Assembly: GCF_013912375.1 (NCBI RefSeq)
Contig: NZ_JACETV010000004.1
Coordinates: 62,001 to 126,000 of the forward strand
Direction of reading: 5' to 3'
Origin: Emticicia sp. BO119
GTDB lineage: Bacteria; Bacteroidota; Bacteroidia; Cytophagales; Spirosomataceae
Length of the DNA stretch: 64,000 nt
This document shows, piece by piece, positions 1 through 64,000 of this stretch. Positions within the stretch are counted from its first letter, which is position 1. Each line of letters opens with the position of its first letter. The notes beneath the pieces are model-generated. The model saw only the letters and a list, made by a program, of their open reading frames with translations. It did not search any database and had not been told where the DNA came from. The position numbers and the translations under genes were made by a program.

Positions 1-67
1 GTTTGATTTTCAAAGCAGTAGCCAGCCCGACAATACCTCCACCAATAACAATTACATCGTAGGTCAT
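1..67 (-). CDS. FAD-dependent oxidoreductase, N-terminal fragment (LhgO-like)
   Basis: Only the first 22 codons lie in the window; the gene runs off the left edge. They read MTYDVIVIGGGIVGLATALK and onward, a classic Rossmann dinucleotide-binding fingerprint (GGGIVGLATA) at the extreme N-terminus. This form resembles L-2-hydroxyglutarate oxidase (LhgO) and related DAO-family flavoproteins. The family assignment is an inference from about 20 residues; any FAD-dependent amino or hydroxy acid oxidase of this superfamily is possible. Confidence 0.6.
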   Translation of the reverse strand, partial: MTYDVIVIGGGIVGLATALKIK

Positions 68-193
68 ATTCAAGTATATAGAGTAGTTTTTTATGCAAAT
101 ATAGGGCAAAACCACCTTTTATTTTAGTAGAAGCTTTTAAAAAGCAGACAGGTAAACTGTTAGTACTTATATCCACTTAATACTTACCTAACA

Positions 194-227
194 AAAAACG
201 CCATCCATAAAGACAGATGACGTTTTT
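194..227 (-). terminator. Rho-independent terminator of the DUF218 gene
   Basis: AAAAACG (194-200) pairs with CGTTTTT (221-227), extended inside by CATC/GATG around a short loop. Read on the minus strand the hairpin ends in a T-rich tract, placing it directly after the DUF218 gene. Confidence 0.75.
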
Positions 228-252
228 GCTCAAACTTAGGGTAAACAGAATG

Positions 253-1509
253 CTAAGGATCAAGCGGATCGTATGGATCCATGTGCAAACATTCGATAAC
301 CGGGTAAAACTCAATCACATGATTTGATAATTGTTTTTTATGGGTATAAGGCGTATAACCTAATTCACGCATATTTCGCGCATCAAAACTGTCTGCTGCT
401 GAGTATTTAGTTTGGGATAGTGAAGTGACAAATAACGATGGCATATCCACCGGAATACCATAATGAATCATCAGACGAACCGAGTTTCTGATATTGGTTG
501 TGGTATGTCTTGCCTGTGGCTCAGCAATAATGGCCGAAGCCGGAATATTATATTTCTCCATCAGGTATTTTTTCATTTCTACCGCCTCACAATAAGTCGT
601 TTTGAACGGATAGCAATAACCACCTGTTGGGATAATGAATGGTGCCTCGCCTCTCAAATAGCTGCGGGCAGCCGCATCAGCATGTAGTTTTCCTTCATGG
701 CCGATAGGTATTTTTAATTCAGGGCCAGCTCCCGGAAGGATGATGGCTGCATATTTGTATTTCTTCCAATCGGTTTTTTGAACCTGATCATAGGCGGCTT
801 TGTTGATACCTTTCTCCAAAGGTTCTAAACGCGCAGGTTCATCACGGTCATTTGCCTGCATCAATTGCATAGCTACGGCCAATGATGGTTTATAGAAAAC
901 ATCCAGGCTATTACTGCTTTCATCAAGAAAGGCCATCATATCTTTCAACATAATACGATACGAACGAGAGGTTACTATATAACTTGCTGAATCAATACGC
1001 GGGTATCTCATTTTTTTACCGAGACCAAACTGGTTGATGATGTAATCCATCCCGTAAAAACATTGATTCCATGCTTTAGCTAATAAAACCTCATTTGATA
1101 AACCAACAAAACGCTGATAATAACCTGAAGGGCGTAGATGGCCATCGATGATTTTATCAAAAGTTTTTTTATTGGCAGCATAAACCGAGCTCAATTCTTT
1201 AGCCAATGCAGCGGTATCTGGTTTCCAGAAGAAATCGCTTAGTAATGATACCGGATGTGAACAAGTATCTGTCACATGCGTTTTCAATATCTCAACTTTG
1301 TTTTGAAGAAAGTTTTTAAATATTGTGTTATTGGTCAAAATCGCTTTTACTTCAGGCGTTTTCTCGATAACTGTAATCAGATAAAAATTTTTATCTACTG
1401 TTAAATCGCCGGAAGCAAGCGGGCGGTAATTTTTATTGTATCCCTGCCCTGCCACATTCATGACAAACAGTATAACAAAGGAGAGTGAGTATATGATTTT
1501 TGTTTTCAT
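253..1509 (-). CDS. DUF218 (YdcF/SanA/ElyC family) domain protein, secreted
   Basis: A 418-residue protein with an N-terminal signal peptide (hydrophobic stretch ending ...VMNVAGQ). The C-terminal half, about residues 250-385, matches the DUF218 fold: a beta strand ending in a glycine-rich turn (AAIILPGAGPE), then FIIPTGGYCYP and a later strand rich in T and N (RHTTTNIRNSVRLM). DUF218 proteins such as E. coli SanA/ElyC act at the envelope, possibly on polyprenyl-linked or peptidoglycan intermediates, but the reaction is unknown. The N-terminal ~230 residues match nothing I recognise. It lies downstream of the SusD terminator, so it is probably a separate unit from susCD although on the same strand. 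Confidence 0.75.
   Translation of the reverse strand: MKTKIIYSLSFVILFVMNVAGQGYNKNYRPLASGDLTVDKNFYLITVIEKTPEVKAILTNNTIFKNFLQNKVEILKTHVTDTCSHPVSLLSDFFWKPDTAALAKELSSVYAANKKTFDKIIDGHLRPSGYYQRFVGLSNEVLLAKAWNQCFYGMDYIINQFGLGKKMRYPRIDSASYIVTSRSYRIMLKDMMAFLDESSNSLDVFYKPSLAVAMQLMQANDRDEPARLEPLEKGINKAAYDQVQKTDWKKYKYAAIILPGAGPELKIPIGHEGKLHADAAARSYLRGEAPFIIPTGGYCYPFKTTYCEAVEMKKYLMEKYNIPASAIIAEPQARHTTTNIRNSVRLMIHYGIPVDMPSLFVTSLSQTKYSAADSFDARNMRELGYTPYTHKKQLSNHVIEFYPVIECLHMDPYDPLDP
532..687 (+). other. No separate feature: antisense open frame over the DUF218 gene
   Basis: An open plus-strand frame overlaps this stretch, but its translation has no recognisable composition or domain and lies fully inside the well-supported DUF218 gene. 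I record it only to say that I do not consider it a gene. Confidence 0.2.
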
Positions 1510-1531
1510 AGTAGGTCAATATTAAAAAATA

Positions 1532-1557
1532 AAGAGGGTGAAGTGACTCACCCTCTT
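1532..1557 (-). terminator. Terminator of the susC-susD operon
   Basis: A perfect 10-bp stem AAGAGGGTGA / TCACCCTCTT with a 6-nt loop. On the minus strand it is followed by an A/T-rich tract (ATTTTTTAATATT). It sits 10 bp after the susD stop and ahead of the DUF218 start, so it closes the Sus operon. Confidence 0.85.
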
Positions 1558-1566
1558 CTATTAAAA

Positions 1567-3093
1567 TCAATAACCAGGATTCTGATACATTTTTACTGGA
1601 TCCAATTTTTGCTCATCAAAAGGGATAGGAAAAAGAACGTCCTTTGTTGACACATTCTTCAGGTCTGAAATACCTACATCAGCCGCGTTTTTACGTCTGA
1701 AATAATCTGCAAATCCTTGAGGATTATCACCAAAAGCACGTAATAAATCAAATAATCTATGATTCTCAAATGCCAGTTCGGATCTGCGTTCGTGAAGAAT
1801 CGCCAGTTTTAAGGTAGGATATTTAGCATGATAATCGGCATCAGAAGCATCGTAGTCAGGCAAGCCTGCACGTTTACGTGCCTGGTTCAAATAGCCAATT
1901 GCTTCAGAATTGTTTCCTAATCTTTCGTTTACTTCGGCCAGCATCAATACAATATCGGCGTATCTCATCAGAATAAAATCATTGCCTCCCCAGCCATTGG
2001 CTGCTGCTGCATCACTTACATCGCGGTATTTGGTAATAAACCAGGCTTTGGCGCTGGCATGATCGGCATATTTTACTGAAAATTCTTTTCTGATGTCACC
2101 TGTTTCATATTCATTCACTATATCCGGATTAATAAAGAATCCACGGCCGGTTGATGGTCTTTTAGAGTTGATTGTTTCACCAATCGATTGGTTACGATAA
2201 GCCAGACCCGAAGCATAGTTCTGGTCGCCCTGTCTGTAAACAATCTGGAAAATAATTTCAGGATTGGTATTCTTTTTAGCTACATCAAATACATCTTCAT
2301 AAGGAATCTCTGAGAGTTGTCCAAAGGTTCTCATTCCATAAGCGGTATCAAGATATTGTTTCGCTTTTGCGAAATTTGCCGGTTTTTCGTCTGATAAAAC
2401 AGATCCCATCGTCAGATACACCTGCCCCAATAACCCATTGATAGCTGCCTTACAAGTACGGCCTTTGTTAGCGGCATTCTGAATATTTGGTAAATCTGAA
2501 TTTAAAGCCGCTGTTAAATCTTCGGTAATCTGTTTATAGACCAGCCCTTTTTCTACTCTGAATGTACTGGCTACAATTTCATCATATGAAGTCGCAAACT
2601 GTGTTACCATTGGTACATCTCCCCATTTACGCACCAAATGGAAATAAGCCAGAGCCCGGAGGAAAAGTGCTTCTGATTTATAGACAGCACGGTTTTTTTC
2701 GTCGGTGAAACGAATCGCCTGATTATCGATATTAGACAATACATAGTTGGCACGTGATACTATGGTGTACAAGGCATTCCAGTGGCCTGTCATTTCAGGG
2801 TTAGTCGGAACCAATGTAAAGTTCGTAAACTGAAAGGGTGTACCTGCATTAGACTGATTATCTGTACGGCCTGCATTATCAGACCGTTCTTCGCTATATA
2901 AATCGCTGCCTTCTCCAAGGGCGCTATTGCTACGGATGGCATTATATATACCTGCTACTGCTTTCTGAACATCTATTTCAGAAGAAAAAAACTTATCGCT
3001 GGTAATGGCATTCGGATTTTCTATTTGCAGATAATCTTCGCAAGATGAAGATATCAGTGCAATAAATATAAATAATAAACTGATTTTTTTCAT
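1567..3093 (-). CDS. SusD/RagB family outer-membrane nutrient-binding lipoprotein
   Basis: A 508-residue lipoprotein: the signal peptide ends in the lipobox SSSC with Cys18 as the lipidation site, followed by EDYLQIENPNAIT, the usual SusD opening. The body has the alpha-helical TPR-like pattern of SusD (SEALFLRALAYFHLVRKWGDVPMV) and the C-terminal signature of the family (LAILHERRSELAFENHRLFDLLR, then PIPFDEQKLDP and NPGY at the end). SusD proteins cap a SusC barrel at the cell surface and capture glycans or peptides. It follows susC by 14 bp and is surely co-transcribed. The ligand cannot be read from sequence; no hydrolase of the same operon is visible. Confidence 0.95.
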   Translation of the reverse strand: MKKISLLFIFIALISSSCEDYLQIENPNAITSDKFFSSEIDVQKAVAGIYNAIRSNSALGEGSDLYSEERSDNAGRTDNQSNAGTPFQFTNFTLVPTNPEMTGHWNALYTIVSRANYVLSNIDNQAIRFTDEKNRAVYKSEALFLRALAYFHLVRKWGDVPMVTQFATSYDEIVASTFRVEKGLVYKQITEDLTAALNSDLPNIQNAANKGRTCKAAINGLLGQVYLTMGSVLSDEKPANFAKAKQYLDTAYGMRTFGQLSEIPYEDVFDVAKKNTNPEIIFQIVYRQGDQNYASGLAYRNQSIGETINSKRPSTGRGFFINPDIVNEYETGDIRKEFSVKYADHASAKAWFITKYRDVSDAAAANGWGGNDFILMRYADIVLMLAEVNERLGNNSEAIGYLNQARKRAGLPDYDASDADYHAKYPTLKLAILHERRSELAFENHRLFDLLRAFGDNPQGFADYFRRKNAADVGISDLKNVSTKDVLFPIPFDEQKLDPVKMYQNPGY

Positions 3094-3107
3094 GATTCAG
3101 GTTTGTT

Positions 3108-6100
3108 TTAGAATTGTACTTTTAGTCCGGCGTTGAACGACCTCATTAACGGATATTTACCATAATCAACCCCGGGAGTTAAGTTTGACCCATTGTTATA
3201 ATCCACCTCAGGATTATACCCTCTGTATTTCTGGAACGTGAACACGTTATCAGACGAAACGTAGATACGCACGTTTGAAATTGTATTTTTTGTCAAAGCT
3301 GCCATGTTCCAGTTGTAACCAAGAGTGATGTTTGTAATTCTCAGAAATGAACCATCATTCAGGTAGAATGTCGACAAACGAGTACTATTACTTTGTGTAC
3401 CACCACGCGAGGCTCGATAGATTTGTCCATTGCCCGGATTTTCGGGTGTACGGAAGCGTTCGTCTACAATGGCATACTGGTTACCAGAGCCTTCCATATT
3501 CAGGTTATAATAGTTTTGTCCGTCAAGCACCATATTGCCTTTAGTACCATTCGCAGAAATAGAAAGGTCAAATTTCTTGTAGCGTCCTGAAAGATTGAAA
3601 GCGTATATAAAATCTGGATATGGATTCCCGATAATAGTTTTATCAAGGTCATTCACAATACCATCTTTGTTTGTATCCTGAAACAGCAAGTCACCTGGCT
3701 GAATTTTTGTGCTTTGAGATGCCGAACGTGCCGGAATATCATCATTTACATCAGGGGCATTATTGATAGCATTGGCTTCTTCCTGTGTTTTTACCATACC
3801 AATTACTTTAAATCCGTAGAACATACCCACTGGTTGGCCTTCCATTGTAATGTGGGTATCATAACCGCGTTCGGCACCACGGGTAAGAATAGTAGAGGCA
3901 CCACCCAGGTCAAGTACTTTGTTACGATTCATTGAGATATTTCCGCTGGCACGTAATTCATAATCCTTAGATGATAATACGATTCCGTCTAATTGAAAAT
4001 CGAAACCTCGGTTGTTGATTTTTGAATCAGGTAAGTTGGTTAGCATCGAAGTAGAACCTGATACCGCCGTAATTGACTTTGAGAACAAAAGGTTATAGGT
4101 ATAACTATCGTAGTAGTTAGCAATTACTTGCAGACGATTGTTGAATAGACCTAAATCTAAACCAATATTGGTTTGTGAGGTTGACTCCCAGCCTAATTTA
4201 TCATCGCGGAAAGCTCCCGGATACATAGCTGTTTGTACGGCATTACCGATAACAGTACCTGATTTACCTACCACTTGTTGGAAATTGTAAGCTCCAATAC
4301 CGTTATTTCCACTCACACCCCAGCTGGCACGGAACTTTAACGAAGACCTTTCGCCCAACATATTTTTGTAAAATACCTCATCAGAAATTGTCCATCCACC
4401 AGAAATAGAAGGGAAATAAGCCCAGCGATTTTTAGGACCAAATAGTGAAGAACCATCACCACGGAAAGAAGCCGTAATATGATAACGATTCAGATAGTTA
4501 GCATTAAAACGACCGAAACCGGAAGCCATGGCATATTGGGTAATACCTGTTCCTCCACCCCGTGTAAAGTTGGCAGGGTCTGAACCTCCCCCTGTAATGT
4601 ATGGTATTTTATCGTCGGTAAATCCGTTGGCTGTTACAGCAATTACATCTGTAAGGTGCGATTGAGAAGAAGCACCCAATACACCGCTCAAATGGAAATC
4701 TTTTACTTTTTTATTGAAGTTAAGGGTAAATTCTGTTAGATAATCTCTTTCATCTGTACGGGTATTCTGTGCATTGGCTGCCGTAATTGCCTGAGGAGAA
4801 TATGGCGGATTTACACCTGATGTAATACTTGTCGGGCGATAGTACTCCCAGTTGTTTGTATAATTATATGTACCAAAAGACAATTTAGCGGTCAATGCAT
4901 CCATGATTTTATATTGTCCGTACACATTATACGTAGCTCTTGTTGTTTTACGGAAGTTCTTTACCATCTGCGTGTAAGCTATCGGATTTTCGATGTCGCT
5001 TTGGAAGGCATAATCACTTGATTGTGATGACATTCCGTATTGTGCCGGAGTGCCGTCTGCATTGTATGGTTTCAGGAAAGGCAGATAAATCAAAGCTGCC
5101 ATCACTGGGCTTTGGTGGAAACGCCCTTCCGTTACCTCATGATTCTTTGTATCAGTATAAGCCAGATTAGCCCCAATTGTTATCTTTTTCGAAATATCCA
5201 AATCAATGTTCGAACGCAAATTGTATTTTACAAAGTCGGTATTAAGCATAATACCATCCTGATCCTGGTAACCACCTGATACGGCGTAGCGCACTCCGGT
5301 ACGTCCGCCAGCAATAGATAGATTATGTCTGTGGTTTCCTGCATTACGATATAATTCATCCTGCCAATCAGTATCGTACTCAGGTTTTTTGATTGTTCCT
5401 GTGGCAAAGTCGTACATATAGTCAGGTATTCTGATTGTATTCGCATTTACGTTGTTAGTACGGGTTGTACGAACCGTGTTGTTATCTTTTACGTATTCAT
5501 CAGACCATACTTTACCCTGCGAAATCATCAAATCTTTATAGGTCTTGTTGTGGGCATCTACAAACAAATCAAAAAACTGTTGTGCATTCAATACATTAAC
5601 CTTGCGCGCCAACTGATTGATTCCGAACTGATAATCGTAGGTTACAGTTGTTCTTCCTTCTTTCCCTCTTTTGGTAGTAATCAAAACCACCCCACCCGAA
5701 GCTCTTGAACCATAGATAGCAGCCGAAGCAGCATCTTTCAATATTTCAACAGACTCGATGTCTTCCATATTCAGGAATAGGTCTCCATTGGCAGGATAAC
5801 CATCTATTACATACAATGGGTCTGAGCTGGCATTGATTGAACTTGTACCGCGTACACGAATTTTTGTAGTATTGTAAGGAGCCCCACTTACCTGCGAAAT
5901 CTGAACCCCGGCTACTTTACCGACCAAAGCCTGCCCAACGGTTGGTGTAGTCAGGTTCAGTTCACTTGCTTTTACACTGGCAATTGCCCCTGTGATATCG
6001 CTCTTACGCATCGTCTGATAACCCACTACCACAACTTCTTGTAATGAACGCGCATCGGCTTCCAGTGCCACATTTACATTTGAACTCACAGGTGCTTCTG

Positions 6101-6365
6101 CTACTTTGAAACCTATAAATGAAATGACAAGCGTAGTTGCATCTGCAGAAACAGATAGTGTAAACTCCCCTTTTGCATCAGTCAGTGTTGCTGTTGATGC
6201 TCCTTTTACCTGAACCGAAGCACCTGGCAACGGCTGCCCTGTTTCTGCCTCCGTAACTTTACCTTTGACCTGACGACCTTGCGCGGCCGCAGGTAACTTA
6301 TAGCATGCAAAAATTACGAAGCATGCCAACGTTTTGAGAATTGTTTTGAATACTTGTTTTTTCAT
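3108..6365 (-). CDS. SusC/RagA family TonB-linked outer-membrane transporter
   Basis: About 1085 residues. The true start is the ATG at 6365 (MKKQVFKTILKTLACFV...), which gives a proper signal peptide; the 12 codons upstream are not needed. Order: signal peptide, carboxypeptidase-regulatory-like domain (QVKGKVTEAETGQPLPGASV), TonB-dependent receptor plug with the SusC signatures VVGYQTMRKSDITGA, LYVIDG, and EILKDAASAAIYGSRASGGV, then a beta barrel ending in NAGLKVQF. It imports ligands across the outer membrane using TonB energy together with the adjacent SusD. No ECF sigma/anti-sigma pair or hybrid two-component regulator is found nearby, so regulation is not evident. Confidence 0.96.
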   Translation of the reverse strand: MKKQVFKTILKTLACFVIFACYKLPAAAQGRQVKGKVTEAETGQPLPGASVQVKGASTATLTDAKGEFTLSVSADATTLVISFIGFKVAEAPVSSNVNVALEADARSLQEVVVVGYQTMRKSDITGAIASVKASELNLTTPTVGQALVGKVAGVQISQVSGAPYNTTKIRVRGTSSINASSDPLYVIDGYPANGDLFLNMEDIESVEILKDAASAAIYGSRASGGVVLITTKRGKEGRTTVTYDYQFGINQLARKVNVLNAQQFFDLFVDAHNKTYKDLMISQGKVWSDEYVKDNNTVRTTRTNNVNANTIRIPDYMYDFATGTIKKPEYDTDWQDELYRNAGNHRHNLSIAGGRTGVRYAVSGGYQDQDGIMLNTDFVKYNLRSNIDLDISKKITIGANLAYTDTKNHEVTEGRFHQSPVMAALIYLPFLKPYNADGTPAQYGMSSQSSDYAFQSDIENPIAYTQMVKNFRKTTRATYNVYGQYKIMDALTAKLSFGTYNYTNNWEYYRPTSITSGVNPPYSPQAITAANAQNTRTDERDYLTEFTLNFNKKVKDFHLSGVLGASSQSHLTDVIAVTANGFTDDKIPYITGGGSDPANFTRGGGTGITQYAMASGFGRFNANYLNRYHITASFRGDGSSLFGPKNRWAYFPSISGGWTISDEVFYKNMLGERSSLKFRASWGVSGNNGIGAYNFQQVVGKSGTVIGNAVQTAMYPGAFRDDKLGWESTSQTNIGLDLGLFNNRLQVIANYYDSYTYNLLFSKSITAVSGSTSMLTNLPDSKINNRGFDFQLDGIVLSSKDYELRASGNISMNRNKVLDLGGASTILTRGAERGYDTHITMEGQPVGMFYGFKVIGMVKTQEEANAINNAPDVNDDIPARSASQSTKIQPGDLLFQDTNKDGIVNDLDKTIIGNPYPDFIYAFNLSGRYKKFDLSISANGTKGNMVLDGQNYYNLNMEGSGNQYAIVDERFRTPENPGNGQIYRASRGGTQSNSTRLSTFYLNDGSFLRITNITLGYNWNMAALTKNTISNVRIYVSSDNVFTFQKYRGYNPEVDYNNGSNLTPGVDYGKYPLMRSFNAGLKVQF

Positions 6366-6502
6366 TGTTAGATGATTTAAAATAAACCGCAAAACAAGCA
6401 AGCAACTATTAATACGAAATGACCGCCATGTAATCTAATTGTTATGAAAATGGCCAAAAAAGGGCAAAATAGTAGTAAAATCAGAGATAGTATGAATAAA
6501 AA

Positions 6503-6529
6503 AAGAGGTCGCTTTTGGAGCGGCCTCTT
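6503..6529 (-). terminator. Terminator of the tail-specific protease gene
   Basis: AAGAGG (503-508) pairs with CCTCTT (524-529), with CGCT/AGCG inside; the minus-strand transcript then enters a run of seven T residues. It lies about 50 bp after the protease stop codon. Confidence 0.85.
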
Positions 6530-6578
6530 GTGCTATTTTTATTGTTATGGAGTACTCTGTTTATTATGCTGGAACAGC

Positions 6579-8696
6579 TTAATTTTTAACAGCCATTCCT
6601 TTTTGCTGAATTACATCGTCCATCACATGGATTGTTTCGTTCAGATAAACATCTTTTTTAAGATATTTAACCCAGAAATCGTTACGGTCTTTTTTCAGCG
6701 AATCAGAATTAATAACTCCTAAATCTCCTTGCAGATTCTCTACCGATAAATCATTTTTCAGTTTGGTTAAATCACGAACTTTATTTGAAACATCTTTTAT
6801 CTCTTTCAATTGTACTTTGTACTTTGCCAGTTCTAAAGAACGTGAAGTTTTTCGGTTGTCTGCTAATATATTGGTATTGTCTTCAATGGCTTTGAATACA
6901 TTATTGGCAGCCAGACGATCTTTGCTTTTCTGTTGTAATAAAGCTACATCTGGAGCGGCTTGCCATGTCTGATAATTTGCTTTAGGCATTTCATCCCATA
7001 TCAAAGCATTCGGAGAATCTTTCTCACGCATTTTGTAAGCCTCATACAGGCCTGTCAGAACAACATCTGACTCGACTCCTTTCAACTGTGTAGCACCACC
7101 ATTGATCCGGTAATATTTTTGTAATGTTAAGTGAACAGCACCTAAATCACCCGCACCACTACCATTACCCTGGCCACCTACAGGAAACGCTCTTTGTACA
7201 GTACCTTTACCATAGGTTGATGATGAACCAACAACAATACCACGTTTATAATCCTGAATTGCAGACGCAAAAATTTCAGAGGCTGAGGCACTACGCTCAT
7301 TTACCAATACAACCAGCGGGCCATCATATAATACTGAGGGGTCGTTATCTCCCATCTGGGACGGGCGGCCGGCACGGTCGCGGATTTGCACCACAGGGCC
7401 GGTTTTGATAAACAATCCTACCATATTTACTACTTCCTGCAAGCTACCACCTCCATTATCACGAATATCCAGAATAATACCCTCTACGCCTTCTGCTTTC
7501 AGCTTTTCTACCTCTTTCGCTACGTCTTTTGAGCAACGAGCTGCTTGTGGGCGATTAAAGTCTGCGTAGAAAGCAGGTAAGTCTATTAAACCTATTTTAT
7601 GCTTATCAGAATTAATGATAACACTTCTGGCAAAGGTCTCATCCAGTTTCAATTCTGCACGGATGATTGGTACAACCTTTTGAGTACCGTCAGGTTTCTG
7701 GATGGTCAATCTTACTTCTGTTCCCTCTGCTCCACGAATCACTTTCACGGCATCGTCTGTCGTGAACCCGGTAATATCTTCCGGCTCGCCTGCACCTTGG
7801 GCTACTTTCAGAATAATATCATTGGCCTGAATCTCTCCTGATTTCCAGGCTGGTCCTCCGGCAGATACACTTCTGATTTTTATTTTATCATCTTCCTGCA
7901 TCAACAAAGCACCAATTCCGAAGAAACGACCACTTAGTCTTTCATCAAAAGAACGTTTTTCAACCGGTGGGAAGAAATCAGTATGTGGATCCATCTGATT
8001 CGTAATGGTGTTTACCAATACTGCAAATCTTTCGTTTTCGTCAAATTTGTTTTTCAGACGGTCAAAATACTTGTCCATCGCCTTTTTCACTTTAGCGCGT
8101 GCTTCCTGTTCCAGGGTTTCATTGTTTTTGGCAACAAAATCATTTTTGTCTTTATTCTTCTCCTGTTGGTCAAGCAGGTCATTGAAACCCTGTAAGGTCT
8201 GCCATTTCAGGTATTTTCTCCAACGGTCTTTTCTATCAGCTTCATTAGCGGCAAAATCTACTTTGTCCCAATCTAACTCAATGTTTTCTTCTTTATCAAA
8301 CGTAAATGGCTTATTAATCAGTTCTTTATAAATATCTTCAGCTTCTACTATGCGTACTTTGTAGATTTCGTCTAAGGTTTTGAAGAAATCCAAAGATGCG
8401 CCATGTACTTCGTCATCAATCTTGGTTTCGTATTTGCGAAGTTTGTTAATATCTTTTTCTAATAGCACCCTTTTACTTGGATCTACCCGTTTCAGATACT
8501 CTGTAAATATTTCTTTAGAGAATTGGTCGTCAATTTTTTTAGGACTGTAGTGCCCTTGTTCGAGCATCATACCTACTGTTCGTAGAATAGTTTCGTTTTT
8601 GGTTGGTGGGTCGTCGTTCAGCGGCATGGCTGCCATAAATACAGAACCAACGATACCCCCTATAAGAGCTAAAGACAATATATGCGGCTTTCTCAT
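6579..8696 (-). CDS. Carboxy-terminal (tail-specific) processing peptidase, S41 family
   Basis: A 705-residue protease with an N-terminal signal/anchor (LSLALIGGIVGSVFMAAM), an extended N-terminal helical domain, a PDZ domain (about 255-345, IRSVSAGGPAWKSGEIQANDIIL), the S41 catalytic core and a C-terminal DUF3340-like tail. The catalytic serine is in NERSASASEIFA (near residue 469) and the general-base lysine in STYGKGTVQ (near 494), as in E. coli Prc/Tsp. It would act in the periplasm on misfolded or tagged proteins and on cell-wall hydrolases. It is a single-gene unit. A clear Shine-Dalgarno-like AAGGAG lies 9 nt before the ATG, unusual for this phylum. Confidence 0.95.
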   Translation of the reverse strand: MRKPHILSLALIGGIVGSVFMAAMPLNDDPPTKNETILRTVGMMLEQGHYSPKKIDDQFSKEIFTEYLKRVDPSKRVLLEKDINKLRKYETKIDDEVHGASLDFFKTLDEIYKVRIVEAEDIYKELINKPFTFDKEENIELDWDKVDFAANEADRKDRWRKYLKWQTLQGFNDLLDQQEKNKDKNDFVAKNNETLEQEARAKVKKAMDKYFDRLKNKFDENERFAVLVNTITNQMDPHTDFFPPVEKRSFDERLSGRFFGIGALLMQEDDKIKIRSVSAGGPAWKSGEIQANDIILKVAQGAGEPEDITGFTTDDAVKVIRGAEGTEVRLTIQKPDGTQKVVPIIRAELKLDETFARSVIINSDKHKIGLIDLPAFYADFNRPQAARCSKDVAKEVEKLKAEGVEGIILDIRDNGGGSLQEVVNMVGLFIKTGPVVQIRDRAGRPSQMGDNDPSVLYDGPLVVLVNERSASASEIFASAIQDYKRGIVVGSSSTYGKGTVQRAFPVGGQGNGSGAGDLGAVHLTLQKYYRINGGATQLKGVESDVVLTGLYEAYKMREKDSPNALIWDEMPKANYQTWQAAPDVALLQQKSKDRLAANNVFKAIEDNTNILADNRKTSRSLELAKYKVQLKEIKDVSNKVRDLTKLKNDLSVENLQGDLGVINSDSLKKDRNDFWVKYLKKDVYLNETIHVMDDVIQQKGMAVKN

Positions 8697-8838
8697 AAAT
8701 TTAATCTCCTTCGGTTAAGTTATAAGTTCGTTAAGTTTTCCTGACTCAAAAATCAATCCAATTTATAACGAAAATTTAACAAATAAATTTCCTTTGACTG
8801 GAGAAAAATGATAAAAGGGCTATTTTAGGTATAAACGC

Positions 8839-10137
8839 CTATTGAAAACACTGTAATGTACTCTCAAGACCCATGCCACGAGAGCCTTTAATTAATATAA
8901 AAGAGTTTTGTATCTGCTTGTCTAATAGCCAGTTATGCAAAGAAAATTTGTCAGGAAAATAATACGCTTTCGGAAGCGGATCAAGCGCAGATGCCATCAG
9001 TTTTCCGGCTAAAACCACTAAGGCAAAATCTCCTTTGGCTACTAATTCGCCAATTGCTTTGTGCTCAACAGGCGCTTCATCTCCCAACTCCAGCATATCT
9101 CCTAAAATCACTATTTTTTCTTTATCGGTTTTCAGGTTAATAAAATTCTGTATCGCTGCTGACATTGACGACGGATTTGCGTTGTAAGCATCTAATAAAA
9201 TACTGTTAGTACCTTTCTGAATTATCTGAGAGCGGTTGTTATCCGGGTTGTAAGTACTAACTGCTTCTGAAGCATCGTTAATAGAAACACCAAAGAAATT
9301 CCCGATAGCCAACGCCGCCGCTATGTTTTCAAAATTATACCAGCCTGGCAGATTAGTTGTATAAGTTTGCGGGTCAAGATGTGGTTCCTGGGTAGAGAAA
9401 ACAACTACAGGAGAATCTTTGACCAATACAATTTTATTATCTTTCAGATACTCGATAGTCTGACTGAACTTCCGGCTTTGAGCCATACCAGTCAAGGCAT
9501 CATTCTTTGCATTCAGAAAAACCGTTCCGCCTGATCTCTCCAAAAAATCATACAATTCTCCCTTTCCTTTTTTTACCCCTTCAATACCCCCGAAACCTTC
9601 TAAATGTGCCTTACCCACATTGGTAATAAAACCGTGCGTAGGCTCACAGATAGTACACAAATCTCTTATTTCTCCCTGATGATTTGCCCCCATTTCTATT
9701 ACAGCTATCTCATAACCATCATTAAGTCCTAAAAGTGTAAGAGGCACGCCAATATGGTTATTCAGATTACCCTTAGTATAATAAGTATTATACTTTTTAG
9801 ATAAAACTGCAGCTACCAGTTCTTTAGAAGTAGTTTTACCATTTGAACCAGTCAGGCCAATAAATGGGATATTGAATTGCTGGCGGTGATAGTTTGCCAA
9901 TTTCTGCAATGTATAAAGCACATCATTTACCAGAATACATGCTGGCTCAGTAGCGTATTGCTTTTCGTCAATCACTACATATTTTGCTCCTTTTTCGAGT
10001 GCTTCCTTGGCAAATTCATTCGCATTGAATTTATCGCCTTTCAATGCAAAAAACATCACTCCTTCATCAATCTTACGGGTATCTGTCGAAACACCCGTAC
10101 TGGTCTTAAACTTCTCGTATATTTCAGCTATTGACAT
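8839..10137 (-). CDS. murF: UDP-N-acetylmuramoyl-tripeptide--D-alanyl-D-alanine ligase
   Basis: A 432-residue Mur ligase that adds D-Ala-D-Ala to UDP-MurNAc-tripeptide, the last cytoplasmic step of peptidoglycan precursor assembly. Seen: N-terminal substrate domain (STDTRKIDEGVMFFALKGDKFNA), ATP-binding loop GLTGSNGKTTSKE near residues 95-107, the family motif EMGANHQGEI, and the C-terminal domain with LLDAYNANPSSM and VILGDMLELGDEAP, which are specific for MurF. Length is normal. It stands alone here, well away from murE at 17.3 kb and from any dcw cluster, so the cell-wall genes of this organism are partly dispersed. Confidence 0.96.
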   Translation of the reverse strand: MSIAEIYEKFKTSTGVSTDTRKIDEGVMFFALKGDKFNANEFAKEALEKGAKYVVIDEKQYATEPACILVNDVLYTLQKLANYHRQQFNIPFIGLTGSNGKTTSKELVAAVLSKKYNTYYTKGNLNNHIGVPLTLLGLNDGYEIAVIEMGANHQGEIRDLCTICEPTHGFITNVGKAHLEGFGGIEGVKKGKGELYDFLERSGGTVFLNAKNDALTGMAQSRKFSQTIEYLKDNKIVLVKDSPVVVFSTQEPHLDPQTYTTNLPGWYNFENIAAALAIGNFFGVSINDASEAVSTYNPDNNRSQIIQKGTNSILLDAYNANPSSMSAAIQNFINLKTDKEKIVILGDMLELGDEAPVEHKAIGELVAKGDFALVVLAGKLMASALDPLPKAYYFPDKFSLHNWLLDKQIQNSFILIKGSRGMGLESTLQCFQ

Positions 10138-10510
10138 TGCTTTCTACTGGATATAATTTTAGAATTACATTTTGCGGTAAATTTAGTGTTAAACTTGAAA
10201 ATTGTTTTCAAAGGCTAATCCTTTTATTCAATTTCATGGCTCTATAAAAACAAAAAGCCTCCGAAAATCTGAAGACTTTTATGCTATTAGCAAAAAACAC
10301 AATTGCTATTTATTGTCTGCTATAAATTTGAGATTAAATGAAATATTTAATAAAGGATACTTTTTTGGGTAAAGGAGTTGGAAGTACGTAATGATTTTCA
10401 TCCGTTTAAATTTTATGAGTGAATTAAGCAGCGGTTGGTCAATTCGTCACACAAAATTATTCGCTAAAAATGAGTATTTTTGCTGAACATTCCTTAGTTG
10501 CCGACATAAT
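10138..10510. other. 373-bp divergent intergenic region
   Basis: No gene is seen. It holds a minus-strand-oriented hairpin (10251-10280) whose 10-bp stem needs G-U pairs and which precedes a T tract. It also holds a TATTTTTG box (10475-10482), matching the Bacteroidota -7 element, 29 bp before the ATG at 10511; I found no good -33 TTG at the usual distance. Confidence 0.5.
10475..10482 (+). promoter_or_regulatory. Bacteroidota -7 promoter element of the DxDDT protein gene
   Basis: TATTTTTG matches TAnnTTTG and lies 28 bp before the start codon, a usual leader length. No convincing -33 TTG is present about 19-20 bp upstream, so this is a half-match only. Confidence 0.45.
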
Positions 10511-11890
10511 ATGCATTATAAAGTACTCTTTCTTTTGTTTGTTTCCCATTTCCATTTATTTTCCCAAACTATCTCAACCGACTCAATTCAGACAGATATT
10601 GACGCCTGTTTACTGTATCTGAGTACCCGGCAATGCACACAAACGATAGATGGAAAACAATATGCTGGCGAATGGGAAGCGCATATGCGCATGGAAGGCT
10701 CTATTTTGTTATTAGGTTCAAAAAGCAATTATCGAGACTCCAACTGCTTTACAATGGCAGGTATTCATAATATACTGGCTGAAATATATTTAGCAGATAC
10801 CTCCCGGAAAGAGATTCTACCTATGCTACGAAAAGTATTCCCGGAAGTGCTGAGTTATGCCACAGGGCAAAGATTTAATTTCTGGAAGCAACTCCCACCC
10901 AATCGGGATCTGCTTCTGGGGTCAGAGCCTGACCCTTTACCTTTAGTCAGAAGACCAACTACCTTTACTTTAAAAAACAGATTTATCAACAAAGCCGCTA
11001 ATGTAGAAAACGATGCTGATGATACGTCAATGGGTAATCTGGCGGTATGGTATCATAAAAAAATTTTTGGCATTGACACTCTAAGAACTGCTAAATCTAA
11101 TTTATTTGACAGGTATCTTGACAAAGACCGTAAGAACAGGCACTGGTATAATTATCTTTATCATGGCTTCAAAAATTCAGGAGCTTTCCTGACCTGGTTA
11201 GGTGAAGAAGAAGCATTCGATCACTGGAATATTACTAAAGCTGTGTGGCATAATCTTACTTTCTATATTCCTTATAGTGTTTGTTTTCCTCAGGCCTACA
11301 AGCCTTATATCCCTTGGGGAACGAATGATGTAGATGTAGTAGTAAACGCCAATGTATTAACTTACCTCGCCAAAAGTGGACTTACCCTATCCAGTAAAGG
11401 CAGCCATGCGGCTCATATATTGATTGAAAAACACGCCAGACGAGGCAGATGGGCACGTATGGGTATCTATTACCCTAACCGCTTTCATTTTCATTATACT
11501 GCCAGCAGGGCTTTTGCTGCCGGAGATACCGCTTTGGCTAAAACGGGAGAATATCTTTTGGATAATCTCTCTAAAACCCAACAAGCTGATGGAAGTTATA
11601 AAAGCGATAAAAAAGTAAACAACCATGATAGAATACAATCAACCGTTTATGGATTATTGAGTCTACTCTACTTGAAAGAAGCCGGTATGAAAGTCCCGTC
11701 GGCCTTAATTAATCATTCTATGGCTTATTTAAGGTCTCAAAGAAGTTTTGATAATCAGATGGTTTATTGGAAAGGAGGCGTTTTTTTTTCAGGGGGGACA
11801 GTGGTGAGAAAGACCCTTTTCTTTACTTCTGATGCCTACACAACGGCATTAGTGATATTGGCTTTTCAAAAGTATATACAATTGATGTGA
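10511..11890 (+). CDS. Unrecognised secreted protein, possible alpha/alpha-toroid fold with DxDDT motif
   Basis: A 459-residue protein starting with a signal peptide (MHYKVLFLLFVSHFHLFSQT). I do not recognise the family with certainty. The centre carries VENDADDTSMGN (Asp168-Ala-Asp-Asp-Thr172), resembling the DxDDTA acid motif of class II terpene cyclases, and the C-terminal half has helix-turn repeats typical of alpha/alpha toroids (IQSTVYGLLSLLYLKEAG, AYTTALVILAFQKY). A toroid enzyme or a polysaccharide lyase/hydrolase-like protein would also fit, and a periplasmic terpene cyclase would be unexpected. It has its own -7 element upstream. Its stop abuts the stop of the convergent beta-propeller gene with no gap. 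Confidence 0.8.
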   Translation: MHYKVLFLLFVSHFHLFSQTISTDSIQTDIDACLLYLSTRQCTQTIDGKQYAGEWEAHMRMEGSILLLGSKSNYRDSNCFTMAGIHNILAEIYLADTSRKEILPMLRKVFPEVLSYATGQRFNFWKQLPPNRDLLLGSEPDPLPLVRRPTTFTLKNRFINKAANVENDADDTSMGNLAVWYHKKIFGIDTLRTAKSNLFDRYLDKDRKNRHWYNYLYHGFKNSGAFLTWLGEEEAFDHWNITKAVWHNLTFYIPYSVCFPQAYKPYIPWGTNDVDVVVNANVLTYLAKSGLTLSSKGSHAAHILIEKHARRGRWARMGIYYPNRFHFHYTASRAFAAGDTALAKTGEYLLDNLSKTQQADGSYKSDKKVNNHDRIQSTVYGLLSLLYLKEAGMKVPSALINHSMAYLRSQRSFDNQMVYWKGGVFFSGGTVVRKTLFFTSDAYTTALVILAFQKYIQLM

Positions 11891-12901
11891 TTACATATTA
11901 TTTAGTACCAACTTGGTTCGGTCGATTATAGTAATCATCAATACAGTACGGGCACTGCCGATAGCAATGGCTGTATTATCAGAAGTAAAAACTGTTTCGT
12001 AGATATTAAATGCTTTATTGAGCTTTACTCCATGCACCTGATAATTCCCTGATTTATCATCGAGGATTATCTGTCCATTGCCTGCCGAATAAATATCGTA
12101 TTTATGGCCTTCTACTCTTCCCCAGATAAGCCCTGATGTCTGTAATATCTTTTTCTCATGATTACTATAAATCCTGCCCATTTTACCCATCCAGCCACCT
12201 GTTACCACATAATTATCGGTATCTGAAAACTGAATTTCATGAAAGATACTATTGCCCAGCTTATTTTTTTGCAGCCATTTCTCTCCTTGCAATTCATATA
12301 AATGGGTTTTATTGAGTGTGTACATCAACGCATATACTTTTTTATTAAAAGAATTGTATTTTACACACCAAACCATTTTGAAAGGGTTTGAGTAGATTTT
12401 CTTCCAGGTAAGTCCACCATCCACCGATTTCAGAATAAAACCATTCGGAACAGTCTTTTTTGAATGGGCAATAGCCGAACGGCCACCACAGATATAAATC
12501 TCTGATTCGCTCACAACCACCATATTGTAGAAACAGGCATTTTCATACCCTTTCACTTTAATGGTCTGCCATATTTTTGTCTTTAAATTATGCTTGTAGA
12601 TTATTCCTTTGTCGCCGCAGGCTATGATGGTTTGCTCGTCAAATTTATCAAGCTTATAAATATCTAAATGCTGGCTCGGGTAGATTATATTTGTGAGGTT
12701 ACCTTCGGTATCAATCGACTTCAAGGTGCCGTATTTGCCGCCAATCCAGAATTTATCTTCAACAGGGATAATATCGTAATAGGAAGAATCTGCATAAGTG
12801 ATTCCTTGTTGAAGAACTTTAATAGAAACCTCTTGTGCTTTGGTGTCTAAGCATAAGAATATCATTAAAAAGCTTAAAGCTATTTGAGTGGTAAATTTCA
12901 A
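11891..12901 (-). CDS. Secreted BNR/Ycf48-like beta-propeller protein
   Basis: About 336 residues made of repeated short beta motifs such as FWIGGKYGTLKSID, IIACGDKGIIYKH, IYICGGRSAIAHSK and NGFILKSVDGGLTWKKI; the last is the Asp-box/BNR pattern. Such propellers are usually binding or assembly modules at the envelope; the partner is unknown. The open frame extends to an ATG at 12970, but a strong promoter (12948-12977) lies inside that extension, so transcription would begin downstream of that ATG. A TTG at 12901 gives MKFTTQIALSFLMIFLCLDTKA, a good signal peptide, and I prefer it, though TTG starts are uncommon. Confidence 0.75.
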   Translation of the reverse strand: MKFTTQIALSFLMIFLCLDTKAQEVSIKVLQQGITYADSSYYDIIPVEDKFWIGGKYGTLKSIDTEGNLTNIIYPSQHLDIYKLDKFDEQTIIACGDKGIIYKHNLKTKIWQTIKVKGYENACFYNMVVVSESEIYICGGRSAIAHSKKTVPNGFILKSVDGGLTWKKIYSNPFKMVWCVKYNSFNKKVYALMYTLNKTHLYELQGEKWLQKNKLGNSIFHEIQFSDTDNYVVTGGWMGKMGRIYSNHEKKILQTSGLIWGRVEGHKYDIYSAGNGQIILDDKSGNYQVHGVKLNKAFNIYETVFTSDNTAIAIGSARTVLMITIIDRTKLVLNNM

Positions 12902-12947
12902 AAAAGGTAGATGTCGGTTATAATCGGGTTCGTTTAGTGTATAGTTG

Positions 12948-12977
12948 CAAAAATAGGAATACGGCGGCATTCTTCAA
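12948..12977 (-). promoter_or_regulatory. Bacteroidota-type promoter of the beta-propeller gene
   Basis: On the minus strand, TTG (977-975) and TATTTTTG (955-948) are separated by 19 bp, the expected -33/-7 arrangement. It overlaps the first codons of the longest reading frame and therefore argues for the shorter start at 12901. Confidence 0.65.
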
Positions 12978-13038
12978 AGTGCAGAATTAATTTTAATAGG
13001 GATTTTATTTTAAGGTAAGAATATTACCGAAATAAGTC

Positions 13039-13046
13039 TATTTTTG
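13039..13046 (+). promoter_or_regulatory. -7 promoter element of the M14 carboxypeptidase gene
   Basis: TATTTTTG, a full match to TAnnTTTG, lies 28 bp before the ATG at 13075. No clear -33 TTG is visible at the usual distance. Confidence 0.45.
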
Positions 13047-13074
13047 TTAATATACTCAATAAAATTCCAATTGT

Positions 13075-14394
13075 ATGGTTCTTCATCTCAAACCCCTTAC
13101 CTTTGCTATTATCGCTTATTTTATTTCATTTAATATGCCTGGTTTTGCCCAAACGAAGGATTTTTCAAAAGATTTATTCGCTCAGTATGATCATTATAAA
13201 GAAACAGCAATTACGAATCGTCGTTTCAAACATAAAGACCTTGTGCCGCTAATTCAGAAACTGCCGTTTGAGAAGCAGGTAGCGGGAAAATCCTTTGAAG
13301 GGAGAGATTTATATGAGATAAAAATGGGTAGTGGCAAAACCAGAGTATTGTTGTGGTCGCAGATGCATGGAGACGAACCCACTGCTACGATGGCCCTACT
13401 TGATATTTTTCGTTTTTTTCAGTCAGAAAATGATGGTTTTGATGCGCTTAGGCAGAGTATATTAACTAATACTACACTCTATTTTGTACCCATGCTAAAT
13501 CCTGATGGGGCAGAACGCTATCAGAGACGCACAGCTACTGAAATAGATATGAACCGTGATGCGTTGCGTTTTCAAACACCGGAAGGTGCTTTATTAAAGA
13601 AATTACAAGACGAACTTAAACCGGAATTTTCTTTTAATCTGCATGATAAAAACACCCGTTATAGTGCCGGCCGAAGTGGGAAGCAGGCCACTGTTTCATT
13701 CCTGGCTACGTCTTATGATTATGACAGAAACTGGAACCCCGCCCGAACAAAAGCTATGCAGGTAATTTGTCAAATGAGTGAGACACTACAAGGGTTTATT
13801 CCGGGGCATCTGGGGCGTTGGAATGACGAACACGAGCCCCGTGCCTTTGGAGACAATATAGCCAAATGGGGAAGTAGCCTGATATTAATAGAATCTGGCG
13901 GATATAAAGACGACACAGAAAAGCAGTTTATACGGAAACTGAATTTTGTGGCTATTCTGACTGGTTTACAGGCAATTGCCGAGCAATCTTATACCCATTA
14001 TACTTTAGCGACATACGAAGCCTTGCCTAACAATGATCGTTACTTATACGACCTGTTAGTTCGTAATGCCGAGTTTGATTATCATGGCAAAATTGTAGTT
14101 AAAGATATAGCTATTGACCTGATTGAAAAAAATATCAGAAATGCTACGAGTTTTACAATCAAGAGCGTTATTGAAGATATGGGCGACCTTTCGACCTTCT
14201 GGGGTATCAAAGAAATTGATGCTACCGGACTACGGGTCAGGCCCCTGGCTGACTTTCCTGAAATAATAAAGACCTATGCTTTATCTAAAGAAGATATTAA
14301 GGATAAAGAACTGAATCTGGATGAGAAAGCAAACTTTGTATTAGCAAGAGGCAAAGAAGTTAAATATGTAATTGTGAATGGACAAATCAAATAG
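13075..14394 (+). CDS. Secreted M14-family zinc carboxypeptidase
   Basis: A 439-residue protein with a signal peptide (TFAIIAYFISFNMPGFAQ). The M14 zinc site is visible: H-x-x-E in MHGDEPTA near residue 100, the substrate-binding stretch VPMLNPDGAERYQRRTATEIDMNRDA (N..R), and a later histidine in NLHDKNTRYS. A glutamate in LILIESGGYKDD is a candidate catalytic base. Such enzymes remove C-terminal residues from peptides or act on peptidoglycan stems. The following gene overlaps its 3' end, so the two are probably co-translated. The C-terminal ~140 residues lie outside the catalytic domain and have no obvious assignment. Confidence 0.88.
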   Translation: MVLHLKPLTFAIIAYFISFNMPGFAQTKDFSKDLFAQYDHYKETAITNRRFKHKDLVPLIQKLPFEKQVAGKSFEGRDLYEIKMGSGKTRVLLWSQMHGDEPTATMALLDIFRFFQSENDGFDALRQSILTNTTLYFVPMLNPDGAERYQRRTATEIDMNRDALRFQTPEGALLKKLQDELKPEFSFNLHDKNTRYSAGRSGKQATVSFLATSYDYDRNWNPARTKAMQVICQMSETLQGFIPGHLGRWNDEHEPRAFGDNIAKWGSSLILIESGGYKDDTEKQFIRKLNFVAILTGLQAIAEQSYTHYTLATYEALPNNDRYLYDLLVRNAEFDYHGKIVVKDIAIDLIEKNIRNATSFTIKSVIEDMGDLSTFWGIKEIDATGLRVRPLADFPEIIKTYALSKEDIKDKELNLDEKANFVLARGKEVKYVIVNGQIK

Positions 14395-15154
14395 TATGCC
14401 TGGCAAGAATAGCCGTGTGAGTAAGTATTATTACCTTTTCTTTTTTTTTATTTTAGCAAACATCCCCGTTTTTGCTCAGCAATCTTATGTTTTAGGCAGA
14501 GCAATTGATAAAACCACCAAACAGCCTATCCCATCTGCAACAGTTGTTAATAAAAACACAAAGCAGATAACCAAAACAAGTGATAACGGAAATTTTTTAG
14601 TGAAAGCGGCAAAGGGTGATTCAATCAAGATTTCTTCCATTGGGTATAAAAATGCTGGTATCGCCTGGGATGGTGTCAACAAAGAGCCTGTTATTGAACT
14701 GCCCCAAGACGCTATCGTATTGCCGGAAGTAACCATAAAAGACAAACGAATAGAGGTAATCAGGCAACAAATTGATGAATTACTGGCAGCTCCTGAAGCC
14801 TCAACAAAGCTCAAATGGAAAGATATTTCTAACCTGATTAATACCAATACATCTTCACCCGGCGGCGGGATTGGTATTTCTATAGATGGACTTTACCAGC
14901 TTTTCAGTAAAGAGGGCAAAACCCGCCGTAAACTGGAAGCTATGAAACAGGAAGACCTCCGTAAGCTTTTGGTAGAGTACCGCTACAGTGCCGAATATGT
15001 ATCTTATGTAACCAAACTGAAAGGTCAGCAACTAAAAGATTTTATGAAATTCTGTAATTTGCCTGACAATTTTGTGCTGACTGCTAATGATTATGACCTG
15101 ACTTTTGAAGTTTTCAGATGTCTGGAAGAATTTAAACATAGATACCGTTTTTAA
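14378..15154 (+). CDS. Carboxypeptidase-regulatory-like domain protein
   Basis: Up to 258 residues. The frame opens at 14378, overlapping the carboxypeptidase by 17 bp; a second ATG at 14396, one base after that gene's stop, gives a cleaner signal peptide (YYYLFFFFILANIPVFAQ) and may be the real start. After it comes a CarboxypepD_reg-like beta sandwich (GRAIDKTTKQPIPSATVVN...KISSIGYK), ending near residue 110. The remaining part is helical and unassigned (LRKLLVEYRYSAEYVSYVTKLKG). Bacteroidota have many such proteins at the envelope, function mostly unknown. Location suggests translational coupling to the M14 enzyme. Confidence 0.8.
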   Translation: MDKSNSMPGKNSRVSKYYYLFFFFILANIPVFAQQSYVLGRAIDKTTKQPIPSATVVNKNTKQITKTSDNGNFLVKAAKGDSIKISSIGYKNAGIAWDGVNKEPVIELPQDAIVLPEVTIKDKRIEVIRQQIDELLAAPEASTKLKWKDISNLINTNTSSPGGGIGISIDGLYQLFSKEGKTRRKLEAMKQEDLRKLLVEYRYSAEYVSYVTKLKGQQLKDFMKFCNLPDNFVLTANDYDLTFEVFRCLEEFKHRYRF

Positions 15155-15179
15155 ATTATAACAGAATCCTATTATTGCA

Positions 15180-17190
15180 ATGCCCATGAAAAAACTCGTT
15201 TTTTCTAATCTCTTTATTCTTTGACGTAAGCTGGAAAACGCGGTTATCTCCGATTGTCTCCAATTCGCTCTATAATGGCGAGGTATATGATGGTAGAATG
15301 GAATATGGGAAAGACTGGGAAAATGCTGTTATTCTTGATGAGGCAGAAAACAAAACTACGTTATTCGGCCCCAAGCCCGAAGACAACAGAAATGATGAAG
15401 CAGAATCTTTCAGTACAAAAAATACCAAACTGATTGCCTCTATTGCGCCACAGATTCAGGTAATGCAGGAAATAAAAGCCATAAAAATTACTGAGCCGCG
15501 TAAGGGGCATTATGTTTTTGATTTTGGCCAGAATCTGGTGGGTTTTACGCATCTGAAAGTGGAGGGCAAAGCAGGGAAAGAAGTAGAAATGAAATTTGCC
15601 GAATTACTAACAGACAAAGGTTTAGCCGACCAGGCTAATTTGCGAAGTATCAGACCTACCGACAAGTATATTCTGAAAGGCTATGGGGTAGAAGAGTGGG
15701 AGCCTAAATTCACGTATCACGGCTTCAGATATGTAGAGGTAGAGGGTTTACCTAAAAAACCAGACCAAAATACACTTGTGGCAAAAGTAATTCATACAAA
15801 TACGCCATTTACCGGAAGTTTTACTACCTCAAACGATTTACTGAATAGTATTTATAAGAACATCACCTGGGGGCAACGTGGCAATATGCATAGCGTACCT
15901 ACTGATTGTCCGCAAAGAGATGAGCGTTTAGGATGGATGGGTGATGCGCAGATTTTTGCACCAACTGCCAGTTATATTATGCAGATGAATGGCTTTTTTG
16001 CCAAATGGGTAAGAGATATTTCCGATTCTCAGCATTCGTCAGGATATGTATATGATGTAAATCCTAAGATTGTAGTAGGCGGCCCATCAAAACCCGCCTG
16101 GGGAGATGCTATTGTGATTGTGCCCTACCGCATGTACCAATTCTATGGCGATAAACGAATCATTGAAGAAAATTATGACGCTATGAAAAACTGGGTGGAA
16201 TACATGAATAACCATCCGAATACCCGGAAAGATGGCATCTATTATTTTCAGGCGGGGGATTTCTATGGTTATGGCGACTGGGTGCCTGTAGAGAACTCTC
16301 CTACCAAGCCTATTGGCGGCAGCTATCAGTTTTACTCAAATAAATTACTGGCTGAAATGGCGAAAGTGATTGGTAAAACTGCCGATGCACAAAAATATGC
16401 CGAGGTATCGCAGAAGGTAGCAGATAAATATAATGAGGTCTATTTTGACCCTCAAGGCAAAACCTATGAAGGTAACACCCAAGGAGCAAACCTTATTCCA
16501 CTTAGCCTGGGTATTACAAAACCAGCCGACCGTTTGGCAGTAGCACAGAATGTGGCAGCCAATGTAAGAGCCAAAAACGACCACCTGACTACGGGATTCC
16601 TTTCAACCGAAATGCTTTTACCGACACTAAGTGAAGCGGGAGAGCATGAACTGGCCTATAAAGTAGCTACTCAAAAAACCTATCCCGGCTGGGGCTATAT
16701 GATTGAAAAAGGGGCCACCACCATGTGGGAGTTGTGGAACTCAGATACCGAAAAACCTGAAGGCATGAATTCCCGTAATCATTTTGCTTATGGCTCTATC
16801 GGGGAATGGTTTTATTCTTATCTGGCCGGCATAAAGCCTGACCCGATGAGTGCTGCATTCAAACATTTTATTATTGCTCCAATGCCTGCCGGGGATTTGA
16901 AATGGGTTGAGAGCAAATATGAATCAAGCTATGGCCCGATTGCTTCAGGCTGGAATTTGCAAGGTACAAAATTTGTGTTAAAAGTATCTGTTCCTGCCAA
17001 TACCTCTGCCCAGATTCAATTGCCATTATCTGGCAAAACCAATGCTATTATCAAAGAATCTGATAAACTGATATTATCAGGTAATAAAGTTCCCAAAGCC
17101 CGAATACAAGGTATTACTTTTGTAAAAATTGAAAAAGACAAAGCTATTTTTGAGGTTTTAAGCGGAAACTATGCCTTTTCGATAGAATAA
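15180..17190 (+). pseudogene. Decayed alpha-L-rhamnosidase (GH78), internally deleted and frameshifted
   Basis: An intact frame of 630 codons (15298-17190) encodes the end of the N-terminal rhamnosidase domain and the whole (alpha/alpha)6 catalytic domain. It includes TDCPQRDERLGWMGD (catalytic acid region) and TTMWELWNS (second catalytic Glu). Homology-like sequence continues upstream of this ATG in the same frame (VSWKTRLSPIVSNSLYNGE, 15226-15282), where there is no start codon. In another frame an ATG at 15180 encodes a signal-peptide remnant, MPMKKLVFSNLFIL, then TGA at 15222. Normal GH78 enzymes are some 900 or more residues, so several hundred codons were lost at this junction and the frame broken. 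Export looks abolished; a cytoplasmic remnant from 15298 is possible. Confidence 0.8.
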
Positions 17191-17286
17191 AAAAACCATA
17201 AATAATCCTATTAGTTGGCAGAAAGATAAATCTTATATGTAATATATTTGTTGATGATTACCAACATCATCATTCCGACACATCCT

Positions 17287-18753
17287 ATGATATTAAGCGA
17301 CATCCTATATAAAGTTCCTCTGAAAGCAGTTTCTGGTAAGACCGATATTGCTATACAAAACATTGTCTTTGATTCAAGACAAGTAAAGGAAAGCAGTTTG
17401 TTTGTAGCTATTGGTGGCACACAGGTAGACGGGCATCACTTCATCGAGAAAGCCATTGAATTAGGTGCATCGGCAATTCTTTGTGAGCATCTGCCAGAGA
17501 TATTACATGAAAACATTACCTTCTTGCAGGTAGAAAATTCGGCCCGTATTATGGGTTTAATGGCCGCTAATTTTTATGGCAATCCATCGAAAAAATTAAA
17601 GTTAGTAGGAGTAACAGGTACAAATGGCAAGACTTCTACTGTTACATTACTATTCCGCTTATTCCGAAAGCTGGGTTACCGCTGTGGTTTGTTATCTACC
17701 GTTCAAAACCAGATTGATGATGAAATTATTCCTTCTACGCACACTACCCCTGATTCTGTAAAAATTAATGAGCTGTTACAGGAAATGGTTCAAAAGGGTG
17801 TGAGTTATTGTTTTATGGAGGTAAGTTCCCATTCAGTAGTGCAGGAACGCATTGCAGGGCTCCATTTTGCAGGAGGAATATTCACCAATATCACTCATGA
17901 TCACCTTGATTTTCATGAGACATTTGATAATTATATAAGAGCCAAAAAAGGGTTTTTTGACCAATTGCCAGCCTCAGCATTTGCCTTGGTTAATACCGAC
18001 GACAAGAATGGCAAAATTATGATTCAGAATACTTTTGCCCGCAAAGAATCTTATTCTTTACGGAATATCGGCAGTTTTAAGGGTAAAATCCTGGCTTGTG
18101 GTTTGTTTGGCTTACAGATGGACATTGATAACCGGGAGGTATGGTTTAAACTGATTGGTGCTTTTAATGCCTACAATCTCTTAGGTGTCTATGGTGCGGC
18201 AGTATTATTAGGTGAAAATCCCGATGAAGTGCTGATGCAATTATCGGATATTCAACCCCCGGCTGGTAGATTTGAGCAGGTAGTATCACAAAATCATATT
18301 GTAGGTATTGTAGACTATGCCCATACACCTGATGCGCTTAAAAATGTACTGGAAACAATAGTAGACTTGCAACAAGACAGTAACCAACAGATTATCACCG
18401 TAGTAGGTTGTGGAGGTAACAGAGATGCCACCAAGCGCCCTATTATGGCAGAGATTGCCTGTAAACTCAGCAACCGTGTGATTCTGACATCTGATAACCC
18501 AAGAAATGAAGACCCATTAGTTATTTTAGGACAAATGGAGAGTGGTGTCCCGATGATTTATGTAAATAAAGTGCAAACCATAGAAGACCGGCATCAGGCA
18601 GTTTTTGAGGCAGTAAAAATTGCCCGTCCGCAAGATATTATTCTGGTAGCAGGCAAAGGCCATGAAACCTATCAGGAGATCAAGGGTGTGAAACACCATT
18701 TTGATGATAAAGAAGTATTGCAGGAGGCTTTTGATACAATCTGGAAGAGATAG
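17287..18753 (+). CDS. murE: UDP-N-acetylmuramoyl-tripeptide synthetase (meso-DAP adding)
   Basis: A 488-residue Mur ligase. Motifs: STDTR-like IVFDSRQVKESSLFVA near the start, ATP loop GVTGTNGKTSTVTLL (about 109-123), EVSSHSVVQERIAG, and the amino-acid selectivity motif DNPRNEDP (about 402-409), which marks meso-diaminopimelate rather than lysine ligases. It adds the third residue to UDP-MurNAc-L-Ala-D-Glu in the cytoplasm. The frame is open from a TTG at 17248, but a TATATTTG element (17243-17250) overlaps that point; the ATG at 17287 fits the family N-terminus better. Isolated from murF and other wall genes. Confidence 0.95.
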   Translation: MILSDILYKVPLKAVSGKTDIAIQNIVFDSRQVKESSLFVAIGGTQVDGHHFIEKAIELGASAILCEHLPEILHENITFLQVENSARIMGLMAANFYGNPSKKLKLVGVTGTNGKTSTVTLLFRLFRKLGYRCGLLSTVQNQIDDEIIPSTHTTPDSVKINELLQEMVQKGVSYCFMEVSSHSVVQERIAGLHFAGGIFTNITHDHLDFHETFDNYIRAKKGFFDQLPASAFALVNTDDKNGKIMIQNTFARKESYSLRNIGSFKGKILACGLFGLQMDIDNREVWFKLIGAFNAYNLLGVYGAAVLLGENPDEVLMQLSDIQPPAGRFEQVVSQNHIVGIVDYAHTPDALKNVLETIVDLQQDSNQQIITVVGCGGNRDATKRPIMAEIACKLSNRVILTSDNPRNEDPLVILGQMESGVPMIYVNKVQTIEDRHQAVFEAVKIARPQDIILVAGKGHETYQEIKGVKHHFDDKEVLQEAFDTIWKR

Positions 18754-18771
18754 TATCATAAAAATTGCATA

Positions 18772-18809
18772 AAAAGGTATGGCTGAAACTATTATCAACC
18801 ATACCTTTT
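18772..18809. terminator. Bidirectional terminator between murE and ompH
   Basis: AAAAGGTATGG (772-782) pairs perfectly with CCATACCTTTT (799-809) around a 16-nt loop. It lies between convergent murE and the OmpH gene and ends in T runs on both strands. Confidence 0.8.
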
Positions 18810-18832
18810 ATTTCCTCTACGCTGAATGACTA

Positions 18833-19441
18833 TTACTTTTTCGGCGCTGGCTTATTAGGTGTTGACGCAGCGGGTGGGGTTACCTGTTGTTTTGGTGGAG
18901 GTGTACTGCCCATTTTTATTAAAATAGCATCTGATAAATTATCCTTTCCGTTATCATTCGCATACAACAATACCGGTGTTGATTCTCTGTTAGCCGCGTC
19001 AGCATTTCTTCTGAAAACAAACTTATATCCTTTTTCGGCGGCTACCTTTTTTGTGGCTTCGTCTAATTTACTACGAATGTCATTATATCTGGTCTGTATA
19101 AATGTTTGTAACTCTGTCTCTGCACTTGCCTGATACTCATCTGCTGCTTTTTTCAGATCCTGTACTTCTTTCAAAGCAGCATTTAATGATTCTGTAGTTA
19201 CGTTTGTTATATTCTTCAGTGATTGCTGATATAACGCATACTTCTCCTGATACAAATCACCCTTTGCTTGTAGTTGCTTTGTAAATTCTTCTCGCTTGGT
19301 AGTCACATCTTCCTGTAAATCTTTTATTTCTTTTAGATTTATCATCACATAATCTTCATATACATAACCGATTTTGGGGAGTTGAGCAAATGAGACCTGA
19401 CTAACAAGAGCGACAATCAAAACAAAAAATATCTTTTTCAT
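18833..19441 (-). CDS. OmpH/Skp family periplasmic chaperone
   Basis: A 202-residue protein with a signal peptide (MKKIFFVLIVALVSQVSFA), then KIGYVYEDYVMINLKEIKDLQEDV, the OmpH start, and a long charged coiled coil from about residue 35 to 120 (KREEFTKQLQAKGDLYQEKYALYQQ). It ends in a low-complexity Pro/Gln/Lys tail (PPPKQQVTPPAASTPNKPAPKK). Skp-like chaperones hold unfolded outer-membrane proteins in the periplasm. The Pro-rich tail is longer than in E. coli Skp. Single gene, not linked to bamA here. Confidence 0.88.
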   Translation of the reverse strand: MKKIFFVLIVALVSQVSFAQLPKIGYVYEDYVMINLKEIKDLQEDVTTKREEFTKQLQAKGDLYQEKYALYQQSLKNITNVTTESLNAALKEVQDLKKAADEYQASAETELQTFIQTRYNDIRSKLDEATKKVAAEKGYKFVFRRNADAANRESTPVLLYANDNGKDNLSDAILIKMGSTPPPKQQVTPPAASTPNKPAPKK

Positions 19442-19500
19442 TGGGAGGGTTTAAGTAAATTTTTTATCAAAATTAATTAATAAATCTGATGAAAAAAAGA

Positions 19501-19529
19501 ACACGCCACATAAGGCGTATGCGGCGTGT
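19501..19529 (-). terminator. Terminator of the leucine operon
   Basis: ACACGCC (501-507) pairs with GGCGTGT (523-529), with CATA/TATG inside. On the minus strand it is followed by TTCTTTTTTTC. It lies about 30 bp beyond the leuB stop codon. Confidence 0.85.
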
Positions 19530-19557
19530 CTAATAAATAAGAAAACGATATAAATAC

Positions 19558-20628
19558 TTAGATTCTCTTTAAAATTTCTTCACCAATGGCATCTGTTCCC
19601 AGAATCATCTCTTTTGGCGTAGAAGCATCTGCAATATCTCCGGTACGGAAACCTGCTTTCAATGTTTGTTCAACTGCTGAGATAATAGCTTCGCTTTCAG
19701 CTTTCAAGCCAAACGAAATATCTAACATTAATGCAGCCGATAAAATTGAAGCCATTGGATTAGCCAGACCTTTACCTGTAATATCGTGCGCAGAACCGTG
19801 AATTGGTTCGTAAACGCCTGTGCTGTCACCTACTGATGCAGAAGCTAACATACCCATTGAACCAGCAATCTGAGATGCTTCGTCAGTCAAGATATCACCA
19901 AAAAGGTTGGCAGTAACAACCACATCAAATTGCTTTGGATTTTTGATGAGCAACATGGCCGCCGAATCAACAAATTGATGCTCAACGGTTACTTCAGGGT
20001 ATTCCTTCGCTACTTTTTGAACAGTTTCTCTCCACAAACGGCTGGTTTCCAAAACGTTTGCTTTGTCTACCGACATTACCTTTTTCCCACGAGTCATAGC
20101 AGCATCAAAAGCTTTGCGAGCAATGCGTTCTACTTCGTAGCGACTGTATTCCGCAATATCGTAAGCAGTATCGCCATCGTTTTTGCGGCCTTTTTCTCCG
20201 AAATAAATATCTCCTGTCAGTTCACGGAAAAATAAAATATCAGAGCCTTTCAGAATCTCAGGTTTGATACTTGAAGCCCCTAATAGCTCATCAAATAATT
20301 TGATGGGGCGTAAGTTAGCATAAAGACCAAGCTCTTTACGCATTTTCAACAAACCTTGCTCCGGACGAACCTTGGCAGTTGGATCATTGTCGTATTTCGG
20401 GTGACCGACAGCGCCGAAAAGTACGGCATCAGAAGCACGCATTTTTTCTAATGTTTCAGATGGTAGTGGGTCTCCGGTTGCTTCGATTGCTACGTGGCCT
20501 ATTAGTGCTTCGTCATAAGTAAACTCATGACCGAATTTTTCAGCGATTTTTTCTACTACTTTTTTTCCAACGGCTGTTACTTCCTGCCCGATACCGTCTC
20601 CGGGAACAACTAAGATATGTTTTTTCAT
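19558..20628 (-). CDS. leuB: 3-isopropylmalate dehydrogenase
   Basis: A 356-residue NAD-dependent beta-decarboxylating dehydrogenase converting 3-isopropylmalate to 2-oxoisocaproate in leucine synthesis. Visible: N-terminal VVPGDGIGQEV, the substrate arginine loops LRKELGLYANLRP and FFRELTGDIYFGE, VDKANVLETSRLWRE, the metal-binding DAAAMLL-type stretch (VDSAAMLL) and GDILTDEASQIAGSMGMLAS, and adenine-loop EPIHGSAHDITGKG. Length is standard. Last gene of the leuC-leuD-leuA2-leuB run, now separated from the others by the GxxExxY cassette. Confidence 0.97.
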   Translation of the reverse strand: MKKHILVVPGDGIGQEVTAVGKKVVEKIAEKFGHEFTYDEALIGHVAIEATGDPLPSETLEKMRASDAVLFGAVGHPKYDNDPTAKVRPEQGLLKMRKELGLYANLRPIKLFDELLGASSIKPEILKGSDILFFRELTGDIYFGEKGRKNDGDTAYDIAEYSRYEVERIARKAFDAAMTRGKKVMSVDKANVLETSRLWRETVQKVAKEYPEVTVEHQFVDSAAMLLIKNPKQFDVVVTANLFGDILTDEASQIAGSMGMLASASVGDSTGVYEPIHGSAHDITGKGLANPMASILSAALMLDISFGLKAESEAIISAVEQTLKAGFRTGDIADASTPKEMILGTDAIGEEILKRI

Positions 20629-20643
20629 TTATTTGGTTTAAAT

Positions 20644-20657
20644 TTTAACCACGGAGT
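20644..20657 (+). repeat. Left inverted repeat of the GxxExxY cassette
   Basis: TTTAACCACGGAGT; its exact reverse complement lies at 21087-21100 on the other side of the GxxExxY gene. Two further copies of CACGGAGTTT follow at 20672-20691 just before the stop codon. Confidence 0.8.
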
Positions 20658-20689
20658 GACTCAGAGTTTTGCACGGAGTTTCACGGAGT

Positions 20690-21076
20690 TTATAATACGA
20701 ATCTTTTTATTCCTTCTTTTAAACTTACTACATTAAAATTCATCAGATAGCCTAATTTATATTTACCTAACCTCATATATTTTAATACTTGTGCTCGTTG
20801 AACATCATTAATGGCATCAACTGATTTAATTTCTAATACAATTTGATTTTCAACTAAAATATCAATTCTATATCCACATTCAAGTTTCACTTCTTCAAAT
20901 ATCAATGGCATTGGCTTTTCTTTTTCAGCTATAATACCTGCTCGAAATAATTTATAAAACAAGCATTCCTTATAAGCACTTTCCAAAAGCCCGGGCCCCA
21001 AAGCAGTATGAACTTCATACGCGGCTTTCAATACATTGCCTGATACTGTGTTTAACTCCGTGTAGCTCAGTGCCAT
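20690..21076 (-). CDS. GxxExxY protein (PD-(D/E)XK-like)
   Basis: A 128-residue protein of the widespread GxxExxY family: GLLESAY (about residues 29-35) gives the name, and the core D-ILVENQIVLEIKSVDAI is a PD-(D/E)XK nuclease-like site (D...ExK). The biological role is not established; the family occurs in many phyla as single-gene cassettes in intergenic spaces flanked by CCACGGAG-type repeats. Here it sits inside the leu operon between leuA2 and leuB, on the same strand, bounded by 14-bp perfect inverted repeats. This suggests insertion into a previously contiguous operon that remained readable through. Confidence 0.9.
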   Translation of the reverse strand: MALSYTELNTVSGNVLKAAYEVHTALGPGLLESAYKECLFYKLFRAGIIAEKEKPMPLIFEEVKLECGYRIDILVENQIVLEIKSVDAINDVQRAQVLKYMRLGKYKLGYLMNFNVVSLKEGIKRFVL

Positions 21077-21086
21077 ACTCAGTGAA

Positions 21087-21100
21087 ACTCCGTGGTTAAA
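21087..21100 (-). repeat. Right inverted repeat of the GxxExxY cassette
   Basis: ACTCCGTGGTTAAA, the exact reverse complement of 20644-20657. The pair encloses only the GxxExxY gene and defines a cassette of about 457 bp. Confidence 0.8.
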
Positions 21101-21103
21101 TAA

Positions 21104-22621
21104 TTAAAATTGAATCAAATTAAGCATTTTCTGGGTGGCTTTGATGGCTGATACGGTCTGGTCAGAATCAAGTCCGTGAGTTTTGAATTCTTTACTATTG
21201 AGTTCCCAGGTAATGATAGTTTCACAAAGGGCATCTGTTTTACCCCCCGGTGGAATCCGCACGGCATAGTCTGTCAGCATTGGAAGAAGAATCTTCTTTG
21301 TATCGTAAATCTTCTTCAAGGCATTCATAAACGCATCGTACTGCCCATCCCCCTGTGCACTTTCTTCATAAGTTTGTCCATCAATTCTTACCAACAAAGT
21401 AGCTGATGGACGAAGATTTTTCGAATGAGTTAACACATAATTAAGTACTTCTACCTTTTCCTCAATAGCGCTCGTATCAATTACATCGGAAATAATATAG
21501 GGTAAGTCTTCTCTGGTAACCACCTCTTTTTTATCCCCCAATTCAATTATACGCTGCGTAACTTTCTTTAAATCTTCCTGAGAGAGTTTAATTCCCAATT
21601 CCTGCAGGTTTTTCTCGATATTAGCCTTACCGGAAGTTTTACCTAAAGCATATTTGCGAGTACGCCCGAAGCGTTCAGGCATCAGGTCATTGAAATACAG
21701 ATTATTTTTGTTGTCTCCATCGGCATGAATACCTGCCGTTTGGGTGAATACGTTCTCCCCTACTACAGGCTTATTGACAGGCACACGGAAACCCGAGAAT
21801 GTTTCTACCAATCTACTTACCGAATACAAAGAGTTTTCAACAACAGAGGTCTTTACCTCAGGAAAAAAATCATTTATTACAGCAATCGTACTGGCTAAAG
21901 GAGCATTTCCGGCTCTTTCACCCATACCGTTGACGGTTAGGTGCAAACCCTTCGCTCCTGCCCTGATGGCTTCCATCACATTAGCTACGCCTAAATCATA
22001 GTCATTATGTGCATGAAAATCAAAATGCGTATCAGGATACCGCTGAACGATGGCATGTACAAATTCGTAAGATTCTGTTGGAGTCAATACACCTAGTGTA
22101 TCGGGTAAGAGCACTCGTTCAATTGGCTGTTTTGTAAGGAAATCCAGATATTGGAATACATATTCAGGAGAATTTCTCATGCCATTACTCCAATCTTCCA
22201 GATATACATTACATTTAATGTCTTCAGATTGTGCTAAAGCAATTACTTGTGAAATCTCTTCAAAATGCTGTTCAGGTATCTTCTTCAGCTGATGGGTGAG
22301 GTGATTCAATGAACCTTTCGTAAGCAGGTTCATGACTTTCGCCCCTGCGTCCAGCATCCATTTTACAGAGGTGTCTCCATCAACAAAGGTTAGTACCTCT
22401 ATCTTATCCAACAATCCGTTTTCCGCTGCCCATGAAGTAATTTTTTTCACTGCCTGAAACTCACCATCCGATACCCTCGCAGAAGCCACCTCTAAACGGT
22501 CAACTTTTACTTCTGTCAGCAATATCTGAGCAATGGCCAGTTTCTCGGTAGACGAAAAAGACACTCCGCTGGTCTGTTCGCCATCGCGGAGTGTTGTATC
22601 CATTATTTCTATATATTTCAT
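21104..22621 (-). CDS. 2-isopropylmalate/citramalate synthase family protein (LeuA2/CimA-like)
   Basis: A 505-residue DRE-TIM metallolyase. The barrel begins with MDTTLRDGEQTSGVSF and carries the metal-binding FHAHNDYDLGVAN and NGMGERAGNAPLA motifs and AGIHADG. A C-terminal LeuA_dimer-like regulatory domain (about 380-505) follows. It condenses acetyl-CoA with a 2-oxo acid. Position after leuD and before leuB favours a role in leucine or, through citramalate, isoleucine synthesis. The sequence is of the second Bacteroidota type rather than the canonical LeuA usually upstream of leuC, so the substrate (2-oxoisovalerate or pyruvate) is uncertain. Confidence 0.9.
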   Translation of the reverse strand: MKYIEIMDTTLRDGEQTSGVSFSSTEKLAIAQILLTEVKVDRLEVASARVSDGEFQAVKKITSWAAENGLLDKIEVLTFVDGDTSVKWMLDAGAKVMNLLTKGSLNHLTHQLKKIPEQHFEEISQVIALAQSEDIKCNVYLEDWSNGMRNSPEYVFQYLDFLTKQPIERVLLPDTLGVLTPTESYEFVHAIVQRYPDTHFDFHAHNDYDLGVANVMEAIRAGAKGLHLTVNGMGERAGNAPLASTIAVINDFFPEVKTSVVENSLYSVSRLVETFSGFRVPVNKPVVGENVFTQTAGIHADGDNKNNLYFNDLMPERFGRTRKYALGKTSGKANIEKNLQELGIKLSQEDLKKVTQRIIELGDKKEVVTREDLPYIISDVIDTSAIEEKVEVLNYVLTHSKNLRPSATLLVRIDGQTYEESAQGDGQYDAFMNALKKIYDTKKILLPMLTDYAVRIPPGGKTDALCETIITWELNSKEFKTHGLDSDQTVSAIKATQKMLNLIQF

Positions 22622-22672
22622 TTTGCTGTTGCTTAAAGCAGTGGTTTTGTTGTCTTCTTATGCCTGTTTGGA

Positions 22673-23269
22673 TTAATAGAGACTTGCCTCAGCAAATGTT
22701 TTTATTTCGTCTTTCATGGCTTGTAGATAATCAATATCATCGTAGCCATTTAGCATATTATGTTTTTTATAGCCGTTTATAGCAAAGCTTTCTTGTTCGC
22801 CCGTTGCTACAATCGTAATTGTTTGCTCAGGAAGGTTTACTTCTAACTCCGCTTTAGGGTCGGCTTCTATCGCTTTGAAGATTTTGTCAAGAAACTCCGG
22901 ACTTACCTGTACTGGCAAAAGACCGATATTGATAGAGTTTCCCTTAAAAATATCAGCAAAAAAGCTTGATACTACACAACGGAAACCATAATCGTAAATA
23001 GCCCAGGCAGCGTGTTCGCGGCTTGAACCGCTACCAAAGTTACGGCCACCCACCAATATTTTACCTGAATAAATCGGGTTATTTAATACGAAATCTTGTT
23101 TTGGGGTATCGTCGCCATTGTAACGCCAGTCTCTGAATAAGTTATCGCCGAAGCCCTCACGTTTGGTTGCTTTCAAGAAACGTGCAGGGATAATCTGGTC
23201 AGTATCTACGTTTTCGATAGGCATAGGTACTGCGGTGCTTGTAAGCACTGTAAATTTATCGTAAGCCAT
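22673..23269 (-). CDS. leuD: 3-isopropylmalate dehydratase small subunit
   Basis: A 198-residue small subunit of isopropylmalate isomerase. It shows the typical [13 protein letters not shown] near residues 21-33, the substrate-loop [18 protein letters not shown] and [15 protein letters not shown]. With LeuC it interconverts 2- and 3-isopropylmalate. It begins 62 bp after leuC and is followed by the LeuA-like gene after about 51 bp. Confidence 0.97.
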
Positions 23270-23331
23270 TTGTCGTAATATTTTTTATGTCAGATATAAC
23301 ATTTCATATCTGACAATCGGTGTTTAGTGTA

Positions 23332-24732
23332 TTAAATTAATTCTCTTGGGTCCGTTACTTTACCTGTAACAGCGGCAGCAGCAGCTACTAATGGGCTGGC
23401 CAATAGGGTACGGGCACCCGGTCCCTGGCGACCTTCGAAGTTACGGTTGGATGTAGAAACCGCATATTTACCTGCAGGAATCTTGTCATCATTCATCGCC
23501 AGACAAGCCGAACAACCCGGTTGACGTAGTTCAAATCCGGCGTCGTTCAAGATATCCAGAATACCCTCCTCTTTGATTTGTGATTCTACAATGTGCGAAC
23601 CCGGTACTAACCATGCCGTTACGTTATCAGCTTTTTTACGTCCTTTTACAATAGAAGCAAAGGCACGGAAGTCTTCGATACGGCCATTGGTACAACTTCC
23701 CAGGAAAACGTAGTCGATTGGTTTACCAGTTATCTGCTCATTTTCTGCAAAGCCCATATAACCCAATGATTTTTTGTAGCTGGCTTCACCGTCTTTTACC
23801 TGATTCGCGGTAGGAATATGTTGCGAGATACCTGTTCCTAAGCCCGGATTTGTACCATAGGTAATTTGTGGCTCAATATCAGCGGCATCGAAATTATATT
23901 CTAAATCGAATGTTGCGCCTTCTTCGGTTGGCAGGGTTTTCCAGTAAGCTACTGCTTTATCCCATGCTTCTCCTTTTGGTGCTAATTCTCTGCCTTTCAA
24001 ATAAGAAAACGTCGTTTCATCGGGGGCAATCATACCACCTCTGGCACCCATTTCGATAGACATATTACAAACGGTCATACGGCCTTCCATCGACATATTT
24101 CTGAATACGTCTCCGGCATATTCTACAAAGTATCCTGTTGCACCTGCGGCAGATAATTGAGAGATAATATAAAGTGTTACGTCTTTCGGCATAACAGCAG
24201 CACCCAATTTGCCATTAATCGTCACACGCATTTTCTTAGGTTTCGGCTGCATGATACATTGCGAAGAAAGTACCATCTCCACCTCTGATGTACCGATACC
24301 AAAGGCAATGGCACCAAAAGCACCATGCGTAGAAGTATGAGAATCGCCGCAAACTATCGTCATACCCGGTTGAGTAATACCATTTTCTGGCCCTACTACG
24401 TGTACGATACCGTTTTTTGCATGTCCTAAACCCCAGTGAGAAATACCGTATTTAGCAGTATTCGTTTCTAATGCTTTTAACTGGTTAGCTGAAAGCGGGT
24501 CTGCCACCGGAAGATGTTGATTAATTGTTGGTGTATTATGGTCGGCAGTGGCAAATGTACGTTCCGGGAACAGAACATCAATTCCTCTGGTTTCGAGGCC
24601 GAGGAAGGCCACCGGACTGGTTACTTCATGAATAAAGTGACGGTCGATGAAGAATACATCCGGACCATCTTCGATTTTACGCACAACGTGAGCGTCCCAT
24701 ACTTTGTCGAATAGTGATTTTGGTGTTGACAT
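23332..24732 (-). CDS. leuC: 3-isopropylmalate dehydratase large subunit
   Basis: A 466-residue aconitase-superfamily subunit. The three [4Fe-4S] cysteine positions are recognisable in [14 protein letters not shown] (one) and [11 protein letters not shown] (two); also [27 protein letters not shown] and [11 protein letters not shown] near the end. First gene of the operon leuC-leuD-leuA2-(GxxExxY)-leuB. The 130-bp leader upstream holds a 6-bp palindrome ATTTCC/GGAAAT (24770-24787) but no clear TAnnTTTG box on this strand. Confidence 0.97.
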
Positions 24733-24798
24733 TTTATATTTAAGCGTTTTTTTCTGTTAGTGTATAGGCCTATTTCCTTTGCGGAAATTGAACAATAC

Positions 24799-24823
24799 AA
24801 AATTGAGTATAAAAACTCAATAA
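24799..24823 (-). terminator. Weak terminator after the AraC-type gene
   Basis: ATTGAGT and ACTCAAT form a 7-bp stem with a 6-nt loop about 40 bp after the regulator stop; on the minus strand a short T run follows. It separates the mla/araC unit from leuC. Confidence 0.5.
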
Positions 24824-24861
24824 GGATTAATGAAATACGCCCAAAAAATAGTGTTTTTAGC

Positions 24862-25704
24862 TCAATGGTTTTTCTTGGGCGTAAAACCGTATTTTTCTTT
24901 AAATGCTTTGATGAAGTGCGAGACGCTCTCATACCCTATTTCAAGGCTGATTTCAGAAACGTTTTTGGAAGTGTTTTGTAAGAGGAAAGAAGCGTATTCA
25001 AGCCGTTTGTTTTTTATCCAGGCAGCTGGAGAGGTATGAAATTGTTGCTCGAAGTCTCGTTTAAATACCGAAAGGCTTCTGCCAGAGATACGCGCTAATT
25101 CTTCAATGGATAAGGGTTTCAGATAATAGGTTTCAAGCAAGTAGCCTAAATCTATTTTTTGTCCCTGGTATATCTTGAATAAGGTTCTTTTAAATTGATT
25201 ACTACGGTCAAGTTCAAGTAAGTGTAGCATCAATTCGGTGAATTTCAGTTTTAGAAACTGATTCATAAGGTTAGTTCTGGCACTAAAGAAAGGAATCAAT
25301 GAATCGACGAATTTATTGAAGTTTTCAGTGCTTTCTAAGCTCAATATCTGCTCAAAAGGCCCTTCGGTTGAATCTTCGAATAGGGATAAATTTTGCGCAA
25401 CAAATTCTTTTAAAAGATTTTCGGGGAAGAAAAAAACAAGGCTTCGGTAATTGGTATCGATGGATTCGTTCATCGAATAACATCCCCGCTGAAAGAATAA
25501 AATCTGCCCTTTTTGTACGTGAATATCCTGTGTCGGAGAAATAAACTTCTTTTCTCCTTCTAATACGTAAATAATGGCGTGCTCTTCAAAAAAGATTTCA
25601 TTACGCGGTGGATATACGTTATTGCGATAGGCAACGAATGTCATATCCTGAATCTTCAATGATTCAAATTCATTGGCACTTATAGAAGACGGAACCCGAA
25701 GCAT
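24862..25704 (-). CDS. AraC family transcriptional regulator
   Basis: A 280-residue regulator: an N-terminal cupin-like sensing domain (IIYVLEGEKKFISPTQDIHVQKGQILFF) and a C-terminal double helix-turn-helix from about residue 185 (SIEELARISGRSLSVFKRDF and NVSEISLEIGYESVSHFIKAFKEKYG, then FTPKK). It follows the MlaF-like ATPase by 4 bp, so it is probably translated from the same transcript. Its closeness to leuC (130 bp) could be incidental; the operon arrangement links it to the ABC genes rather than leucine synthesis. Inducer unknown. Confidence 0.92.
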   Translation of the reverse strand: MLRVPSSISANEFESLKIQDMTFVAYRNNVYPPRNEIFFEEHAIIYVLEGEKKFISPTQDIHVQKGQILFFQRGCYSMNESIDTNYRSLVFFFPENLLKEFVAQNLSLFEDSTEGPFEQILSLESTENFNKFVDSLIPFFSARTNLMNQFLKLKFTELMLHLLELDRSNQFKRTLFKIYQGQKIDLGYLLETYYLKPLSIEELARISGRSLSVFKRDFEQQFHTSPAAWIKNKRLEYASFLLQNTSKNVSEISLEIGYESVSHFIKAFKEKYGFTPKKNH

Positions 25705-25708
25705 AGCA

Positions 25709-26467
25709 TTAATGGCGTTTATCTTCTCTCATTTTCTTTAAGGCTTTATTAGAGAAAACAAATTCTTCTAATTCAGGCACATTTGTTTCAAGAATAGTCT
25801 GGCTATTGCCCTCCCATATCTTCTTTCCCTGATAAAGAAACATGATATAATCTCCGATAGAGAGTACCGAGTTCATATCATGTGTAATGATAACTGTAGT
25901 TGTATTATATTCTTCTGTGATTTCCTTAATCAACTCATCGATTTTTATAGAGGTAAGCGGGTCAAGTCCGGAATTGGGTTCATCACAAAACAAGTATTTA
26001 GGATTCATTACGATAGCTCGCGCTATACCTACCCTTTTCTTCATACCTCCTGATATTTCAGAGGGCATTCGCTTACCTGTTCCCTCCAGGCCCACTCGTT
26101 GTAAACAAAATTCCACACGATCTCTTTTTTCACTTTCCGGCATTTCAGTAAGCATATCTAATGGGAATTGTATATTGTTATGCACAGTCTTCGAATCAAA
26201 TAAAGCCCCTCCCTGAAAAAGTACTCCCATTTCCCGACGGATATTTTTCTTATCCTCTTCTTCACCTATATAGAAATCCCGTCTATCATAAAGGGTTACT
26301 CCCTCTTCAGGGCGTAGTAAATCAAGCATACATTTTAAAAGCACACTTTTTCCTGTGCCACTTTCTCCGATTACCAGACTTGTCTGACCTTTCTTAAATA
26401 TGCCACTAATATTATCTAATACCTGACGGCCATTAAAAGATTTCGAAATGTGTTTGATTTCTATCAT
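25709..26467 (-). CDS. ABC transporter ATP-binding protein, MlaF type
   Basis: A 252-residue ATPase with Walker A GESGTGKSVLLK (about 33-44), Q-loop LFQGGALFDSKTV, signature ISGGMKKRVGIARAI, Walker B YLFCDEPNSGLDP and H-loop ITHDM. The SGGMKKR signature and the ALFDS loop identify the MlaF/Ttg2A class, which energises phospholipid movement between inner and outer membrane with MlaE. It follows the permease by 76 bp. No MlaD (MCE domain) gene follows; the next gene is an AraC regulator. Confidence 0.93.
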   Translation of the reverse strand: MIEIKHISKSFNGRQVLDNISGIFKKGQTSLVIGESGTGKSVLLKCMLDLLRPEEGVTLYDRRDFYIGEEEDKKNIRREMGVLFQGGALFDSKTVHNNIQFPLDMLTEMPESEKRDRVEFCLQRVGLEGTGKRMPSEISGGMKKRVGIARAIVMNPKYLFCDEPNSGLDPLTSIKIDELIKEITEEYNTTTVIITHDMNSVLSIGDYIMFLYQGKKIWEGNSQTILETNVPELEEFVFSNKALKKMREDKRH

Positions 26468-26543
26468 ATAATCTCAATCCTGAATTACACTTTGTAAAGG
26501 CGCTTTATTCTTATGTTTTCTGATTTACTTTTAAAATCTGTTC

Positions 26544-27275
26544 TTATGTCAATAACTCGGCCAGAAGATAGTCTGCTATTAAAACCGCTATACAGCTATT
26601 GGTTACGGCCGAAGTACTGGCTTGTCCTACCTCCAATGCTCCACCACGGGTGTAATATCCCTTGAAAGCAGAGATGGTAGAAATCAGGAAGCCAAACACA
26701 AAGGCCTTAATAATAGATATAAAAACGTTGAAAGGAATAAAGGAGTATCGGATACCATAGATATAATCTTCTGGTGTGATAATGCCTGTTAAAGTACCTG
26801 CCAGATAACCACCCATAATACCCAGGAAGCCAGAGATAATAGCCAATAACGGGAAAGTAAATACAGAAGCTAATAATTTAGGCAATACCAAATAAGAAGC
26901 AGAATTAATGCCCATTACTTCCAAGGCATCAATCTGTTCCGTTATTTTCATCGTTCCCAACTCGCCTGCAATATTAGAGCCTACTTTTCCGGCCAACACC
27001 ACACACATAAATGTTGAAGAAAGCTCAAGGAGAGTCATATCCCGCACAATATTACTTACAATATATACAGGTACTAATGGGCTCACAAGGTTCGCTCGAG
27101 TTTGCACACAGGTTACAGCGCCTATAAAGACTGCCACAATTGCCACAATGAAAATAGAACTGATGCCAATATTTAAGCACTCGTCTAAAAACCTGTTCCA
27201 ATACACTCTGAATGTCTCTCGTCTGGTAAATAGTTTTCCCAGAAATATTAAATACCTTCCTACAATAGAAAACAT
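26544..27275 (-). CDS. MlaE family ABC transporter permease
   Basis: A 243-residue inner-membrane permease with five or so hydrophobic segments. The family signature is clear: VVLAGKVGSNIAGELGTMKITEQIDALEVMGINSASYLVLPK (about residues 95-135), the coupling-helix region for the MlaF ATPase. It partners the following ATPase gene in retrograde or anterograde lipid transport. It starts the operon, divergent from the SDR gene across a 122-bp spacer. Confidence 0.95.
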   Translation of the reverse strand: MFSIVGRYLIFLGKLFTRRETFRVYWNRFLDECLNIGISSIFIVAIVAVFIGAVTCVQTRANLVSPLVPVYIVSNIVRDMTLLELSSTFMCVVLAGKVGSNIAGELGTMKITEQIDALEVMGINSASYLVLPKLLASVFTFPLLAIISGFLGIMGGYLAGTLTGIITPEDYIYGIRYSFIPFNVFISIIKAFVFGFLISTISAFKGYYTRGGALEVGQASTSAVTNSCIAVLIADYLLAELLT

Positions 27276-27397
27276 AATTTTAAGCTAAGTTTTTAACGAT
27301 ATTTGCAAAGATAAGCAATTGTTTAATAACGCATTTTAGTTGTTGAATTTATATTCAAAAACCAATCCAATCATAAAAATCAATAAATAACCTGATA

Positions 27398-28105
27398 ATG
27401 AGCCACAAACTAATAGTTGTTACGGGGGGTACAAGAGGAATCGGACGAGCAATTGTTGAAATATTTGCCAGAAACGGATTCGATGTAGTAGCCTCCGCCC
27501 GGAAAGAAAAAGATTTACAGCAATTACAGCAATTTATTACGACTGAATATAAGGTTAATTGCTTTATCTATCCTGCCGATTTAGGAGTAAAAACCCAGGT
27601 ACTTGGTTTAGGGAGTTTTATCCAATCACTTAACCGAAATGTTGATGTGATAGTGAATAATGCTGGTAACTTTATTCCAGGTAATATCCATGAGGAAGCG
27701 GATGGGGTATTAGAAAGCCTTATCGAAACCAACTTATATAGTGCTTATAATCTGACCAGAGGGTTAATAAAAGAAATGATAGCCCAGAGAAGCGGACATA
27801 TATTTAATATGTGCTCAGTGGCAAGCCTGATGGCTTATCCGAATGGCGGGTCTTATAGTATTTCCAAATTTGCCCTATTGGGCTTTAGTAAATGTCTCAG
27901 AGAAGAAATGAAACCATATAATATAAAGGTTACTTCTATTATGCCCGGAGCTGTATTAACCGATAGCTGGGCAGGCGTAGATATTCCGGCAGAAAGATTT
28001 ATGAGCGCAGATGATGTAGCTAAAACTATCTGGACAGCCTATAATTTATCGGATAGTGCTGTAATTGAGGAGATTGTAATGCGGCCGCAGAAGGGAGATA
28101 TTTAA
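27398..28105 (+). CDS. Short-chain dehydrogenase/reductase
   Basis: A 235-residue classical SDR: cofactor motif VVTGGTRGIGRAIV at the N-terminus, NNAGNF near residue 87, catalytic Ser in SVASLMA and the YxxxK pair in SYSISKFA (Tyr near 151, Lys near 155). The R in ASARKEKD after strand beta-2 fits NADP preference. Substrate not predictable. Single gene, followed at 28140 by a REP-like palindrome. Confidence 0.93.
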   Translation: MSHKLIVVTGGTRGIGRAIVEIFARNGFDVVASARKEKDLQQLQQFITTEYKVNCFIYPADLGVKTQVLGLGSFIQSLNRNVDVIVNNAGNFIPGNIHEEADGVLESLIETNLYSAYNLTRGLIKEMIAQRSGHIFNMCSVASLMAYPNGGSYSISKFALLGFSKCLREEMKPYNIKVTSIMPGAVLTDSWAGVDIPAERFMSADDVAKTIWTAYNLSDSAVIEEIVMRPQKGDI

Positions 28106-28139
28106 TATGAATTCGAAGATTCAAAGACCTGTAAAAAAT

Positions 28140-28166
28140 TAGAGACAAGGCAATGCCTTGTCTCTA
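28140..28166. repeat. REP-like palindrome, 13-bp arms
   Basis: TAGAGACAAGGCA and its perfect reverse complement are separated by one base. It lies between the convergent SDR and pdhA genes. It has no T tract, so I regard it as an interspersed palindromic repeat rather than a simple terminator, although a terminator role is possible. Confidence 0.7.
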
Positions 28167-28231
28167 CCAAGTCGGGAATTTTTAAGAACGTTTACTTCTC
28201 AAATATCAATAATTCGGAATATTTATAACAA

Positions 28232-29248
28232 CTACTCTCTCAGGAAAGGATAATCAGACTGAACGTAGATATCATCAAATGCTGTTTCTGCTTTTGGGAA
28301 TGGAGATTCCTCAGCGAATTTTACTGCTTCTTCAACTTTCGCTTTCACTTTGTTGTCGATTTCTTCCAATTCTGCTTCTGTAGCAATACCATTCTTTAAA
28401 ATACGGTCTTTGCAAAGCTCCAATGGGTCACGGCTTTTCCACTCTTCTACTTCGTCTTTTGAGCGGTATTTTTGTGGGTCAGACATTGAGTGACCCCGGA
28501 AACGGTAAGTCTTGAACTCTAAGAAAGTTGGACCTTCGCCTGCTCTTGCACGGTCAGCCGCACGTTTTACAGCTTCGTGTACCATTTCAACATCCATCGC
28601 GTCAACCGGTTCTGCCGGCATATCATAAGACTCACCGATAGTATATAGTTCTCTTACGTTTGATGTACGAGCTACTGAGGTTCCCATAGCATAACCATTG
28701 TTTTCAACAATGAAAATAACCGGCAATTTCCAGGTCATAGCCATGTTGAAAGCTTCGTGCAATGCTCCCTGACGTACGGCACCATCACCAAAATAACACA
28801 TACAAAGGTTTTGTGTGCCTTTATATTTTTCAGCGAAAGCGATACCCGCACCTAATGGAATCTGCGCACCTACGATACCGTGACCGCCGATAAAGTTTAC
28901 TTCTTTATCAAAAATGTGCATCGACCCTCCTTTACCTTTGGTTGTACCTGTTTCTTTACCATAAAGTTCGGCCATTATTTTATTAGGGTCTGTACCTAAT
29001 GCTAATGGGTGACCGTGGTCTCTATAAGCTGTAATCCACTTGTCGTCTTTGGTTAATGCTGAAACGGCTCCTGAAGAACATGCTTCCTGGCCGATATATA
29101 AGTGACAAAATCCACGAATCTTTTGCTGTCCATACAACTGTCCGGCTTTTTCCTCAAATTTTCTTTGAAGATACATAGACTCGTACCAATACATATATGT
29201 TTCCTTGCTGTATTTTACCTTTGGTGCTTTTTCTTTCGTAGCTGCCAT
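28232..29248 (-). CDS. pdhA: Pyruvate dehydrogenase E1 component, alpha subunit
   Basis: A 338-residue thiamine-diphosphate enzyme subunit. The ThDP/Mg motif GDGAVRQGALHEAFNMA...ENNGYAMGTS begins near residue 153, and the phosphorylation-loop analogue RYRSKDEVEEW follows FRGHSMSDP. It decarboxylates pyruvate in the PDH complex together with an E1 beta, E2 and E3. Neither of those partners is adjacent, so this is an alpha subunit encoded apart from pdhB, as is common in this phylum. It has its own promoter (29299-29306). Confidence 0.95.
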   Translation of the reverse strand: MAATKEKAPKVKYSKETYMYWYESMYLQRKFEEKAGQLYGQQKIRGFCHLYIGQEACSSGAVSALTKDDKWITAYRDHGHPLALGTDPNKIMAELYGKETGTTKGKGGSMHIFDKEVNFIGGHGIVGAQIPLGAGIAFAEKYKGTQNLCMCYFGDGAVRQGALHEAFNMAMTWKLPVIFIVENNGYAMGTSVARTSNVRELYTIGESYDMPAEPVDAMDVEMVHEAVKRAADRARAGEGPTFLEFKTYRFRGHSMSDPQKYRSKDEVEEWKSRDPLELCKDRILKNGIATEAELEEIDNKVKAKVEEAVKFAEESPFPKAETAFDDIYVQSDYPFLRE

Positions 29249-29298
29249 CTGAATCTATTTTGCTTAAAATTTATAAATGTCTTTTGCTTAGTGGGTAG

Positions 29299-29306
29299 CA
29301 AATTTA
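29299..29306 (-). promoter_or_regulatory. -7 promoter element of pdhA
   Basis: On the minus strand TAAATTTG matches TAnnTTTG, 50 bp ahead of the pdhA start. The -33 region is not a good match. Confidence 0.5.
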
Positions 29307-29430
29307 GGAATTAAATCATTATGCACGAAAAATATTGAGATATTCTATTGATTTATGTAGGCAATAACGCAGAATTAAGGCATTAATTTTTTCTAAATAT
29401 ATTGATCTAATAAAGTATGCGCCTCTTAAT

Positions 29431-29605
29431 TAATATATTATCCCTACGGGATATTAAGAAAAAGGGAGCACTTGTTTATCTACTGATATATTGTCCCTAC
29501 GGGACTTAATCTATTCAAATTCATTGTTTAGTATCCAGTAGGAATAATATATTGGTAGAAAATAATGGAGATCTTGTATTCTAAGTCCCGTAGGGACGAT
29601 ATATT
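29431..29605. repeat. Three copies of a TCCCTACGGGA palindromic repeat
   Basis: The 454-bp gap between pdhA and rpsJ holds three related units: 29431-29456 (ATATTATCCCTACGGGATAT core), 29486-29510 (ATATTGTCCCTACGGGACTT core) and, inverted, 29582-29605 (AAGTCCCGTAGGGACGATAT core). Each is a small palindrome around TCCCTACGGGA with AT-rich flanks. Spacing is irregular, so this is not a CRISPR array; it looks like a family of interspersed repeats. Nothing else but the rpsJ terminator is seen in the gap. Confidence 0.8.
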
Positions 29606-29648
29606 AAAATTTTCAAATCCATCTCTACTAAACGAATTATAAGTGTAC

Positions 29649-29677
29649 AAAAAAAGCCTCTGAACAAATCCAGAGGC
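29649..29677 (-). terminator. Terminator of rpsJ
   Basis: GCCTCTG and CAGAGGC form a 7-bp stem with an 8-nt loop; on the minus strand seven T residues follow. It lies 26 bp after the rpsJ stop codon. Confidence 0.85.
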
Positions 29678-29702
29678 CTCTCACATCAGTATTAAGAGAT
29701 AA

Positions 29703-30008
29703 CTATACTTTAATCTCTACGTCAACACCACTTGGTAATTCCAATTTCATCAACGCGTCAACCGTTTTCGGGCTTGCCGAATAAATGTCGATCAAACGTT
29801 TGTAAGTACATAACTGGAATTGCTCACGTGATTTTTTGTTAACGTGCGGAGAACGTAATACAGTGAAGATTTCTTTGCGAGTAGGCAACGGAATTGGTCC
29901 GCTTACAACGGCTCCTGTAGATTTTACAGCCTTCACAATTCTCTCAGCCGATTTGTCCACCAAGTTGTGGTCAAATGACTTTAATTTGATTCTGATTTTT
30001 TGTGACAT
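29703..30008 (-). CDS. rpsJ: 30S ribosomal protein S10
   Basis: A 101-residue S10 of standard length: [25 protein letters not shown], then the loop [34 protein letters not shown] that enters the 30S head, and a C-terminus with [11 protein letters not shown]10 binds 16S rRNA and also serves in transcription antitermination with NusB. Here it is monocistronic, with its own promoter and terminator, rather than heading the S10 ribosomal operon (rplC, rplD ...). Confidence 0.98.
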
Positions 30009-30099
30009 TGGTTCAAAAATTTTTAGATGAACCCCTCCGAAAGAACCATTTGCTTCAGAAAAGGGGCAAAAAAATGCGTCGATTTTTTCAACGCGGGTG

Positions 30100-30107
30100 C
30101 AAAGGTA
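30100..30107 (-). promoter_or_regulatory. -7 promoter element of rpsJ
   Basis: On the minus strand TACCTTTG matches TAnnTTTG, about 90 bp before rpsJ. The leader between them can pair CCCC with GGGG (around 30061-30066 and 30031-30035), leaving room for a leader-mediated control, but I see no known ribosomal-protein leader motif. Confidence 0.55.
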
Positions 30108-30194
30108 CGGAAAATTTTTAGAAAAAGAAGAACGGAGAATGGGAAATAAAAAGAAAAATCGCAGAAAGAAGAATGGAGAACGGAAAAACTACCT

Positions 30195-31301
30195 TTACGA
30201 ATTGATAGTTTTATGCTCAGGAGTAATAGTAAAATATTTCACCTCCACCCTTACCTCTTCCAAAATCTTCTGCGTTCTTTCAGGGCGGGCATCTGTAATA
30301 AATACCTGTCCGAAAGTATTGTTATTAATGCTTTCAATCAGGCTATGAATTCTTCTGTCGTCCAGTTTGTCGAAAATATCATCTAAGAGTAGAATCGGCT
30401 TCACTTCTCTCAGCGTTTCTATCATTTCAAACTGGGCTAAGCGAAGTGCCATGACAAATGACTTCTGCTGACCTTGTGAACCAAATTTTTTGATCGGGTA
30501 AGTATCAATCTCAAATATATAATCGTCCTTATGAATGCCTTTCGTGGTGCGTTGTGCTCTTACATCGGTTTGTCTATTTAGACGAAACTCTTGGGGAAAC
30601 TCACCACTTGCTACCTCCGATTCATAAATAATCTCTACTTCTTCCCGTCCATCACTGATAATTCCATAATGTTTCTTGAATATCGGCAGAAATGTATCTA
30701 CAAAATTTCTTCTTTGTTTATAGATGCGCAAAGCCAGCTTTACTAAAGGGTCAGAATACGTATCCAGTAAATCCTGGTCGATGAAGTTTCGTTCGGCAAA
30801 TATTTTTAGCAGACTATTTCTTTGCTCTAAAATGCGGTTGTATTGCTGATAATCATTCAGGTACTCATTATCCATTTGTGAGAGAACCCCATCAAAAAAT
30901 CGTCGTCTTTCATCACTTCCTTCTTTAATGAGTTCTGTATCGTCGGGGGCAATCAGTACTACCGGAAATTGCCCGATATGCTCGGAAATCCGCTCGTAGG
31001 GCTTCTTTTCGTGCATCAGAATTTTGCGCTGACCACGTTGAATAGAGCAGGTAATCTGGTGCGTCCGGTTATTTTTTTTGAAAACCCCATCTATCAGCAT
31101 AAACTCGGCATCGTGATTGATATTGTGGGCATCCTGATGGTGTATAGAGCTTTTACTGAGTGCAAGAAAATAAATGGAATCAAGCAGATTGGTTTTTCCA
31201 CTACCATTTTCACCAACAATACAGTTTACTTGTGGAGAGAAAGTATAAGCGGCTTCTTCGTAATTTTTAAAATTAGAGAGATAGATTTTTTCTAAAAACA
31301 T
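30195..31301 (-). CDS. recF: DNA replication and repair protein RecF
   Basis: A 368-residue SMC-like ATPase. The start is set at the ATG at 31301 (MFLEKIYLSNFKNYEEA), the normal RecF N-terminus; seven upstream in-frame codons are not needed. Walker A GENGSGKTNLL lies near residues 30-40, the signature loop in KFGSQGQQKSFVMALRLAQ, and Walker B ILLLDDIFDKLDD. RecF loads RecA at gaps during recombinational repair. Not linked to dnaA/dnaN here, unlike the classical arrangement in other phyla. Confidence 0.95.
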   Translation of the reverse strand: MFLEKIYLSNFKNYEEAAYTFSPQVNCIVGENGSGKTNLLDSIYFLALSKSSIHHQDAHNINHDAEFMLIDGVFKKNNRTHQITCSIQRGQRKILMHEKKPYERISEHIGQFPVVLIAPDDTELIKEGSDERRRFFDGVLSQMDNEYLNDYQQYNRILEQRNSLLKIFAERNFIDQDLLDTYSDPLVKLALRIYKQRRNFVDTFLPIFKKHYGIISDGREEVEIIYESEVASGEFPQEFRLNRQTDVRAQRTTKGIHKDDYIFEIDTYPIKKFGSQGQQKSFVMALRLAQFEMIETLREVKPILLLDDIFDKLDDRRIHSLIESINNNTFGQVFITDARPERTQKILEEVRVEVKYFTITPEHKTINS

Positions 31302-31423
31302 TCTGCGAGTTTCAATGACCAATATCTAACGCATCGGTTAAAATAACCGTATCACGAAATTACAAAATTTTTCGCGAATTTTTACTTTATTTGTACCCTC
31401 ACTTTACCTTAACCTATGGATTT

Positions 31424-32779
31424 ATGAACAAAAACACTCTCCTTTATTTCATTGCTGCCGTAGCCGCTACTGGTGGACTATTATTTGGTTTTGATACAGG
31501 CGTTATTAACGTGGCACTCCCTTCACTAAGAGCACGTTTCAACCCAAGCCCGGAAACAGAGGGCTGGATTGTGGGTGCTGTATTGACAGGTGGTATGCTC
31601 GGGCCATTTATCAGCGGGCCATTAACCGACGTTCTGGGCAGAAAGAAAATCAATATCGTAGCTTCTTTAGTATTTGTGGTAGGCTCAATTATCACGGCTA
31701 TTGCACCAAGTATTACCTTTCTGATTATAGGCCGTTTATTTTTAGGATTAGCCATTGGTATCGTAGCCTCTACTGTACCATTATATCTGGCCGAAATTGC
31801 CCCAACCAATATGCGTGGACAATTGGTAACTTTCTTCCAGTTAGCCATTACATTAGGCATTCTCCTTTCTTATGTAGTAGGTTATTTCTTTGCCGAGCAT
31901 GAAGATGGCTGGAGAAGCATGTTCTGGGCAGGCTTTGTTCCGGCGGCTATTTTGTTTTTAGGAATGTTGTTTGTACCTGAAAGTCCGCGGTGGTTAATTA
32001 GTAAAGGACGTGAGGCTGAGGCATTGGAAGTATTGCATCGCTTACGTGACCCTGAGCAGGCCAAACAAGAACTTGCCAACACCAAAAGAGTTATAGACAA
32101 CGAGAAACATAATAAAGCAAGCTGGAAAATGCTATTCAGCAAACGCCTGCGTATTCCGTTGTTTATTGCCATTGGCATTTTCTTTATTCAGCAGTTTTCG
32201 GGTATCAATGCCATTATCTATTTCTCTACCGATATTTTCAAAAATGTATTCCCTGAGGGTAATACTGCCGCTTTGGCTACAGTGGGGGTTGGAGTAACTA
32301 ATTCAATCGCTACGGTTTTTGCCATTATGTTTTTAGACAAATGGGGGCGCAAACCTCTGCTTTACACCGGGCTTATCGGTACAGCTATCTGTTTATCAAC
32401 TGTAGGGTTAGCATTTTTTCTGAAAGACTCCCTGAATCCGAGCTTGCAACAATTTATGTTGGTAGGGGGCGTATATACCTATATTATTTTCTTTGCCATT
32501 AGCTTAGGGCCATTAGGTTGGTTGTTGATTTCGGAGATTTACCCTTTGAAAATCAGAGGTTTTGCTTCGAGTATGGGTAGTTTCAACCACTGGGTTTTCG
32601 ATTTTTGTGTGGCTTATACCTTCCCGATTATGGCTGCTACCTCGTTGGGCACCAATGGTGGTATCTTTGGCATTTATACCGTTGTGGTATTATTAGGACT
32701 GCTTTTTGCTAAATTTATCGTTTTTGAAACCAAAGGCATGAGTCTGGAAGATATTGAGGAGAAATGGAAGTATAGTTGA
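31424..32779 (+). CDS. Sugar porter family MFS transporter
   Basis: A 451-residue, twelve-helix transporter of the sugar porter family (XylE/GLUT-like). The start is the ATG at 31424; the in-frame TTG at 31391 lies in the promoter-like region. Signatures: GFDTGVINVALPSL in helix 1, GRKKINI after helix 2, PESPRWLISKGREAEA after helix 6, QQFSGINAIIYFSTDIF in helix 7, and GPLGWLLISEIYPLKIRG after helix 10. It likely imports a hexose or pentose by proton symport. The last codons (KWKYS-stop) are repeated at 32928-32944 beyond an inserted element. Confidence 0.94.
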   Translation: MNKNTLLYFIAAVAATGGLLFGFDTGVINVALPSLRARFNPSPETEGWIVGAVLTGGMLGPFISGPLTDVLGRKKINIVASLVFVVGSIITAIAPSITFLIIGRLFLGLAIGIVASTVPLYLAEIAPTNMRGQLVTFFQLAITLGILLSYVVGYFFAEHEDGWRSMFWAGFVPAAILFLGMLFVPESPRWLISKGREAEALEVLHRLRDPEQAKQELANTKRVIDNEKHNKASWKMLFSKRLRIPLFIAIGIFFIQQFSGINAIIYFSTDIFKNVFPEGNTAALATVGVGVTNSIATVFAIMFLDKWGRKPLLYTGLIGTAICLSTVGLAFFLKDSLNPSLQQFMLVGGVYTYIIFFAISLGPLGWLLISEIYPLKIRGFASSMGSFNHWVFDFCVAYTFPIMAATSLGTNGGIFGIYTVVVLLGLLFAKFIVFETKGMSLEDIEEKWKYS

Positions 32780-32780
32780 T
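32762..32780 (+). repeat. Left direct repeat flanking a MITE-like element
   Basis: AAATGGAAGTATAGTTGAT encodes the end of the sugar porter (KWKYS-stop). A copy with one difference lies at 32928-32946. Confidence 0.75.
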
Positions 32781-32927
32781 CTCTTGTCCCAACAGAGTCT
32801 CCGTGTGCGTTTGCACAAACCACAGTAAGGGTACTCTGTCGATAGAGATACATCTACTTCTAAAAAACCTCAGAGTCCCCTTGCTAAGCATAGGCCTTGC
32901 ACACGGGAGACTCTGAGGGGACGGAAA
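32781..32927. mobile_element. MITE-like palindromic element, about 147 bp, no coding capacity
   Basis: Terminal inverted repeats of 23-24 bp: the left arm at 32786-32808 and the right arm at 32899-32922 match as reverse complements except for two substitutions and one missing base (shared cores CAGAGTCTCC and GTGTGC). A second, inner pair CCTCAGAGT (32868-32876) / ACTCTGAGG (32910-32918) makes a strong hairpin. The element is bounded on both sides by a 19-bp direct repeat, consistent with target duplication, and holds no reading frame. It is probably a non-autonomous mobile repeat moved by an enzyme encoded elsewhere. Confidence 0.65.
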
Positions 32928-32946
32928 AAATGGAAATATAGTTGAT
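32928..32946 (+). repeat. Right direct repeat flanking a MITE-like element
   Basis: AAATGGAAATATAGTTGAT, differing from 32762-32780 by one synonymous base (AAG to AAA lysine). It repeats the C-terminal codons of the sugar porter although it lies outside the gene. Confidence 0.75.
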
Positions 32947-33154
32947 TTAAAGGGTGTAACTTTTTTACGTTATATTTTAATTCGGCTTTAATTCTTTTTT
33001 ATTCAATGGTAGTAAAGACGTATTTATAGCATTCATCGATGGTTTATACGAGAATTTCTCAATTTTTTACCAAAATCATATTTTGCTTTTATTAATAATA
33101 ATGTCGGGAAACAGGGGGGCTATCTAAAAAAAATACAAAATCCTTGCGTAAGAT

Positions 33155-33186
33155 TTTGCTTTTGCAAATCAGAAGTATTAATTTTG
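33155..33186 (+). promoter_or_regulatory. Promoter of atpD-atpC
   Basis: TTTG (33155-33158) and TAATTTTG (33179-33186) are separated by 20 bp, a near-ideal Bacteroidota -33/-7 pair, followed by a 74-bp leader to the atpD ATG. Confidence 0.7.
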
Positions 33187-33260
33187 CGTCCCAAAACGGC
33201 ATGGTATTGTTTTACGTGTCATTTCGTTTTAATCTATCTAAATTTTAAAATACTCCATAA

Positions 33261-34769
<1,509 letters not shown>

Positions 34770-34771
34770 TC

Positions 34772-35014
34772 ATGAATTTAGAAATAATTACCCCCGATAA
34801 AAAAGTCTATACTGGCGAAGTAAACTCCGTTTCTTTCCCTGGTAGCGAAGGTCGTTTTCAGGTTTTGAAAGACCATGCTCCTATTGTCAGTACACTTGCC
34901 AAAGGTGATTTGGTGATCGAAACAAATGGCAAAAAACAAACATTTGTAGTAGATGGTGGCGTGGTAGAAGTAGTAAAAAACAAAATTCTGGTACTTGCCG
35001 AGGCAGTAGCTTAA
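34772..35014 (+). CDS. atpC: F1 ATP synthase subunit epsilon, single-domain form
   Basis: An 80-residue protein beginning 2 bp after atpD. MNLEIITPDKKVYTGEVNSVSFPGSEGRFQVLKDHAPIVS is the epsilon N-terminal beta sandwich that contacts the c-ring. The C-terminal two-helix domain, which in E. coli and Bacillus inhibits ATP hydrolysis, is absent; the protein ends at the last strand (NKILVLAEAVA). Short epsilons are normal in Bacteroidota, so this is not a truncation. Confidence 0.95.
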   Translation: MNLEIITPDKKVYTGEVNSVSFPGSEGRFQVLKDHAPIVSTLAKGDLVIETNGKKQTFVVDGGVVEVVKNKILVLAEAVA

Positions 35015-35031
35015 TTTTCAATATAGCATTC

Positions 35032-35067
35032 AAAGAGGCGTGGACACCCATGCCTCTTTTGTTTTTT
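35032..35067 (+). terminator. Terminator of atpD-atpC
   Basis: AAAGAGGC (032-039) pairs with GCCTCTTT (052-059), followed by TGTTTTTT; 18 bp after the atpC stop. Confidence 0.85.
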
Positions 35068-35108
35068 ATAGGATTGTGAGTAATTTTACTGAAAAATTTG
35101 TTATTATT

Positions 35109-35214
35109 CTTGAACTATGATTTATCTGATTGATTTGATTTTAATGATTTTTTATTGTTATCATTAAAGTTCTTTATCAGTGTAATCCATAAATCAGGTA
35201 AATCATAGTTCAAG
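35109..35214. repeat. Long inverted repeat element, copy A (GAACT...CTGATT family)
   Basis: The 22-bp arms 35109-35130 and 35193-35214 are reverse complements with one mismatch (core TTGAACTATGATTTA). The inner part is AT-rich with TGATT/AATCA repeats. It is related to copy B at 63844-63995. It lies just ahead of moaA. Confidence 0.8.
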
Positions 35215-35228
35215 ACACCATTCCCATC

Positions 35229-36218
35229 ATGCTCATAGACAATCATGGCAGGCCCATCAATTATCTGAGGTTAGCAGTTACAGACCGCTGTAATCTGCGA
35301 TGCTTTTACTGTATGCCCGAAGAAGGTATTCAGTATCTGCCGAAACCTCATTTGTTGAGCTATGAAGAAATGATTCGGTTAGTGAGTATTCTGGCAGAAA
35401 TGGGTATCAGCAAAGTACGCATTACCGGAGGTGAGCCTTTTCTAAGAAGAGATATTATGCCTTTTCTCTGGAAATTATCAGAGATTGAGGGAATCAATAA
35501 AATCAATATCACAACTAATGGTGTATTAACCGCACCCTTGGTTCCTGAATTGAAAAAGCTGGGCGTCAGCTCGGTAAATCTTAGTTTGGATTCACTTGAC
35601 CGCCAACGTTTTTTTGAAATAACCCGTCGGGATGAGTTTCATAAAGTCTGGGAAACATTAGAGACGCTCTTAGCACATGATATTCCTGTAAAAATCAATA
35701 CGGTAGTCATGTCGGGCAAGAACGATGAAGATATTTTGTCAATGGTAGAACTGGCAAGAGAGCAGAATGTATCTGTACGATTTATTGAAGAAATGCCTTT
35801 TAATGGCGCGGGCCTCCGCCCTGACCAGATTCAGGATTTCTGGAGTTATGGCAGGATTATGGATTTAATCCGCTCGGTTTATCCTGAAATCTATCGATTG
35901 CAAGACGAGCCTAATTCTACTTCATACAATTACCAGATTCCGAACTTTAAAGGCAGCATTGGCGTTATTGCTGCTTTCAGCCGCACTTTTTGCGGCACCT
36001 GTAATCGTATCAGGGTAACACCTACGGGTGTTTTTAAAACCTGCCTATATGATGATGGCGTTTTTAATATACGTGATATGATGCGTCAGAAACTTTCTGA
36101 TGAGCAAATTAAGTTATTAATTAGTGAAGCCCTCCAAAGCCGTGCTTTAGATGGCTTTGAAGCCGAAAGAAACCGCAAAAATCTGGTTTCAGAGTCTATG
36201 ACTACCATAGGTGGTTAG
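35229..36218 (+). CDS. moaA: GTP 3',8-cyclase, molybdenum cofactor biosynthesis
   Basis: A 329-residue radical SAM enzyme. The N-terminal cluster CNLRCFYC gives Cys21, Cys25 and Cys28; the C-terminal cluster is FCGTCNRIRVTPTGVFKTC (Cys-x2-Cys-x13-Cys). GGEPFLRRD is the SAM-binding GGEP motif, and the protein ends in the diagnostic IGG. It makes the first intermediate of molybdopterin from GTP with MoaC. No other moa/moe gene is nearby. The inverted-repeat element immediately upstream separates it from atpC. Confidence 0.96.
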   Translation: MLIDNHGRPINYLRLAVTDRCNLRCFYCMPEEGIQYLPKPHLLSYEEMIRLVSILAEMGISKVRITGGEPFLRRDIMPFLWKLSEIEGINKINITTNGVLTAPLVPELKKLGVSSVNLSLDSLDRQRFFEITRRDEFHKVWETLETLLAHDIPVKINTVVMSGKNDEDILSMVELAREQNVSVRFIEEMPFNGAGLRPDQIQDFWSYGRIMDLIRSVYPEIYRLQDEPNSTSYNYQIPNFKGSIGVIAAFSRTFCGTCNRIRVTPTGVFKTCLYDDGVFNIRDMMRQKLSDEQIKLLISEALQSRALDGFEAERNRKNLVSESMTTIGG

Positions 36219-36288
36219 ATTATTCGAAAAAATTTATTCCATATAATTCTTAAATTTTCAAACGGGTCGCCGTAACGAAAACAAACAC

Positions 36289-36732
36289 ATGTTAAAAGCT
36301 GAAATGATTACCGATAAGGGAACAATGCTTATCGAATTTTACGAACAAGATGCTCCTATAGCCGTCAATAATTTTGTAACACTTGCTAAAAAAGGATTTT
36401 ACGATGGCTTGAAATTCCACCGTGTTATTCCTGATTTCATGATTCAAGGAGGAGACCCAACCGGAACAGGGGCAGGTGGCCCAGGATATACAATTGAGTG
36501 TGAGTTAACCGGAAATAATCAGTATCACGACAAAGGCGTGCTTTCAATGGCGCACAGAGGTCGTAATACAGGAGGTTCGCAGTTCTTTATCTGCCACAAC
36601 CGCTCTAATACGGCTCACCTTGACCGTAACCATACTTGTTTCGGCAAAGTAGTTGAAGGTCTTGAGGTAGTTGATGCTATCCGTCAGGGAGATAAAATTC
36701 AAAAAATCAACATTACTGAAACAGAGGCATAA
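36289..36732 (+). CDS. Cyclophilin-type peptidyl-prolyl cis-trans isomerase
   Basis: A 147-residue single-domain cyclophilin without a signal peptide, so cytoplasmic. The active-site stretch FHRVIPDFMIQGGDPTGTGAGGPGY, then MAHRGRNTGGSQFFICHN and HLDRNHTCFGKVVEG are typical. The drug-binding tryptophan of eukaryotic forms is replaced by His (AHLD). It accelerates proline isomerisation during folding. Confidence 0.95.
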   Translation: MLKAEMITDKGTMLIEFYEQDAPIAVNNFVTLAKKGFYDGLKFHRVIPDFMIQGGDPTGTGAGGPGYTIECELTGNNQYHDKGVLSMAHRGRNTGGSQFFICHNRSNTAHLDRNHTCFGKVVEGLEVVDAIRQGDKIQKINITETEA

Positions 36733-36756
36733 TATTTGTAAAAGTTTTGTTAAAAG

Positions 36757-36789
36757 CTGCCTGAGATGAAATTTTTCAGGCAGTTTTTT
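36757..36789 (+). terminator. Terminator of the cyclophilin gene
   Basis: CTGCCTGA and TCAGGCAG form an 8-bp stem with an 11-nt loop, followed by TTTTTT. Confidence 0.85.
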
Positions 36790-36837
36790 GTTTAATTAGA
36801 ACAAAGGGGTTATTCTTACCCAACAACAAACTACTCT

Positions 36838-38214
36838 ATGCAAGAAAGTACTACATTGATTGGATTTCTATTGACTGCGTTCTTAGCAGGCTTCGCTTCT
36901 ATCTTCATGCCGTGTATTTATCCGATTATGCCTATGACGGTTAGTTTCTTTACGAAACAATCGCAAGGTACAGGCAAAGCTACATTTTATGGTTTATCTA
37001 TTATGTTTGTCTTTGCTATTATAGGTTTGGTGGCTACTCTTTTTGGCGCTCCATTCCTTAATTTCATCAGTACACACTGGATTCCCAATCTTATATTCTT
37101 TGTTATTTTCGTCATTTTTGGTATTTCACTTTTAGGGGCATTTGAGATTGTGTTACCGCATAATATGGTAAACAACATCGACAGAATGTCTGAAAAAGGT
37201 GGTTTTTTAGGTATTTTCTTTATGGCGCTTACTTTGGTAGTGGTTTCTTTCTCATGTACAGCACCATTTGTAGGTTCTTTACTGATTCTTGCAGCTAAAG
37301 GCGAAGTGTGGAGGCCACTCTGGGGTATGTTAGCCTTTGGACTACCTTTTGCCGTAGTTTTTACTTCATTGGCCATGTTTCCGCAATGGTTGAAAAGCCT
37401 GCCAAAATCAGGTGGTTGGATGAATGAAATGAAAGCCGTTTTCGGGATTTTAGAATTTGCTTTAGCTTTGAAGTTTCTAAGTAATATTGATTTAACTTAT
37501 CATTTCAATCTTATTTCACGCAATCTTTTCTTAGGTATATGGATAGTTATTTTTGCAGCTATCGGTTTATATATTTTAGGTGTTATCCGTTTACCTAAAG
37601 ATAATAAGGTTACGAAATATAGTGTGCAGAGAGTTGTTTTTGCGCTTCTGTTTTTTGTATTTACAGGTTATATGGCATCAGGATTTGTAAAGGGGAGAGA
37701 ATTAAGCCTTTTATCGGGTTTATTGCCTCCTAAAACGCTAAGTACGGCCGTGGCTGACGGTTCTAAGCTTCGTGCCCTTCCGCACGATTTACAGGGCTTT
37801 TATGACTATGATGATGCTCTGGCCTATGCCAAAGAAGTAAACAAGCCTATTTTTATTGATTTCACGGGTTATGCCTGCGCCAATTGCCGTAAGATGGAAG
37901 AGAATGTATGGCCAAAACCAGAGGTCTTAGAAAGACTTAAAAACGAATTCGTAATTGCCTCTCTGTACGTTGATGATAAAAAGGTTTTACCAAAAGAAAA
38001 ACAATACACCTCGAAGTACGACGAGGAATTGAAAGAAACCATTGGCGATAAAAACATGGATCTTGAAATTACCAAGTATAACAACAATGCCCAGCCTTAC
38101 TATGTCATTGAAGATACCAAAGGTAAACTGATTGTGAAACAAGCGATTGGGTATAGTTCAAAAGAAGACTTTATTAAGTTCTTAGACGAAGGAATCAATA
38201 ACTTTAAGAAGTAA
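36838..38214 (+). CDS. DsbD/CcdA-like thiol:disulfide interchange protein with C-terminal thioredoxin domain
   Basis: A 458-residue membrane protein. The DsbD beta-type transmembrane domain (about 8-290) has its two redox cysteines in FMPCIYPIMP (Cys26) and SFSCTAPFVG (near 139). The C-terminal periplasmic thioredoxin domain carries the CANC active site in FTGYACANCRKMEENVW (about 347-350). It passes electrons from cytoplasmic thioredoxin to the periplasm. The N-terminal DsbD alpha domain of E. coli is absent here; Bacteroidota encode that part on a separate protein or do without. Its stop overlaps that of aat by 11 bp on the opposite strand. Confidence 0.93.
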   Translation: MQESTTLIGFLLTAFLAGFASIFMPCIYPIMPMTVSFFTKQSQGTGKATFYGLSIMFVFAIIGLVATLFGAPFLNFISTHWIPNLIFFVIFVIFGISLLGAFEIVLPHNMVNNIDRMSEKGGFLGIFFMALTLVVVSFSCTAPFVGSLLILAAKGEVWRPLWGMLAFGLPFAVVFTSLAMFPQWLKSLPKSGGWMNEMKAVFGILEFALALKFLSNIDLTYHFNLISRNLFLGIWIVIFAAIGLYILGVIRLPKDNKVTKYSVQRVVFALLFFVFTGYMASGFVKGRELSLLSGLLPPKTLSTAVADGSKLRALPHDLQGFYDYDDALAYAKEVNKPIFIDFTGYACANCRKMEENVWPKPEVLERLKNEFVIASLYVDDKKVLPKEKQYTSKYDEELKETIGDKNMDLEITKYNNNAQPYYVIEDTKGKLIVKQAIGYSSKEDFIKFLDEGINNFKK

Positions 38215-38821
38215 AAAAGTGTTCAATTGCTGATTCTACCATTCTTGCTTTACGGCTTGTGGCTTTTTTCAGCTTTCTCATATAGTCAGCCTTTCCAATT
38301 TCTATAGCACCGAAACGACGCACATTATCGTTGATGAATTGAGTATCTAATAGTTCAAACTTCTGCTTTTTTAATAATTCCATCAGATAATTAAACGCTA
38401 CTTTTGAGGCGTTTGGCTCGGTGTAAAACATTGACTCACCAAAAAAGGCCGCTCCAATAGATACCCCGTATAAACCACCTACCAAACGGTTATCTTTATA
38501 GGCTTCTATGCTATGAGCAAAGCCAATCTGATGCAGACTTGTATAGGCATCTATGATTTCTTCTGAAATCCAGGTCTCTTCCGAGTCTCTGCGTGGTTTA
38601 GAACACGCCTCCATTACTGCTCTGAAATTATGGTTTAAGCGAACTTCAAAAAGGTTTTTATTAATTACTGGTCTGAGAGATTTGGGTGGTTTGTAAGTAT
38701 CAATAGGTATAATAGCACGTGGGTCAGGAGAGTACCAGTAAAGTGTACCATCAGTATCGGCCATCGGGAAAATCCCGTTCATATAGCCATAAATTAAATC
38801 ATCAGCGGATAGTGTCGTCAT
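38204..38821 (-). CDS. aat: Leucyl/phenylalanyl-tRNA--protein transferase
   Basis: About 205 residues from the ATG at 38821 (MTTLSADDLIYGYMNGIFPMA); nine upstream codons are unlikely to be used. Signatures: GIFPMADTDGTLYWYSPDPRAIIP, ETWISEEIIDAYTSLHQIGFAHSIEAY, GGLYGVSIGAAFFGESMF and FELLDTQFINDN. It transfers Leu or Phe to N-terminal Lys/Arg of proteins, marking them for ClpS-ClpAP degradation (N-degron pathway). No clpS or clpA is nearby. Confidence 0.95.
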   Translation of the reverse strand: MTTLSADDLIYGYMNGIFPMADTDGTLYWYSPDPRAIIPIDTYKPPKSLRPVINKNLFEVRLNHNFRAVMEACSKPRRDSEETWISEEIIDAYTSLHQIGFAHSIEAYKDNRLVGGLYGVSIGAAFFGESMFYTEPNASKVAFNYLMELLKKQKFELLDTQFINDNVRRFGAIEIGKADYMRKLKKATSRKARMVESAIEHFFTS

Positions 38822-38906
38822 CTCTTTGCTTAGCAAGCATACTAACAAAGATAAGAAAAAAAATGAGAAAAACTATGGAAATCTGACATTTATTCAGCCG
38901 GAATTC

Positions 38907-39923
38907 TTAGTTTTTCTTTACCTTGGGCGATTCAAAAATCATCTTGCCACGCTCATCATATTCTCTTATTACATACGATTCAAAACCTGTATCAAAACAA
39001 TCTCTGCCATACTGTACTTCTTTTTTGCGCCGATTTCCGGTAGGATAATACTCTACCCATTGCCCTACTTTTACACTATCATCCATCATTCCATGCTCTG
39101 CCAATGTACCGCTCTCATTAAACAAAAAGTATTCGCCTGTTACTTTATCATAGTTTCGTGGAAGCACTTCTTTTATTTTCTTCTGCGATTCATCATAATA
39201 GCTGATATCTGCATCGCGTGCAAAGCCCTTTTCGTAGTATTCTTTATTAAGCAGATTATTATTTTTATCGTATAATTCCCAGCGCCCATGTTTCGTACCC
39301 ATATAATACCATCCCTCTTCTATCAGCAAATCACCCAAATACTTTTTATAGGGCCCATGCATCAAGTCATTTCTTTCTTTATCCCGACCTATTCCCTCTA
39401 CAATTCTGTTAGCCCTGTGGTCAAACCAATATAAATGACGGCTATACAAATCAGGTTGTTTGTATTCTCTTAGTGTATAAAATTCACTATAAGTCAACCT
39501 ACTACCACTACCTTGACGTAGAATCTGTTTTTCTACTCTCAAACCTTCATAATCACGGCCATTAAATTCTTTTTTGAGGCTTTTCAGCTCTTTCTTTACT
39601 TTTTTATACCCTTTTGCGATTTTTAACCCCAGATCTGGTAAAGTTTCAGTAGCAAATTTCTTCGCATCTTCAGGGTTTGAAATATTAAGATTCGGTGAGG
39701 ATAATGAACCATCTTTAGCTCCTAAATTAGAAGAAACGCCACCGGAAGCAGAAGCTCCTGCCGACAGTTTAGGGCCACCACTTACCTGAACAGCATCTTT
39801 TATAATATCTTTCGCCTTTCTTTTTTTTGCAGTCGGAACCGAGCTGGGAGGCGAAGTTTGTGCCACAGCTTCAAAGCCTGTCAGAAGGCCTGTACTTAAT
39901 ATAATTATTGGTAGAAATCTCAT
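38907..39923 (-). CDS. Secreted MORN-repeat (YwqK-like) protein
   Basis: A 338-residue protein with a signal peptide (PIIILSTGLLTGFEAVAQ), a Ser/Gly/Ala-rich linker (about 35-75) and a C-terminal series of MORN-variant repeats from about residue 190: GPYKKYLGDLLIEEGWYYMGTKHGRWELYDKNNN, GEYFLFNESGTLAEHGMMDDSVKVGQWVEYYPTGN. Such repeats form beta hairpins and are often labelled YwqK antitoxin-like, a name without functional meaning here. Probably an envelope protein of unknown function. It precedes aat by about 85 bp on the same strand. Confidence 0.8.
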   Translation of the reverse strand: MRFLPIIILSTGLLTGFEAVAQTSPPSSVPTAKKRKAKDIIKDAVQVSGGPKLSAGASASGGVSSNLGAKDGSLSSPNLNISNPEDAKKFATETLPDLGLKIAKGYKKVKKELKSLKKEFNGRDYEGLRVEKQILRQGSGSRLTYSEFYTLREYKQPDLYSRHLYWFDHRANRIVEGIGRDKERNDLMHGPYKKYLGDLLIEEGWYYMGTKHGRWELYDKNNNLLNKEYYEKGFARDADISYYDESQKKIKEVLPRNYDKVTGEYFLFNESGTLAEHGMMDDSVKVGQWVEYYPTGNRRKKEVQYGRDCFDTGFESYVIREYDERGKMIFESPKVKKN

Positions 39924-40052
39924 TATTAATAAACACCTTTCTCTTCTTTATACAAACGCCCATTGTCTGAAAAAATTTCAATCTTTTTCAGGACTTCATG
40001 ATTTTATGTAAAAATAACATCTTTCATGCCAGATTCTTGCATAAAGGCACAA

Positions 40053-40082
40053 AAAAAGCAGAAGCACATGCCTCTGCTTTTT
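40053..40082. terminator. Terminator of the DUF2911 gene
   Basis: AAAAAGCAGA pairs with TCTGCTTTTT, with a GC/GC pair inside; T runs on both strands. It follows the DUF2911 stop on the minus strand. Confidence 0.8.
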
Positions 40083-40103
40083 ATCACTACACTTACCTAA
40101 ACC

Positions 40104-40595
40104 CTAAAACTCCATGGGAACACTCACGCTTGTGGTATCCCAGGCGATGGTTAAAACCTTATCATCAGTAGTGATTGTTAGCTTTTCGACCGGAGTTGAT
40201 AATGTTTTAGTAGGTACTGTTACTTCTGCCACGTTTTTGTCTTTGATTTTCTCGTAGCCATAAGCACCCCATTGTTTCAACTCACTGTTTAATATGATTG
40301 TCCACTCTTTTTCTCCTAATTTAGAGAAAAGTGTATAAGTACCTGCTTTTACTGGCTTGCCACCAAATTTACCGTCTTTGGCAAAAGTGATTTCCGTTGC
40401 TTCATCTGCACCTGTTCTCCACACTGTTCCAAATTTTTCTAAGCCTCCAAAAATTACACGTCCTTTCTTTGATGGTTGTCCATAACTTACTTTCACGTTT
40501 TTACTTTCAGCTGTCACATGTGGACTTGCTTTTTGAGCAAAAACTAATGAAGTAATCGAAAATAAGAATGAGAGTAGTAATACTGTTTTTTTCAT
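40104..40595 (-). CDS. DUF2911 domain protein, secreted
   Basis: A 163-residue protein with a signal peptide (LLLSFLFSITSLVFAQKAS). The DUF2911 core reads VKVSYGQPSKKGRVIFGGLEKFGTVWRTGADEATEITFAKD, then GGKPVKAGTYTLFSKLGEKEWTIILN and a final beta region ending VPMEF. The family is common in Bacteroidota and has no assigned function; it is a small beta-rich periplasmic or surface protein. Single gene with its own terminator. Confidence 0.9.
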   Translation of the reverse strand: MKKTVLLLSFLFSITSLVFAQKASPHVTAESKNVKVSYGQPSKKGRVIFGGLEKFGTVWRTGADEATEITFAKDGKFGGKPVKAGTYTLFSKLGEKEWTIILNSELKQWGAYGYEKIKDKNVAEVTVPTKTLSTPVEKLTITTDDKVLTIAWDTTSVSVPMEF

Positions 40596-40673
40596 AGTAA
40601 AAAGTTAAATTAGTTATGGTATATGGATATTAACGAAAAACTATTGTGTTTAGTTTAAACACCCTGTTAAAAA

Positions 40674-41411
40674 TTATTCTTTGGTCTTTTCTGCAAATAA
40701 TTTTGCCATTTCCCGAGGATTGGTTGGTGTCGGATTAATCTTGTCAGACTCTACAAGACCGTCTCTCAAACGCACAATTCTATGAGAATACTTGGCAATA
40801 TCCTCTTCGTGAGTTACCATTACAATTGTATTGCCTTTTGAGTACAATTGGTCAAATAGCTCCATTATTTCATAAGAGGTCTTAGTATCTAAATTACCGG
40901 TAGGTTCATCGGCCAATAAGATACTTGGGTCGTTTACTAAAGCTCTGGCTATAGCTACACGCTGGCGTTGACCACCCGACAATTCATTAGGTTTATGGTG
41001 CGCTCTGTTTTCTAAGCCTACATTTTTGAGGGTTTGCATGGCTTTCTCTGTACGCTGAGATTTGGTATAACCTGCATAAATAAGTGGTAAAGCTACATTT
41101 TCTAAAGCAGATTGACGAGGCAAAAGGTTGAATGTCTGAAAAACGAAACCTATTTCTTTGTTTCTTACGTCAGCCAGTTCGTTCTCACTCATACTACTCA
41201 CATCCTGATTATTTAATACGTAACGCCCCCCTGTTGGTGAGTCTAAGCACCCGATGATATTCATAAGTGTGGATTTCCCCGAACCAGATGGCCCCATAAA
41301 CGCCACATATTCTCCTTTGTTTACTGAAATGGTAACTGACTTTAAAGCATCAATTATTTCGCTACCCATAATGTAGCGCTTAGAAATATTGGTAGTCTCA
41401 ATTATTTTCAT
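40674..41411 (-). CDS. ABC transporter ATP-binding protein, LolD/MacB type
   Basis: A 245-residue ATPase of the type VII exporter group: Walker [14 protein letters not shown]-loop [22 protein letters not shown] (the NLLP motif is typical of LolD/MacB), signature [15 protein letters not shown], Walker [13 protein letters not shown] and VTHEE. These ATPases drive lipoprotein release or mechanical extrusion with a FtsX-like permease. No permease gene is adjacent; the upstream neighbour is the large membrane/TPR protein, 81 bp away on the same strand. Confidence 0.92.
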
Positions 41412-41492
41412 TAGTAATTATGAATGAGTGAGTACATGAGTGTATGGGGCATTTAGGTGCTACCCCACTATTTCAAATTCAAATATATTTCA

Positions 41493-44045
41493 TCATTCAA
41501 AACCAACCTTGTTTTTTTCCATCAATGCTTTTTGGGCTTGATAGGTGGAAAGAAACGCTTGATAATCGGTAGGGCTGCTTAAAGCGTGTAGTTTTTCAAG
41601 CCCTTCTTCAGCATAGTTTTCTACCCCTACTTTTAACGATTGCAATATGTACATTTTCAATAATGCCGTGCTATTGTCATTGACCTGTAAAGCCTTGAAA
41701 ATAAGGTTGTAGGCTTCATTCGGTTTTTTCAGTTTTGAATTATAAAAATCTACCGTTTTGCTGATAAGAACCGGGTTTAGCGGACTTATCGCTAAGGCCT
41801 TATCGTAATCAGCTTTGGCTTTAACATTTTTCAACAGCTCTTCTGCCTGTGCCTGCTGATATTCAGGAACACTCATTATATAATCTTGTTTTTGTAAAAC
41901 TTCAGCAGATGCTTTGTCTCCGGCCCTTGTCAGATGTACAATAGCTTTATCGACAACTCCTTGCTGTAAATACCACATCCCTACAACCTGATTATACAAT
42001 GGTTTTTTTCTGGTTGAGTCATTGGCAAGGACCGTCAGTCTTTTTAAACCTTCTATCTTATCTTCTCGATAATAATTCTGCGAGGCAATGGCAAATTCCA
42101 GATCCTCATAAAAACTCTCATTCCCTGTTTTTTGTTGAATCTTTTGTAAATCTATGCTTGAAAAGGGTATATTTGCCAAAGCTGCTGTAGTAAGGTTATA
42201 AATCAACGCAAATTGGCTGACATTCAATATTGAATCGCTTCCCGGTTTTATAATCCATGCATTGAAATCATTTTTTTCGTTATTCAATGCCGATAGATTG
42301 GCTAAAAGGCTCATTGAGGCATTTGTTGTTTGTCCACGTGCATTCTTCAGACCATTTTCTTTATTATACTTTAATTGGTATGCCAGCAAATTAGCCTCGG
42401 CCAAATCGCAATCTGTACAGTTTTCTTTAGCCCGGTTCAGATAATAAAATGTTGAGTCAGTTACCTTGGTTTTTTCATACAACCAGGCCAGATTGGTTAA
42501 TAACTGCTGACTCTCCGGGAACTTACGCACACCTTCCTGCAGGGTAAATAGCGCATCAAAAAACATATCCTTTTCCTGCAAAATCTTGCTTAATCCAGCA
42601 TAAGCAAAAGGGCTTGGGTTTTTCTCCAGAGAATTTTTCAGAAAAGCCCCTGTATTATCCTTATCATTTGCTTCCATTGCCAGTGTAGCCAGTGCGTAGT
42701 TAGACTTATGGTTGCGAATATCATTATGTGTAGCCTCTTTATAAAAGGCCTCAGCGTAAGAGAGGTCATTAGTTGCTTTATAAAAATCTGCTATCTGATT
42801 ATAATATCCTGCCTTAGCCTCATAATATACATAAAAGGTTTTTAATGAAAACAGCGTAACCACACCGACTAATGCGCCTAAACGAAATAATGAAAGTTCT
42901 AAAAACTGCGGGCGATACAAAATCCGGTGAATTGGGAGCCCTTTTTGTAAGGCTTGTATAAAATTAAGTATCACATACAAGAAAAAAGCAAAGCCCATTG
43001 TCAGATGTACGACTACTATAAAACTCTCAAAAGCATCAATTAACGGATCATTGCCTGTGGCGTAGGCAAGGCCGATAGTTGCTGATGCAATAATAGCCAG
43101 ACCCGCATACAACCATACACCAATGGTTCTGAAATTGAAATGAGCAGACTCATCGGCAATATTTCTGAAACCCCATACCCCTAAAACAGTTGAAATAACA
43201 TATAAAACAAGCGGGCTTATGGCAAGGATATTCCAGTCGATGTATTTATGTTTCTCTAAAAACATCAAGAGAATATTCAGCAGATAGATACTCGAAATAA
43301 TGAGAAATTGATTTAGTGAGCTTTTGCCTCTGATACCTGAGTTTGAGATAACCCAAACCAGTGATGCCACAATTTCATGTGCAATTAACAGTATAAACAG
43401 CACTGTAAAGACAATTGCCGATAAAAAGCTATAAGAGGCAATAGCCAAAAAAGGATGACTTATCTTTGAAAAATACTGAATAACCCCAATCAAAACGGTA
43501 TTCAATAAAAGAAACCATGAAAATCGTTGAATGAAACTGGTTTTGATAGCAAAATTATTGAAGTAGAAAGCTAATCCGGCAACTACAGCGAAAGCTATCA
43601 GAAAACCTGTTTGATTTGTAAGGTTGAAAACATTCTCTAATCTGAAAGTAATCAATACTCCTGCTAAAGCTACCATACCCCCTAAAAACCAGTAACGAGG
43701 TAAAGCACAAAAAGCAGACATTAGCAGATTAAGCCCTATTACAAAAAAAACCAGAAAAACATAGGTTGCCCAGGTATTGGTTTGCATTATCGAAGCTAAA
43801 AAACGCTCTTTTACTAAATAGTTATTCCCATGAACAGTATATTTTAGCTGTCCGTCTGAGAAACTATCGGTAATGGTCGGAATTTCATCTAATTCGCTGA
43901 GGGTATCCCAATGAATTACATTTTCAAGACCTTGATACTTATAAACTCCTAACAGTGCTAACGATAGCAGTAAAGCGATTAAAATACACAAACATATTAA
44001 CTTTTCTGTTTTAGACCAATTTTGCCAAAAAACTAAACGATACAT
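41493..44045 (-). CDS. Large polytopic membrane protein with C-terminal TPR repeats
   Basis: An 850-residue protein I do not recognise by name. About ten or eleven hydrophobic helices fill residues 15-405 (for example LICLCILIALLLSLALLGVY, TWATYVFLVFFVIGLNLLMS, SLFRLGALVGVVTLFSLKTFY). A series of TPR-like helix pairs follows from about 420 to 830 (AEAFYKEATHNDIRNHKSNYALATLAMEAN; LLTNLAWLYEKTKVTDSTFYYLNRAKEN; DYDKALAISPLNPVLISKTVDFYN). The TPR half would be outside or inside the membrane according to helix count, which I cannot fix. It probably shares a transcript with the LolD-type ATPase. The start at 44045 faces the parS/DnaA-box region. Confidence 0.8.
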   Translation of the reverse strand: MYRLVFWQNWSKTEKLICLCILIALLLSLALLGVYKYQGLENVIHWDTLSELDEIPTITDSFSDGQLKYTVHGNNYLVKERFLASIMQTNTWATYVFLVFFVIGLNLLMSAFCALPRYWFLGGMVALAGVLITFRLENVFNLTNQTGFLIAFAVVAGLAFYFNNFAIKTSFIQRFSWFLLLNTVLIGVIQYFSKISHPFLAIASYSFLSAIVFTVLFILLIAHEIVASLVWVISNSGIRGKSSLNQFLIISSIYLLNILLMFLEKHKYIDWNILAISPLVLYVISTVLGVWGFRNIADESAHFNFRTIGVWLYAGLAIIASATIGLAYATGNDPLIDAFESFIVVVHLTMGFAFFLYVILNFIQALQKGLPIHRILYRPQFLELSLFRLGALVGVVTLFSLKTFYVYYEAKAGYYNQIADFYKATNDLSYAEAFYKEATHNDIRNHKSNYALATLAMEANDKDNTGAFLKNSLEKNPSPFAYAGLSKILQEKDMFFDALFTLQEGVRKFPESQQLLTNLAWLYEKTKVTDSTFYYLNRAKENCTDCDLAEANLLAYQLKYNKENGLKNARGQTTNASMSLLANLSALNNEKNDFNAWIIKPGSDSILNVSQFALIYNLTTAALANIPFSSIDLQKIQQKTGNESFYEDLEFAIASQNYYREDKIEGLKRLTVLANDSTRKKPLYNQVVGMWYLQQGVVDKAIVHLTRAGDKASAEVLQKQDYIMSVPEYQQAQAEELLKNVKAKADYDKALAISPLNPVLISKTVDFYNSKLKKPNEAYNLIFKALQVNDNSTALLKMYILQSLKVGVENYAEEGLEKLHALSSPTDYQAFLSTYQAQKALMEKNKVGFE

Positions 44046-44059
44046 AGACGATTAGAAAG

Positions 44060-44075
44060 TTTTCCACGTGAAACA
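44060..44075. promoter_or_regulatory. parS-like site
   Basis: TTTTCCACGTGAAACA differs at one position from the B. subtilis spo0J parS sequence and at two from the palindromic consensus TGTTTCACGTGAAACA. It lies in the 142-bp divergent spacer, immediately before two DnaA boxes. ParB binding is an inference. Confidence 0.5.
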
Positions 44076-44080
44076 CCCAC

Positions 44081-44100
44081 TTATCCACAGGTTATTCACA
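44081..44100 (+). promoter_or_regulatory. Two tandem DnaA boxes
   Basis: TTATCCACA (44081-44089) and TTATTCACA (44092-44100) both match TTATNCACA exactly, in the same orientation and 11 bp apart, about one helical turn. The pair together with the adjacent parS-like site suggests a replication-related locus; a DnaA-regulated promoter is the simpler alternative. Confidence 0.5.
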
Positions 44101-44130
44101 CATCATGATAAATATTTGAGCCGTGAAGAT

Positions 44131-44149
44131 AACGCAAAATCTTTGCGTT
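44131..44149. promoter_or_regulatory. Operator-like palindrome ahead of the phosphatidylserine decarboxylase gene
   Basis: AACGCAAAATCTTTGCGTT has perfect 8-bp arms around ATC. It ends 3 bp before a -7 element, TATATTTG (44153-44160), so a protein bound here would cover the promoter of the following gene. Confidence 0.5.
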
Positions 44150-44187
44150 GATTATATTTGTGCTTTTAAAAAACCAGCAGACTGACA

Positions 44188-44847
44188 ATGACACTACACA
44201 AAGAGGGTACAGGAACCATTTCTCTAACAATTATCGGCTTAGTAATTCTTAATGGATTAATACGGTACTTCTTGCCAGACAATGCCCTTGTGCATGCTAT
44301 ACTCTTGGGTGTAAGTATCGTTTTACTGATTATCGTTCTTCAATTTTTCCGTAAGCCTACCCGCCGGACAACCATTCATTCCAAACACGTCATTGCTCCT
44401 GCTGACGGCAAAGTGGTGGTGATTGAAGAGGTGGTAGAAACTGAATATTTCAACGGCCCTCGCAGACAGGTATCTATCTTTATGTCGCCTATTAATGTCC
44501 ATATCAATTTTAACCCTATTTCTGGTATTGTTTCTTACTTTAAATATCATGCCGGGAAATACCTGGTAGCCTGGCATCCTAAGTCGAGCACAGATAACGA
44601 AAGAACAACCATTGTAGTAAAACATGAGAATGGCACAGAAGTACTTTTCCGCCAGATAGCCGGGGCTTTGGCTCGTCGTTTATGCTGGTATGTAAAAGAA
44701 GGACAAAAAGTAGAGCAGGGCACCGAATTCGGCTTTATTAAATTCGGGTCAAGAATTGATATTTTCTTACCTCTTGATGCTAAAATTCTGGTTAATATTG
44801 ACGACCGCCCGGTAGGCGGAGAAACCGTGATTGCCGAACTGGCCTGA
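44188..44847 (+). CDS. Phosphatidylserine decarboxylase-family protein
   Basis: A 219-residue, archaeal-type (short) phosphatidylserine decarboxylase proenzyme. Two hydrophobic segments at the N-terminus (about 12-55) anchor it; the core shows APADGKVVVIEEV, VSIFMSPINVHINFNPISG and the self-cleavage site FIKFGSRIDIFLP, where cleavage at Gly-Ser near residue 188 would create the pyruvoyl cofactor. It makes phosphatidylethanolamine in the inner membrane. No phosphatidylserine synthase gene is adjacent. The promoter carries an operator-like palindrome. Confidence 0.93.
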   Translation: MTLHKEGTGTISLTIIGLVILNGLIRYFLPDNALVHAILLGVSIVLLIIVLQFFRKPTRRTTIHSKHVIAPADGKVVVIEEVVETEYFNGPRRQVSIFMSPINVHINFNPISGIVSYFKYHAGKYLVAWHPKSSTDNERTTIVVKHENGTEVLFRQIAGALARRLCWYVKEGQKVEQGTEFGFIKFGSRIDIFLPLDAKILVNIDDRPVGGETVIAELA

Positions 44848-45139
44848 TTAAATCATTTTAATATTTACTATATTTTCTTTCTTAACTGAATCTATCATCT
44901 ACCTAATGCCAATTATTCTGGTTAAGATATAGCTTTCAATTATACCTTATCCGGGTTTATTCGGCTCAATGCCCGCTATCTTTTTTAAATCAGAAAATAC
45001 GTTTTACTGATTTTCTGAGAATTAACTCCTCTTCCAAAATATTTAGGTTATTTATTCATCCATTGATGCCTTGAAATTATTAAATTGAGGCTTCGTTTTA
45101 TGATAAACATTATTTTTTATCTAAAAAATATACCAAACA
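44848..45139. other. 292-bp intergenic region, hairpin only
   Basis: No gene. TCAGAAAAT (44990-44998) and ATTTTCTGA (45010-45018) form a perfect 9-bp stem with an 11-nt loop but no T tract; it may help end the decarboxylase transcript. Confidence 0.4.
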
Positions 45140-46564
45140 ATGGCTGCCTGTCGACTAAACAAGTTTTACAAATTATTGGTGCTCGCCTCTTTAAGCGTAG
45201 TAGTAATTATTTCCTGCTCAAAAGAAGATATAATTACTCCCATAAAATCTGCTGTTCCGAATGATGCCTTACCCAATATAAAAGTGAGAGGCAATGAAAA
45301 TTATCTGAAGCAAACCTCTGATTATATTTATGACCAGGAAAAAATTAAAACTTTTGAACTGATTATTCCAAGAGATGACCTGGCAAAAATAGATGACAAT
45401 CCTACCCTGGAAGAATATGTAGAAGGTGCTTTGGTATTTGAGGGCGACACCATCAGCCCGGTTGGAGTGCGATATAAGGGTTCGGTTGGAGCTTTTGCCG
45501 GCTGTTTATCAGACCCCGACTGGGGACACCCTGCAGGACGAAAAGTTTGTGAAAAGCTAAGCATGCAAATAAAAATCAACTGGAATGGTCGAAAAGAGCG
45601 TTTTTTCGACCTGAACAAACTGCAATTTCACGCACAAAATTATGATAAATCGCAGCTCCGTGAACGCCTGGCGTATTGGCTTTTTGGTCAGATGGGTGTC
45701 CCGTCCCCTCGCACAGTTCATGCCAGGCTAATTATTAACAAAAAATATTCGGGTCTCTACGGTCTTGTAGAAGAAATTGATAATCGCTTTGCTGAATATT
45801 TTTATACGGAGGGAAAAGGGAATATTTACAAGGAAGTATGGCCGATAAAGCCGACTGGTGAAATTCAGCCTGATAAGGCTTTTATAGACGCCCTGAAAAC
45901 CAATGAGGAAGAGCAGAATATCAGCCTGATCAAAGAATTTGGCCAGGCGATTGTAGCTTCTAATTCTTCAAATACTAAAGACGTGGTAAGAAAATATATG
46001 CAAATCAATGAACTACTTTCATATATTGTGGTAGATAGAGCCATCAGGCATGACGATGGCCCGTTTCATTGGTATTGTAGTGATGAAACAGTTAATTCTT
46101 GTTTCAACCATAATTATTATTGGTTTGAAGACAAAAAAAACAAAAGAATGCACCTTATTCCGTGGGATATGGATGGTGCTTTTGAGCAGGTACTACTCAC
46201 CTCTAATCCATATACTGGTATGGCAGATAAATTAGGAGAAATATCGAATAACTGTATGCCTTTTAATTTTGGAGCAGGTCGAAGGCAACGTTCTGCTTCT
46301 TGCGACAAGCTAACGGCTGCATGGCTAAGTTTTGGACAAGAATATAATAGTATAAAAAATGACTTTCTGAATAATTTTATAAAAAATGACAAAATACTTT
46401 TCCAGTTAGATACCTGGGCAAAACAGATTGAACCGTTTATTATTGAGGCTGATGCGATTCATAATAAAGGTATTGAGAGAGAAACAAGTAAAAAAACAAC
46501 TACTGTTATTGTTTGGGAAAATGCGAGAAATGCGTTAAGAAGCCAGGTAAAAGGTATTTTATAA
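45140..46564 (+). CDS. CotH kinase family lipoprotein
   Basis: A 474-residue protein with a lipoprotein signal ending IISC (Cys26). The CotH kinase fold follows: FELIIPRDDLAKID, VGVRYKGSVG, DLNKLQFHAQNYDKSQLRERLAYWLFGQMGVPSPRTVHARLIIN, YGLVEEIDNRF, and the probable metal-binding MHLIPWDMDGAF near residue 345. CotH proteins are atypical protein kinases first known from spore coats; related proteins in bacteria without spores are surface or periplasmic and of unknown substrate. Some cysteines (AGCLSDPD, VCEKLS, WYCSDETVNSCF, NNCMPF, SASCDK) could form disulphides. Single gene. Confidence 0.9.
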   Translation: MAACRLNKFYKLLVLASLSVVVIISCSKEDIITPIKSAVPNDALPNIKVRGNENYLKQTSDYIYDQEKIKTFELIIPRDDLAKIDDNPTLEEYVEGALVFEGDTISPVGVRYKGSVGAFAGCLSDPDWGHPAGRKVCEKLSMQIKINWNGRKERFFDLNKLQFHAQNYDKSQLRERLAYWLFGQMGVPSPRTVHARLIINKKYSGLYGLVEEIDNRFAEYFYTEGKGNIYKEVWPIKPTGEIQPDKAFIDALKTNEEEQNISLIKEFGQAIVASNSSNTKDVVRKYMQINELLSYIVVDRAIRHDDGPFHWYCSDETVNSCFNHNYYWFEDKKNKRMHLIPWDMDGAFEQVLLTSNPYTGMADKLGEISNNCMPFNFGAGRRQRSASCDKLTAAWLSFGQEYNSIKNDFLNNFIKNDKILFQLDTWAKQIEPFIIEADAIHNKGIERETSKKTTTVIVWENARNALRSQVKGIL

Positions 46565-46594
46565 TTTTTTTAATCTGTTACACTCTAAACCCCG

Positions 46595-46945
46595 ATGGCT
46601 CAGCATAACGATACCGGAAATAAAGCAGAAGAAATGGCTGCGACATTTCTTCTAAAGAAAGGATATAGTATTCTTGACAGAAACTATGTATTTGGAAAAG
46701 GCGAAATAGATATTATTGCGTTGAAAGACAACTGGCTGGTTTTTATAGAAGTACGAGCCCGCTCAGAAGTTGTTTATGGTTTTCCTGAGCAAACCATCTC
46801 TAAAGCCAAAGCCAGTCTTATCATGAAAACAGCGGAAAACTATATTTATCAGAAAGACTGGCGCGGCAAAATCCGTTTTGATATTATAGCCATTGTTGTC
46901 GGTCAAAACTTTGAAATCCGGCAATTTGAAGATGTATTCTTCTAA
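46595..46945 (+). CDS. YraN family (UPF0102) endonuclease-like protein
   Basis: A 116-residue protein with the YraN pattern: [50 protein letters not shown], containing the nuclease-like E-x-D...ExR/K core, then INKAKASLI-type [18 protein letters not shown]. The family resembles Holliday-junction resolvases but has no proven role. It ends 4 bp inside the convergent ruvB, a Holliday-junction helicase subunit; this convergence may be coincidental. Confidence 0.93.
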
Positions 46946-47967
46946 AACAACTCTCCCATTCTGTACTTGGGAAGGATATTCAGGTGCTTATATGCCTTTT
47001 CAGTAGCCTCTCTTCCGCGTGAAGTGCGTTTCAGATAGCCTTCTTGTATCAGAAATGGCTCATAAACCTCTTCTATGGTTTCAGCCTCTTCTCCTACTGC
47101 CGTTGCAATAGTTGATAAACCTACGGGGCCGCCTTTAAATTTCTCAATAATGGTTTGCAGAATACGGTTATCCATTTCGTCCAGGCCATCCTGATCAACA
47201 TCGAGGGCAGTTAGAGCTATTTCTGCAATCTCTAAAGTAATTTTCCCATTGCCTTTTACTTGTGCAAAATCACGGGTACGTCTCAGCAGGTTATTGGCGA
47301 TACGCGGCGTACCGCGGCTTCGGCGCGCTATTTCAAAAGCCCCTTCATCGCTGATAGGTGTATTTAATATGTAAGAAGAGCGTTTGATAATCTTAGAAAG
47401 TAATTCGGCATCATAATATTCCAGACGCGAATTAATCCCGAATCTGGCACGAAGCGGCGAGGTCAATAAACCCGCACGGGTGGTTGCGCCAATCAGTGTG
47501 AAGGGATTCAGACTAATCTGTACGCTTCGGGCATTAGGGCCGGAATCAAGCATGATGTCTATCTTGTAGTCTTCCATAGCTGAGTAAAGATACTCTTCCA
47601 CTATTGGGTTCAAACGATGGATTTCATCAATAAACAGTACATCAAATGTTTCAAGATTAGTTAGCAAACCAGCCAGATCACTCGGTTTGTCTAAAACCGG
47701 GCCAGATGTTATTTTAATATTGGTACCTAACTCATTAGAAATAATGTGCGAGAGTGTCGTTTTCCCTAAGCCTGGAGGGCCATGCAACAATACATGGTCG
47801 AGAGCCTCTTTTCTTTGTTTAGCCGCTAAAACAAAGATTTTAAGATTTTCAAGAATTTTATCCTGTCCTGTAAAGTCGTCAAACGAAAGAGGTCGAAGGG
47901 CTTTTTCTATTTCTTTTTCAATGGGCGATAGTCCATCGCTATCTCCTTTTATATAATCTTGTCGCAT
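46942..47967 (-). CDS. ruvB: Holliday junction branch migration helicase RuvB
   Basis: A 341-residue AAA+ motor: [23 protein letters not shown] at the start, Walker [14 protein letters not shown] (about 61-73), Walker [14 protein letters not shown], sensor 1 [22 protein letters not shown], and the C-terminal winged helix ending [12 protein letters not shown]. With RuvA it moves Holliday junctions during recombination. Not adjacent to ruvA or ruvC. Single gene. Confidence 0.97.
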
Positions 47968-48136
47968 GAAATCTATGAGAAACCTCTCTTTTTATTTATC
48001 AAATATACAATCTTTTTAAGAGGTTTTTACATAAAAACCTCTTAAAGTATAACTATCTGATAATTTACAAATACTTCCGGTTACCCTTCAAAAGTAGAAA
48101 GTGAGAATAATAATCTATCCGTATTTTGAAGAAATC

Positions 48137-50812
48137 TTATTTTATTAGCAGAATCCCCCCTGTCTTGGTTATTTTCGGTCGCTCCGGAAAATACTCACTT
48201 TTATAACTTACCACAAAGGCATAGAGCATCGGTGCCATCAATTTACCTTTATAGGTGCCATCCCAGAGTTTATCAGGTTCAAACGATTCAAAAATTATTT
48301 CACCCCAGCGGTTATAAATCTTCAGGTCAAAATCTGTAATAAATTCATGTGGTAACTCAAATCTATCATTTTTCCCATCACCATTCGGGGTAAAGGCCTC
48401 GGGCACAAATAACTGTGGTTCGCACCCTTCTTTTACCACCACTTCATCTTTAACTTTACAGAATACAGGCGTACCACTCTGCAAAACAAATTTATTTGAT
48501 ACCGTAACACCATACGTTGCTAAAGCACTAATCGTAATTGTCGGAGTAGTTTCAGAAGTCGGAGTCCAGAGATACTGTGGATCAACGGTATTTGTTGCTT
48601 TGGGGTTTAAAACCTTGGTTAATCCCTTAAGTACACAAAGATAATCCTCATCAGGTAAGTTAGGAACAGGTGTTGGTTTAATATAAATTTCATCTGTTAC
48701 TACAAAGGTATTACATTTCTGTTTGAGGGCATTGCCTAAAAGTGGAATATTGACATTCTGGCTAAGCACCGTTTCTGAAAAAACATCTACGGTCATTATA
48801 ATCTTGTAGGTTCCTTCTTTTTCATAGATATGCGTAGGTTCTTTCCCGGTTCCGGTTGTACCATCGCCAAAATCCCAGTGTATTTCAGCTTTCATCGGGC
48901 TACATATCCCTTGTGTTGAAAACTTCGTGGGTTGGCCCTGACAAGTACCCTGATAAGTAGCACTTAGCCCTTCGCCATCCTGTTGTGGTTTGGCACGAAC
49001 CACATTCGGGAAACCGAAATGGCTCTCACCGATTACTTCTGCCCCAAAAACATTGCTGACAGGCACATATCCTACTATACTGGCTCCACCCAGTGCATCA
49101 GGTTGAGATATATAAGGAAGCAACGTCCGGCCATCTACTGCCATATAAATAGCTCCAACTGAATTGACCGGCCCCATTTGTAAAGCACCAAAGGTATAGG
49201 TAGCCGACTCATCGATTTTGATTTTCTCGGCAGTTATAACCGCCGGATCTTTGCGATTCAGATTCAGCTGATATAAATAAGATTTTACGCCAGTCGCCGG
49301 GTCTCCTCTTAAAGTAGTATATAGTAGCTGGGCATCATAAGAAAACTCAAGACCATATACCATCGGAGGTGCCGGAATTTTTAAATCAATCGTTACATTC
49401 AGTTTCAGGCTTCCGGTTTCAGGGTCTATGTCATATACCTCAATGAAGTTTTGCCCGTTTTTTACTATTGCCATTGCCAATTTATCCCCTAAGGGTGAGA
49501 TACGCATATAACCTGTGGCATCAGCATCATCTATTCCTAAAGCTTGTGTTCTCTCAGTAGTACCAGTAGAGTCAACTTTCAGTATTCTGAACTCATTGGT
49601 TTTACTATCGTGTGAATAAATATAATATCCTACTTCATTCCCGCTATCGTCAAAGGCTTTTCGGGTGGCAATCTGTGGAGCTGATGTAAAGCTTACAGGA
49701 ACATCTTTTTCTACTACTGCACCCTTCCCGTCATCGCGCCTCATGTCAACTACACTATATGACAACATCCCTGTTGTTTCATTTAAGGTATAGATATAAT
49801 ATAAATGATTGGGACACTCGTTACATGAGTTCTTCGGGATAATCAGGGATGATTGTATAGAAGTATTAGTACCCCCCAGGTCACTATTGGTTAACGGTGG
49901 AAAAAATGCCATTGGCTGGTCGTCGCTACCTCTGTAAATTTTCACGCCATCGGTATAGAAGACCAGATCTCCTTTAGAACCATATACCATAGCCGCACCT
50001 TCAGGTGAATCAATAGGGTTGTCTTTCGATGGTGTAACCGGAACATAGGTTGGGTCTTCTTCTTCAGGGTCTTCAAACAGGTCCCCATTATCCTCTAATG
50101 GGTCTCGTTCAATTGGTGTCGAAGGATTCAAACCAAATTCGAGCGTAGCACCCGTTCCAAAATACCATTTTTCACCGCCACCACTACTATTAGATTGTTG
50201 CAAACAGAATTTTATATTGATTTTTGCGGTTCGGGAACATTGACCTGAAGGATCAAAAACTTCTACTGAATAGCATCCGGCTTCTGTTACATCAATTGTC
50301 GGAGTTGTTTGTCCTTTCGGAAACCAGAGATATGTTACCCCTGGAGGTGGTGCTGAACCTTTGTAAGGGTCTAATCTGACCGTCTTGCCGTCGCATACTG
50401 TAGTATCAGCACTGATTTTATCGAAAAACTTAGGCTGTTGCGGGGGTTGACTAATAATAACCGTTTCGGTAACCGGGGCCTGCACAATACTATTGACAGT
50501 ACGGATAAGTGTAACGATATAAGTACCTGCCTGATCGTAGCTATGCTGTGGATTACGGGTAGTAGCAGGTGTACTCCCGTCGCCAAAATTCCATTCCCAG
50601 GCTGTTGCATCCGGGTTTGTATCAAAAAAAATTGTCGGCTCATTACAATCTGCACTCTGTGCCTGCCCATTAGGACCTGGAGGCATAGCAGGCATTTTCA
50701 TACATTTTTTACCACCTACAAAAAACTCCTGACAAAAGGATAAATAAGAAGTAAGGGATAATGTGGCCGCAATAAAAAAAATCCTTAGATTAGTACCAAT
50801 ACCACCCCACAT
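48137..50812 (-). CDS. PKD-domain protein with type B T9SS sorting (gliding motility-associated C-terminal) domain
   Basis: An 891-residue secreted protein. The signal region (FFIAATLSLTSYLSFCQ) is followed by a first PKD domain (about 60-115, WEWNFGDGSTPATTRNPQHSYDQAGTY), a beta-propeller-like middle (about 215-620), a second PKD (IHWDFGDGTTGTGKEPTHIYEKEGTYK, about 640-690) and a CHU_C/type B sorting domain at the end (FTPNGDGKNDRFELP...DLKIYNRWGEIIFES, WDGTYKGKLMAPMLYAFVV). Type B proteins are exported by T9SS and handled by a partner PorP/SprF barrel. Such a protein is encoded divergently 308 bp away, so the two probably act together. Confidence 0.93.
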   Translation of the reverse strand: MWGGIGTNLRIFFIAATLSLTSYLSFCQEFFVGGKKCMKMPAMPPGPNGQAQSADCNEPTIFFDTNPDATAWEWNFGDGSTPATTRNPQHSYDQAGTYIVTLIRTVNSIVQAPVTETVIISQPPQQPKFFDKISADTTVCDGKTVRLDPYKGSAPPPGVTYLWFPKGQTTPTIDVTEAGCYSVEVFDPSGQCSRTAKINIKFCLQQSNSSGGGEKWYFGTGATLEFGLNPSTPIERDPLEDNGDLFEDPEEEDPTYVPVTPSKDNPIDSPEGAAMVYGSKGDLVFYTDGVKIYRGSDDQPMAFFPPLTNSDLGGTNTSIQSSLIIPKNSCNECPNHLYYIYTLNETTGMLSYSVVDMRRDDGKGAVVEKDVPVSFTSAPQIATRKAFDDSGNEVGYYIYSHDSKTNEFRILKVDSTGTTERTQALGIDDADATGYMRISPLGDKLAMAIVKNGQNFIEVYDIDPETGSLKLNVTIDLKIPAPPMVYGLEFSYDAQLLYTTLRGDPATGVKSYLYQLNLNRKDPAVITAEKIKIDESATYTFGALQMGPVNSVGAIYMAVDGRTLLPYISQPDALGGASIVGYVPVSNVFGAEVIGESHFGFPNVVRAKPQQDGEGLSATYQGTCQGQPTKFSTQGICSPMKAEIHWDFGDGTTGTGKEPTHIYEKEGTYKIIMTVDVFSETVLSQNVNIPLLGNALKQKCNTFVVTDEIYIKPTPVPNLPDEDYLCVLKGLTKVLNPKATNTVDPQYLWTPTSETTPTITISALATYGVTVSNKFVLQSGTPVFCKVKDEVVVKEGCEPQLFVPEAFTPNGDGKNDRFELPHEFITDFDLKIYNRWGEIIFESFEPDKLWDGTYKGKLMAPMLYAFVVSYKSEYFPERPKITKTGGILLIK

Positions 50813-51120
50813 AGTTCGTTAAATATTATAAATACTAACTTATTAAAAATAAATCAAATTTTAAGTTTTTGCTTCTGAAAATTTTAACGAGAGATAAAAG
50901 AAAAATATTTGATATTCAAGCTTAAACATTTCGTTATCGGTCAAATATCTACATTTTTTAATGCCTTTACACCAAAAGCTATATGTATAACGTTATTTTG
51001 TGACCAAATGCTATAAAAACGTGTATCTTCGTATAAAAACCTTTTCGTAATAAAATAAAATGTGCTTTGGAATGAAATTTGCTTTAGAAATACATCATTA
51101 TCTCCTATAAAATATAGGCA
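50813..51120. other. 308-bp divergent promoter region of the PKD/PorP pair
   Basis: No gene. It holds a weak plus-strand promoter: TTTG (50997-51000) and TATCTTCG (51024-51031, one mismatch to TAnnTTTG) with a 23-bp spacer, 90 bp before the PorP/SprF start. Confidence 0.4.
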
Positions 51121-52170
51121 ATGGAAAAACTTTATTTACGAATTGTCCTTTTGTGCACTGTTTGCTTGAATAGCTTTGCACAAGACCCCCAGTTTTCGCA
51201 GTTTTATGCGGCTCCTTTATATCAGAATCCTGCTTTTGCAGGCGGAGCCTACGCACCCAGATTGATTGCCAACTATCGCAACCAATGGCCTTCTATAGAT
51301 GCTAACTTTGTTACAGCTTCTTTTTCTTTCGATCATTATATAGAAAAAATTAATAGTGGTTTTGGTATTTTAGCGACCAACGACTCGCAGGGTCCGGCCA
51401 GAATAAAAAGTACAGAAATCAGTGCGATTTATTCATATCAGGTAAAACTGAATGAGGAAAATTTCTTACGCCTGGGTGTGCAGGGAACCTACGCTAATAA
51501 GACTCTTAATTATCTGGGGCTTACTTTTGGCGATCAATATACCAATTCAGGATTTACAGGTTTACCTACCGATGACCCCCTCATAAAAGACCCAAAAAAT
51601 ATTAATCCTATTCAATATATAGATTATAGTGCCGGAGCACTATTTTATAATAGCAGGTCATGGTTGGGTGTATCTACAAATCACCTTACACAACCCTCAT
51701 TTACCTTCAATAGCACTCTTGGTGGAGAACAATCATTTGTACCCATGAAAATAAGTGTAAGTGGGGGGTTAAAAATACCATTAGATAATCCGTATTCAAA
51801 TGCTGCCAATGTCGACAGAGAATTTTCTGTTTCTCCTGCATTTCTCTATAAAAGACAAGGGAAATTCGATCAGTTGGATCTGGGCTTTTATGCTACTTAT
51901 TCACCACTTACTTTAGGATTATGGTATCGGGGTATTCCGATCAAGAAAAGAGATATTACCCGTACAAACCACGATGCCCTCATCTTTCTTGTTGGGGTAC
52001 GTCAGGATAACTTCTCAATCGGTTATAGTTACGATATAACTGTCTCGAGTTTAGGTATTTCAACGGGTGGTTCTCACGAGATTTCAATTGCTTATCAGTT
52101 TGACCCTGTTGAAAGGAAGCGGACAAGAAGCAAAAGAATCAAAAAGGAGTTATCTTGCCCTAAATTCTGA
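51121..52170 (+). CDS. PorP/SprF family type IX secretion membrane protein
   Basis: A 349-residue outer-membrane protein. Signal peptide (IVLLCTVCLNSFA), then the family-defining QDPQFSQFYAAPLYQNPAFAGGAYAPRLIANYRNQWPSI, a series of amphipathic beta strands, and the closing GGSHEISIAYQF. PorP/SprF proteins are 14-strand barrels that retain type B T9SS cargo at the surface; typically each is encoded beside a large cargo protein, here the divergent PKD protein. The short basic tail after the last strand (KRTRSKRIKKE) is unusual for a barrel terminus. Confidence 0.94.
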   Translation: MEKLYLRIVLLCTVCLNSFAQDPQFSQFYAAPLYQNPAFAGGAYAPRLIANYRNQWPSIDANFVTASFSFDHYIEKINSGFGILATNDSQGPARIKSTEISAIYSYQVKLNEENFLRLGVQGTYANKTLNYLGLTFGDQYTNSGFTGLPTDDPLIKDPKNINPIQYIDYSAGALFYNSRSWLGVSTNHLTQPSFTFNSTLGGEQSFVPMKISVSGGLKIPLDNPYSNAANVDREFSVSPAFLYKRQGKFDQLDLGFYATYSPLTLGLWYRGIPIKKRDITRTNHDALIFLVGVRQDNFSIGYSYDITVSSLGISTGGSHEISIAYQFDPVERKRTRSKRIKKELSCPKF

Positions 52171-52193
52171 TATTTAATTTTAATATATACCTA

Positions 52194-52226
52194 AAGAGCC
52201 TGAAATCTATCAGGCTCTTGTTTTTT
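52194..52226 (+). terminator. Terminator of the PorP/SprF gene
   Basis: AAGAGCCTGA and TCAGGCTCTT make a perfect 10-bp stem with a 6-nt loop, followed by TGTTTTTT. Confidence 0.88.
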
Positions 52227-52885
52227 AAGTTGGTTTATTATATTATCCTTTAAAATCAGTTTATTCTTCCGGTATAAAATAAAAATCAATCTTATTGTAA
52301 AACCCTTACAATCAATGTTTTTTGAAGAATCTGTTAATTCTGTATTTTTCTGCTAAGAATCTTACCTGGCTAATTTGCTTTTAACTCCATTGTATTTAAT
52401 CTTTTGTTATTGTGCAGGCTTATTTTCTTATACTTTGATTACGAGAATAATACAGTGTATATCTCTGAAGAAAGAATTGACTACCTGCCTAATTAAGAAA
52501 ATATCTAAAAGAAATACAGTTCAATCTTCTATTTAAAGGTTTTACATAAATCAGCAGCAATAGTAAATCAACTGTTGTCAAACCTCTATTAAAGTGAGAT
52601 AAAATTTATTTAATGGACAATAATTGTGCGATGGCGCAGGATTTATAATGGGTATCAAACTTCTTTGACTATTTGGGGTTTGCCTGGCAAACTACAATGA
52701 TACGAGAAATAAGCCTGGTGAATAGTAGGGGCAAATGCTATGAAAATCAACTGGTTTTTCTAAGTAAAAAGTCAAAAAATAAAAGAATATTTCGTTTTTT
52801 GATTAAATGGTTTGGTAAATCAATGCTTTTTTACAGTATATTGCAATATAATTCGAAACAAACCAAAAACAACTCTAAACATCGT
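52227..52885 (+). other. Long AT-rich leader region before the amino acid permease
   Basis: About 660 bp with no convincing gene. The permease frame is open back to a TTG at 52673, but the translation there is of noncoding type. The region probably contains the permease promoter and a long 5' leader; I found no recognisable riboswitch or clear TAnnTTTG box. Confidence 0.4.
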
Positions 52886-54364
52886 ATGGAAAACAGTATT
52901 TGGCGTAAGAAGCCAATGTCGGCTTATGAGGCTGACATTAAGAATAACCAACTCAAAAGGGTAATGGGTAAGTGGAGTCTTACCGCTATCGGGATTGGGG
53001 GTATTATCGGAGGAGGTATATTTGTATTAACAGGTACTGCTGCTCACTATCATGCCGGCCCGGCGTTAGCACTTTCATTTATTATAGCAGGTATTGGCTG
53101 CGTATTTGCCGCCCTTTGCTATTCCGAATTTGCCTCTATGCTTCCGGTTGAAGGTTCGGCCTATGCTTATGCCTATGGTACAATCGGTGAGCTTTTTGCA
53201 TGGATTATCGGGTGGGGTTTGATTCTCGAATATGCTATGGGTGCCATGACTGTTGCGGTGAGCTGGTCTGGGTACTTTAACAAATTAGTTCACTTATTCG
53301 GTATAGATATACCATTTTACTTAAGAAACGACCCTTGGTCGGCTGCAACCTATGCACAGGCCAATGGCCTTGATGCTCCTTCATTTGCACTCAACCTACC
53401 TGCTTTTGTTATTACCTGGGTAGTAACCTGGATTTTGGTTAAGGGTATTAAAGAAGCGGCTAACACTAATAACATGATTGTAATTTTAAAGGTAGCGGCC
53501 GTTATTTTTGTTATCATTGCAGGGGTTTTCTTTGTTAACTATGAAAACTGGAAACCATTTATACCTGAACCAACATTGGTTACACACGAAGATGGGATCG
53601 CTAAAGAAGCATATGGCTGGAAGGGTATTTTTAGTGGAGCTGCGGCTATTTTCTTTGCATACATTGGTTTTGATGTAGTTTCCACCTCAGCAGGCGAGGC
53701 TGTTAATCCTAAGAAAGATATACCATTTGCTATTATTGCATCTCTTCTGATCTGTACTGTTTTATATATTCTTGTATCATTGGTACTTACTGGTATGATG
53801 AATTATAAGGATATAACCGGAGATGCTTTGAAAGCTCCTGTTGCGATTGCATTTGATAAAGTAGGACAGCCCTGGGCTGTGTTCATTATTACCGCTGCTG
53901 CAACAGCTGGTTTGATTTCTGTAATGTTGGTGATGATGTTAGGACAAACCCGTGTTTTCTTAGGCATGGCAAAAGATGGTTTATTACCTAATTTCTTTAA
54001 AGAAGTACATCAAACCTGGCAAACCCCCTGGAAAAGCACACTTCTGGTTGGCTTAGTAGTTTCTTTAGTGGCATCTTTTACTCCTATTGGGATTTTAAGT
54101 GATATGACCAGCTTTGGTACTTTGTTTGCCTTTGCTATGGTTTGTTTAGCTGTATTGATTCTGCGCTATAGAGAACCAAACCGTGACAGACCATTCAAAA
54201 CCCCTATGGTCTATATAATTGGCCCATTAGGTATCGTTACTAACTTTGCTTTAATGGCTCTTTTAGATAGCAAAGCGCAAAAATTTGCTATCGGTTGGAT
54301 GTTAATCGGCTTCGTTGTTTATTTCATTTATAGCCGTAATAAAAGTAAGCTGAATGATCTGTAA
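52886..54364 (+). CDS. Amino acid permease, cationic amino acid transporter (CAT) type
   Basis: About 492 residues from the ATG at 52886 (MENSIWRKKPMSAYEADIKNN). An APC-superfamily transporter with 12 or more helices; helix 1 shows the unwound substrate site GIGGIIGGGIFVLTG, followed by CYSEFASMLPVEGSAYAYAYGTIGELFAWIIGWGLILEYAMG. FFAYIGFDVVSTSAGEAVNPKKDIPFAI and LGQTRVFLGMAKDGLLP are typical of the CAT/YfnA group. Substrate is probably a cationic or neutral amino acid. Single gene with its own terminator. Confidence 0.93.
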   Translation: MENSIWRKKPMSAYEADIKNNQLKRVMGKWSLTAIGIGGIIGGGIFVLTGTAAHYHAGPALALSFIIAGIGCVFAALCYSEFASMLPVEGSAYAYAYGTIGELFAWIIGWGLILEYAMGAMTVAVSWSGYFNKLVHLFGIDIPFYLRNDPWSAATYAQANGLDAPSFALNLPAFVITWVVTWILVKGIKEAANTNNMIVILKVAAVIFVIIAGVFFVNYENWKPFIPEPTLVTHEDGIAKEAYGWKGIFSGAAAIFFAYIGFDVVSTSAGEAVNPKKDIPFAIIASLLICTVLYILVSLVLTGMMNYKDITGDALKAPVAIAFDKVGQPWAVFIITAAATAGLISVMLVMMLGQTRVFLGMAKDGLLPNFFKEVHQTWQTPWKSTLLVGLVVSLVASFTPIGILSDMTSFGTLFAFAMVCLAVLILRYREPNRDRPFKTPMVYIIGPLGIVTNFALMALLDSKAQKFAIGWMLIGFVVYFIYSRNKSKLNDL

Positions 54365-54383
54365 ATAGAATAGTAAATATTAA

Positions 54384-54420
54384 AAGGCTTTCAACCAGTG
54401 GTTGAAAGCCTTTTTTTTTT
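54384..54420 (+). terminator. Terminator of the amino acid permease gene
   Basis: AAGGCTTTCAACCA and TGGTTGAAAGCCTT are perfectly complementary with one base between, followed by a run of T residues. Confidence 0.9.
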
Positions 54421-54513
54421 AGACTTGCGTATCTACCTTTGTACTTCATGCTTTTCTCTGCTTTCTCTTGAATAAGCAATTACCTTTCAACTGGCTTGAT
54501 ATATTAATTTATA

Positions 54514-56427
54514 ATGGTAAAATTTTTAAAGTGGGAAATCGACCGTTTCTGGTTAAAGTTTTTCTATGTTCTGTTTCTGATTATTTTAGTTTTCCCCTAT
54601 TACAGGATTTACGAGAATCCTGAAGGCGGTATTGATAATTCTTGGAGAATTGCTCTTGAATTAGCTAAGGCCAAAGGTTTAGTTTTCGGTCAGGATATTA
54701 TTTACACCTACGGGCCTTTAGGCTCTCTTACCCAGCGATTTGCCATTACCAGCACGCCTTTTGATTTTTTTCTTTTTGATTTTTTCTTCTTTTTAAATAT
54801 CGGAATTTTACTTTTCTTTTTATTGCCCAAACTCCTCAGACTGTATCAGCTACTAATTCATTTTGTTTTATTCTTTTTTATTTCTTCGATGTATGGCGAG
54901 TGGGTGCATTTTTTATTATTTTACTCGTCTATATTCTTAGGAGTAAGATTCTTGCAAATAAAAAATCATTGGCTTTTATCCTACTCTATTCTGGTTGGTA
55001 TTATTACTTTTTTTGTTAAAGCTAATTATGGCATTATCGCTATAGGGTTCATTGCTATATTAACGACCTACTCTTTTTTCACTAAACGTCTTACGTTTAC
55101 AGTATTTCTTTTCTATATAATAGGTAGTATGATAGCCTTGGCGTTGCTATCTTTTTGGCTCAAAACCGATTTATTACAATATTTTTATACAAGTATTAAA
55201 GTTATCAGTGGTTATAATGAGGCTCAGTCCTTGTTTCCCGAAAGTCGCTTACGCCTGGTAATTGCAGCTTTTCTGATTTGGGGAACACTTATCGGTTTAG
55301 GTATATTTTACGCTATCAAAAATCTTGTCCAAAACAAAAAACTGAGCTTATCATTAATAGATAATCTTTTTATCTGGGGGTGTAGTATTGTTATCTCTTT
55401 CATTTTGTTTAAATACGCTTTCGTTCGGGCAGATGACGGACATATTACGGCTTTTGTTAAACTGGCTAATTTGCCTTTATTACTCTTACCCTTTTTTACT
55501 ACCCACCGATTGCTTAAAATTGGTGGCTGGCTATTAATTGCATTAAATATTATTTCTTATTTGGTTTTCTATCAGCCCATTTTTGGGAGGGTTACTTTTT
55601 CGATACCAGACAACCTGCGCACCAAGACCTATATTTTTCCGCAATACTTTAAAGATATTTTTAATCTGCCTTGTTATAAAACCCATAAGACATATCCGGC
55701 TGATGTACTCACCAGAATAGGCAACAAAAGTGTTGATATTATTCCGAATGAAATATCTGAGATTTATTTTAACAGACTTAATTATAATCCCCGCCCGACA
55801 CTTCAATCGTATCAGGCGTATAATCAATATTTGGATAATAAGAATCGGGAGAAATATCTGTCAGCCACCGCTCCTGATTTTGTAGTATATGGCGTTGAAA
55901 GCACCGATAATAAATATGCCTGGGGAGACGAAACCCAAACGCTTTTAGCTTTACTACAACGTTATAAACCTGTTAAGATTTGGGGCAATCGCTTACTATT
56001 GCAAAAACAACCTTTCATTAAAACGCTGAAACAAATCAAAAATCAAAAGGTAAAATTACGTTTCGGCCAAGAATATAACATTCAGGCTGATACTTCTGTT
56101 AATACTATTAGTGTATTAAAAATAAAAACCGCCCGTACGTGGTTCGGTAAATTAATGAATTTGTTTTTTCAGCCTTCTCATTTCGCTATAACAATTACAA
56201 CGGAAGACGGGAAAATGGCGTCTTACAATAGTGTGTCAATTTTATTGGAGAAAGGTTTAATTATTAACTCTAAAATAGATAGTGTACAGGATACAAAGCA
56301 ATTTTTTGAATCTCCCTACATTAAAAATAAGATTGTAAAATCTATCAACATTCAGGAAGTTGTCAGAGGGCGTGCCGGATTTAAAGAGGATTTTGAGTTG
56401 GAACAAGTGTACTACGAAATGAAATAA
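54514..56427 (+). CDS. Polytopic membrane protein with YGPLG motif, GT-C-like
   Basis: A 637-residue protein. About eleven hydrophobic helices fill residues 15-355; the first periplasmic loop holds GGIDNSWRIALELAKAKGLVFGQDIIYTYGPLGSL, resembling a conserved loop of uncharacterised GT-C-like membrane proteins in several phyla (acidic-SW...G.D...TYGPLG). The C-terminal ~280 residues are soluble. A lipid-sugar-dependent glycosyltransferase is plausible but not shown; the aspartate in the loop could be the catalytic base. The secreted glycosidase-like gene begins 4 bp after its stop, so the two form an operon. Confidence 0.8.
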   Translation: MVKFLKWEIDRFWLKFFYVLFLIILVFPYYRIYENPEGGIDNSWRIALELAKAKGLVFGQDIIYTYGPLGSLTQRFAITSTPFDFFLFDFFFFLNIGILLFFLLPKLLRLYQLLIHFVLFFFISSMYGEWVHFLLFYSSIFLGVRFLQIKNHWLLSYSILVGIITFFVKANYGIIAIGFIAILTTYSFFTKRLTFTVFLFYIIGSMIALALLSFWLKTDLLQYFYTSIKVISGYNEAQSLFPESRLRLVIAAFLIWGTLIGLGIFYAIKNLVQNKKLSLSLIDNLFIWGCSIVISFILFKYAFVRADDGHITAFVKLANLPLLLLPFFTTHRLLKIGGWLLIALNIISYLVFYQPIFGRVTFSIPDNLRTKTYIFPQYFKDIFNLPCYKTHKTYPADVLTRIGNKSVDIIPNEISEIYFNRLNYNPRPTLQSYQAYNQYLDNKNREKYLSATAPDFVVYGVESTDNKYAWGDETQTLLALLQRYKPVKIWGNRLLLQKQPFIKTLKQIKNQKVKLRFGQEYNIQADTSVNTISVLKIKTARTWFGKLMNLFFQPSHFAITITTEDGKMASYNSVSILLEKGLIINSKIDSVQDTKQFFESPYIKNKIVKSINIQEVVRGRAGFKEDFELEQVYYEMK

Positions 56428-56431
56428 ATTT

Positions 56432-58810
56432 ATGAAGATCAGACTTTCACATTATTTTTCTTTAGTTGCTTTCTTGTTATTTTATTCATCGGTACCGTCT
56501 TATGCTCAGACCCCACCTCAAAGATATATAGTTCATGGTGTTTTGAACTTAGAGCCAACCATGAATCATGGTATCAGTGCCATGAATAAAATGGTGAGAG
56601 CCGGGTGCAATGCCGTTGCTCTGACAGTAATGTGGGATCGTATTTATCCGAAAGCAGATTCAAAAGGTGATTGGGCACAATTAGATAATCAGATAAACCA
56701 TGCTATTAATAATCTCCATGTAAAACTGGTACTAAGAATCCATCTGGGTAGGCATATCGCCTTGACACCCGGTTTCTGGGCTTTAGAAGAAGCCGTAGCC
56801 GACTTTAAAGGAAAACCTTTGACCTATTACTACGATAACGACCATTTCAGTTTTGCACATCAGCCTTCTATCGCAAAAGCCGCGGGGTTTGTAAAAGAGG
56901 TTTGCCAACGTTACAAGGATTTACAGGCACGCGGACAAATCCTCTTTATTTCGGTTGTAAATACGCCACAACAGGAATTAGGCTATGCCTACGAAAATCA
57001 ACAATATCCAAATCCCTCATATTTTGCTGTCTTTGACCATTCAAAATGGTCTATGCTTAAATGGAAAGACTGGGCTAAAACCAAATATCAGACCATACGT
57101 ACCCTGAATAGTTATTGGGGAACTTCATACAAACAATTTTTAGAAGTTGAACCCTATGTAAACTGGTTCAATACAAAAGACTCTTTCAGAGGGCTGAGAG
57201 GTAAAGACTGGTATCTTTTCCGGCATCAATTGCTCAAAAGCCATGTTGACCAGATGATTGATGCGGTAAAGTCGGTCGATCCGACCTTTAATGTGGCATG
57301 CGAGTTTGGTGGAATTGCTGACAACTTGTCTTTATTACGGGGTACATTTGCCTTTAAAAATCTCACGGAAAAGGCTGATATTATAAAAACATCAGTAGAT
57401 GCCTTTCAAGGCGATGGGATTCAGGCTGACTTGGTAATAAGTAATTTAAGGCAAAATCAGAAGTACTACACAGAGATTGCACATTTTGACCAATCAACGC
57501 CTGAGTCATTAAGAAACTATGTTGACCGTGCCATTGAGTATGGGTGCGAGGTTGTACTGCTTTATGTAGATTATGATAATGGAAAAGACGTTGAGAAATT
57601 ATTGCCTGCTGTGCAGGAAGGGGTTTATTGGATGGATAAACCTAACCCTCCGATAGTATTTGCAGACTCTATGAGATATCGGCTTTCTCAGTTAATCGAC
57701 AACCGTGAAGCCGTAGTAGAAGATTGGCGGATACGGTCAGATAATGGCAAGAAAAAAATCAGGATTATCTACGAAGAAGATTTAGTACATGATAAACAGG
57801 TAATTGATAACCCTTTGCCTGATATTCCAGACCCTGGTCCGGATCCTGACCCCGATCCGGGGCCTGGACCCGTAACCCCACCAGATCCGCCCAAACCCCC
57901 TGTACAAGAAGGACCAAATGAGATACCAATTGAAAACTTCAAAGACTATACACAGCAGATAGTCGTAAATCAACCTTTTGTTTTCAGAATCCCTGAAAAC
58001 CTGTATATTGATCCTGATGGTTACATTGCTTATATTGAAATTACAGAATCGCCCAATTGGGTAAATTTTAATAAGTTTGAGTTTAGTTTCTACGGCAAAG
58101 CACCCTCGCTTGGAAAAACAAAAATAAAACTCAAAATTTATGATAACAAAGGCGCAAGCCTTGAGTCAGTTATGTATATTGAGAGTATTCCTCCGGCTAT
58201 TGACTTTGAACTGATTAAGGCTGATTACTTTGATGTGCCGATTGAGGGTTGGGGTTTATTAACTAATAACCGTACACTTTATTTAGAAGATCTGCCTGAG
58301 AAACTGAATGTATTGGCCCGCTGCAATTTGGATTCGGTGAATTTCCATTTTGAGTTGACCGGGCCGTACAAATTCAAGAACATTTCTGAACGTCCCCCTT
58401 ATAATTTATTTGGTGAAGGAAGAGGGTTGGAGTTTCCTATAGGTACTTATACCCTCAAGGCCAATGCCTATCAGAAAGACACCTTGATTACTTTTAAAAC
58501 GGTTCAGTTTACTGTTAAATACTCCACGGATTCAACTCAAAATATTCTCACTGACTGGTTAGTTTATCCGAATCCTTTTGAAAATATCTGTAATGTTAAA
58601 TTACCTTTAGAAGAAGATTATAGCACCCTTGATTTTGTTCTTTATACTTCTGCTGGAAAAAAGATACCTCTGAAGAAAGAGCAGATTAAACTGGTGAATA
58701 ATGTGGCTTATATAGATTTAGGAATGATGGATATTATTGCCGGGAGCTATATTCTGGAAATTAACAAAGCTGGTAATTCTTTAAAACGTATTCGGGTTGT
58801 GAAGATATAA
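56432..58810 (+). CDS. Secreted GH42-like TIM-barrel protein with type A T9SS sorting domain
   Basis: A 792-residue protein: signal peptide (YFSLVAFLLFYSSVPSYAQ), a TIM-barrel region (about 25-430) resembling glycoside hydrolases such as GH42/beta-galactosidase (NAVALTVMWDRIYPKADSKGDWAQLDNQI; ILFISVVNTPQQELGY; NVACEFGGIADN), an Asp-Pro-rich linker (about 463-490), an Ig/cadherin-like beta domain (about 505-590), a second beta domain, and a type A T9SS C-terminal domain (WLVYPNPFENICNVKL...GSYILEINKAG, about 710-792). The acid/base position has NT rather than the usual NE, though Glu in QQELGY could serve. Activity is unproven. Likely surface-attached and co-transcribed with the upstream membrane protein. 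Confidence 0.82.
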   Translation: MKIRLSHYFSLVAFLLFYSSVPSYAQTPPQRYIVHGVLNLEPTMNHGISAMNKMVRAGCNAVALTVMWDRIYPKADSKGDWAQLDNQINHAINNLHVKLVLRIHLGRHIALTPGFWALEEAVADFKGKPLTYYYDNDHFSFAHQPSIAKAAGFVKEVCQRYKDLQARGQILFISVVNTPQQELGYAYENQQYPNPSYFAVFDHSKWSMLKWKDWAKTKYQTIRTLNSYWGTSYKQFLEVEPYVNWFNTKDSFRGLRGKDWYLFRHQLLKSHVDQMIDAVKSVDPTFNVACEFGGIADNLSLLRGTFAFKNLTEKADIIKTSVDAFQGDGIQADLVISNLRQNQKYYTEIAHFDQSTPESLRNYVDRAIEYGCEVVLLYVDYDNGKDVEKLLPAVQEGVYWMDKPNPPIVFADSMRYRLSQLIDNREAVVEDWRIRSDNGKKKIRIIYEEDLVHDKQVIDNPLPDIPDPGPDPDPDPGPGPVTPPDPPKPPVQEGPNEIPIENFKDYTQQIVVNQPFVFRIPENLYIDPDGYIAYIEITESPNWVNFNKFEFSFYGKAPSLGKTKIKLKIYDNKGASLESVMYIESIPPAIDFELIKADYFDVPIEGWGLLTNNRTLYLEDLPEKLNVLARCNLDSVNFHFELTGPYKFKNISERPPYNLFGEGRGLEFPIGTYTLKANAYQKDTLITFKTVQFTVKYSTDSTQNILTDWLVYPNPFENICNVKLPLEEDYSTLDFVLYTSAGKKIPLKKEQIKLVNNVAYIDLGMMDIIAGSYILEINKAGNSLKRIRVVKI

Positions 58811-58822
58811 GCCGGATAGGTC

Positions 58823-58875
58823 AACAATGATGAAGGGGGCTGATAATTAAAAAATCAGCCCCCTTCATCATTGTT
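58823..58875. terminator. Very long perfect hairpin between convergent genes
   Basis: Two 22-bp arms (58823-58844 and 58854-58875) are perfect reverse complements around a 9-nt A-rich loop; the central part is GGGGGCTGAT / ATCAGCCCCC. It lies between the T9SS glycosidase-like gene and the small membrane protein gene. It may terminate both, though T tracts outside the stem are weak. Confidence 0.7.
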
Positions 58876-58885
58876 TATTCTTCTT

Positions 58886-59332
58886 TTAGAATAAAATATT
58901 TTTTGCATAGTACAGAAACAAACTCTGTATTACCCCCCACACGCAGGCACTCCAAAGCATATTAAGCATGATGTCTCTTTTATGGTACCTGAATGCCAGA
59001 GCAAGAATTGCCCCTCCTATTGGGCTGAAGAGAATAGGAGTCAGAAAGGATATTCCTATCAGCCCAAACCTTCTTCTAACTCTTACAGCTAATCTGTTAG
59101 AGCGTGTAAATTTTTTCTTTTTCTTAGGTTCGCCTTTCTGGAAAAGTCTCGTAAAAAACCTTTGTATATAATCTCCAAAAAAGGTAATTAATGCCACGGT
59201 TATCATCATTCCAATTACCGAACAAATGGCTGTTTCTACCCATGTAATTTTCAGGGCCAGGCCCGTTAAAGGCCCCCCGAAAAATTTTATCATGCTTGCA
59301 AAAATTACTGAAAGATACTTAGCCACCTCCAT
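58886..59332 (-). CDS. Small membrane protein of unknown function
   Basis: A 148-residue protein with about four hydrophobic segments (ITWVETAICSVIGMMITVALITFF; RRFGLIGISFLTPILFSPIGGAILALAF; MLWSACVWGVIQSLFLYYA) and a strongly basic loop (GEPKKKKKFTRSNRLAVRVRRR, about 67-88) that should be cytoplasmic. The second half (GLIGISFLTPILFSPIGGA) recalls SNARE-associated/DedA or small multidrug-export-like proteins, but I cannot assign it. Single gene. Confidence 0.8.
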   Translation of the reverse strand: MEVAKYLSVIFASMIKFFGGPLTGLALKITWVETAICSVIGMMITVALITFFGDYIQRFFTRLFQKGEPKKKKKFTRSNRLAVRVRRRFGLIGISFLTPILFSPIGGAILALAFRYHKRDIMLNMLWSACVWGVIQSLFLYYAKNILF

Positions 59333-59476
59333 TGTCTATCGCTTATTTTCCTGATAATCCCTTATTACTGTTATGTATGGATTCTACATTACCATTAACA
59401 CTTAAAATGACTGCTTGTTTAGCAAAATCGAAAAGATATTGCAAATTTTGCGAAATTTATAAATAAGCCAACACCA

Positions 59477-60337
59477 ATGAAACTAAAATTATTAATCTTA
59501 ATTTTTTCTTTATTTAGCTTAATTCTAAAAGCCCAGACTACAACGCCTGATACCCTCAAACCAGAGAATCTTCCTCCAGTTCAGATGTCACCTGATAGCA
59601 CGGCTACAGAGGAAGAACAGGAAGAAGAAGACGAGGAAAAAAAGGAAGAAGAACCGGAGGATAATACACCGGCTAAATTCAAATTCAGATTATCTGCTGA
59701 TGGAACATATACCTCAGGAAACGTGAATCGTGCCTTGATGCAATTTGCTTCAGGTATTGACTGGAATCTAAGTAATATCTTAAAGTTTTCGAGTAGCCCT
59801 TCTTTTATTTACGGACAACAAAACAAACAACTAAATGAACGGGAGATTTTTGCAGATTTCAGAACAACCGTACTTTATGAGAAACGATTTTATTATCTGG
59901 GTTTTGGTTCTTATGAAAGAAGTAACCTTCGTAAAATAGGGAACCGTTTAATTGCTGCTGGGGGCGTCGGGTTCAAACTCATAGACAAGGGAATTTATTA
60001 CCTTTCTGTTACCAATGTACTTTTATATGAATGGACTGATTTTATCAACAATAAAGATATTCCTGATAAAAATTTATGGCGTAACTCTACCAGATTTTTT
60101 GGAGAATATTCGTTAGCAGATGGTAAAATGACGATTTCTCATACGCTGTTCTTACAACCCAGCTTCACTGAAAAGAACTTCCGCTGGAATGGTAATCTTA
60201 TTTTCCGTTACCAGATTACCAAACGTACAGCGATCAGAAGCATGATTGAAGACTCGTATGAAAGTGTAGTTGTGAGCGGTCGCAAAAACAACGATTTCCG
60301 TTGGACTTTCGGTGTCTTATTTGAATTTAAAAAATAG
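59477..60337 (+). CDS. DUF481 outer-membrane beta-barrel protein
   Basis: A 286-residue protein with a signal peptide (LLILIFSLFSLILKAQ), a strongly acidic low-complexity stretch (about 40-65, mostly Glu, TEEEQEEEDEEKKEEEPEDN), then a DUF481-type barrel of alternating residues (FRLSADGTYTSGNVNRALMQFASGIDW through FRWTFGVLFEFKK with a C-terminal Phe-rich strand). Function of DUF481 is unknown. The acidic stretch may bind cations. Its own transcript. Confidence 0.87.
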   Translation: MKLKLLILIFSLFSLILKAQTTTPDTLKPENLPPVQMSPDSTATEEEQEEEDEEKKEEEPEDNTPAKFKFRLSADGTYTSGNVNRALMQFASGIDWNLSNILKFSSSPSFIYGQQNKQLNEREIFADFRTTVLYEKRFYYLGFGSYERSNLRKIGNRLIAAGGVGFKLIDKGIYYLSVTNVLLYEWTDFINNKDIPDKNLWRNSTRFFGEYSLADGKMTISHTLFLQPSFTEKNFRWNGNLIFRYQITKRTAIRSMIEDSYESVVVSGRKNNDFRWTFGVLFEFKK

Positions 60338-60396
60338 TTTCCCCTTGAAAAATTACTTTTTAAAAGTATTATACTTTTTGATAAAAAATAAAAGAA

Positions 60397-60423
60397 ATAA
60401 GCACCTGGGTTTCAGGTGCTTAT
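60397..60423 (-). terminator. Terminator of the aspartate aminotransferase gene
   Basis: ATAAGCACCTG and CAGGTGCTTAT form an 11-bp perfect stem with a 5-nt loop; on the minus strand TTCTTTTATTTTTT follows. Confidence 0.88.
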
Positions 60424-60443
60424 CTGTATTTCTCAACGCTCAA

Positions 60444-61658
60444 TTATTTCAAAGTTGCCAACGCTGTTTTAACTCTACCCATTGCTTCTGTCAAAGCTTC
60501 ATCAGATGCCGCTGTTGAAATTCTCAAACAGTTTGGTGCGCCAAATGAGCCACCGCCTACCATAGCTACATGGGCTGTTTCTAACAACCACATACATAGC
60601 TGGTCAGCATCCTGAATAGTTACCTTACCGTCTGACTTTCCGAAGTAATAACTAATATCAGGGAAAGCATAGAATGCGCCATCCGGAACATTTACTTTCA
60701 CACCCGGAATATCTCTCAATAAGTTAATTACTAAATCTCTGCGGCGTAAATAAGCCAGTTTCATCATTTCCGGTGCCGACATATCTTCCCATGCTACAAC
60801 TGCTCCACGTTGAGAGATTGAGCTTGTACCAGAGGTTACCTGGCCTTGTAATTTTTCAACGCCTTCGGCTATCCATTTAGCGGCTGCAATGAAACCTAAA
60901 CGCCAGCCAGTCATGGCAAAGCCTTTAGCAAAACCATTAACCGTAATTACACGATCTTTGATTTCAGGAATAGAACCGATGCTGAAATGCCCTTCTTGCG
61001 TAAAGTTGATGTATTCGTAGATTTCATCAGCCAATACAAAAACGTTCTCGTGGTATTTTATTACTTCCGCCAAAGCTCTTAGTTCGGCTTCGCTATATAC
61101 AGAACCTGTAGGGTTATTTGGCGATGCGTACATTACCACTTTCGTGCGGTCAGTGATAGCGGCTTCTAATTGTTGTGATGTTACTTTGAAATCGTTTTCA
61201 AAAGAACCCTCAACAATCACAGATTTACCATCTGCCAACTTTACCATTTCAGAATAGCTTACCCAGTAAGGTGCCAAGATAACAACCTCGTCACCCGGAT
61301 TCACTAAACATTGTATTACGTTTGCTAATGAATGTTTTGCTCCTGTAGAAACAACGATGTTTTCAGGTTTCCAATCCAGATTATTTTCACGCTTGAGCTT
61401 GTCTGCGATTGCCTTGCGGAGTTCTGGAATACCCGCTACTGGTGTGTAGTGGTGGAAACCGTTGTCGATAGCTGCCTTGGCAGCATCACAAATATGCTTT
61501 GGAGTTTTGAAGTCTGGCTCTCCGACAGATAAGTTAATGACCTTGTGCCCCTGCGCCGCTAATTCGCGCGATTTTTTCGACATACCAAGCGTGGCTGATT
61601 CTTCCAGCGCATTGATTCTGTCAGCGAGTAGGTTCGCTGTTTCAACTAATGCAGACAT
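60444..61658 (-). CDS. Pyridoxal phosphate-dependent aminotransferase (aspartate aminotransferase type)
   Basis: A 404-residue class I/II aminotransferase, bacterial Ib type. Recognisable are KVINLSVGEPDFKTPKHI, ILAPYWVSYSEMV, the SPNNPTG motif (YASPNNPTGSVYSEAEL), LADEIYEYI, the cofactor lysine in GFAKGFAMTGWRLGFIAA (near residue 244) and the C-terminal substrate-arginine region CLRISTA. It most likely interconverts aspartate and oxaloacetate with 2-oxoglutarate; a related prephenate or other transaminase activity cannot be excluded. It has a TAATTTTG promoter element at 61763-61756. Confidence 0.95.
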   Translation of the reverse strand: MSALVETANLLADRINALEESATLGMSKKSRELAAQGHKVINLSVGEPDFKTPKHICDAAKAAIDNGFHHYTPVAGIPELRKAIADKLKRENNLDWKPENIVVSTGAKHSLANVIQCLVNPGDEVVILAPYWVSYSEMVKLADGKSVIVEGSFENDFKVTSQQLEAAITDRTKVVMYASPNNPTGSVYSEAELRALAEVIKYHENVFVLADEIYEYINFTQEGHFSIGSIPEIKDRVITVNGFAKGFAMTGWRLGFIAAAKWIAEGVEKLQGQVTSGTSSISQRGAVVAWEDMSAPEMMKLAYLRRRDLVINLLRDIPGVKVNVPDGAFYAFPDISYYFGKSDGKVTIQDADQLCMWLLETAHVAMVGGGSFGAPNCLRISTAASDEALTEAMGRVKTALATLK

Positions 61659-62054
61659 GATTTTTTGAAATGAAAAGTATAAAATTGTTTACCTTCTAGC
61701 CATAATCCTAAGCTTGAATATTGATAGCTAAGTACTTATCACTAAAATTCGGGTGCAAAATTAGTTCCTTTCTAAGAAAAATACCATTTATTTCTGTTCT
61801 TTTCGCAATTAATGTTCTTCACCTTATTCAATATCCATGAATTTGAATCAAATTAATACATAGAATTTATAAAAATATTTATCTATACTTTTAATACTTT
61901 TAGATTTCATTTAAAAGAGACCTTAAGCTTTTGAATGAGTCTATTTTGCATTATCTATTTAATAATTATTTCTCCCATCGGTTAAATTTAATATCTTGCT
62001 TACCCATATTAATGTGATTAAATTAAGTTAACCATCTAAAACTATATTCCAGAC
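61659..62054. other. 396-bp divergent AT-rich intergenic region
   Basis: No gene. A minus-strand -7 element TAATTTTG (61756-61763) lies about 98 bp before the aminotransferase start. No clear promoter is visible for the DUF4261 gene on the plus strand. Confidence 0.4.
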
Positions 62055-62912
62055 ATGGGATTATTTGACCTCTTCAAAAAGAAATCAACTGAAAAATCTC
62101 CTCAATCAGCCGCAAAAGAACTCGTTTCAAATGAACCAGCTCTCCAAATCGTGAGCTTATTTTATGAAAATTCGCCGGAACCTCATAAGAACAAAATTCT
62201 GCCAGAATTAAAACTACGATTCAAGAATGTAGAAGTATCATCTGACGATCGGCCTTTGAATTTTTTCTTTCCAGGGTACGTGAATAACCTTAACAATGAA
62301 TCGATTCCTGCTCGAGGAACTATAGTGACAATAGACACTAAAGTATATTCAGACAGATTTACAAAAGCATTTCCACAATCATGGCATTGGCGGGAAGTAA
62401 AACCTATAATAAACGATTGTAGTTATGAACTTGAACTGTTTGATTTTATATCTGAGAATCTGGCTCACCAAACAAGGTTAGAAATTTTTCAAAAATTCTT
62501 AAGTGCTGTGGTAAAGGCAACAAACCCAGCAGTAATATATTTCAGGAACAGCGAAAAGTTTATAAAGCCGGAAGACTTTCTTGAAGCCTGCGACAAAGAA
62601 CAAGGAGATTTCCTGCATGGAGCGATGAATATCCGGTTGTTTAATATAGGAGACGGAGAAGTCTTGATGGATACGTTTGGTCTTCATGCTTTTGGTTTAG
62701 CAGATTTTGAATGCAGATTCACCAGAAAATACGACCCTGGCGAAATTGCAGGTGTTCTTACCAATATAGCTTATTATGTTTTTGAAACAGGCGATTTAAT
62801 CAGAAGCGATACAACTATTCAAGGCATTGGCAAAAACCCAATCTGGAAGACTCAATATAAAGAATCTATGGCTGAACCTAAGAGGTTGGTGGTTAATGTA
62901 ATTCCGAGTTAA
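62055..62912 (+). CDS. DUF4261 domain protein
   Basis: A 285-residue cytoplasmic protein with a short basic/amphipathic N-terminus (MGLFDLFKKKSTEK). The C-terminal part shows what I recognise as DUF4261: MDTFGLHAFGLADFECRF, VLTNIAYYVFETGDLIRSDTTIQGIG and IWKTQYKESMAEPKRLVVNV. DUF4261 proteins occur beside suppressor-of-fused and other polymorphic-toxin immunity-type genes as well as alone; the role is unknown. The N-terminal 60-200 residues are unassigned. A repeat of the TTCGACTACGCTCAGCC type follows the stop. Confidence 0.85.
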   Translation: MGLFDLFKKKSTEKSPQSAAKELVSNEPALQIVSLFYENSPEPHKNKILPELKLRFKNVEVSSDDRPLNFFFPGYVNNLNNESIPARGTIVTIDTKVYSDRFTKAFPQSWHWREVKPIINDCSYELELFDFISENLAHQTRLEIFQKFLSAVVKATNPAVIYFRNSEKFIKPEDFLEACDKEQGDFLHGAMNIRLFNIGDGEVLMDTFGLHAFGLADFECRFTRKYDPGEIAGVLTNIAYYVFETGDLIRSDTTIQGIGKNPIWKTQYKESMAEPKRLVVNVIPS

Positions 62913-62957
62913 GGCTATGCTCGGGCTTCGACTACGCTCAGCCACCGGGCTATGCGC
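62913..62957. repeat. TTCGACTACGCTCAGCC interspersed repeat
   Basis: The stretch directly after the DUF4261 stop carries GGGCTTCGACTACGCTCAGC between two copies of GCTATGC (62914-62920 and 62949-62955). TGAGCGTAGTCGAAG is a phrase I know as a recurrent intergenic repeat in many Bacteroidota and other genomes. Confidence 0.6.
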
Positions 62958-62986
62958 TTTAAGTTAAAAAGATGCTATAAAATGCA

Positions 62987-63021
62987 AAAACCCTTTCTAT
63001 CTCTTCGATAGAAAGGGTTTT
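62987..63021. terminator. Bidirectional terminator between the DUF4261 gene and msrA
   Basis: AAAACCCTTTCTATC and GATAGAAAGGGTTTT form a perfect 15-bp stem with a 5-nt loop; T runs on both strands. Confidence 0.88.
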
Positions 63022-63039
63022 CTTTATCTAAAAGACCTC

Positions 63040-63690
63040 TTACTGATTCTTCTTCGCCAATTTATCTTTAAATACCTTTTCAAATTTTTCAACTTTAGGT
63101 CTTACTACCATTTGGCAATAAGGCTGTGTACCATTTAGATTATAGTAATCCTGGTGGTAGTTTTCAGCTTTGTAGAAAATCTGTGCAGGCTCAATGGCCG
63201 TAACGATAGGGGAGTTGTAAATACCTGCTGTATTTAACTCTGCTTTATATTTTTCTGCCAAAGCCTTTTGCTTATCGTCATGATAGAAAACTACTGAGCG
63301 GTATTGTGTACCAACATCGTTTCCTTGACGATTCAATGTGGTTGGGTCGTGAGTTTTCCAGAAAACTTCAAGCAATTCTTCAAATGATATTTTCTGAGGA
63401 TTGTAGGTAATTTCGGTAACCTCTACGTGTCCGGTCAAGCCTGTGCACACTTCTTTATATGTTGGGTTCTTGTTTGTGCCACCCATGTATCCCGACTCTA
63501 CTTTAGTAACGCCATCTAATCTCTGGAATACTGCTTCTACACACCAGAAGCATCCGGCACCGAAAGTAGCAACAGCCTTATCTTGTTCTGTTTCTTGATT
63601 CATTATCGTTTCTTTTTTGTTGAATTTGTAACCAGATAGGGCAATGACACCAATGGCTGCCCCTAATAAAATAATTGATTGTATCTTCAT
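63040..63690 (-). CDS. msrA: Peptide methionine-S-sulfoxide reductase, exported
   Basis: A 216-residue MsrA with an N-terminal hydrophobic segment (IQSIILLGAAIGVIALSGY) that anchors or exports it. The catalytic cysteine is Cys47 in ATFGAGCFWCVEAVF; other motifs are VESGYMGG, YKEVCTGLTGHVEVTEI and the C-terminal NYHQDYY. It repairs oxidised methionine S-sulfoxide, here probably in the periplasm. The resolving cysteine is probably the Cys in QPYCQM near the end. Single gene. Confidence 0.95.
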   Translation of the reverse strand: MKIQSIILLGAAIGVIALSGYKFNKKETIMNQETEQDKAVATFGAGCFWCVEAVFQRLDGVTKVESGYMGGTNKNPTYKEVCTGLTGHVEVTEITYNPQKISFEELLEVFWKTHDPTTLNRQGNDVGTQYRSVVFYHDDKQKALAEKYKAELNTAGIYNSPIVTAIEPAQIFYKAENYHQDYYNLNGTQPYCQMVVRPKVEKFEKVFKDKLAKKNQ

Positions 63691-63843
63691 TAGTTAACAA
63701 AATTTCTTGATTGAACGTTTTATTGAATAAACGAATTATTAACGATTTGAGTTTGCTTATTATACCTTTTACTCAACTGTGCAATTTATAAATTTCTTAT
63801 TGAAAACAATCGCCTATATTTAGCATAAGTTTTTTAACGGCCT

Positions 63844-63995
63844 GAACTTTAATTTACCTGATTTAATGATTTCTCTGATTTTGAAAAACTGATTTAGATT
63901 ATCGTTTATAAAGACATTATTTTACTGTTTTTAGATATGACTAAATTTTAAATCATTTATCATATATAATCATTAAATCAGGTAAATTAAAGTTC
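63844..63995. repeat. Long inverted repeat element, copy B (GAACT...CTGATT family)
   Basis: Two 28-bp arms, 63844-63871 and 63968-63995, are perfect reverse complements (outer core GAACTTTAATTTACCTGATT). The AT-rich inside is about 96 bp with TGATT-type motifs. It has the same core as copy A at 35109-35214 and lies upstream of msrA. Confidence 0.85.
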
Positions 63996-64000
63996 CGACA

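Follow-up and report, generated by a model that had tools for sequence, protein, structure and literature searches.

The window analyzed here, a stretch of 64,000 nucleotides (G000:C23:62001-126000, written as genome, contig, and positions), belongs, judging from its relatives, to the genus Emticicia (Cytophagales) or close to it. It carries just upstream of the psd promoter what we read, with a probability of roughly 55%, as an auxiliary origin-proximal parS that is fused to two DnaA boxes and conserved in Emticicia, the binding of ParB and DnaA being predicted from their sequence motifs. The case for this reading is made by the improbability of the motif cluster, by its conservation relative to neighboring DNA, and by the recurrence of the same parS core in a tandem pair beside mnmG.

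A parS-like palindrome and two DnaA boxes upstream of psd

The element consists of three motifs that together span 41 bases. The parS-like palindrome TTTTCCACGTGAAACA (44060..44075, unstranded) is a putative ParB loading site, and it is followed by two predicted DnaA boxes on the + strand, box 1 with the sequence TTATCCACA (44081..44089) and box 2 with the sequence TTATTCACA (44092..44100). The boxes are in tandem with a gap of 2 bp and start 6 and 17 bp past the end of the palindrome. An earlier note on this DNA, made from the letters alone, had placed the three motifs in a divergent spacer and the palindrome one base from the parS of B. subtilis. All three are indeed found there, and the palindrome has one mismatch relative to TGTTNCACGTGNAACA, though two relative to TGTTTCACGTGAAACA. 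One of its half-sites is off consensus, with a T instead of a G at position 2.

The entire element is contained in this intergenic spacer of 142 bp (44046..44187, unstranded). On one side lies psd (44188..44847, + strand), which encodes a phosphatidylserine decarboxylase of 219 aa (PF02666, E 7e-37), and on the other a divergent gene of 850 aa (41493..44045, - strand), whose product gave no match at E 0.001 in a Pfam search. The -7 promoter element of Bacteroidota has the consensus TAnnTTTG. The octamer TATATTTG (44153..44160, + strand), which begins 53 bp beyond the end of box 2 and is the same in all 13 aligned spacers, fits this consensus, and we take it to be the probable psd promoter. The psd upstream region has a second conserved block (44110..44139, + strand), in which 28 of 30 columns are identical between the window, E. 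aquatica, and G006. A search of the spacer by eye made out no promoter for the divergent gene, and no Rfam family reaches its threshold within 43900-44300. Just before the psd -7 element there is also a perfect 8-bp inverted repeat, AACGCAAA/TTTGCGTT, with arms at 44131-44138 and 44142-44149.

The cluster is rarer than its parts

Single motifs of this kind are explicable by chance, as the earlier note had held. TTTTCCACGTGAAACA is the sole site of the window within two mismatches of TGTTNCACGTGNAACA, where 0.20 are expected. With a parS-like site at this tolerance in 16 of 100 shuffled versions of the window, the palindrome alone is weak evidence. The exact box TTATNCACA occurs four times in the window against 3.3 expected, which is no excess. 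The combination, which the note had thought unlikely to be random, is another matter. The exact tandem pair TTATNCACA-NN-TTATNCACA is found once in the genome of 6,570,506 bases, as the sole zero-mismatch match, and a first-order Markov estimate gives 0.01 per genome (the reversed-pattern control for the pair permitted two mismatches, and its counts are uninformative on the exact pair). For a parS core accompanied by two boxes in no more than 30 bp, the expectation is about 1e-5 per genome, an approximate figure that assumes independence. It is the motif cluster, rather than any single motif, that carries the signal.

Conservation within Emticicia

The palindrome core precedes psd in 10 of the 11 genomes of the genus. 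An alignment of 13 spacers shows an unchanged palindrome in 10 of them and one with two substitutions in AE-37; box 1 is unchanged in 11. Strain 21SJ11W-3 has a decayed palindrome and box 1, an exact box 2, and retains both the promoter and the block at 44110-44139; the spacer of Emticicia sp. CRIBPO is without palindrome and without box 1. Box 2 also varies elsewhere, being TTTTGCACA in the E. aquatica clade and TTTTACACA in G006. Between the clades, palindrome and box 1 are identical, whereas the four-fold sites of psd match at only 24 of 77 positions. When the window, E. aquatica, and G006 are compared, identical columns amount to 16 of 16 in the palindrome, 9 of 9 in box 1, and 7 of 9 in box 2, i.e., 32 of 34 motif columns against 67 of 108 in the remaining spacer (Fisher p 0.0002); the psd four-fold sites are identical at 13 of 74 positions, i.e., near saturation. 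The conservation of the motifs exceeds the neutral level, and the spacing between them is fixed. Ordinary promoter constraint is strong here and is part of this signal, because the remaining spacer, above all the second block (28/30), is also conserved.

A phylogenetic tree of psd (654 columns) groups 21SJ11W-3 with the window, C21, and E. agri (98/98), groups CRIBPO with Lacihabitans (93/98, under the tool's own mark), and leaves the sister relation of the two Emticicia clades unsettled. The simplest history, although not a proven one, is one gain in the ancestor of Emticicia and one loss. Since one Emticicia strain lost the site, it is not essential. Several of the spacers from metagenome-assembled genomes are near-identical to one another, so that the independent lineages are few (two clades, one with G006 as outer branch). 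Such paucity, together with the strain that lacks the site, is what one would expect of a chance cluster kept through common descent. We consider this very improbable, and rejected it, given the expectation of about 1e-5 per genome and the 32 of 34 unchanged motif columns next to psd four-fold sites that are near saturation.

Genomic parS sites and partition proteins

How many equal parS-like sites the genome holds, a point on which the earlier note had made its reading depend, varies with the pattern. The pattern KTTNCACGTGNAAM, which was widened so as to include the site under study, gives few (four in G000, against about 1.8 expected and one for the reversed control), and the two-mismatch search with GTTTCACGTGAAAC gives 19, our palindrome among them, with no excess over the reversed-pattern control (17). 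Three of the four KTTNCACGTGNAAM sites of G000 are grouped within 32 kb of a single contig. They are the psd site and a tandem parS pair directly before mnmG (C23:137,775 and 137,813), outside the window and 32 kb from the psd site. Across the genus, KTTNCACGTGNAAM gives 2-6 sites per genome and 44 in total (9 for the reversed control). The tandem pair is present in 10 of the 11 genomes (it is absent from G002), and it adjoins mnmG in all nine that were checked (G009 left out). Within the family sample, the tandem pattern was found in 17 of 61 genomes, against 1 of 61 for the reversed control, and mnmG is present at 15 of the 17 tandem loci that were fetched (one further place in G309 left out).

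The 14-mer core of the psd site, TTTCCACGTGAAAC, is identical to one of the tandem copies beside mnmG in G003, G004, G006, G008, and G010, so that this variant evidently counts as parS in those five genomes. They belong to the other Emticicia clade, not to that of the window, where the tandem copies beside mnmG are of the GTTYCACGTGGAAC type. A further parS-like core, TTTACACGTGTAAC, is shared by three related genomes, at G000:C27:79545, G001:C31:60296, and G007:C31:55871, on a contig different from that of psd and mnmG.

The identity of the core weighs on a second reading of the element, that of a purely transcriptional operator through which DnaA, and perhaps ParB, would tie the expression of psd and/or the divergent gene to the cell cycle, with no role in segregation. 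The element may indeed act as a DnaA/ParB-regulated promoter, as the earlier note had also proposed. The element sits between divergent genes, close upstream of the invariant TATATTTG, its core is next to psd in every one of the 10 carriers even though the distance to the box-dense region described below varies where it was measured, and DnaA is a known transcription factor according to a review (PMC8203912). What the operator leaves unexplained is the parS character of the palindrome, the exact core of which doubles as a tandem copy at mnmG, and we hold it to be a serious but unlikely alternative.

The earlier note saw no dnaA, parA, or parB in the window; dnaA and parB with its ParA-like neighbor are on contig C1, not C23. 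This ParB-family gene is over the family cut-off and stands beside a ParA-like frame, named by its KGGVGKTT motif only. The best PDB matches of its product are about equal for ParB (1.6e-47), Spo0J (4.3e-47), and Noc (6e-47), and we favor ParB over Noc because of the ParA-like neighbor. Searching the genome for SMC_prok_B returned nine matches, none over the cut-off (the best has 24.7 bits against 567.35), which makes partition by ParA a likelier output of the system than SMC loading. A Hi-C study that included two Bacteroidota likewise reports no known condensin in either (PMC10197239). A second ParB-family gene over the cut-off is found at G000:C28:183271-183804, as well as on G007:C2 and G009:C25, and possibly comes from a plasmid or an integrated element.

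Position relative to the replication origin

The earlier note had placed the element at or near the chromosomal origin. The second half of this claim is borne out by the three KTTNCACGTGNAAM sites within 32 kb and by a switch in the sign of the GC skew in this interval, and the first half is not supported by the distribution of DnaA boxes and by the skew of G003. Box density was scanned in sampled intervals around psd and mnmG in seven genomes, and in these intervals the densest 400-bp window is 3.6-7 kb from the mnmG pair, not at psd. The distance from the psd site to the top box windows is about 36 kb in G000, 37 kb in G007 and G001, 59 kb in G006, 107 kb in G003, and 120-123 kb in G004; in G005, where palindrome and box 1 were lost, the spacer is about 31-33 kb from them. 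The psd site of G000 ranks fifth in DnaA-box density. The same genome has, at C23 ~141,413-142,253 (~141.4-142.3 kb), a box-rich stretch of 841 bp that is a candidate oriC. Its G+C content is 26.8%, it holds 3 exact boxes and 6 with one mismatch, and none of its frames is open for more than 70 codons.

Cumulative GC skew was computed for G000, G003, G004, G005, and G007, with G001 and G006 left out. In G005, a genome in one contig, all seven 20-kb stretches after position 0 are positive and all seven preceding ones are negative. Here psd is at 17.8 kb, and the parS beside mnmG is 8.7 kb to the other side of position 0. Its coarser samples are positive in 7 of 10 cases between 250 kb and 2.5 Mb (one is zero and two are negative) and negative in 7 of 10 between 2.75 and 4.9 Mb. 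The cumulative minimum of this genome is near 0, between psd and the box-dense region and about 17 kb from psd. For G000, 6 of 6 stretches are negative before 126 kb and 8 of 11 positive after it, and the minimum at 114-126 kb is about 8-20 kb from psd (106 kb) and 16-28 kb from the box-dense region. The minimum of G007, at 116 kb, is 8 kb from psd (108 kb) and about 30 kb from the box-dense region, and that of G004 is at the edge of the scan. On the skew, which the earlier note had proposed to check, the genomes are divided: the minimum is near psd in G000 and G007 and far from it in G003, where it is found at 1,255 kb, about 82 kb from psd (1,173 kb), and the dense window is at 1,279 kb. A clear separation of psd from the skew minimum is seen in G003 only. 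Being weak and intermingled with the orientation of genes, the skew fixes an origin domain that spans both psd and mnmG rather than a base.

That the psd site is itself the chromosomal origin, oriC, is in our view highly improbable. Its parS and DnaA boxes stand side by side, the sign of the skew flips no more than tens of kb away, and the minimum is nearer psd than the box-dense region in G000 and G007, whose skew is compatible with an origin there. But the site has two boxes, against the 3 exact and 6 one-mismatch boxes of the 841-bp stretch near mnmG, and the densest box windows of the scanned intervals are near mnmG in the seven genomes. The cumulative skew of G003 keeps falling for about 82 kb past the site, and 21SJ11W-3 is without palindrome and box 1. 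On these grounds we disfavor it: the psd element is origin-proximal, but probably not oriC. The box counts also bear on a datA-like site for DnaA titration that would be beside a parS by happenstance. Both boxes of the element are strong and located in the origin domain, but two are few and larger clusters are close to mnmG; we give this explanation the least credit of all.

Some box clusters of the domain are at or inside coding frames. In G000, a dense window with 7 sites lies in a coding gene at ~144.8 kb, and clusters beside the likely oriC are at L002:2057-3003 and 4940-5170 (G000:C23 ~144.1-147.2 kb), at and inside an M48/MORN-repeat gene and a frame that looks radical-SAM-like by eye (L002:4505-5482). 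G007 and G001 have similar clusters at comparable places, as do, in part, G005, G003, and G004. The clusters may amount to an extended origin embedded in genes.

A possible mechanism and its precedents

If the element is an auxiliary parS with DnaA boxes, ParB, encoded elsewhere, would load on the psd palindrome and slide onto neighboring DNA, thereby enlarging the partition complex that forms from the tandem parS of mnmG. DnaA would sit on the two boxes, about 67-86 bp upstream of the putative start site of psd, where it could read out the DnaA level or ATP state both to the partition machinery and to one of the two flanking genes, psd or the divergent one. We infer effects on both segregation and psd transcription. 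The variable distance between the site and the box-dense region (~31 to 123 kb) is loose for a partition site.

The closest precedent is the DnaA-bound centromere of Caulobacter crescentus, where, in the account of a review, the parS region is bound by DnaA (Mera et al. 2014, cited in PMC6399470) and DnaA signals the partitioning of the main centromere (PMC6399470). As far as this account goes, the Emticicia locus is similar in having parS and DnaA boxes together near the origin; unlike the main centromere of Caulobacter, it is a supplementary parS that is separated by tens of kb from the likely origin and lies in the promoter region of psd, with binding predicted. The same review describes rctA/parS2 of Vibrio cholerae chromosome II, which is bound by ParB2 and the initiator RctB (PMC6399470). 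There too, as described, a centromere-type site also holds initiator sites, but the initiator and the replicon are different and the likeness would be convergent at most. Like the chromosomal parS of ParABS systems, the palindrome of Emticicia is one mismatch from TGTTNCACGTGNAACA and in the origin domain of a genome that encodes a ParB-family gene and a ParA-like frame. It differs from the usual parS by the T in its half-site and by being joined to DnaA boxes, and the genome differs from the usual ParABS carrier in having no SMC_prok_B match over the cut-off. As in the DnaA-regulated promoters of the review cited above (PMC8203912), consensus DnaA boxes stand upstream of a predicted promoter; psd does not feature in that review, which has no occurrence of "psd" or "phospholipid".

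A bolder version of this scheme would make the 41-bp element a composite ParB/DnaA switch that sets psd expression and ties initiation, origin segregation, and phosphatidylethanolamine synthesis together, with psd in turn altering the lipids that act on DnaA. Membrane lipids act on DnaA in E. coli. We regard such a loop as a rather improbable extension.

Chromosome segregation is apparently little studied in Bacteroidota, and the open-licence PMC literature has, among the matches listed, no title on such an element or on the oriC of Emticicia. A natural parS-DnaA composite, if true, would be a clean system for the study of initiator-partition crosstalk and of its reach to a lipid gene. Its value as a test system comes from a close relative without the site and from the tandem parS pair elsewhere.

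Distribution outside the genus

We scanned 77 of 80 psd loci, L074, L075, and L106 having been dropped with too little upstream DNA. A parS within three mismatches in the 500 bp upstream of psd was found at 9 loci and not at the other 68; none of the 66 scanned loci outside Emticicia and its kin (21SJ11W-3 and CRIBPO set apart) carries one. Among 291 genomes of the order, a set that represents the genus by G000 alone, 9 have a CACGTG core with a DnaA box after it, and the reversed-pattern control gave none. There are 10 such loci besides that of the window. Eight of them look like chance, being inside stop-to-stop frames of at least 120 codons, and two, L201 and L202, are intergenic and come from two genomes of one genus in another family of the order. 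Both have a convergent intergenic region (L202:1380-1560) with the CACGTG palindrome TTCCACGTGGAACA beside TTATTCACA and several TTATCAACA/TGTTGATAA repeats, which is perhaps an oriC with an internal parS.
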